A stretch of DNA of 26,750 nucleotides from a virus, in the IMG/VR virus record IMGVR_UViG_3300030328_002954, positions 1 through 26,750 of that record, one strand, 5' to 3'. This document shows positions 1-26,750 of this stretch, piece after piece; the stretch's first letter is position 1; each line of letters opens with the position of its first letter. Under the pieces are notes generated by a model. The model saw only the letters and a program-made list of their open reading frames with translations, was not told the DNA's origin and made no database searches. The position numbers were made by a program, and so were the translations under genes.

Positions 1-3000
1 TCAGCTACAGAACCATCAAGATAAAAGTACGTTGCTGTACCGCCACTACCATCGTCGCATTGGAAGATAATGTCCTTATTATCCGTGCCATTGGAGATAT
101 AAAGATCCCCCGTTTGGTTAACAATCTTTGTATCCGTACCATTGTGGGTCATGTAGAAATCCGCAGTACCGTCATTTCCAAGCGTCAAGTAAGTGTTATC
201 TGCGAACTCTAAAGCGTCAGCACTCTCGTCCCAAAGTAAATACTTACCACTCGTAGCTCCGAAAAACTTTACGTCATGCCCTGTATCATCCACTCCAACT
301 GTAATCCCTTGGTTAAAGTGCCATGAGTTAGTTGAATTAGTCCAGTTGATTGTATAATCACTAGCACCTTTTAAAGTAAATCCACCACCATCAGCCGTTG
401 TATCAGATGGGCTAGATACATTACCTATGATAATGTTCTTGTCCTCAACCGTCAGATTTGCCGTGTCTATAGTAGTCGTTGTGCCACTTACTGTTAGGTT
501 GCCGTTAACTGTAACGTCGTTGAATGTTTGGTTCGTACTACCTGAAACTGTTAGGTCACCAGTTATCGTTACACCAGCAGCAGTTGTATGTAACTTAGTA
601 GACCCGTTGTGCATTAAAAAACAAGAACCACCATCGGTAAACTGTGCTAGTCCATTACCATCAGTATCTTGGAAGTAAATAGCAGGGCCGTTTGTTTGGA
701 GATATAAACCTCCGTCACCATCGTCTTTTATAAAACTACTACCTCCACCGTGATAGATTTCTAGATCGCCACTATTTCCAAAAGTAGCTTTTATAGTATC
801 TGCATGTTTAGTGTCTTTATCGAATTGCGTCATTCCTGCCGAACCATCGATCCTTATATATTGAGTCATTCCACCAGAACCATCATCAGACTGGAAGACT
901 ATGTCTTTGTCAGTAGCATCATTACGGATATATAAGTCTCCCGTATAGTTACTAATATAACTATCTGAACTAGTATGTTTAATTCTAAGATCTCTACTGT
1001 CACCAAAAGCAAGTTCACTAAGGTCAGGGAAGACCGTGAAAGGGTTACCAGAAGATGCAGAACCATCTAAATAGAAGTAGGTTTCGTTGCCACCACTGCC
1101 ATCATCACATGAAAAAATTATATCTTTATCATCGGCAGAATTTTTAATGATTAAATCTCCTGTGTAGTTGTTTATAGTCGAATCAGTCCCATCATGTGAA
1201 ATTCTTAAATCAAAATCACCTCCTATTTGTAATATTGAATTATCAGGAAACACTGTAATAGGATTACCACTTGAAGCTGACCCATCTAAGTAGAAATAGG
1301 TTTCATTCCCACCTGACCCATCGTCGCTTCGGAAAACAATATCTTTATCATCAGCGTTGTTGGTTATGTATAGGTTACCAGTAGAATTATTTATATAAGT
1401 ATGACTGCCATCATGTACTAAACCAAAATCAGCACCAGTTCCAAAACGTAAATGCGCATTATCTGGGAAAACTGTGTTAGGCTCTCCACTTGACAATGAA
1501 CCATCTAAGTAGAAATAAGTTTCTACTCCACCACTACCATCGTCTGATTGAAATATAATATCCTTGTCGTCTGTGCTTTGTCTTATGTAAAGGTCACCGT
1601 TGTTTTCCTGAATGTATGAATCAGTGCCATTGTTGATTATCTGTAAATTGCCACTGTTACCAAACCTTAATGATGAGTCATTAGGGAATAATGTTGTTGG
1701 GTAACCTGCCCCTCCGAAACTTCCATCTAATCTAAAGTAAGTTGCAACACTGCCATCACCGTAATCACTTTGAAAAATTATATCTTTATCATCTGCATGG
1801 TTTTTAATGTATAAATCACCATTAGTATTCTCAAATATAGTATCAGTACCAGTGTGGTATAATGATGCATCATTACCATTTCCGAAACGTGCAATAACAT
1901 TGTCTCCAAATCTAATGTGCTTAGAGGCAACTGTATGTGCTAACCCACCGTCAAAACGGAAATATTCTGCCGTTCCGCCAGAGCCATCATCACAATAAAA
2001 CCTTATATCACCATCATTAGTGTTTTGTGTGATGTCAATATCCCCACCATTGTTTTGTATACTAGCCCCTAGACCAGTGTGCCTTATGAGTAAGTTTCCA
2101 GCATCTCCAAAACCTAAGAAAGAATTGTTTGGGAAGATTGTATATGGATCTCCTGTAGATTTAGATCCATCTAAAAAGAAATAGGTTTCTTCTCCACCCG
2201 ACCCATTATCACTTTGAAATATAATATCTTTATCGTCTGCTCTGTTAACGATTCGTAAATCTCCAGTGAAGTTTCTAATTTCAGACTCAGCTCCTGAGTG
2301 ATATATAAGTAGGTCGCCGTCATCACCAAAACGAATAGATGCGTTGTCTGGAACTATTGTCTGCGGAAATCCAGACGCAGACGCACCACCATCTAAACGG
2401 AAGTATGTAGCTAAACCTCCGCTACCGTCATCCGATTGGAAAATTATGTCTTTATCGTCTGCGGAATTATAAAATACCAAATCACCTGTGGAAGATGATA
2501 AATATGAATTACTACCATCGTGCCATAGACCCATGTCCCCGCCTGTACCTAATAGTATCTTACTTTGGTCAGGGAATCTTGTGTAGACGTTAGTCCCGTC
2601 AGCTAAAGATCCATCTAAATAGAAATAGGTTTCTACACCACCAGAACCATCATCGCAGCGGAAAACTATGTCATGGTCATTGCCCCCATTTTCAATTATT
2701 AGGTTTCCAGCGTTTTGAGTATTAGAAACATAAGAATGAGTCCCATCATGATAAAGTTGTAAATCGTCACTTGCACCAAGCCTTACTTTTTGGTTATCCC
2801 CTAAATCTATATGTGAGCCTATTGTAGTAGCCCCACCGCCTGTGCCAGCAAATTCTACTGAGCCAGATGTACTAAGTGTCATTCTAGTACCAGCGTTAGT
2901 TTTTAATTGCAACTCATGGTTTGAGTCTGTGCCAATTACACCTCTTGCTGCTTGAGCTTGTAAATTAATTAAAGCACCTGATGCTCTTTCGATTTCAACC

Positions 3001-3926
3001 TCTCCATTCCCTGTTGATTTAACATGAAGTTGAGCGTTTACTGTGCTACCTGTTCCGATTCCTAAATGACCACTACTGTCTAGCCTCATTCTTTCCGCTG
3101 TACCTGTTACATCAATGACAAAGTTGCCATCACCAAATGTAAGGTTATCGGAAGAGTTCATTGAGACAGCAGATATAACTCCACCACCTGCTGTTTCTGT
3201 TAAGAAGGATCTTGTGTTATCTACACGAACATCTCCACCTTCAAGCTGAAGCATTGCTTGCCCTGCTGTTCCACCAATCGTTAAACGGCCGTCGGAATGA
3301 AGGCGCAATCTTTCAGTACCACCTGCGGTAAATGCTAAAGTGTTGGCCGTCGGTCGGAATATTCCTGTGTCGGTATCTAAATTAAATCTAACACTTGGAG
3401 ATGAAGCAGTACCGTCACCATGATAAACAGTGTTAACTTTTAAATTACCTAACGTACCACTAAAAACTTCTGAGCTGTTTGTAGCCGCAGTTAAAAATGT
3501 AAAAGCACTTTCAGAATCGTCGTAACCAAAGAAACCTACCTTTGGATTAGAACCATCATGGTAACGGAACTCAATACCTCTATCTTTATTGTCATCAGAT
3601 GAAGGAGCCGTGTCACCACCTATGGTGAATACAGGGTCGTCAATCGTGACCACCGTGCTGTTAAAAGAAGTCGTGGTTCCTGTTACATCCAAATCCCCCG
3701 CTATGATCAGCTTATCCGCACTCTCATCCCACTGTAAATACTTACCACTTGTAGCTCCAAAGAACTTTACGTCGTGACCTAAATCATTGACCCCTACAGT
3801 TAAAGTACCTCCTAATTGTAGGTTGCCTCCGATAGTACCACCCGCTAAAAGATTATACGAGCCATCATTGAGGCTCGCAGATATAGTGTTCGTTACTTCG
3901 GTTATTTTAACTACTTGGTCAGCCAT
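1..3926 (-). CDS. Long repetitive tail fibre / receptor-binding-type protein, partial (C-terminus beyond window)
   Basis: The frame is open from an ATG at 3926 to the left edge, giving at least 1308 residues without a stop. Residues 1-368 are a leader with phage-fibre style Gly/Thr/Ser-rich beta sequence. From about residue 369 a unit of 72-75 residues recurs, with core motifs like LYHDGSxSYI, GDLxIxNxADDKDIIFQSDDGSGG and TYFxLDGS. I count ten recognisable LDGS-type units and one degenerate unit (near 670). A module with core HDVKFFGATSGKYL occurs twice, near residue 60 and again near residue 1220, bracketing most of the array. This repeat style is typical of marine phage fibre proteins. The product probably forms a trimeric, extended fibre for host attachment. 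Its ATG overlaps the upstream stop (TAATG), so it is translationally coupled. Sure it is a fibre-type structural protein; the exact receptor role is inferred. Confidence 0.85.
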   Translation of the reverse strand, partial: MADQVVKITEVTNTISASLNDGSYNLLAGGTIGGNLQLGGTLTVGVNDLGHDVKFFGATSGKYLQWDESADKLIIAGDLDVTGTTTSFNSTVVTIDDPVFTIGGDTAPSSDDNKDRGIEFRYHDGSNPKVGFFGYDDSESAFTFLTAATNSSEVFSGTLGNLKVNTVYHGDGTASSPSVRFNLDTDTGIFRPTANTLAFTAGGTERLRLHSDGRLTIGGTAGQAMLQLEGGDVRVDNTRSFLTETAGGGVISAVSMNSSDNLTFGDGNFVIDVTGTAERMRLDSSGHLGIGTGSTVNAQLHVKSTGNGEVEIERASGALINLQAQAARGVIGTDSNHELQLKTNAGTRMTLSTSGSVEFAGTGGGATTIGSHIDLGDNQKVRLGASDDLQLYHDGTHSYVSNTQNAGNLIIENGGNDHDIVFRCDDGSGGVETYFYLDGSLADGTNVYTRFPDQSKILLGTGGDMGLWHDGSNSYLSSSTGDLVFYNSADDKDIIFQSDDGSGGLATYFRLDGGASASGFPQTIVPDNASIRFGDDGDLLIYHSGAESEIRNFTGDLRIVNRADDKDIIFQSDNGSGGEETYFFLDGSKSTGDPYTIFPNNSFLGFGDAGNLLIRHTGLGASIQNNGGDIDITQNTNDGDIRFYCDDGSGGTAEYFRFDGGLAHTVASKHIRFGDNVIARFGNGNDASLYHTGTDTIFENTNGDLYIKNHADDKDIIFQSDYGDGSVATYFRLDGSFGGAGYPTTLFPNDSSLRFGNSGNLQIINNGTDSYIQENNGDLYIRQSTDDKDIIFQSDDGSGGVETYFYLDGSLSSGEPNTVFPDNAHLRFGTGADFGLVHDGSHTYINNSTGNLYITNNADDKDIVFRSDDGSGGNETYFYLDGSASSGNPITVFPDNSILQIGGDFDLRISHDGTDSTINNYTGDLIIKNSADDKDIIFSCDDGSGGNETYFYLDGSASSGNPFTVFPDLSELAFGDSRDLRIKHTSSDSYISNYTGDLYIRNDATDKDIVFQSDDGSGGMTQYIRIDGSAGMTQFDKDTKHADTIKATFGNSGDLEIYHGGGSSFIKDDGDGGLYLQTNGPAIYFQDTDGNGLAQFTDGGSCFLMHNGSTKLHTTAAGVTITGDLTVSGSTNQTFNDVTVNGNLTVSGTTTTIDTANLTVEDKNIIIGNVSSPSDTTADGGGFTLKGASDYTINWTNSTNSWHFNQGITVGVDDTGHDVKFFGATSGKYLLWDESADALEFADNTYLTLGNDGTADFYMTHNGTDTKIVNQTGDLYISNGTDNKDIIFQCDDGSGGTATYFYLDGSVA

Positions 3927-4564
3927 TATATAATTTCTGCTTTGATATCAAATCTTAATCTTATTGAGTGTATTGCTTCTGTAGAGGCCACATCAGTATC
4001 TGTTATTTGTAAGTCCCCAAAGACTGTAACATCTTCGTTAGGTAATGCAGTTGATTCAGCACCACTCCAATAAAGGACTATGTTAGGTAAACTGCTCGTG
4101 CTTCCAATGTTTGGAAAACGTATTCTACCTGAAGAGTTTTGATTACTACCACTTGTGTTACTAGTCAGTGTATCTACTTCAGGTCCATTAAAAGAGTTAC
4201 CTATCTTCCTACGCAAAACTAATTTTGCAGTAAACTGAGCATCTGAGGTATAAAAGTTTTTAGAAGGGACAACAGCCGTTTCATCATCTGCGATGTTAGC
4301 ACTAAGGTCATTAGCACTAGATCCATCAGAAGTTAAGGTAGTTGTTCCTACAAGTGCGTCTTGTGATAGTATAATAGTAGCCCCACTTGAAAATAAAACA
4401 GTAGTACCTGCTGGCATAAACTTATCCAAAGCATCAATCGTTACAGTATCTGCTCCTGCTGAAGCAGACCCATTTGCAACAGGCGTTGCACTACTTGGGG
4501 CAAACGCTAAAGATATATTAACTGATTTACCCCTCTTTAATTCTATGGGTGATATTTCGGACAT
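3926..4564 (-). CDS. Putative virion structural protein, beta-rich
   Basis: A 212-residue protein lying directly before the fibre gene, with its stop overlapping the fibre start by one base. The central part (about residues 30-95) is rich in Gly, Ala, Thr and Ser. It has the pattern PAGTTVLFSSGATIILSQ followed by a GTTTL stretch, a short beta-strand pattern seen in small phage decoration and baseplate-type domains. The C-terminal half continues as beta-prone sequence ending in RLRFDIKAEII. There is no signal peptide or membrane segment. No family is recognised with confidence. By position it may be a fibre-attachment, appendage or decoration protein. The gap to the gene upstream is 2 bp, so it belongs to the late structural operon. 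Confidence 0.6.
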   Translation of the reverse strand: MSEISPIELKRGKSVNISLAFAPSSATPVANGSASAGADTVTIDALDKFMPAGTTVLFSSGATIILSQDALVGTTTLTSDGSSANDLSANIADDETAVVPSKNFYTSDAQFTAKLVLRRKIGNSFNGPEVDTLTSNTSGSNQNSSGRIRFPNIGSTSSLPNIVLYWSGAESTALPNEDVTVFGDLQITDTDVASTEAIHSIRLRFDIKAEII

Positions 4565-4566
4565 GA

Positions 4567-4869
4567 TTACTTAGAAGCATTATATGCTATTGCTTTTCCA
4601 GTAGTACTGGATGTACTACCAATAACAACACTAGTAAATTGCCCATAAATAGTTACCCCTGCTGGAACAGTAACCGTTGAAAACGCTGTTGTGTTTGCTA
4701 TAGCATCTCCTTGAATATCTTTATTTAATTCAGACCAAGTCAAGGTTATGTTAGTAGTGTCGTGCAAAGAAGTAATAGCACAAAACTCTCCAGTTATTGT
4801 GTTACCATGAGTAACATAAGCAGCTCCTGCTTCTCCGTATATTCCTTTTAATGTTCTGTTTTCAGCCAT
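4567..4869 (-). CDS. Small hypothetical virion-associated protein
   Basis: A 100-residue protein in the structural operon, ending 2 bp before the next gene's start. It is beta-rich, with Thr and Ala abundant, and has the sequence VTVPAGVTIYGQFTSVVIGS followed by GKAIAYNASK at the C-terminus. Small proteins of this look, ending in a Gly-Lys-x-Ile-Ala-Tyr motif, are frequent among unassigned structural genes of marine phages; I do not know a function. The start codon follows an A/T-only leader with no Shine-Dalgarno sequence. It could be a decoration or fibre-base protein. Confidence 0.6.
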   Translation of the reverse strand: MAENRTLKGIYGEAGAAYVTHGNTITGEFCAITSLHDTTNITLTWSELNKDIQGDAIANTTAFSTVTVPAGVTIYGQFTSVVIGSTSSTTGKAIAYNASK

Positions 4870-4901
4870 AATATAATTTGTTTGTTTAGTTATTAAAATT
4901 G

Positions 4902-5861
4902 TTAATACATTCCAGATATACCACCACCAACGCCACCTGGAGCTATCTTCAAAGTTGGTTTAGCTGCTCCTCTATAAGAGTCAGTATCTTCTTCTAAAAG
5001 TTGTGCCACAGTCCCCCAATGGTACTGCGCTCTTTGTAAATCTGCGTTATCCTCTGCTAACTTTGCTAAAAGGGCATGCTTCAAAAGAGAGTTAGAGGGC
5101 ATGTGTACTAAATCAGTAGTACTATCAACATCTACCCATTTACGCTTTAAAAGCATGTGAGCCGATGAAGAAGAATTAGTACCACCTATTCTAAACCTCC
5201 TATAGCGTACACTCCCAGATCCACTATTTAAGTCAGCTAAAGTAACAGCATCAAAACTATCATCGAAAGGATCTGCTATAACCCTTACAGTGTATCCATC
5301 AGGGATTTTGTTGTAAGTTATTTGTTTTATACTAGATATATTAACTCCAGATCCCGTATCTGCTGTGGTTGTTTCATTCAACTTAAAGTCCATAAAACCA
5401 TCTCCAGTAGTAGAACCCTCGTATAAAACGTCCACAGTAAAGGGATCAGTAGGTAAAGTATTTTGATAGTTTTTTATGGCTTGAAGCTCAAGCTGGTACG
5501 CATAAGCAGTTTTTATATCTCTATAAGTAGGGGCGTAGCCATCATCAATAAAAGCCCCCAATAAAGTGTCATCTTGAGAGTTAGTCCCTACCATTTTATA
5601 GTCGTGCCACAAAGAATGGACAGGTAATGGGTTGTCATCTAGTATTCCAGCTACTATTGAGTCGGTATCTTGCGGAAGGGATACATAACCATCTGAAGCA
5701 TCTTGCGTATGTTCAACAAGCATTTCACGCCAATACCCCATCTTATAAATACGAGGCATAACCTCGTTTAAAGCATTACGGAAATCTTCTTGCTCAGAAG
5801 CAGAAGCGTCTAAATATTGAGAATGGGTGGCGAATAGTTGTTCTGTAGTTTTAGCTGGCAC
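4902..5861 (-). CDS. Putative virion protein (neck / head-tail adaptor candidate)
   Basis: A 319-residue soluble protein. The N-terminal quarter looks helical (EQLFATHSQYLDASASEQEDFRNALNEVMPRIYKMGYW). It is followed by a motif-like stretch where a hydrophobic strand leads into LPQDTDSIVAGILDDNPLPVHSLWHDYKMVG. The middle holds short beta stretches with RVIADPFDDSF, and the C-terminal part is helical again (LLKHALLAKLAEDNADLQRAQYHWG), ending in a Gly-rich tail. It resembles unassigned phage structural proteins sitting between capsid and fibre genes. A helix, beta and helix layout would suit a connector or tail-tube adaptor, but this is inference from position and composition. No catalytic motif is visible. 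Confidence 0.6.
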   Translation of the reverse strand: MPAKTTEQLFATHSQYLDASASEQEDFRNALNEVMPRIYKMGYWREMLVEHTQDASDGYVSLPQDTDSIVAGILDDNPLPVHSLWHDYKMVGTNSQDDTLLGAFIDDGYAPTYRDIKTAYAYQLELQAIKNYQNTLPTDPFTVDVLYEGSTTGDGFMDFKLNETTTADTGSGVNISSIKQITYNKIPDGYTVRVIADPFDDSFDAVTLADLNSGSGSVRYRRFRIGGTNSSSSAHMLLKRKWVDVDSTTDLVHMPSNSLLKHALLAKLAEDNADLQRAQYHWGTVAQLLEEDTDSYRGAAKPTLKIAPGGVGGGISGMY

Positions 5862-5906
5862 AGTATGTTAAATATAAGGGCTTTACAAAGCAATTCAACC
5901 CATGAA

Positions 5907-6596
5907 CTAATGCCAATTACGAGCTTTTAACTGAGAATTACATATATTACTCATTCCAGCGCACTGCCCTGCTAACCAAATAGGGGGGCAGTACACATTC
6001 CATTCTTGTCTCCTGTGTGCGACTTCTAACTGATGATCAAAATGGTGGCTTTTTTTATTAAAATAATCACTAGCCTGATTAATGTGGGAGTAAAATTTAC
6101 TGTAAGCCTTACTATTTAAGGCGTAAGCATGGCCTCTGTTAACACTTACTCCCCTTTTTACACAATTAATTTTAGTGTCCAGGGGAGCAATCCTGTGTTG
6201 ACCCCCTAAATATATTTGATCCCAGTCTTTAGGGACATTACTCATAAATTGGTTTAACAAATCAAGAGGGCTTTGAATGAACTCGACATCGTCTTCTAGG
6301 ATTAATATAGAATTTAAACCTTCCCCTAGAGTAGTTTTCTCCATTATAACCCCCTCAACCACATTACTATGCGATCTAAAGCACCCCCAAGCAGCATTAC
6401 CACTCTTAAAATAAGACGGGCAGGAGGTTTCGTCTCCTATAATGGCTGAGTAAACAGTGACTTCTGACCTATCGGCTAAACCTTCAAGCTCAATATGATC
6501 AAAAAAATTATTTAATCTGTCTGGCCTATCATACCTGTTAATAACAAAAATACGGTCAAACCAATCTGTAAGCGTTTTATTGCCCAAAGAATCCAC
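5907..6596 (-). CDS. Family 25-type glycosyltransferase (LPS / collagen-galactosyltransferase fold)
   Basis: A 229-residue protein with the layout of GT25 enzymes. Residues 15-28 read RIFVINRYDRPDRL, the nucleotide-sugar strand-loop with its DR pair. Residues 68-81 (AAWGCFRSHSNVVE) match the usual GxxGCxxSH motif. Residues 98-104 (LILEDDV) hold the acidic EDD metal-binding motif. WDQIYLGG near 125 and HAYALNSKAYSKF near 156 match later conserved blocks. It should transfer a sugar from a nucleotide sugar to an acceptor that cannot be read from sequence. The start is GTG, 6 bp after the upstream stop; no ATG lies early enough to keep the first strand. It sits between structural genes, which suggests glycosylation of a virion protein, though modification of host surface glycan is possible. 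Confidence 0.8.
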   Translation of the reverse strand: MDSLGNKTLTDWFDRIFVINRYDRPDRLNNFFDHIELEGLADRSEVTVYSAIIGDETSCPSYFKSGNAAWGCFRSHSNVVEGVIMEKTTLGEGLNSILILEDDVEFIQSPLDLLNQFMSNVPKDWDQIYLGGQHRIAPLDTKINCVKRGVSVNRGHAYALNSKAYSKFYSHINQASDYFNKKSHHFDHQLEVAHRRQEWNVYCPPIWLAGQCAGMSNICNSQLKARNWH

Positions 6597-6602
6597 AAAT
6601 GT

Positions 6603-7811
6603 TTATGTAGTATTAGAATAAGAAGTAGATGTAGCACTGCCCCCAGCACTTCCTTGAGGTGATTCAGTTTGCTGACTGTAAGAAGACTCTAGATTATCAG
6701 GAAGATCTCCTGTGTCTACATAACCTGTGGTATCCGAGGTTCCTGCACTACCAGCTGCTCCTGTGCCACCAAAAGCAGTAGACCCTGTATCAACGGTGGG
6801 AATAGCATTTATGTCTTCAACTATAGTGTCAAAGCCTGGCCTAAGAGTTCTTTGGCTAGGTCTAGCATTTACTTCATCTACAATAGTATCAAAACCTGGC
6901 CTTAGACTAACTCCTTCAGGTTGGTTGGTTGATGAACCTCCTAAAGAAGTTGGTTGAGGTGATTGGACATTTACGTCAGGGTCAGGGTTAACTGGTGGGG
7001 CATCAAAAGTCTCTGTAGACGTAGACTCTTCTGGTGGCACTGTTGTAAAAGAATAATCGCCCCCATCACTTCCAGCGGGGGCTTCTGAATTATCTACAAT
7101 TGTAGCCGCATAATACACATGGTCTTCTAAAGACTGCGTAATCTGAATGCCAGAATCTTGGGGTGAATTAAAAGAACCAATCTTTAAGTGATATCTACCT
7201 ATGTTAGGGGCTTTTCTAAGTAGCTTGTTATTTACTTTTTCTAAAACCCCACAAGGTTCTTCTTCCTCAAGCTCTTGTCCTTTAGGAAGAAACTTAATAT
7301 CTGCTGCCGTAACTTTATGATTAGGGGCATCAACAAAAAATCTTAAATAAACAGTCCCATAGGAATTGGGTGGGGGCTCGCCATTTGGTTGAAGCTTGCC
7401 TGTCCGTAACTTACAATACTTTGTAGTAGATCCTTTATCTTGATCAATAAAACTCGCTGGGTCTATACTTCCTAAACCTGCAATTAAACTCTGTCCTTTA
7501 ATCCCAAAATAAGTAGTAGAGCTAACAGTAAATCCCTCAGTTTGAATTGCATTAATACTATAAAACATAGTTCCATAATAACATCTTAACTCAGTCTCAT
7601 CGTCATCACCCACATGGTACTCTAACTCATAGGGATGGTATAACTTGTTGCCTTCATTGCCTTGGGGGAAAACTTGTATATCCCCTTGCCCTCCAAAACT
7701 ATTTTCAAAAGGAACGTCTTGGCCAGGACCAAATTTATAGTCCCAATTTTCAATATTACCTTCCCCTTCAATAGTGTGTCTTGGGCTCTGAGGAAATTCT
7801 TTTTCGTCCAT
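6603..7811 (-). CDS. Putative virion structural protein with low-complexity C-terminus and tandem repeat
   Basis: A 402-residue protein. Residues 1-250 are an ordered, mixed-composition domain with aromatic beta-like stretches (RCYYGTMFYSINAIQ, TVYLRFFVDAPNHKV, RYHLKIGSFNS). The C-terminal 150 residues are rich in Ser, Thr, Gly, Pro and Asp and look disordered. Inside this tail a unit with core LRPGFDTIV plus an acidic pair and NAxP occurs twice in tandem, encoded around 6800-6915. The order of folded head and flexible tail suits a virion appendage or adaptor. It starts 3 bp after the stop of the upstream gene and ends 6 bp before the glycosyltransferase. The Ser/Thr-rich tail is a conceivable acceptor for that enzyme, but this is speculation. 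Confidence 0.6.
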   Translation of the reverse strand: MDEKEFPQSPRHTIEGEGNIENWDYKFGPGQDVPFENSFGGQGDIQVFPQGNEGNKLYHPYELEYHVGDDDETELRCYYGTMFYSINAIQTEGFTVSSTTYFGIKGQSLIAGLGSIDPASFIDQDKGSTTKYCKLRTGKLQPNGEPPPNSYGTVYLRFFVDAPNHKVTAADIKFLPKGQELEEEEPCGVLEKVNNKLLRKAPNIGRYHLKIGSFNSPQDSGIQITQSLEDHVYYAATIVDNSEAPAGSDGGDYSFTTVPPEESTSTETFDAPPVNPDPDVNVQSPQPTSLGGSSTNQPEGVSLRPGFDTIVDEVNARPSQRTLRPGFDTIVEDINAIPTVDTGSTAFGGTGAAGSAGTSDTTGYVDTGDLPDNLESSYSQQTESPQGSAGGSATSTSYSNTT

Positions 7812-7814
7812 ATC

Positions 7815-9308
7815 TTAACTTGGATCTGCTGCGTAAGTGGGGTCTTGTACGGTTATGTTAGGGGCGTGTACTGTTATTTTTGTCCTTACATAACCACCTC
7901 TAAAAGGTTGTTGAGAATCAGAAACAACTAAACTTGCGGGCCAATCAGTATAGTTAGTTCTACCGTAGTTAAATTGAACTACTTCGTTGTTGTATATAGG
8001 GTGCTCAGTTCCTGTGCTAACACCTAAAAATAAAGCTTTATGCAAAGTCTGCTTAACATTTGTCTTAATCAGTGGAGTTACAAAGTTAATTGGAAGTGGC
8101 TGCATAGGTTGTAGATCTGTAAGCTCTGAAGTACTCCATTGTTTCTTGCGCCAGATCTTTTCTCTAATTGTTTTAGTAGGCCCAGTCCAAGTATCCCTCT
8201 TAAATGTCGGAAAAACAACAGTGTCACTACCTCCTTTACGCCTTTTCCAAGAGTACCCTATAATACCATCTTGATTACCATCCGTGGGATCTAGGTCGTT
8301 AAGAACAGCAGGCCAAGTATATGTTTCATTTGTCTGATACTTCTCTAGAACTACTTCCCCAGGATTACTCTTGTCAGTAACATTAGTAGTGTCTACAGGA
8401 GGCACTACTTGTCTTTCAAAAAGAACATACCAATTATCTGACAACTGTTTTCCCTCACGTTGAATGCCTAGTTCATCTGTGCCCCAAAAATTAGAAGTTC
8501 CAATAGGAGTAATTCCTGTAGCATAAGTAAGATCAGGATCTCTAAAAGCTGTTAAGGCATTAACAGCTCCTGTAGTTGATACCGTCGTCTCAGCATCATC
8601 AGTCGTCGCAAAAACAGTAGTAGCTTTTATTGTTTCCGTTTTATAAAACAAAGTTTCTTTATCTAAAAGAGCTCCTTTAGAAGGATCTGTAGCAGTTCCT
8701 CTATCCTCTGTAGAATTAGAAGTGTCCTCATGAAGTGTTATGTCATAAGCAAAGGAATCATCAGTTCTTATATTCCTAACAGGAATCTTTTTAATAAAAA
8801 CTTGTTGCTCAATAACATATAAAGAGTCTAAAGTTTCGTCGCCTGCCCTTACCTGTCTCCTTTCAAATAAAATATACTCAGGGTCAAAACCAACCGCATT
8901 TGTCGTAAAAGGATCGGCCTCTCTTGAGGGCATACTAGAACTAATTGCAGGAGTAGCTTCATCATAAGAAGTCCTTAAAGTTACATAAGTTCTGATAACA
9001 GTGTCATACCTAGACCCTGCTCCAGCAGATCTAAACTCCCAGTTATATTCATCTTGATCTGCTCTATCTACAACATAATACCATAACTGAAACTGGCCTT
9101 GGTCTTTGTCCCCATTTTTAATTAGCGATAATTTATGGTTGGGAAAATTAGCAGTGTCTGGGTGCGCTGTGCCATAAGATGTGTTATCAGCTGCATCAGC
9201 AGACCCTAAATTTTTACTCGCATCAACTAACTCAACTACCACCAAATCCGCTACTTTAGGAGTAGCGAATTCTATAATTCTTTGTCTCCTATTAGAGGAT
9301 AAAGCCAT
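7815..9308 (-). CDS. Putative large virion structural protein
   Basis: A 497-residue protein with no signal peptide or membrane helix. It is rich in Thr, Asp, Tyr and Trp with many short beta-prone stretches (QFQLWYYVVDRADQDEYNWEF, FIKKIPVRNI, NWYVLFERQVVPP) and ends in a strand-rich segment (GGYVRTKITVHAP). Phage tail or appendage proteins of this kind are common between capsid and fibre genes, and the family is not recognised. Its stop and the next start are 3 bp apart, and its start follows the upstream stop by 4 bp, so the block is one operon. It may form part of the tail tube, nozzle or an appendage; this rests on position alone. Confidence 0.6.
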   Translation of the reverse strand: MALSSNRRQRIIEFATPKVADLVVVELVDASKNLGSADAADNTSYGTAHPDTANFPNHKLSLIKNGDKDQGQFQLWYYVVDRADQDEYNWEFRSAGAGSRYDTVIRTYVTLRTSYDEATPAISSSMPSREADPFTTNAVGFDPEYILFERRQVRAGDETLDSLYVIEQQVFIKKIPVRNIRTDDSFAYDITLHEDTSNSTEDRGTATDPSKGALLDKETLFYKTETIKATTVFATTDDAETTVSTTGAVNALTAFRDPDLTYATGITPIGTSNFWGTDELGIQREGKQLSDNWYVLFERQVVPPVDTTNVTDKSNPGEVVLEKYQTNETYTWPAVLNDLDPTDGNQDGIIGYSWKRRKGGSDTVVFPTFKRDTWTGPTKTIREKIWRKKQWSTSELTDLQPMQPLPINFVTPLIKTNVKQTLHKALFLGVSTGTEHPIYNNEVVQFNYGRTNYTDWPASLVVSDSQQPFRGGYVRTKITVHAPNITVQDPTYAADPS

Positions 9309-9312
9309 AAAC

Positions 9313-9891
9313 TTATTCTTTCGCTAAGACTAGAACAGTCAAGTCATCCCCACTGTTCGCAAAAGTTATTGTAATATTAACGCCAGAAGGATCTGCTCTA
9401 GGAACTAGCAAAGCGGAACGGGTGTGTGCTCCAGTAGCTCCAGTGCCAGAGCCCCCTGCTAAAGTGATGTTCCCGAACTTAACATCATCTGCCACACATG
9501 TTATATTTCCAGCGTTGCTCGAATCTGTTTCATACATCATAGCTACAACGCTAGAAGCAGTAGGCAATGTATCACCAAAAAGGTCTGTTGGTGTGCCTGG
9601 AGTTCCATTGTTTGCAGCAAAACCTGTAAAGGTGTGCCCCGTTCTGTCGAGAGCAGTAGGACTATCAGAAGCATTAGCTGTAAACTTATGTAAATCTAAA
9701 TCCCACACGACAACATCCCCATTAGCGTTCGCTGTAAACTTAACAGAATAAACAATATCTGCATAAGTCGTAGCAATTGACTGACTCAAAGACCTTCCTA
9801 CCCTAATATCATTTTGAATATTAGTTCCTTGAGTAGCCGCGGTGGCAATAATTTTAGAGTTTATTGAAACCCCTGATAATGTCTGAGCCAT
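9313..9891 (-). CDS. Putative virion protein, beta-rich (decoration or tail component)
   Basis: A 192-residue protein rich in Ala, Thr, Gly, Asn and Asp with almost no lysine. The N-terminus reads MAQTLSGVSINSKIIATAATQ. The middle alternates beta-prone stretches (ADIVYSVKFTANANGDVVVWDLD) with Gly/Thr loops, and the C-terminus VNITITFANSGDDLTVLVLAKE looks like two closing strands. The composition resembles the capsid-proximal protein at 10465-11034, so both may be single beta-sandwich virion subunits. No named family is recognised. The gene starts 2 bp after the upstream stop in an A/T leader (ATAATT before ATG). Confidence 0.6.
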   Translation of the reverse strand: MAQTLSGVSINSKIIATAATQGTNIQNDIRVGRSLSQSIATTYADIVYSVKFTANANGDVVVWDLDLHKFTANASDSPTALDRTGHTFTGFAANNGTPGTPTDLFGDTLPTASSVVAMMYETDSSNAGNITCVADDVKFGNITLAGGSGTGATGAHTRSALLVPRADPSGVNITITFANSGDDLTVLVLAKE

Positions 9892-9893
9892 AA

Positions 9894-10379
9894 TTATGTA
9901 AAAAATGTTTGGTTTTCTTCTTCCCCTGCCTCTTCCACAGGAGCTACATCACCTAATTCTTTAGCCCTATGAACTTGTAAGACCGCATCTACTAAAGATA
10001 TCTCTTGGTTTTGCAAGTCTTCTGCCATGTCTGGAGTTATGGTATTTTTAATTAACTCAACTTCAGCTACATCGTTAGGATCTTCCATATTTGGAGATCT
10101 GTCGTTCATATATTCGAATATTGAAGTTATTATCTCAATGTTGATTTCTCCTTCAGGTTCTTCATTATCAGCTTCTTCAAGCACCTCTTCTCTAGGTAGC
10201 TCTTCTTCAGCTGCTGACAAAAGATCAGTTGCGGCGGCTAAACGTGAATCCATGTCTCCCATATATGATGCAGGGTCGTTAGACATAGCAACTTCTTGTC
10301 CAGTATTAGAAGCTGCTGCATTCGCAGCGGCCATACCTTCTTCATCATAATCAAATTGTTTGTTTCCTACTTGTGGCAT
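9894..10379 (-). CDS. Acidic hypothetical protein with phage VGNKxFxY N-terminal motif
   Basis: A 161-residue, strongly acidic protein. It opens with MPQVGNKQFDYDEEGMAAAN, close to the N-terminal motif VGxKxFxYxxxG that heads many unassigned phage structural-region proteins. Residues 55-80 are nearly all Glu, Asp, Leu and Pro (AAEEELPREEVLEEADNEEPEGE). The C-terminal half is helical and ends in another acidic run. The acidity is like that of assembly chaperones or scaffold-type proteins, so an assembly role is plausible but unproven. It is the first gene after the terminator at 10406-10438. Confidence 0.55.
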   Translation of the reverse strand: MPQVGNKQFDYDEEGMAAANAAASNTGQEVAMSNDPASYMGDMDSRLAAATDLLSAAEEELPREEVLEEADNEEPEGEINIEIITSIFEYMNDRSPNMEDPNDVAEVELIKNTITPDMAEDLQNQEISLVDAVLQVHRAKELGDVAPVEEAGEEENQTFFT

Positions 10380-10405
10380 AATTTTAAATATTTGTACAAA
10401 AATAA

Positions 10406-10438
10406 CCCCGATCCCCTACTTTATCAAGAGGATCGGGG
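10406..10438 (-). terminator. Rho-independent terminator after the capsid-associated gene
   Basis: The arms 10406-10414 and 10430-10438 pair perfectly (9 bp, CCCCGATCC with GGATCGGGG). On the minus strand the stem is followed by TTATTTTTG. It lies 26 bp past the stop of the gene at 10465-11034. Confidence 0.8.
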
Positions 10439-10464
10439 ATTATTGTGATTTGTTGTCTTACTCT

Positions 10465-11034
10465 TTATTGTGCAGGAATAATATCAACATAGTCGTTAAT
10501 ATCTATTACATTCACAAGAAGAACAAGCTGGCCTGTAGTTGCGGTACTCAAGTTTTGACTACCTCCGTTAGTAAACGTCACACGTAGAGTGTCTGCGTCC
10601 GTAGGGTCGCTTACGGCTGAAGCAGCGTCCTCCGCAGGGGTTTCAACGGCATCACCACTATTCTTAGTGAACCCAACAGTTTTCATATCTAGATTATCAA
10701 TGTAGTCGTCAGTATCTTCATCCTGAATTCCGACATCAATAACAGCCGTCCCACTAGGGTTAAACGCTGTTGTTACAACACAAGCAGCTTTATCTACACG
10801 GTGAGTAGATGAGAAGGTAACTAGATCAACAGTCGCAGAAGTAGCATCAACAGCGTATGTTGCACTATTAAAGTTGAACAGCCAAGCATGGCTATATCCC
10901 CCTATAATTTGAGCAGCAGGAACTTGCTGTATTAAACTACTCCCAGTTGAATCTTTGTTGGAAATAACGAGACTATCGTTAGCGGCAATAGCTACATTTT
11001 TTTGTAGTGTTGTTGTATCATCTAAAGTTGGCAT
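10465..11034 (-). CDS. Putative capsid decoration / head protein
   Basis: A 189-residue protein encoded directly after the major capsid gene, with a terminator on each side. It starts MPTLDDTTTLQKNVAIAANDS. It has a beta-strand pattern with AWLFNFNSATY near residue 50, AVIDVGIQDEDTDDYIDNLDMKTVGF near 98-125, and a C-terminal GQLVLLVNVIDINDYVDIIPAQ. The pairing of a DxD-type loop with a closing strand GxLVLLVxxID occurs in small capsid-proximal proteins of several marine phages. The position suggests a capsid-surface or head-fibre protein needed in high copy. The separate terminators suggest its amount is set independently of the genes on either side. The exact role is inferred. Confidence 0.6.
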   Translation of the reverse strand: MPTLDDTTTLQKNVAIAANDSLVISNKDSTGSSLIQQVPAAQIIGGYSHAWLFNFNSATYAVDATSATVDLVTFSSTHRVDKAACVVTTAFNPSGTAVIDVGIQDEDTDDYIDNLDMKTVGFTKNSGDAVETPAEDAASAVSDPTDADTLRVTFTNGGSQNLSTATTGQLVLLVNVIDINDYVDIIPAQ

Positions 11035-11063
11035 AATTTTTTAATAGTTAAAATTAATATTAT

Positions 11064-11091
11064 GTGGGGTTCCCTTTTACAGGAACCCCAC
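11064..11091 (-). terminator. Stem-loop terminator or attenuator after the capsid gene
   Basis: The arms 11064-11073 and 11082-11091 form a perfect 10-bp stem (GTGGGGTTCC with GGAACCCCAC). It begins 6 bp past the capsid stop. The minus-strand sequence after it is ATAATATTAATTTT, T-rich but broken, so partial read-through into the next gene is likely. Confidence 0.7.
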
Positions 11092-11097
11092 TTTAGA

Positions 11098-12468
11098 TTA
11101 TATAGCAGCTGGTGTAGTCGATGATCTCTTGAAGAGGATCACATAACCAAAGTCTGTCTTAATTGGCTTAGATGCAGAAGCCATAATGCCTCTGAAGAAA
11201 CCAATTGTTCCATCTGGGTTACGCACAACATCAGGGATGTTAGTCCACTTGAATTCTCCCTTATAGCTAACGGGATCAAAAGAAAGCCCATTACCACCAC
11301 TAAGTGGTGCAGGGATCAAAGATTCCATTACGTCTTGGTGAAGAATGTAAGCTGCTTCAACATCAGCACTGTCATAGTTTGGGTTAATTCTAACTTTGTC
11401 GTTAGTGGTATCAACATCATAAACAGGAACCTCAACAAGATTGTCACTAGATAGTGCAAGGTTGAAACGAGGAGCCATATCGTCAATCAAGTGGTAGAAA
11501 CCTCTGAAAGATTTCTCAACACCCAATGGAGCAATGAGGTCCGAAACTTTAGCGTTGTTATAACGCACATCATCACGGAATCCTGCTTCAGTTTGAAGCT
11601 GATAAGAAGCTTCTGAAGAACAAACCAATGTAAATACTGGTCTGCCATTCTCACGCCCATAAGCATTAGTGCCAGCACCTTTACGGACAAGCTGGTAATA
11701 AATCTTATCAAGAAGACCATTTGAGATGTTAGCATCAGTATCGACTACATCATCACCAGTTCCACCATCACCACCAGCAGTAGTAGCTGCATCAACATCA
11801 AGAGCAGTTTCACTTGAATCATTAGTTGTGGTTGGCTTGCCTTCTCCGCCAGTAGCGAAGATAGATGAGGCAGTTTTAGCATAAACGATATTGTCGCACT
11901 GCTTATCATACTGCTGACGATAACGAGACTCCCATGAAGAGCGAGTAGACTCTTTAAGCAAGTCCATAATTGCACGGAGTTGCTCTGTCCGATGAGCCGC
12001 ATAACGAAGCTCCTCTACGTTAATACGTGGAGATTCAATAACAGCCCTACTTAGGCTGTAAGTTTTCATCTCTTTAGAGAAGTCGATAATATTAACATTA
12101 GCATCTTCAGTTGGAAGAGAGTTAGTAGTCTCCGTCTGGTTTGCTGTGAAACCACGTTTAGCAGATGCTTGTGTAGTTCCGACGGCTGACCAGTTAGTTC
12201 CCACAGACTGCCCTGAGCCATCGCCTAAGTCGTGTGATAAGGGAGTGATTGGTAACGAGCGGTCATAGATAAGCGTACTAAGAGTGTACCCCATACCTTC
12301 TGGGAATGTGGATTGTTTGATTAAGTCTATCCAAGGACTAGTATGGAGAGTTGCCTTATGTATGTCAGCGCCAATCCTACCTGCTTCTTGGGTTAGTATC
12401 GTGTTAATTGCATCTGTAGCACCGTCGTTTCCGACGTTTGATAAAGTTCCTGGAGGTCCAAAAGCCAT
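11098..12468 (-). CDS. Probable major capsid protein
   Basis: A 456-residue protein with no membrane segment. The N-terminal part has an extended acidic and Thr-rich stretch leading into YSLSRAVIESPRINVEELRYAAHR, which looks like the spine-helix region. The middle holds a Gly/Asp/Thr-rich insertion near residues 205-245. The C-terminus (FKWTNIPDVVRNPDGTIGFFRGIMASASKPIKTDFGYVILFKR) has the arginine-glycine strand, proline turn and closing strand usual at the end of HK97-type capsid subunits. Gene order supports the call: portal and scaffold genes upstream, a small head protein directly downstream, and terminators bounding it. The leader is long (277 bp) and carries a repeated element, and no Shine-Dalgarno sequence precedes ATG, only AAACTAAATAAA. 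HK97 fold is inferred; a different capsid-region protein is the main alternative. Confidence 0.75.
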   Translation of the reverse strand: MAFGPPGTLSNVGNDGATDAINTILTQEAGRIGADIHKATLHTSPWIDLIKQSTFPEGMGYTLSTLIYDRSLPITPLSHDLGDGSGQSVGTNWSAVGTTQASAKRGFTANQTETTNSLPTEDANVNIIDFSKEMKTYSLSRAVIESPRINVEELRYAAHRTEQLRAIMDLLKESTRSSWESRYRQQYDKQCDNIVYAKTASSIFATGGEGKPTTTNDSSETALDVDAATTAGGDGGTGDDVVDTDANISNGLLDKIYYQLVRKGAGTNAYGRENGRPVFTLVCSSEASYQLQTEAGFRDDVRYNNAKVSDLIAPLGVEKSFRGFYHLIDDMAPRFNLALSSDNLVEVPVYDVDTTNDKVRINPNYDSADVEAAYILHQDVMESLIPAPLSGGNGLSFDPVSYKGEFKWTNIPDVVRNPDGTIGFFRGIMASASKPIKTDFGYVILFKRSSTTPAAI

Positions 12469-12572
12469 TTTATTTAGTTTCTAATTTTTAAGTTAAGTTA
12501 AGTAAGTGCAGACCACTCCCCTTTCGGTCGGTGAGCGATCTAATTTCAAGTTATGGTGAATCTTGCTTACTA

Positions 12573-12657
12573 GAACTATTTAAGGCTAGAGCAACCTACA
12601 AAATTCGTTAATTGTTTTGGTTATAAAAGACTGAACTAATTAATGGCTAGAGCAACC
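12573..12657 (-). repeat. Pair of direct repeats in the leader of the capsid gene
   Basis: The gap 12469-12745 has no gene. It holds two near-identical copies of a 24-25 bp element at 12573-12596 and 12633-12657, 60 bp apart. Read on the minus strand, both begin GGTTGCTCTAGCC and end TAGTTC. They lie 105-190 bp before the capsid start. Their conservation in an otherwise AT-rich spacer suggests a promoter pair or a binding site for a late regulator. There is no clear -10/-35 match to the main bacterial sigma factor. Confidence 0.5.
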
Positions 12658-12745
12658 GACTCGTATAACTACAAAAAGATAACCTTAAAAATATAAATAT
12701 GCAAATAAGGATTAACTTGTCAGAAAGGCTATCAATGTTGTCCTC

Positions 12746-13351
12746 TTATTTACACCCCTTGCTAAAGGAAACACCTATACATAAAACCCCTGACAGCATA
12801 AGTAATAACCATAAGAAGTCAGAAAAGGATTCAAGCTTACCGTTAAGTAAATCACTCTGCGCTTCATTATAGTACATCTTTGCGTCAATCAGATTGTTAA
12901 TAGCCTCAATCGTGGGGTCGGTGAGATCATACATGGGTGGTATAAGTTCAGAAATGCCTTCTAAATTATTGTTCTTTGCAAGTTGTATAAGTGTATCTAC
13001 TAAGTAGGCTATTTTTTTGTCCTGTCTAAATACAAATTCAGCGTCTTCTTTTTCTGATTCTGTTATTGTTGGCTTATAAAGTCTTAGATATTCATTTTTG
13101 TTTGCTCTTTCCTCCTCTAATGTCTCAATCATCATCTCAGGGGTTATTAAACCAGTAGATACCTTAACTACTGAGTTTACAATAATGACCCCGTACCAGT
13201 CAAAACACATGCCAATTTCCATTGTTGCAGCTTCTTGTTGTCTTGCATTGTCCTTTAAAGTTTCTTGTATGTCTTTATGTAAAAGGAATCCTTTTATAAC
13301 AAATGAAAAAACTATTGCTGCTAAAAAGTATACTATTATCTTTGGTTTCAT
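12746..13351 (-). CDS. Two-TM protein coupled to the holin (hypothetical, lysis-region)
   Basis: A 201-residue protein with a hydrophobic segment near residues 5-24 (IIVYFLAAIVFSFVIKGFLL) and a second near 178-196 (FLWLLLMLSGVLCIGVSF). The roughly 150 residues between them are charged and helical. The layout of TM, helical extracytoplasmic part and TM matches the topology of small sensor modules of the four-helix-bundle type, but I cannot claim that family. Its ATG overlaps the holin stop by 4 bp (ATGA), so the two are translationally coupled. A role in timing or regulating lysis (antiholin or sensor) is inferred from this; a membrane protein unrelated to lysis is possible. Confidence 0.6.
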   Translation of the reverse strand: MKPKIIVYFLAAIVFSFVIKGFLLHKDIQETLKDNARQQEAATMEIGMCFDWYGVIIVNSVVKVSTGLITPEMMIETLEEERANKNEYLRLYKPTITESEKEDAEFVFRQDKKIAYLVDTLIQLAKNNNLEGISELIPPMYDLTDPTIEAINNLIDAKMYYNEAQSDLLNGKLESFSDFLWLLLMLSGVLCIGVSFSKGCK

Positions 13352-13665
13352 TTTTTTATAAACTGCTCTGGGTTTTTCTCAAACTTTTGCCCAAGCCTAA
13401 CTAAGCCTCCTATAACTTCAGGACTAACTACTCCAATTATTCCGTACGTAATTGCTTTTGTTAATGAAGAAACATCTGTCTGTTCTAAGATAAACCATGC
13501 AATACCCGACGCTAGTATGGCTGTCACTATCCTTTTGAATTGTTGTTTTACACTTAACTCATTCTGCCCTGATAATAGCCTAGCAAACATGGCAGCCGCT
13601 CCAATGAGAGGTACAAGCCACCCCCCATTAAGGAACTCTTTAAGAATTGATTTTTCTGGTTCCAT
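13348..13665 (-). CDS. Phage holin (LydA / holin_3_3-like)
   Basis: A 105-residue protein with three hydrophobic segments at about residues 15-31 (GWLVPLIGAAAMFARLL), 46-62 (IVTAILASGIAWFILEQ) and 71-91 (AITYGIIGVVSPEVIGGLVRL), and a charged C-terminus. The GWLVPLIGAA start and the GIIGVVSPEVIGGLVR block match what I know of the LydA-type holin family. Holins accumulate in the inner membrane and open it at a set time so that lytic enzymes reach the wall. No endolysin is visible in this window, and the neighbours upstream are small charged proteins. The small lipoprotein at 14491-14694 is a possible spanin partner. Confidence 0.7.
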   Translation of the reverse strand: MEPEKSILKEFLNGGWLVPLIGAAAMFARLLSGQNELSVKQQFKRIVTAILASGIAWFILEQTDVSSLTKAITYGIIGVVSPEVIGGLVRLGQKFEKNPEQFIKK

Positions 13666-13700
13666 CCTGTAAGAAACCTAATGTCTAGATAAACGTATAA

Positions 13701-13925
13701 TCAACTACTTTTCTTCACACCATCCTCAACGGCATCCATAAATGAAATAACAATAGCTCCACCTTTCTTGGCTTTACCTTTATGCTTTTCATCTAACTCG
13801 TCTTCATGAACTAGACCTAGCTCTTTGAAAATCAAATGTTCCTCCATTGTCTCAGCCAACATAGACTTTCCAGTCTTAGGCTCAAACATCGGATGAGGCT
13901 CAAATTCTTTATCGCCTACTTTCAT
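13701..13925 (-). CDS. Small hypothetical protein
   Basis: A 74-residue charged protein (MKVGDKEFEPHPMFEPKTGKSM at the start, then mixed acid/base residues, ending in FMDAVEDGVKKSS). It has no membrane segment or known motif. The ATG overlaps the stop of the Lys-Pro minigene upstream (ATGA), so it depends on translation through that minigene. It lies 35 bp before the holin start. Nothing points to a function beyond its place between virion-assembly and lysis genes. Confidence 0.55.
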   Translation of the reverse strand: MKVGDKEFEPHPMFEPKTGKSMLAETMEEHLIFKELGLVHEDELDEKHKGKAKKGGAIVISFMDAVEDGVKKSS

Positions 13926-13981
13926 GGTTTTGGTTTTGGCTTTGGCTTTGGCTTTGAATATGATTTTGGTTTAGTAGGCAT
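13922..13981 (-). CDS. 19-residue Lys-Pro repeat minigene
   Basis: A short open frame from ATG at 13981 to TGA at 13924-13922 encodes MPTKPKSYSKPKPKPKPKP. The CCAAAG/CCAAAA hexamer is repeated in tandem. Its start lies 2 bp after the stop of the upstream gene (TAA AT ATG) and its stop overlaps the next start by 4 bp, the same spacing rules seen for accepted genes here. That spacing is the main evidence that it is translated. Lys-Pro repeats form stiff, extended chains (as in the TonB linker), so a spacer-like role is possible. It may serve mainly to couple translation. Confidence 0.5.
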   Translation of the reverse strand: MPTKPKSYSKPKPKPKPKP

Positions 13982-13983
13982 AT

Positions 13984-14451
13984 TTAAAAGTTATAAGGAT
14001 CACTTGGAGATATACGATTTCTTTCTAACCAGCTTTCAATGTTTTTAAGACGTTTCAACACTTTGTCCTCTTCATAAGCTTTGTTTACCCTTTTATTAAA
14101 TTCCTCCTTAGCCTTCTCATCCGCCTGTTTTTCCTTTTTCGTTTTATTAAATTCCTCCACACCCTCATCAAGCGCCTCTTTCTGCATCTCTTTAAAGAAA
14201 CCAGTCTTAGGCTTAAGTTTCCCCTTCTTCTTTTCTATTTTCTTACGCTCTTTGTCTAAAGCGTCAGCCCGCTGAACCGCTTGTAGCTCCCCTTCTTCAA
14301 TTCTTTGAAGAGATTGATAAAAAGGATCAGATTCTATTTCCCTTGCATACTGCTCTTCTTCAGCTCTAGTGCCATACTTGCCACTAAGCCTATGTATCAT
14401 ATCCTTAATCTCCCTTAATGGGTTAGGATTCTTTTTTTGTTTACCTGGCAT
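13984..14451 (-). CDS. Highly charged coiled-coil hypothetical protein
   Basis: A 155-residue protein made mostly of Lys, Glu, Arg and Asp, with helical and coiled-coil stretches around residues 30-75 and 95-145. It starts MPGKQKKNPNPLREIKDMIHRL and ends in NIESWLERNRISPSDPYNF. No membrane segment or family motif is visible. The start codon sits at the edge of a perfect hairpin (14451-14483), with no Shine-Dalgarno sequence, so its translation may be regulated. It lies between a scaffold-type gene and lysis genes; function unknown. Confidence 0.55.
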   Translation of the reverse strand: MPGKQKKNPNPLREIKDMIHRLSGKYGTRAEEEQYAREIESDPFYQSLQRIEEGELQAVQRADALDKERKKIEKKKGKLKPKTGFFKEMQKEALDEGVEEFNKTKKEKQADEKAKEEFNKRVNKAYEEDKVLKRLKNIESWLERNRISPSDPYNF

Positions 14452-14483
14452 AATACATAAATTAACAGATAATTTATGTATTA
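14451..14483 (-). promoter_or_regulatory. Perfect AT-rich hairpin covering a start codon
   Basis: Arms 14451-14463 and 14471-14483 pair perfectly over 13 bp (TAATACATAAATT with AATTTATGTATTA), with a 7-nt loop. The A of the start codon of the gene at 13984-14451 lies within the stem. The stem is too weak in GC to be a normal terminator. Confidence 0.55.
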
Positions 14484-14490
14484 CAAGGGG

Positions 14491-14694
14491 CTACTCTTTA
14501 ACATCTAGCCCAATGCAAAACTTCGGTGGAAGCACCTTAGCTTGTACATCAAGGGACACTCTCACAGGAGCACCACCAGCGCCAGAAGTAAAAGGTACAG
14601 GAACACCCGCACCTGCATTGATACTCTCACATGAAACATTACTTAATGCTAAAAGGATTAGCCCGAATATTGGTATTAACTTTAGTTTTTTCAT
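14491..14694 (-). CDS. Small lipoprotein (possible outer-membrane spanin)
   Basis: A 67-residue protein. It opens with a positive then hydrophobic signal sequence (MKKLKLIPIFGLILLALSNVSC) with a lipobox-like cysteine at residue 22. The -3 position is Asn rather than the usual Leu/Val, so the lipobox is imperfect. The mature part is 46 residues, rich in Pro, Val and Gly. Small Pro-rich lipoproteins near lysis genes are typical of outer-membrane spanins, which disrupt the outer membrane with an inner-membrane partner; no clear partner is seen. It starts 5 bp after the scaffold stop. Lipoprotein is likely; spanin is a guess. Confidence 0.55.
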   Translation of the reverse strand: MKKLKLIPIFGLILLALSNVSCESINAGAGVPVPFTSGAGGAPVRVSLDVQAKVLPPKFCIGLDVKE

Positions 14695-14699
14695 AAATC

Positions 14700-15929
14700 T
14701 TATCCGAAAGCTGCATCAACAGCTTCTGAAAAACTCATACTAGCTGTTGTTTTGCCCTCACTTGAAGTAGGTGATCCCGACATCGTCGGCTCTGCACTCT
14801 CATAACTTGATAGCTTTTCTAACAAATCATCGTTTGTCTTTCTACTTTTCATTAATTCCCTAACAATATTAGGTAGAATCTTAGAAGCTACATTGCCATA
14901 AGCAAAATCTACAGGGTGCATTACAGAAGGATCAATGTCAGCAATAGTTTCCTGTACAGTAGACATGTCCAAATCCTCTATCCCTTTCAAAAAAGGTAAC
15001 TTCTCCTGCACTTTTTCTACCACGGACTTAGCCACATTCTGTCTAACACGAGCATTTTCAGCCCTAACTTCATTCATCTTCTGCTCCTCCATCGCTTTGG
15101 CTTCCGACAAAGCTTGCTCAGCATTCTCAACTAACTCCCCACGTCTAGCTAATATCGGATCAATGTCCTCTATAATCCTATACAACCTAGCTTTATCCCG
15201 TTCACTCGCTGTAGGTAAATAACGCTTCAACGCAGCATCTTGTTCCGTAGCATTATCCATCGCAACAATATCAATCAACGCATCTGTGTTAACATCATAA
15301 TGATCAGCAAGCGCTGACACATGCTCCAATAGAGCCGCTAATGGTTCTGTAATAGCTTGCTGATATGCTTCAGTTGATTCAAGATCTGTAAAAGCTCTTT
15401 CCTTTTCATAAACAGATAACTTCTCCTGCAAAGCATCCACATCTTTATTCTCAACAAGACCATTCATCTCATCAATCTTTGATGATTGCTCCTTAAGCTG
15501 TTGCCTCAACTGCTCTACCTCGGTCTGATTACTTTTTAATTCAGATTTTAATTGTTTAAATCTGCTCGCAGCTTTCGGTGTCCAGTCATCTAACTCCTCC
15601 GATAAGCTGTCTAACGCATCTTTAGGTTCTGAAGTTTCTTTATCTGCTGAATCTTCAGCTTCAACTTTCTCTTCAGTAACTTTTTCCGTTGACTCCTCAT
15701 TAGGCTCTTTTGCTTCAGTAATTTCTTCTGTTGCCTCTGGTTGCTCTGGTTGCTCTGGTTGCTCTGGTTGCTCTGGGGGTGCCTCAACTGCTGGAGGATT
15801 CTCCAATTTAGATAAAGCAGCTTCTAAAGCACCTTGAAACCCAAGGTTATCTCCAGAAGCATCGGGTAATGCATCAACTCCAGTTTCTGGTGAGGCTTCT
15901 GCTACTGCTGTGTCTGTATGTGTGTCCAT
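14700..15929 (-). CDS. Probable capsid scaffolding protein
   Basis: A 409-residue acidic, helical protein lying between portal and capsid genes, the usual site of the scaffold. Residues 52-63 are a PEQ tandem repeat, followed by a Glu/Thr/Lys-rich linker. Residues about 115-160 form a coiled coil (FKQLKSELKSNQTEVEQLRQQL), with further helices to about 330. The C-terminus is Ser/Thr-rich and ends SFSEAVDAAFG. Scaffold proteins bind the capsid subunit through their ends and are removed or cleaved during maturation. No protease motif is visible, so cleavage by a separate protease or simple exit is possible. Its start overlaps the end of the upstream gene by 28 bp. Confidence 0.75.
   Translation of the reverse strand: MDTHTDTAVAEASPETGVDALPDASGDNLGFQGALEAALSKLENPPAVEAPPEQPEQPEQPEQPEATEEITEAKEPNEESTEKVTEEKVEAEDSADKETSEPKDALDSLSEELDDWTPKAASRFKQLKSELKSNQTEVEQLRQQLKEQSSKIDEMNGLVENKDVDALQEKLSVYEKERAFTDLESTEAYQQAITEPLAALLEHVSALADHYDVNTDALIDIVAMDNATEQDAALKRYLPTASERDKARLYRIIEDIDPILARRGELVENAEQALSEAKAMEEQKMNEVRAENARVRQNVAKSVVEKVQEKLPFLKGIEDLDMSTVQETIADIDPSVMHPVDFAYGNVASKILPNIVRELMKSRKTNDDLLEKLSSYESAEPTMSGSPTSSEGKTTASMSFSEAVDAAFG
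15739..15774 (-). repeat. Tandem 9-bp repeat encoding the PEQ tract in the scaffold gene
   Basis: Four exact copies of GGTTGCTCT in a row on the plus strand encode a Pro-Glu-Gln run. Such short in-frame tandem repeats change copy number readily by slippage without a frameshift. Confidence 0.8.
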
Positions 15930-16207
15930 TCTTCGGCTTGATAAGGTGTGGTTTTATTTCCTTTAAACTGTGTCAGTTTGTGTAAATCTTCAAAAGCATC
16001 ACGGTATCCAGCATACCAGGACAATCGATTGCTATTTCCATGAACATCAGATCCAATTGTCCCGTAGGTTGGTCCTGCAACTTCTTTGAGCGTAGCTGCT
16101 GCCGTTTGGAAAGCCTCAGATTCCAAGACTCCTCGCAACTCCTCAATTTTTTTGACATCTTTAAACCACCTATCCAATGGAATCGGTGCAGTTATTTCTT
16201 TTGGCAT
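15902..16207 (-). CDS. Small hypothetical protein between portal and scaffold
   Basis: A 101-residue protein with a helical N-terminal half (MPKEITAPIPLDRWFKDVKKIEELRGVLESEAFQ) and a later segment SDVHGNSNRLSWYAGYRDAFEDLHKLTQF. That pattern, with a Gly-Tyr-Arg helix near the end, is common in small unassigned proteins encoded next to phage portals. It starts 3 bp after the portal stop and overlaps the scaffold start by 28 bp. A role in head assembly or completion is plausible from position only. Confidence 0.6.
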   Translation of the reverse strand: MPKEITAPIPLDRWFKDVKKIEELRGVLESEAFQTAAATLKEVAGPTYGTIGSDVHGNSNRLSWYAGYRDAFEDLHKLTQFKGNKTTPYQAEEWTHIQTQQ

Positions 16208-16210
16208 ATA

Positions 16211-18463
16211 TTAAATCTTTTCTCGCAACTTCATGACGTTCTCCGCATCACGAATAGCTTGCTCCTGCTCAAACTTGGCCTGCTTAATCTGCATGTCAAG
16301 TTCTGCTTTCTGTTGAGCCATCTGCATTTTCATCTGGTGCTCCTGAACTTTAGCTGACATCTCGACAGAACCCTCTTGCTGAGGTTGGCCTTCAGGAGCA
16401 CCTTGAGCACCTTGAGCTTCTTGCTGAGCCTGCATGGCATCACGCTCCATCTTCTGAACTTGCTTGCTTGTATTATTAATCATCTCCTCTGCAAATTGTA
16501 GCACTTGCTTAGTTTGCCCCAATAAACCCTCCATAGTAGGGTCATTTGCCACTTGCTGCGCTGTCTCCGATATATGCTGGTAAAATGCCTGCAACGCTGG
16601 TAACGCCTGCACAGGGTCAGCAACACCCATGTTCAACTGCTCAATCATCTGATTCAACTCTGGAACATGAACCTGCAAATGCACACCATGTAGCTCGTTA
16701 CTCTCAACAGGTACAGGTTGCCCTGCCATCAATTCTTTATTCTCTAAGAAGGCTATCTTGTTGTCCACTGTCGGCCTAGCACCCTCCTGCTGAGGTGTAT
16801 ACCTATCAGCTAAATCATGACCCACCCGTGTCGATACAATGTCACGAGTCAAATTACGCCTGCCCACATCATCAAATGATCCACTTATTCCCTGCAACTC
16901 CCTCAATGCAACAAGCCTATTCGCATATGAACCATTACCTATCGACCTCACTGCCTTCGTCCTCTCAGTATCTAACGTGCTTATAAACCCACGGTCAATG
17001 CCTCGTGCCTCACAGCGCATGTAAAAATCTTTCAACAATGGATCATTAGTCTTTCCTACAACAATCCTACGCACAACCTCTCGAAGTAACCTGTTCCATG
17101 AAGCATAAAACAGGTTCAATGAAGCACCCGATAAGCGAGTAGTGACATCCATGTCTGCAACAACCTGCATCTGGTTTCTATATGGTGAGCTCTGCTCAGA
17201 GCCATAAGTACTTACTGTATCAGTGTTTCTCGCTAACTGATTGCCTATGTCATTTAACGCAGGCTGAACAGAATTACTTAAATTTGGGACAGCCTTCTCT
17301 ACCAAGTTGACACCTGGAGATAGTATAGCGTAAGCTCCGTAATACGTGAAACCTAATTCGTCTAAAGACCTTTGGGAATCAGGTTGTATCATTACAGCAG
17401 AGGCTAACATTGCTCCATCTACCATTTGGCACCTCAACCGATTACTCGTTTGAATATGATTAAATATGCGATGCCCTAATCCTCTGACTGAATGATACGT
17501 TCCGTTGGAACCAACTCCATACGTAAACATTACAAAAGCTTGCTCAGGCTTTTCATAGCGAGAGAGCTTCTTATACATAAAATCTTTAGGAGATTTCTCA
17601 GCACAAATATAATGAGAAACAGTGCCATCTAACTCTCGCACCCAAAAATGCAAAACTGATATAGTTGGATTCTGATAGCCCTCGTAAATATCGTTGTTCT
17701 TAAGTTCTTTCTGTAAAGTCTCCCAATCGTCGTAATGCCTATCTGAGCGACCATCACTCGTAGCATTTTTTATTAAAACTCTTTTTACTTCTTCAACATC
17801 CCAACCAACTTTTTCGGCAGCTTCTTTGTTTCGGATATACCCAAACAACTCGTGCAAGTGGTATTCCCTCCGACCTACAGCAACATCAATTAGATTCTCC
17901 GAAGAAGGAGTCTGCCTTGGAATAAGCACGTCAGCAAAACCCCCAACCCTAAATTTCCATTCATCGGGTGTGTCAAAATAAGCTAGGCTTACCCCATGTT
18001 TAATGAACGTAGTGCAAAGACGTAAGTAGTTGCTGTGGAATTCAGGCCATGTCCTTAGTAAATGAGTTACCTCTTCTGCTAAAATATCTTCTTTAGCTTT
18101 TATCTCAGAGGGCTCCCCTTGTGTTCCCCGAACTTCAACTAACCGCTCAAGGGAAGAATACAAATCAACGTAAGAAGATAATGAAATATCTAACAACCTC
18201 TGAGCCTCCCCAAAGTTTAAGTTGGTCTTAAGACCCTGACCACTAGTGTTTAACTGAGTTTGACTATAAGGACTCGCCCCATCAAACATAGCGTCAACCC
18301 TTGATCGATTATAAGAAGATCCTTCATCCGCTTTTCGTAATCCTTCAAAAATTGCACATGCGCTTTTTACATTTTTTATTCGGCTCTCTAGAGGCTTACC
18401 TTTTTCATCAAAAGTTTCTAGTCCATCTAAAGAGTCTAAATTGTTGCTACTGTATTCTTCCAT
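16211..18463 (-). CDS. Portal-like protein
   Basis: A 750-residue protein, the largest complete gene in the window, placed first in the head-assembly block. Residues 1-300 are mixed alpha/beta (FIKHGVSLAYFDTPDEWKFRVGGFADVLIPRQ). A helical stretch around 340-385 (GLGHRIFNHIQTSNRLRCQMVDGAMLASAVMIQP) and the following strand region look like the stem and wing of large portals. The last 100 residues are Gln-, Met- and Lys-rich coiled coil (KVQEHQMKMQMAQQKAELDMQIKQAKFEQEQ), like the long helical barrel that some podovirus portals project into the head. A ring of twelve would form the DNA gate. The terminase that docks on it is not in the window. Call based on size, order and composition, not on a motif search. 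Confidence 0.75.
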   Translation of the reverse strand: MEEYSSNNLDSLDGLETFDEKGKPLESRIKNVKSACAIFEGLRKADEGSSYNRSRVDAMFDGASPYSQTQLNTSGQGLKTNLNFGEAQRLLDISLSSYVDLYSSLERLVEVRGTQGEPSEIKAKEDILAEEVTHLLRTWPEFHSNYLRLCTTFIKHGVSLAYFDTPDEWKFRVGGFADVLIPRQTPSSENLIDVAVGRREYHLHELFGYIRNKEAAEKVGWDVEEVKRVLIKNATSDGRSDRHYDDWETLQKELKNNDIYEGYQNPTISVLHFWVRELDGTVSHYICAEKSPKDFMYKKLSRYEKPEQAFVMFTYGVGSNGTYHSVRGLGHRIFNHIQTSNRLRCQMVDGAMLASAVMIQPDSQRSLDELGFTYYGAYAILSPGVNLVEKAVPNLSNSVQPALNDIGNQLARNTDTVSTYGSEQSSPYRNQMQVVADMDVTTRLSGASLNLFYASWNRLLREVVRRIVVGKTNDPLLKDFYMRCEARGIDRGFISTLDTERTKAVRSIGNGSYANRLVALRELQGISGSFDDVGRRNLTRDIVSTRVGHDLADRYTPQQEGARPTVDNKIAFLENKELMAGQPVPVESNELHGVHLQVHVPELNQMIEQLNMGVADPVQALPALQAFYQHISETAQQVANDPTMEGLLGQTKQVLQFAEEMINNTSKQVQKMERDAMQAQQEAQGAQGAPEGQPQQEGSVEMSAKVQEHQMKMQMAQQKAELDMQIKQAKFEQEQAIRDAENVMKLREKI

Positions 18464-18508
18464 TCCAGCTAAAATTTAATTCTTTTTTTACTTAACAGCA
18501 AGGGCTAA

Positions 18509-19009
18509 TCAGCCCCACGCACTAGCAACAATATCTTTAACTCTCTTCATGCGCTTACGCCCATCACTAAGATAAAGCGTAACATATGAACTCTTGGGCT
18601 TCATAGTTGTATTTAAGAGGTAACACCTCCCAGCATTCCTCCCTCTCTTAGGCGGGTCAATACAATAAATAGCTCCATAAGGAGTAACTACATAACGAGG
18701 AAAATCAGGGACAGGGCGTACATCATAGTTCTTCTCAATGTCTTTCTGGTTTAAGACATATTCCTTCTCCCCAAAGATCGCCCTAGCTAACCGCTCAGAA
18801 TCAAAAGAGACTTTCTTCCCAGCCCTAGTGTAGACTTGAGCAAACCACTTGGTCCCTCTTTTCTGCAAAGCAATGCGCTTACCTTTGCGATAAACAAAAC
18901 CGTTCTTATCAATCTCGTATGAGTGTGTATCTGGAATATGCTTTCTGTGGGGCTCTTTCAGAAAAGCTTCCTCAAATCTCTGAGCGGTTGTAATTGTCTG
19001 AGCGGTCAT
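18509..19009 (-). CDS. Two-domain NUMOD4-like DNA-binding protein lacking an HNH nuclease domain
   Basis: A 166-residue basic protein with two similar halves. Residues 31-80 read YEIDKNGFVY ... GKKVSF ... LARAIFG. Residues 102-166 read FPRYVVTPYGAIYCI ... VTLYLSDGRKR ... KDIVASAWG. Both fit the NUMOD4-like pattern (Y-x-V/I ... G-x-V/I ... GK ... LV/VA-x-AF/W) found before the HNH motif of phage homing endonucleases. The protein ends exactly where the HNH catalytic part would begin, so it may be a truncated homing nuclease or a DNA-binding regulator. Copies of an ACCGCTCAGA-type motif lie at its own start, inside the gene and in the gap behind it, which would suit autoregulation. It lies just upstream of the portal gene. 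Confidence 0.65.
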   Translation of the reverse strand: MTAQTITTAQRFEEAFLKEPHRKHIPDTHSYEIDKNGFVYRKGKRIALQKRGTKWFAQVYTRAGKKVSFDSERLARAIFGEKEYVLNQKDIEKNYDVRPVPDFPRYVVTPYGAIYCIDPPKRGRNAGRCYLLNTTMKPKSSYVTLYLSDGRKRMKRVKDIVASAWG

Positions 19010-19067
19010 GGTACTTTAGTAAATTCTTGACAAGGTAGCAGAGAAAAGAACTTAAGTCCACCCCATA

Positions 19068-19097
19068 TATAAAACTTTCTTTAACTTACTGATGCAA
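19068..19097 (-). promoter_or_regulatory. Candidate sigma70-type promoter before the NUMOD4-like gene
   Basis: On the minus strand TTGCAT (19097-19092) is followed after 18 bp by TTTATA (19073-19068), about 60 bp upstream of the ATG at 19009. The match is moderate. The -35 box overlaps the stem at 19096-19121. Confidence 0.35.
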
Positions 19098-19121
19098 TTG
19101 TTTCTACATACAGAAACAATT
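19096..19121. promoter_or_regulatory. 10-bp inverted repeat, possible operator or hairpin
   Basis: AATTGTTTCT (19096-19105) and AGAAACAATT (19112-19121) are perfect inverted repeats around ACATAC. No T-run follows on either strand, so a terminator is unlikely. It overlaps the candidate -35 box for the NUMOD4-like gene. Confidence 0.5.
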
Positions 19122-19251
19122 ACATTTCATAGTTGGAGAAACTTTTCACTCTAACTGTACATGCTAAAATCATTTCACTTATGTTTTCCTTATAAAATAG
19201 TTTTTGATTTGTTATAAACGAGCGGTTTTTGTAAAATGAAGCACCGACCGC

Positions 19252-19506
19252 TCAGAGATTTATAGACCGCTCAGAGATCTCTTGTTTGCGCTTGTTTTGC
19301 CTTTGTTCTTTAATTTTTTCTTTGTTTTTAATATAGTATTTCTTATTGTATTCTTTTTGTCTGAGCGACCAGTCAGGGTCTTCTGCTCTTTTCAATTCCT
19401 TTTTACGAATGATCCGTTCTTTGTTTTTATTATAATACTCACGTTGATACTTGAGTCTTTTTTCCTTATTATTTACGTAGTATTCTTGTTTTTTCGCATC
19501 AGCCAT
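19252..19506 (-). CDS. Small Lys-rich protein resembling the N-terminal arm of HNH endonucleases
   Basis: An 84-residue protein from ATG at 19506 (MADAKKQEYYVNNKEKRLKY) with repeats of the form YYxxNKEKxxxxxxEYYxKNKERI and KKYYIKNKEKIKEQRQ. This KEK-rich, tyrosine-bearing helical arm commonly precedes the catalytic part of phage HNH endonucleases, but no HNH residues follow. It may be a truncated remnant or a small basic DNA- or RNA-binding protein. An upstream TTG could extend it by 12 codons, but that TTG is the -35 box of a strong promoter, so I chose the ATG. The ATG lies very close to the predicted transcription start. Confidence 0.5.
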   Translation of the reverse strand: MADAKKQEYYVNNKEKRLKYQREYYNKNKERIIRKKELKRAEDPDWSLRQKEYNKKYYIKNKEKIKEQRQNKRKQEISERSINL

Positions 19507-19513
19507 ACTTACG

Positions 19514-19542
19514 ATATAATCAAAGAAAATGGATTTTGTCAA
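19514..19542 (-). promoter_or_regulatory. Strong sigma70-type promoter driving the minus-strand arm
   Basis: Minus-strand TTGACA (19542-19537), a 17-bp spacer and TTATAT (19519-19514) are a near-consensus match. The start would fall within a few bases of the ATG at 19506, giving a nearly leaderless mRNA. Confidence 0.65.
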
Positions 19543-19624
19543 ATTTTTTCATACACTCACATATATACTACGTCAGCTCCTGGAAAAAAGTTGCTATGGT
19601 AGGGGTGGGGTGTTCCTGGTCTCT

Positions 19625-19872
19625 CATTCTCAACGACTTATGCAACATTCTACATGATTCATGCTAAAAAGTGCAGTGAGCTATGCCACAGTATAAGAAG
19701 AAAAGGGTCATTTTTACTGCAATCCTATTAACTAGTTCATTCTTAATGACTTATGAGCCATGAACCATGAGTCATGTTACATAAGTCATTGATAATGAAT
19801 GAGTTAAGTATGGTTGAATTAGGGGGAAAACTATTTTCAATTTATAACTCGTTGATTATAAATGAGTTAAAA
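19625..19872. promoter_or_regulatory. Divergent control region with repeated and inverted CATTCTTAATGACTTATG-like motifs
   Basis: The gap 19543-19916 has no gene. CATTCTCAACGACTTATG at 19625-19642 and CATTCTTAATGACTTATG at 19738-19755 match at 16 of 18 positions. The inverse occurs at 19780-19802 and, weaker, at 19849-19872. The pair 19745-19755 and 19780-19790 is a perfect 11-bp inverted repeat (AATGACTTATG). Such arrays suit a repressor operator or replication-origin iterons between two divergent arms. Confidence 0.55.
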
Positions 19873-19881
19873 GAATAATAT
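19852..19881 (+). promoter_or_regulatory. Candidate promoter for the plus-strand arm and RNA
   Basis: TTGATT (19852-19857), an 18-bp spacer and TAATAT (19876-19881). It lies about 35 bp before the first RNA hairpin. It is a moderate match in AT-rich DNA and overlaps the repeat motif at 19849-19872. Confidence 0.35.
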
Positions 19882-19916
19882 AAGAAAAGTGATAAAATAA
19901 TATAAAAAAGACTTGA

Positions 19917-20689
19917 ACATATGAAAATATGTAGTAGAGTGATTGTGTTGTCAGAATTAAGACTCTACACCACCGAGAAGAAATTTTGAATAGTATCGGA
20001 GAGAGTCAAAATTCGCTAAGTATTAGCATGACAATTTAGTAGTAGTATTTTGGCATACCATGCATTGCATACCATGCCATAGGCGCAGTCTATGCGTGCC
20101 GAGCTTCGGCTCTTAAGATCATAGACTAGGTATCTAGTTATACTGAATGACATCACCAGTGGATAGCTATTGCTATGCTTCGGCAGGCTCTACTTGTAGG
20201 GTTGTACCACCTGATATACTGCAATGAACAGGGCTAAGGCTTGCCCCGATGCGGATCGTCGGGCTAGGTGAGCTACGCCTTGACAACAGACGATGGGGTC
20301 GCAGTGTCATCCAGACATTAGTCCTATCATCACTGGATTGAACCGAGCATTACAGGCACTCGGCTTAGAGCATCATTGCGTAGTGTAAAACAAGATCGTA
20401 TTTTATCTTGGAATAAAGGGTGACCTATTGGAAACGGTAGGGTAACCAAAATCCCCTTGGCGGATGGGGGGATGCCTATTGTATACCACGCTTTAGGTTT
20501 GAATAGTGGGGTGAGGAACAACCCGCCTTCGGGTAGGGGTCAACGAGTCTATGGCTCGGTATCGTAGTAGTGTGGCAGGTGCTTTGCACTGGCAGTCATG
20601 TGAAAATTCGCCTACCCCTTGAGAATACAAATGTTAACTCGGTAGCACACCAACCTAGGATTCCTGGGTTGGTGTGTGTACAGGTACAC
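19917..20689 (+). ncRNA. Candidate large structured noncoding RNA, upstream part
   Basis: About 770 nt without a convincing gene but dense in perfect stems; GC content is visibly higher than in the flanks. Helices seen by eye: 19917-19922/19927-19932 with a GAAA loop; 19934-19940/19962-19968; a pseudoknot of 19973-19976/19996-19999 and 19982-19988/20007-20013; 20052-20056/20074-20078 with inner 20060-20063/20067-20070; 20087-20094/20120-20127 enclosing 20101-20104/20109-20112 with a TTCG loop; 20309-20314/20333-20338; 20343-20347/20359-20363; 20391-20396/20405-20410; 20424-20430/20435-20441 with a GAAA loop; 20451-20456/20468-20473; 20521-20525/20530-20534; 20535-20540/20614-20619; and a 14-bp stem 20646-20659/20663-20676. 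Size, tetraloops and long-range pairs recall giant phage RNAs such as GOLLD and ROOL. Family membership and ends are unknown. Confidence 0.65.
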
Positions 20690-20737
20690 TCGGCAATCGG
20701 TCGGGGATATCTGGTCACATACCAACTAACATATATC

Positions 20738-21334
20738 ATGGAAAAGAAAAAGAACGTAGTCGCAGAGATTAAATCTTCAATTCAGAACAACCCAGTGCTG
20801 GCATATTATGTCGGTCTTGGATCACTGAAATCTAAGCCATCTCTCAAGCACGTGGAGGCTATTCTTCGCAAACTTGGCAAGGGGGATGAAGATGCTAAGG
20901 TGATCCGTCAAGATTGTCACAATGTGCGCATCGGGCAATTGTCTGGATCTCTTATGAAAGGTAATGTTGGTAGTGTAAGGGGCTTTCGCTCTGGCACTAT
21001 CATGTCCTCTCAGAGAGGAACTAAAGTCGGGGATATAATCGCAACTGCGATGCACTTACTAACTGAGCAGGCTTACATCCACATTAAAGAGGGTGTTGAG
21101 CCAACTTATCTAATGGTTCCCGATGGGGACACATTCAAGTATCAGTGGGAGGCGATGTGTTCAGTACTGAAGAGATTCGGTTTCACTGGATTTGATCGCA
21201 AATATGATGCTGTGCACGAGTTTTTCACCAAGCAATTGGAGGTCAATAAATGCCTTGAGCTTGTTGAAGAACCTAAGATTACCGAGAACTCTTTTGAGTT
21301 CGAGACTGCTGAAGCTGAATTAGCTGAAGCGTAA
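20738..21334 (+). CDS. Unrecognised 198-residue protein encoded between two structured RNA regions
   Basis: The chosen start is ATG at 20738 (MEKKKNVVAEIKSSIQNNPVLAYYVGLG); an upstream GTG at 20570 would run through the RNA stems and is rejected. The protein is soluble, basic in the first two thirds and acidic at the end (EFETAEAELAEA). It looks mixed alpha/beta. A Gly/Ser/Arg-rich stretch near residues 66-100 (RIGQLSGSLMKGNVGSVRGFRSGTIMSSQRG) could bind nucleic acid. No Shine-Dalgarno sequence precedes the ATG. The stretch of 18 bp at 20929-20946 in this gene recurs exactly in the RNA at 21378-21395. Position suggests a partner or processing factor for the RNA, or an ORF carried within it. 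I do not recognise a family. Confidence 0.7.
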   Translation: MEKKKNVVAEIKSSIQNNPVLAYYVGLGSLKSKPSLKHVEAILRKLGKGDEDAKVIRQDCHNVRIGQLSGSLMKGNVGSVRGFRSGTIMSSQRGTKVGDIIATAMHLLTEQAYIHIKEGVEPTYLMVPDGDTFKYQWEAMCSVLKRFGFTGFDRKYDAVHEFFTKQLEVNKCLELVEEPKITENSFEFETAEAELAEA

Positions 21335-21377
21335 GGTTAACGGTAGACCCTAGGAAACTAGGGCTACCATATTACCT

Positions 21378-21395
21378 CATCGGGCAATTGTCTGG
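21378..21395 (+). repeat. 18-bp exact repeat of a coding segment, in an RNA hairpin loop
   Basis: CATCGGGCAATTGTCTGG is identical to 20929-20946 inside the 198-residue gene. It fills the apical loop of the stem 21369-21376/21399-21406. Confidence 0.8.
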
Positions 21396-21545
21396 TGGGG
21401 TAATATGGTGGACGGATAAAAGAGTGAAGTGCACCCTCTTCCGAATGCGTTTGCTTTGAGTAAAGGTGGCTTGATCACCACTGGAGAACTCAATGGGTAG
21501 TAGATGTAACAGTCTATTATTAGAAGTTAGCGGGGGTGACTGGCT

Positions 21546-21594
21546 AACGGGCATTCCTCCTGGACATGAGCTTAAACTGTCCTTAACAATTTCA
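21546..21594 (+). repeat. Duplicated RNA hairpin module, copy 1
   Basis: AACGG, a short spacer, CTCCT, stem GGAC...GTCC with an ATGAG...TAAACT loop, then TTAACAATTTCA at 21583-21594. See copy 2 at 21919-21970. Confidence 0.75.
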
Positions 21595-21918
21595 GACCAA
21601 TCCACGTTGGCTTGTCACCAACTAGTATGGACGGATACCATATGATGAACTCAAGTAACTATGAGAGCAAATATTCTGTGGCAATGCCCGCCTGTACCAG
21701 GCGTAACTCTCTCCGCAGTCTTAGAACTGCTCAGAGTCATTCAGAGTGCTCGACTTGGATGAGGAGTATGAACAAAGTTGTGTGAGGTGCGAGACTTGCA
21801 CACTTTGATTACATAAGGGAGAGAGTGGTACAATAATAAACAAACAAACCAATCTGGTAGATAAAAGGTATCAGTCTTCCAGTCTTACTGTGATCCGATA
21901 GACTGAGATCACATGAGT

Positions 21919-21970
21919 AAACGGATACCAACTCCTGAGCATGAGTGATAAACTGCTCTTAACAATTTCA
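21919..21970 (+). repeat. Duplicated RNA hairpin module, copy 2
   Basis: AACGG, spacer, CTCCT, stem GAGC...GCTC with an ATGAG...TAAACT loop, then TTAACAATTTCA. Two stem positions differ from copy 1 on each arm and pairing is kept, which is direct evidence for RNA structure. Confidence 0.75.
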
Positions 21971-22161
21971 AATGGTACTCGATGTACCCTCATTAGAGGA
22001 CGGGCATACGATAACAACTACGCAGGAACGCAGTAACAACTGAGAGGACGCTCTATATAAGGTGTGCTGTTAATCAATACTGGTGGTGGAGGTTCAAGAC
22101 CCTCAGAGTATCACATTAATTTCAACATGTGACTTGAGTCATGAGTCATGTGCTATGGTCT

Positions 22162-22335
22162 ATGAGTAATAAATACTATGACAAGCCTAAAATAGTAGGT
22201 CACTTAGGCAACAGTAATATTTACACTCTTCTAGTTGAAGATGTAAATGAACCCGTAACATCTGACGAAGGTATCAATACCCCTTTCAAAGATATAAACT
22301 TAACCCAAATTAATAATGATAAGCAAAGTTCTTAA
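22162..22335 (+). CDS. Small hypothetical protein after the RNA region
   Basis: A 57-residue frame starting MSNKYYDKPKIVGHLGNSNIYTLLVEDV. An in-frame ATG at 22141 would add seven residues (MSHVLWS) that overlap a CATGAGTCATGT repeat also seen at 19766-19777, so I prefer the inner start. The composition is ordinary for a phage protein, but there is no Shine-Dalgarno sequence and no recognised motif. It overlaps the next gene by 20 bp. Real but low-certainty. Confidence 0.4.
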   Translation: MSNKYYDKPKIVGHLGNSNIYTLLVEDVNEPVTSDEGINTPFKDINLTQINNDKQSS

Positions 22336-22630
22336 CTGGCGTAAGCGAATGATCAAAGATCATAAGCGCAAAAAAACTATAATAAATAATCTATGTGATG
22401 AGGTGCATGAATTGAAGTGGATCGTAGACACTAAAGAGAAATCAATTAGACGACGGGAGTTGGAGCTTGATGGGCTAGTGGGCACATTAAATAAGATGAG
22501 TGAGAGATTAGAGAAGTCTACAGATATAACGAGTGTGCAAGAAAAGAAGATAAGAGATTTAATAAGTGAGCTTGATAGATCACACAAGATCATAAAGAAA
22601 TTACAGGAGCAAGTGCCCCTGTGTGACTAA
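22316..22630 (+). CDS. Coiled-coil hypothetical protein
   Basis: A 104-residue basic and acidic helical protein. The N-terminal 25 residues are strongly basic (NWRKRMIKDHKRKKTIINNL). The remainder has heptad-like spacing of Leu, Ile and Val (ELELDGLVGTLNKMSERLEKS, KIRDLISELDRSHKIIKKLQEQ), suggesting a dimeric or oligomeric coiled coil. A basic tip with a long coil could bind nucleic acid or a membrane surface. No family is recognised. It is followed by a hairpin at 22637-22658. Confidence 0.6.
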   Translation: MISKVLNWRKRMIKDHKRKKTIINNLCDEVHELKWIVDTKEKSIRRRELELDGLVGTLNKMSERLEKSTDITSVQEKKIRDLISELDRSHKIIKKLQEQVPLCD

Positions 22631-22636
22631 AGATTT

Positions 22637-22658
22637 GGTTCAGTAGATACGCTGAACC
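22637..22658 (+). terminator. Hairpin before the DUF932 gene, terminator or attenuator
   Basis: GGTTCAG (22637-22643) and CTGAACC (22652-22658) pair perfectly, followed by TTTAACC. An alternative stem TTTGGTT (22634-22640) with AACCAAA (22662-22668) uses the same bases, so two exclusive structures are possible. The T-run is short. Confidence 0.5.
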
Positions 22659-22686
22659 TTTAACCAAAACATACCGAAAGCATATT

Positions 22687-23832
22687 ATGTTAACATTACA
22701 AAACGAAGTAGAAGCTAAACCAGCAGCACATCACGACATCCAAGATGTTATTGATCAAATGCAGAGAACACGCAAGCATGACTTTGCGTGCCCTAGAAAT
22801 AAGCTAAGCCTAAGATGGCGTAGTAAAGAAGATGCTCCAACTGATAGGTGGGCAGGTTATTCTGTCACTCTAGATGGTGGTGACAAGGGCTATGAGTTCA
22901 CTGCTAATGATCACTTCATTGGTCAGATGTCCTCATACTGGACTGGCATGAAGCCATACGGCAGGATGTTGAATGAGACTGGACAGAATGAACTGTTGGT
23001 TCACAACATCAACAAGCAGTTGAGTCGTACTGAGGGAGGTGCCCTCATTAGAACTACGGCAACCCCTACTGATGGAGGTTCTTACAATACTGCGAGGGCT
23101 TTCTTGTCAGACAGGTACAAGATAGTTGATGACAATGACGTGTTCGATGTGGCTCTACCAATTATTGGTGAGCACAGTGACACGTTCCGTTCACTTGGTG
23201 GTAGACGTACTGATACGAATACACACACCAAGTTTATAACTCGTGAGCCTATCGCTCAGATTGGTAAGCGTGAAATGTTTGCTGGCTTTGAGCTATCGAA
23301 CTCAGAAGTAGGGCTTGGCTCTGCATCTTTCAAGGCTATCTTCTTTGATAACTTCTGTGAGAATGGATGCACGTTTGGCAACATCAAGTTGTTCCAGGCA
23401 TCCTTTGTTCACAAAGGTGCAAAGCTACAGACTGACTTCGGCCCTGTATTCGGGGATGAGTTCAAGCTAGCAGAGACAGCTGCAGTTAGATCATGTATTG
23501 CAGAGGCAACCCGTAGAGCACTTGATACCAAGTACCACGATCAGATTGCTGAAATCATAGAGCGTGGTCACAAGCGTAAGGTAACTGGCGATGTGGCTAC
23601 TGTTCTTAAAGAGGTTGGCAAGCGTGTCGGGTTGACTGAGACAGAGCGTGAGCAGTCTCTCCTTATGATGGATGAGAGTGAAGCTCATGCATATGGTGTG
23701 CAAGCTGCCATTACTAAACTTGCACAAGATGCTAGCAGTTACACTAGACGTAGCAAGCTAGAAGAAGCAGGGGGTAAGGTGCTTGAGCTTACCGACAGTG
23801 CATGGAATGCAGTAGCATCCTTAGCGGCATAA
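22687..23832 (+). CDS. DUF932 phage/plasmid-like protein
   Basis: A 381-residue protein. Residues 136-145 (ARAFLSDRYK) and 205-212 (NSEVGLGS), followed by FDNFCENGCTF near 221-230, match the conserved blocks of the DUF932 family, which is common in phages and plasmids and whose role is not established. The N-terminus is helical, the core is mixed alpha/beta, and the C-terminal 120 residues are helical. The length fits the family. ATG at 22687 follows GAAAG nine bases upstream, a weak ribosome site. The gene has a clear terminator behind it and a hairpin before it, so it may be expressed as its own unit. This is one of the best-supported calls on the plus arm. Confidence 0.85.
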   Translation: MLTLQNEVEAKPAAHHDIQDVIDQMQRTRKHDFACPRNKLSLRWRSKEDAPTDRWAGYSVTLDGGDKGYEFTANDHFIGQMSSYWTGMKPYGRMLNETGQNELLVHNINKQLSRTEGGALIRTTATPTDGGSYNTARAFLSDRYKIVDDNDVFDVALPIIGEHSDTFRSLGGRRTDTNTHTKFITREPIAQIGKREMFAGFELSNSEVGLGSASFKAIFFDNFCENGCTFGNIKLFQASFVHKGAKLQTDFGPVFGDEFKLAETAAVRSCIAEATRRALDTKYHDQIAEIIERGHKRKVTGDVATVLKEVGKRVGLTETEREQSLLMMDESEAHAYGVQAAITKLAQDASSYTRRSKLEEAGGKVLELTDSAWNAVASLAA

Positions 23833-23851
23833 CTAATAATAGTAACTGAGA

Positions 23852-23890
23852 AAAGCCACACTCCTTACAACTAGGGGTGTGGCTTTCTTT
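23852..23890 (+). terminator. Rho-independent terminator after the DUF932 gene
   Basis: AAAGCCACAC (23852-23861) and GTGTGGCTTT (23877-23886) pair perfectly over 10 bp, followed by CTTT. It lies 20 bp after the stop and separates this gene from the downstream operon. Confidence 0.85.
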
Positions 23891-23906
23891 ATATAGAAGA
23901 AAGACA

Positions 23907-24275
23907 ATGACATTAACATTCAATATAGATGACCTAAGAAACTTAATAGAGTTTGAGAAGAAACATATGGAAACTGGGGAACCAGTTAACGTGCGTATGG
24001 TTGGTGATGAAGGTGTATACTTCATGCCGAAGCGTTTCAGACGTGCAGGTGAGACGGCAAGATCACCCATAGTGTATGCAGAAGAATGCAACCCTAACAC
24101 TATGGAGTTCGAGGATTGGTGGCAGAATAAGAGAAGCTCATGGGGTAGTGATGATGGTGGTACCAACGTACCGATCAGAGCACTCAGCCATGTGATTGAT
24201 AACCCTAAAGCTGAAGCACTTAGTGTGACCTTCCTCGAAGATAAGATTGAGTTCTTCGCATTCGATAAACAATAA
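23907..24275 (+). CDS. DUF3085-like protein
   Basis: A 122-residue protein. The segments VGDEGVYFM (about 32-40), IVYAEECNP (about 55-63), FEDWW (68-72) and WGSDDGG (79-85) match the layout of the DUF3085 family known from plasmids and phages, whose function is unknown. The start is ATG at 23907, after AGAAGAAAG. A GTG at 23877 would lie in the terminator stem and is rejected. The gene opens the downstream operon and is 14 bp from the next gene. Confidence 0.7.
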   Translation: MTLTFNIDDLRNLIEFEKKHMETGEPVNVRMVGDEGVYFMPKRFRRAGETARSPIVYAEECNPNTMEFEDWWQNKRSSWGSDDGGTNVPIRALSHVIDNPKAEALSVTFLEDKIEFFAFDKQ

Positions 24276-24289
24276 ACAGAAAGGATAAC

Positions 24290-25060
24290 ATGCCTAATTG
24301 GGTAACAAATAAACTAATAATAAAGCCAATGCAAAGTTCAACCATTCTTGAAAAGAATGTGTTTGATGCACCTGCTATGGCTGGAGACAGACTGGGTAGC
24401 TTGCTAAAGCATTTCAGTTTTGAAAAGATCTTACCGATACCACCACATATCGATGAGTCAGAGGAACGTGATTGGAAGATAGATAACTGGGATACTAAAT
24501 GGGATGCCGTCGACCCGACAAATGATATGCAAGCCAACAGAAACAAAGACGGCACACTTAACTTGTTAAGTTCAGAAGGGTACTTCCTCACTGCCTGGTC
24601 ACCACCATATGCTGTAATCAAGAAGTTACAGGAGATGTTTCCTCAAGTACATATCCGTTTGGATTATGCAGAGGAAGCCTTGCAGTTTGCTGGTGTCATG
24701 GATAGTCATGGTGATGATGAAGAGTTCACTACCATGTATGAAGTCGGGGAGTATGCTAGACGTTTAGGAGTTATCTCTGGACCTCAGTTCTCAGAGATAA
24801 AGAAGGAATATAAAAAGCAAGAAGACCCAACGATACAGTTGAAAGACGTGCTCTGGAATTGTATGGGGTTGGATTACTTAGACTCTGCGATTGAGTTGCT
24901 CAAGTGTAGGATAGGTGATCTTGAAGATAGAACTCCAGAAGAGGATTACGTAGGAGCAAAGGAGGAACTAGTAGAGTTGAACAAAACATATGACCTGCTG
25001 TGGGACCTATCAGCTGGTAAGAAATGGGTATTAAGTAAAGACGAAGCTAAAAAGTTATGA
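24290..25060 (+). CDS. Api92-like protein with ferredoxin-fold domain (DUF1281-like)
   Basis: A 256-residue protein starting MPNWVTNKLIIKP, as in this family. KILPIPP at about 46-52, NWDTKWDAVD at 66-75, and FLTAWSPPYAVI near 99-110 match the conserved PxP, WGTKW-type and TAWSPP motifs; here the Gly of WGTKW is Asp. The N-terminal 140 residues are the ferredoxin-like domain, and the C-terminal part is helical and looks phage-specific. Members occur in plasmids and phages with no settled function. It follows a clear AAAGG ribosome site. RNKDGTLN within it recurs in the gene at 26357-26614. Its stop overlaps the next start by 4 bp. Confidence 0.8.
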   Translation: MPNWVTNKLIIKPMQSSTILEKNVFDAPAMAGDRLGSLLKHFSFEKILPIPPHIDESEERDWKIDNWDTKWDAVDPTNDMQANRNKDGTLNLLSSEGYFLTAWSPPYAVIKKLQEMFPQVHIRLDYAEEALQFAGVMDSHGDDEEFTTMYEVGEYARRLGVISGPQFSEIKKEYKKQEDPTIQLKDVLWNCMGLDYLDSAIELLKCRIGDLEDRTPEEDYVGAKEELVELNKTYDLLWDLSAGKKWVLSKDEAKKL

Positions 25061-25269
25061 GTATAAACACAAAAGAAAAACAAAAGACGCAGTGCATAAC
25101 ACTCAATGAGATCCACTACGATCTCAATGATATGTATGATGATGTAAGGTGCTTGCAAGTAGTTCCTGCTGAGAGACATAAGAGACTAATGATCCTGGAG
25201 CAGATGGAACTGGTCATGAATAGACTTGCTAAGTATGAATATGAAAAAGCTAAACCAAAGTTCTTATGA
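25057..25269 (+). CDS. Small hypothetical protein in the ATGA-linked chain
   Basis: A 70-residue, helical, charged protein (MSINTKEKQKTQCITLNEIHYDLNDMYDDVRCL at the start). No motif is recognised. It begins inside the stop of the upstream gene (ATGA) and ends inside the next start. Two cysteines (13 and 32) are not in a metal-binding spacing. Small early proteins like this often act on the host, but nothing in the sequence proves it. Confidence 0.6.
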   Translation: MSINTKEKQKTQCITLNEIHYDLNDMYDDVRCLQVVPAERHKRLMILEQMELVMNRLAKYEYEKAKPKFL

Positions 25270-25511
25270 TTGATGATGGATACATAGAATATACAAGCAA
25301 TGGAGTGCCATACTGTTGGCAACTCTACAACATGCACGGTGCATCATACAGCATTGTCGTAAACATGGATGACCCAGAGAGTATCCCAACAAGTCAACAG
25401 ATTGCCGAAGCAAAGGATGAGTTACTAACAACTCAAGATGTCGTTCGGTTATCTGTGGTGGAATGTAAAAATGGAGAGTACAAACTAATAGAAGCACGTA
25501 ATATAAAATGA
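25266..25511 (+). CDS. Small hypothetical protein in the ATGA-linked chain
   Basis: An 81-residue protein starting MIDDGYIEYTSNGVPYCWQLYNMHGASYSIVVNM. The N-terminal half is beta-prone and aromatic; the C-terminal half is helical then beta-prone (DVVRLSVVECKNGEYKLIEA). Soluble, no recognised family. Both ends overlap neighbours by 4 bp. Confidence 0.6.
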   Translation: MIDDGYIEYTSNGVPYCWQLYNMHGASYSIVVNMDDPESIPTSQQIAEAKDELLTTQDVVRLSVVECKNGEYKLIEARNIK

Positions 25512-25741
25512 AGAAGAAGATACATATAAACCAGCACAAGATAAAAAGTAATGGTAAGACAGGAGAAAGAGAGCCTGTCATCACAGTGAAGACATACAAG
25601 GACAATACTTATTGTCACTCAGTAACTATCACTGAGCCATGTACCATTATCTATTCGCCAGACAAACCACTATCATGTGGGGCTAAGGTATGGATAGAGA
25701 CAGAGGGTGAAGTAATCTGTAATGAAGGAGCACTGGCATGA
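25508..25741 (+). CDS. Small beta-rich hypothetical protein in the ATGA-linked chain
   Basis: A 77-residue protein with a basic start (MKKKIHINQHKIKSNGKTG) followed by strand-like alternation (PVITVKTYKDNTYCHSVTIT, CTIIYSP, AKVWIETEGEVICNEG). Such a short all-beta chain could be a small barrel fold. Three cysteines are spread out without a zinc-binding pattern. No family is recognised. ATGA overlaps at both ends. Confidence 0.6.
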   Translation: MKKKIHINQHKIKSNGKTGEREPVITVKTYKDNTYCHSVTITEPCTIIYSPDKPLSCGAKVWIETEGEVICNEGALA

Positions 25742-25962
25742 GTAAAACCGTACGAGTAGAAGGGACAGATGAGTTAGCCACTATGTTCGTGGATTATATA
25801 ATTGAATATAATTACTACGAAAGAGAAGAGAGAACTCCCTTGAAGTATCAGACTTATCGATTGATAAGCGAGCTATATGAAAGGGGCATATTAGAAGCAG
25901 AACTCACCCAGAAAAATGGCTGGGTGTTTCATGTAAAAGAACCAAAGGAGATATCAAAATGA
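25738..25962 (+). CDS. Small hypothetical protein, helix-rich, in the ATGA-linked chain
   Basis: A 74-residue protein. A strand-like start (KTVRVEG) leads into helices (ELATMFVDYIIEYNYYEREERT, YRLISELYERGILEAEL), and a closing strand (GWVFHVKE) follows. The two-helix-then-hairpin look resembles small winged-helix-type domains, but no motif proves DNA binding. The stop overlaps the next ATG, which has a GGAG ribosome site inside this gene. Confidence 0.6.
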   Translation: MSKTVRVEGTDELATMFVDYIIEYNYYEREERTPLKYQTYRLISELYERGILEAELTQKNGWVFHVKEPKEISK

Positions 25963-26360
25963 AAAAGAAACAAACACTGAAAGAACTTAGTAGATATGAA
26001 TCGGTAGTATGGGATTTATCCTATGCCTTAGTTAATCAAGATGGTGGGTATAAACATGATGCTTACGGTAGAGTTATGATATATGATCATCCAGATGATG
26101 ATTGTTCTATCATTGAGTTACCTGAGCCAGACAAGTTAGAGTGGAGGGATGACCACTACGACTACACTTTCAATCCCAACAACGAGATAGGAATCATACT
26201 ATCTAAACGTGACATAGATCCAGAGAATGAGATGACACCTGCTCAATGGCAAGAGTGTGTTGGTGAAATTAATAGGGGCAAGGTTGATCTAAGATCTTTA
26301 GTTGAAGAGGTACAAGATTGTTGTGAAGTAATCGTTGAGGAGATGGAGGTATCAAAATGA
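25959..26360 (+). CDS. Hypothetical protein with a paralogue at the right edge
   Basis: A 133-residue acidic protein. The N-terminal block VVWDLSYALVNQDGGYKHDAYGRVMIYDH (residues 16-44) is similar to the N-terminus of the partial gene at 26611. The rest has acidic and Trp/Tyr-rich stretches (LEWRDDHYDYTF), a helical segment, and ends in VEEVQDCCEVIVEEMEVSK. ATG follows GGAGATATCAAA, a good ribosome site. No family is recognised. Confidence 0.65.
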   Translation: MKKKQTLKELSRYESVVWDLSYALVNQDGGYKHDAYGRVMIYDHPDDDCSIIELPEPDKLEWRDDHYDYTFNPNNEIGIILSKRDIDPENEMTPAQWQECVGEINRGKVDLRSLVEEVQDCCEVIVEEMEVSK

Positions 26361-26614
26361 ATAACGAGGAGAAGGAGAAGGAGAAGATCTTTTCTGTAGA
26401 CATAAACCACACTGAGACTGGCGTACACTTTAAGTGTAAGGAAGAAGACTTAGAAGATTATGTACAGGAGTACATAAGAAATAATATTAAAGATATAGAA
26501 TGGACTTATGAGGAAGCGACCAGAAACAAAGATGGTACGCTCAACCACATGTTTGGTGATGTGCCTAAAGACCTTGATAAATTAACTGTTATTAAAGAGG
26601 AGAAAACAAAATGA
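26357..26614 (+). CDS. Hypothetical protein sharing a short motif with the Api92-like gene
   Basis: An 85-residue, acidic and lysine-rich protein (MNNEEKEKEKIFSVDINHTETGVHFKCKEEDL). The C-terminal ATRNKDGTLNHMFG shares RNKDGTLN with the Api92-like protein at residues 84-91. That could be a remnant of common origin or a shared loop. It has a good GGAGG ribosome site and 4-bp overlaps at both ends. No recognised domain. Confidence 0.6.
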   Translation: MNNEEKEKEKIFSVDINHTETGVHFKCKEEDLEDYVQEYIRNNIKDIEWTYEEATRNKDGTLNHMFGDVPKDLDKLTVIKEEKTK

Positions 26615-26750
26615 GTAAAGAAGAACAAAGAAAAGTCATTGTATGGGATGTTGTATTCGCTTTAGCAGATGAGAATGGTGATGTCGTATATGATTCTAAA
26701 GGGGAGGTAAAAGTCTACCGAAATAGAAACGCTCACGACAAGGGTGATTA
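26611..26750 (+). CDS. Partial hypothetical protein, paralogue of the gene at 25959-26360
   Basis: The first 46 residues are seen before the window ends; no stop. VIVWDVVFALADENGDVVYDSKGEVKVY matches the pattern V-WD...AL...G...D..G.V..Y of the earlier gene. It has a GAGG ribosome site and overlaps the upstream stop by 4 bp (ATGA). The function is unknown. Confidence 0.6.
   Translation, partial: MSKEEQRKVIVWDVVFALADENGDVVYDSKGEVKVYRNRNAHDKGD

Follow-up and report, generated by a model that had tools for sequence, protein, structure and literature searches.

The question raised by this locus is whether long stretches of phage DNA that hold no gene can encode a large structured RNA, and whether the gene lying between them belongs to it. 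The sequence studied, here called the window, is the whole 26,750-base virus record IMGVR_UViG_3300030328_002954, which comes from an uncultured virus of marine bacteria represented by environmental DNA only. In its region 19917-22111 two gene-free stretches (19917-20737 and 21335-22111) surround a single gene for a protein of 198 amino acids. An earlier note, written from the letters of the sequence, proposed that they form a cassette, possibly a new large RNA family of the size and look of GOLLD and ROOL, together with a dedicated protein. To our knowledge phages have so far yielded very few large structured RNAs, and what the best-known among them do has yet to be settled.

The locus and its coding content

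The coordinates given in the earlier note hold. There is one good gene in the region, P0001 (20738..21334, + strand; ATG at 20738, stop at 21334), and its hexamer coding score of +52 is strong under a model trained on this phage group. The same model calls zero genes in the upstream noncoding stretch (19917..20737, 821 nt, + strand) and zero in the downstream one (21335..22111, 777 nt, + strand). The GC content of the region was rightly described as high: it is 46-49%, whereas the adjoining control region has 32% and the window for the most part about 39-40%. The nearby DUF932 gene, at 46%, is however just as rich. The control region is divergent and AT-rich (19543..19916, assigned to neither strand), with both ATGASTCATGA-like repeats and an inverted repeat of 36 nt (19728-19763 / 19772-19807); in its left part it resembles that of three related loci, L006, L004 and L003.

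Elsewhere in the window, an open frame of at least 1308 amino acids (3-3926, - strand, running off the end) has many repeats of a unit with DDKDIIFQSDDGSGG and is apparently a tail or fibre protein, and a glycosyltransferase family 25-like gene lies among the structural genes (5907-6596, - strand).

Search for known RNA families

No Rfam family matched the whole window at gathering scores, and in 19000-22700, searched at E-values up to 5, there were only chance matches to eukaryotic microRNA-type families. The covariance model of GOLLD gave no match in either of these searches or in the relatives, the ROOL model gave none in the window or in the relatives searched, and the models of OLE, HEARO and group I and II introns gave none in the window. 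Nothing relevant, GOLLD and ROOL included, was found with Rfam in 15 relatives, and a blastn comparison of the region with 50,697 phage records returned no match. Membership in GOLLD or ROOL is thus unsupported.

A large covarying RNA in related phages

Relatives were gathered via the portal protein (16211-18463, - strand), which has no match among the 50,697 phage records and led to 80 related IMG/VR loci at 57-77% identity. At least 600 nt without a called gene were present within the first 3 kb right of the control region in 47 of the 62 loci with enough sequence, a count to be read as a maximum, since some small genes escape the gene model. Relatives are very unlike one another at this locus, and when the noncoding sequence of the window was compared with the related loci by blastn, nothing matched beyond the control region. 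Beside the control region of L020 (about 8250-8400, - strand) a gene-free stretch holds tandem GGACAGGATCAGCACC units.

Two sisters, L003 and L004, have about 880 nt of noncoding sequence in common, placed right of a divergent control region as in the window. Their consensus fold, derived from the same two sequences that were used for the pair counts, covers an alignment of 942 columns with 242 pairs, and every scored cell is paired. Both sides have changed in 17 of the 242 pairs, compared with 0-1 when the partners are slid by 1-3 columns. Two sequences make a small sample, but the number of compensated changes and the slid control leave little room for chance, and from the comparison of the two sisters the base pairing of their RNA is shown to be under selection.

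The 3' end of this RNA also occurs in L006 with different stems, as two hairpins with an invariant CTTTCGACAG...CTGGTGAAAG around the second. The exact sequence form of the 3' domain was found in IMG/VR in L003, L004 and L006 only, and it was absent from a scan of the GTDB genomes. Inside the large RNA, the segments L003:3574-3798 and L004:5663-5908 (- strand) hold four hairpins with different stems and a common AA/GG internal loop. The tips of these hairpins are of a UGA-NNNG-UCA type with compensated tip changes between the phages, and hairpins whose tip is of a similar kind, UGA-UACG-UCA, occur in L006.

The 3' domain in the upstream stretch

A covariance model of the 3' domain, R1, was built from L003, L004 and L006 only, with the window left out. 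When the speed filters were off it matched the window at 20630-20720 on the + strand with 26.1 bits (E 4.2e-4 over the window), a moderate score and a rough E-value from a model that rests on three sequences; the next best match scored 13.5 bits, and eleven unrelated or more distant loci reached at most 18.9 bits under the same settings. With the filters on, in a search of 66 sources, the match in the window was not reported. The match ends 18 nt before the ATG of the 198-aa gene, and in the sisters the domain has the corresponding position and strand and a like distance to the start codon.

The domain in the window (20630..20720, + strand) reads AACTCGGTAG, then hairpin 1, then hairpin 2. Hairpin 1 (20646..20676, + strand) has 15-nt arms with one G-U, and hairpin 2 (20675..20719, + strand) is closed by TGTG/CACA, followed by a 2x2 loop TA/GT, the stem CAGGTA/TATCTG, an internal loop and CTCGGC/GTCGGG. 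The closing stem, the NA/GU internal loop and the CAG...CUG core are thereby retained in the window, though built from other pairs. When hairpin 2 is compared between L003, L004, L006 and the window, 95.8% of the cells are paired, and 8 of the 18 pairs have changed on both sides, against 1-3 with slid partners. A hand-written descriptor matched only these four sites in 2.94 Mb searched on both strands, which shows its specificity and not an independent discovery, as it was written with all four sites in view. The features that mark the 3' domain of the new RNA, i.e. hairpin 1, the closing stem, the NA/GU loop and the CAG...CUG of hairpin 2, placed just before the next gene, are found in the window at a moderate score. 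Homology of this domain with that of L003, L004 and L006 is thus supported.

The other roughly 700 nt of the upstream stretch gave no alignment above shuffles to L003, L004 or L006, and a model of the central domain, R2, had no match in the window, L006 or L017. The central and 5' domains of the L003/L004 RNA were not found in L006, and as they are missing there too they may vary within the family. With the R1 match and the retained 3' domain on one side and an unalignable remainder on the other, we call the upstream stretch probably a divergent member of the large RNA of L003, L004 and L006, matched at its 3' end only. The large structured RNA and the new RNA family that the earlier note proposed are in this way borne out for the upstream stretch by the covarying RNA of the sisters and the R1 match, with moderate confidence where the window itself is concerned.

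The 198-aa protein and its neighbours

The protein encoded between the two stretches is an orphan. The homologue search that had been suggested for it was run and found no relative in viral contigs, genome contigs, phages, plasmids, Pfam, PHROGs, NCBIfam, PADLOC or PDB, and a single-sequence structure prediction gave a mean pLDDT of 37. The gene that follows the RNA differs, L003, L004 and L006 carrying another one than the window, and this lack of conservation speaks against a cis-regulator of one gene. Before the RNA these three phages have a conserved gene of 120-132 amino acids (E 3e-7 for L003 against L006), which the window does not have, and a profile of this small gene showed no relation to the 198-aa protein. 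A second small-gene family accompanies a differently built stretch in L017, L023, L035 and L053. Since the 198-aa protein has no relatives and the following gene varies, the idea of a protein dedicated to the RNA is unsupported.

A recurrent hairpin motif in the downstream stretch

The downstream stretch contains a repeat in two copies. Copy 1 (21557..21594, + strand) reads CTCCT GGACA TGAGCTTAAAC TGTCC and runs into the boxA-like TGTCCTTAACAATTTCA, and copy 2 (21932..21970, + strand) reads CTCCT GAGCA TGAGTGATAAAC TGCTC and runs into the boxA-like TGCTCTTAACAATTTCA. The only differences in the stems are two compensated pairs (GGACA/TGTCC vs GAGCA/TGCTC), which we read as a direct sign of selection on pairing in this stretch. 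Searches with a model and a descriptor found the same motif, CUCCU-[NNNCA]-WGAG-n-UAAAC-[UGNNN], once in L030, twice in L031 and four times in L039, always in a gene-free early stretch. Together with the window this makes nine copies in four phages with four different stems, all of them paired. Reversed and complemented controls yielded no copy, nor did the remainder of 49 whole phage records or the same records read backward. The motif stems in the four phages are shown to be under selection for base pairing, and CUC and GAG, both invariant, might pair as a pseudoknot.

L039 also has a tRNA (6389-6525, - strand; Rfam 45.7 bits) with an apparent hairpin-forming insertion of about 70 nt in its anticodon arm, which sits between copies of the recurrent motif. 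At L039:4027-4209 (- strand) there is a match to the manA RNA family that is below threshold (37.1 bits vs a gathering score of 55.2).

The main rival to a large RNA with its own role takes its start here. The stretches could be cis-acting leader or intercistronic elements that bring about antitermination or act against Rho, as nut, put and rrn boxA do, and the RNA as such would then do nothing of its own. We regard this as possible, if somewhat unlikely, and it could be true together with the large-RNA reading. Rho tends to terminate long RNA that is not translated, an effect that boxA offsets in rRNA operons (PMC4807359, PMC5725501), and the putRNA of HK022 is an established example of a nascent RNA that brings about antitermination in early phage transcripts (PMC9378689). 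The first position in the early operon and the boxA-like sequence after both copies of the motif fit this reading. The rrn-type consensus GYTCTTTAANA (PMC5725501) is however not found exactly, the closest sequence being GCTCTT-AACA, one T short; this consensus is the gamma-proteobacterial one. The boxA-like TGCTCTTAACAATTT is one deletion from the rrn-type TGCTCTTTAACAATTT, and a comparably close sequence occurs at one other place in 83 loci and the window. Moreover, the motif copies in L030, L031 and L039 have no boxA after the hairpin, and 800-900 nt with dozens of conserved helices far exceed what an antitermination site needs. As the consensus is missed by one base and the copies of other phages are without a boxA, we treat the boxA-like sequence as a lead and not as a finding.

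Folding of the early transcript

The two stretches had been described as full of perfect stems, but the genes of the window itself have perfect hairpins (stem of at least 6) at no lower density: there are 2.4-2.6 per kb in the stretches, 3.6 in the structural genes and 5.5 in other early genes. Counting them did not single out the region and was given up as a sign of it. Measured against dinucleotide shuffles, folding of the whole stretches on the + strand gave z -4.4 (upstream) and -4.8 (downstream), and the 198-aa ORF over its whole length gave z -5.1; the values for a small number of structural-gene controls were between -1.9 and +1.2. In a scan with 500-nt windows the structure is strongest for those that start at 20667-21167 and take in the ORF and its borders (z -5.7 to -8.3), and windows wholly inside the noncoding flanks are modest (z -0.5 to -2.5). 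The ORF is also more structured than 60 of 60 synonymous-codon shuffles (z -5.6).

A long imperfect hairpin in the coding sequence (20780..20948, + strand) has a pairing probability of about 0.9-0.98. Directly 3' of the gene stands a 22-bp hairpin (21364..21411, + strand), which has 4 G-U pairs on the + strand and is therefore complete only as + strand RNA. An exact 18-nt repeat, CATCGGGCAATTGTCTGG, is present inside the ORF (20929..20946, + strand) and at the tip of the 22-bp hairpin (21378..21395, + strand), and a 17-base piece of it had two matches in a sequence scan. An early form of a 22-nt repeat was also scanned against IMG/VR and was rejected, its 15 matches all being chance or coding.

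These values bring up another explanation, namely that there is no discrete noncoding RNA and that the whole early transcript, genes included, is kept folded, e.g. against nucleases. We find this quite improbable. The excess structure of the ORF speaks for it, as does that of the DUF932-like gene (22687-23832 of the window), which exceeds its synonymous shuffles with z -3.4 and -4.4 in its two halves, and the early half of L005 (1-9400) is full of short perfect hairpins even in genes, 168 vs 14.2 expected from dinucleotide shuffles. On the other hand, the other early genes of the window are unstructured, both in the windows starting 24167-25167 and, for g24290, in the synonymous-shuffle test. 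A general folding pressure would not demand specific helices, such as those kept by compensated changes in L003 and L004, or a defined sequence of a 3' domain, such as is kept in three to four phages. Strong structure inside the ORF and the DUF932 gene means that structure alone is no mark of a separate RNA, and because these two genes show the excess as well, a pressure towards folding in early transcripts accounts for some of the signal, although not for the conserved 3' domain.

Of the stretches seen in the group, L021:7427-8963 (- strand) is the most structured; it runs for about 1.5 kb with no called gene, is followed by a 215-aa gene and has z -15.1 on the early strand vs -7.6 on the other.

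Proposed organisation of the early unit

The stretches might also be decayed genes or filler that remained as genes came and went at the border of the early region, which agrees with the lack of a sequence match for most of the length and with the strong variation of the locus between relatives, but it is very improbable given the covariation in the sisters, the R1 match and a motif repeated with compensated stems in four phages. A mobile element that harbours a gene, be it a group I or II intron or of another kind, which the RNA - gene - RNA layout of about 2.2 kb resembles, can practically be dismissed, as no intron model matched even at permissive thresholds, no endonuclease or reverse transcriptase domain was found in the 198-aa protein, no gene is interrupted, and the matched 3' domain precedes other genes in other phages.

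That a large structured RNA is present at the locus is well supported. To the fuller explanation, in which the early unit opens with a long untranslated folded RNA, the upstream stretch belongs to a large RNA family and the 198-aa gene is a neighbour and not a partner, we give an even chance. The right-hand (early) transcription unit would begin with this highly folded RNA, whose transcription would start in the divergent control region, proceed rightward and open the early transcript. The upstream stretch, of about 800 nt, would represent a family that occupies this position in related marine phages and is defined by a 3' domain of two hairpins, with only a few nucleotides between its end and the next gene. 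This domain may mark the border between the noncoding RNA and the translated part, and is possibly a processing site. The RNA would be released near the 3' domain and then work in trans as a standalone structural RNA, by analogy with what is proposed for GOLLD and ROOL. The 198-aa gene would be a fast-changing neighbour translated from the same transcript, and the downstream stretch a second untranslated part with its two copies of the small hairpin motif. That the two stretches and the gene form one unit, a cassette as first suggested, is unproven, and the stretches have different relatives.

A wider hypothesis, which we hold to be fairly unlikely, is that the lineage keeps a locus at the head of the early operon for large RNAs of fast turnover, each type with its own small gene, as in an arms race with the host. 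One protein family would then go with the RNA of L003, L004 and L006 and another with the stretch of L017, L023, L035 and L053, and the RNAs could for example be decoys or scaffolds against defence.

Comparison with known systems

The phage lineage that carries the RNA has no cultured or annotated relative, and the closest comparisons are with RNAs from elsewhere. GOLLD is an RNA of phages and prophages, often over 800 nt long, and marine members of it are known. It has a conserved 3' part and a variable 5' part (PMC12286853), and the present RNA is similar in this respect as well as in its size and phage home. The present RNA differs in that it fails the GOLLD covariance model, is placed at the head of the early operon and lacks the location near tRNA genes, with no tRNA in the window, L003, L004 or L006. 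ROOL is likewise a large phage RNA of a similar size range, whereas the present RNA has neither a match to its model nor a tRNA island. The likeness to rrn boxA, lambda nut and HK022 put lies in the position in the early transcript and in the boxA-like sequence that occurs twice downstream, but the boxA consensus is reached only with at least one deletion, the stretches are far longer, and the hairpin motif does without a boxA in other phages. OLE is also a large structured bacterial RNA, with protein partners; the present RNA is phage-borne and does not match the OLE model.

We file the RNA as a new family of the large phage RNA kind, with moderate confidence in the membership of the window. 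The recurrent motif, with four different and fully paired stems, is short enough for direct testing, and an RNA family of about 900 nt that can be folded by covariation and has a fixed position in the early operon offers a new comparison class for GOLLD and ROOL.
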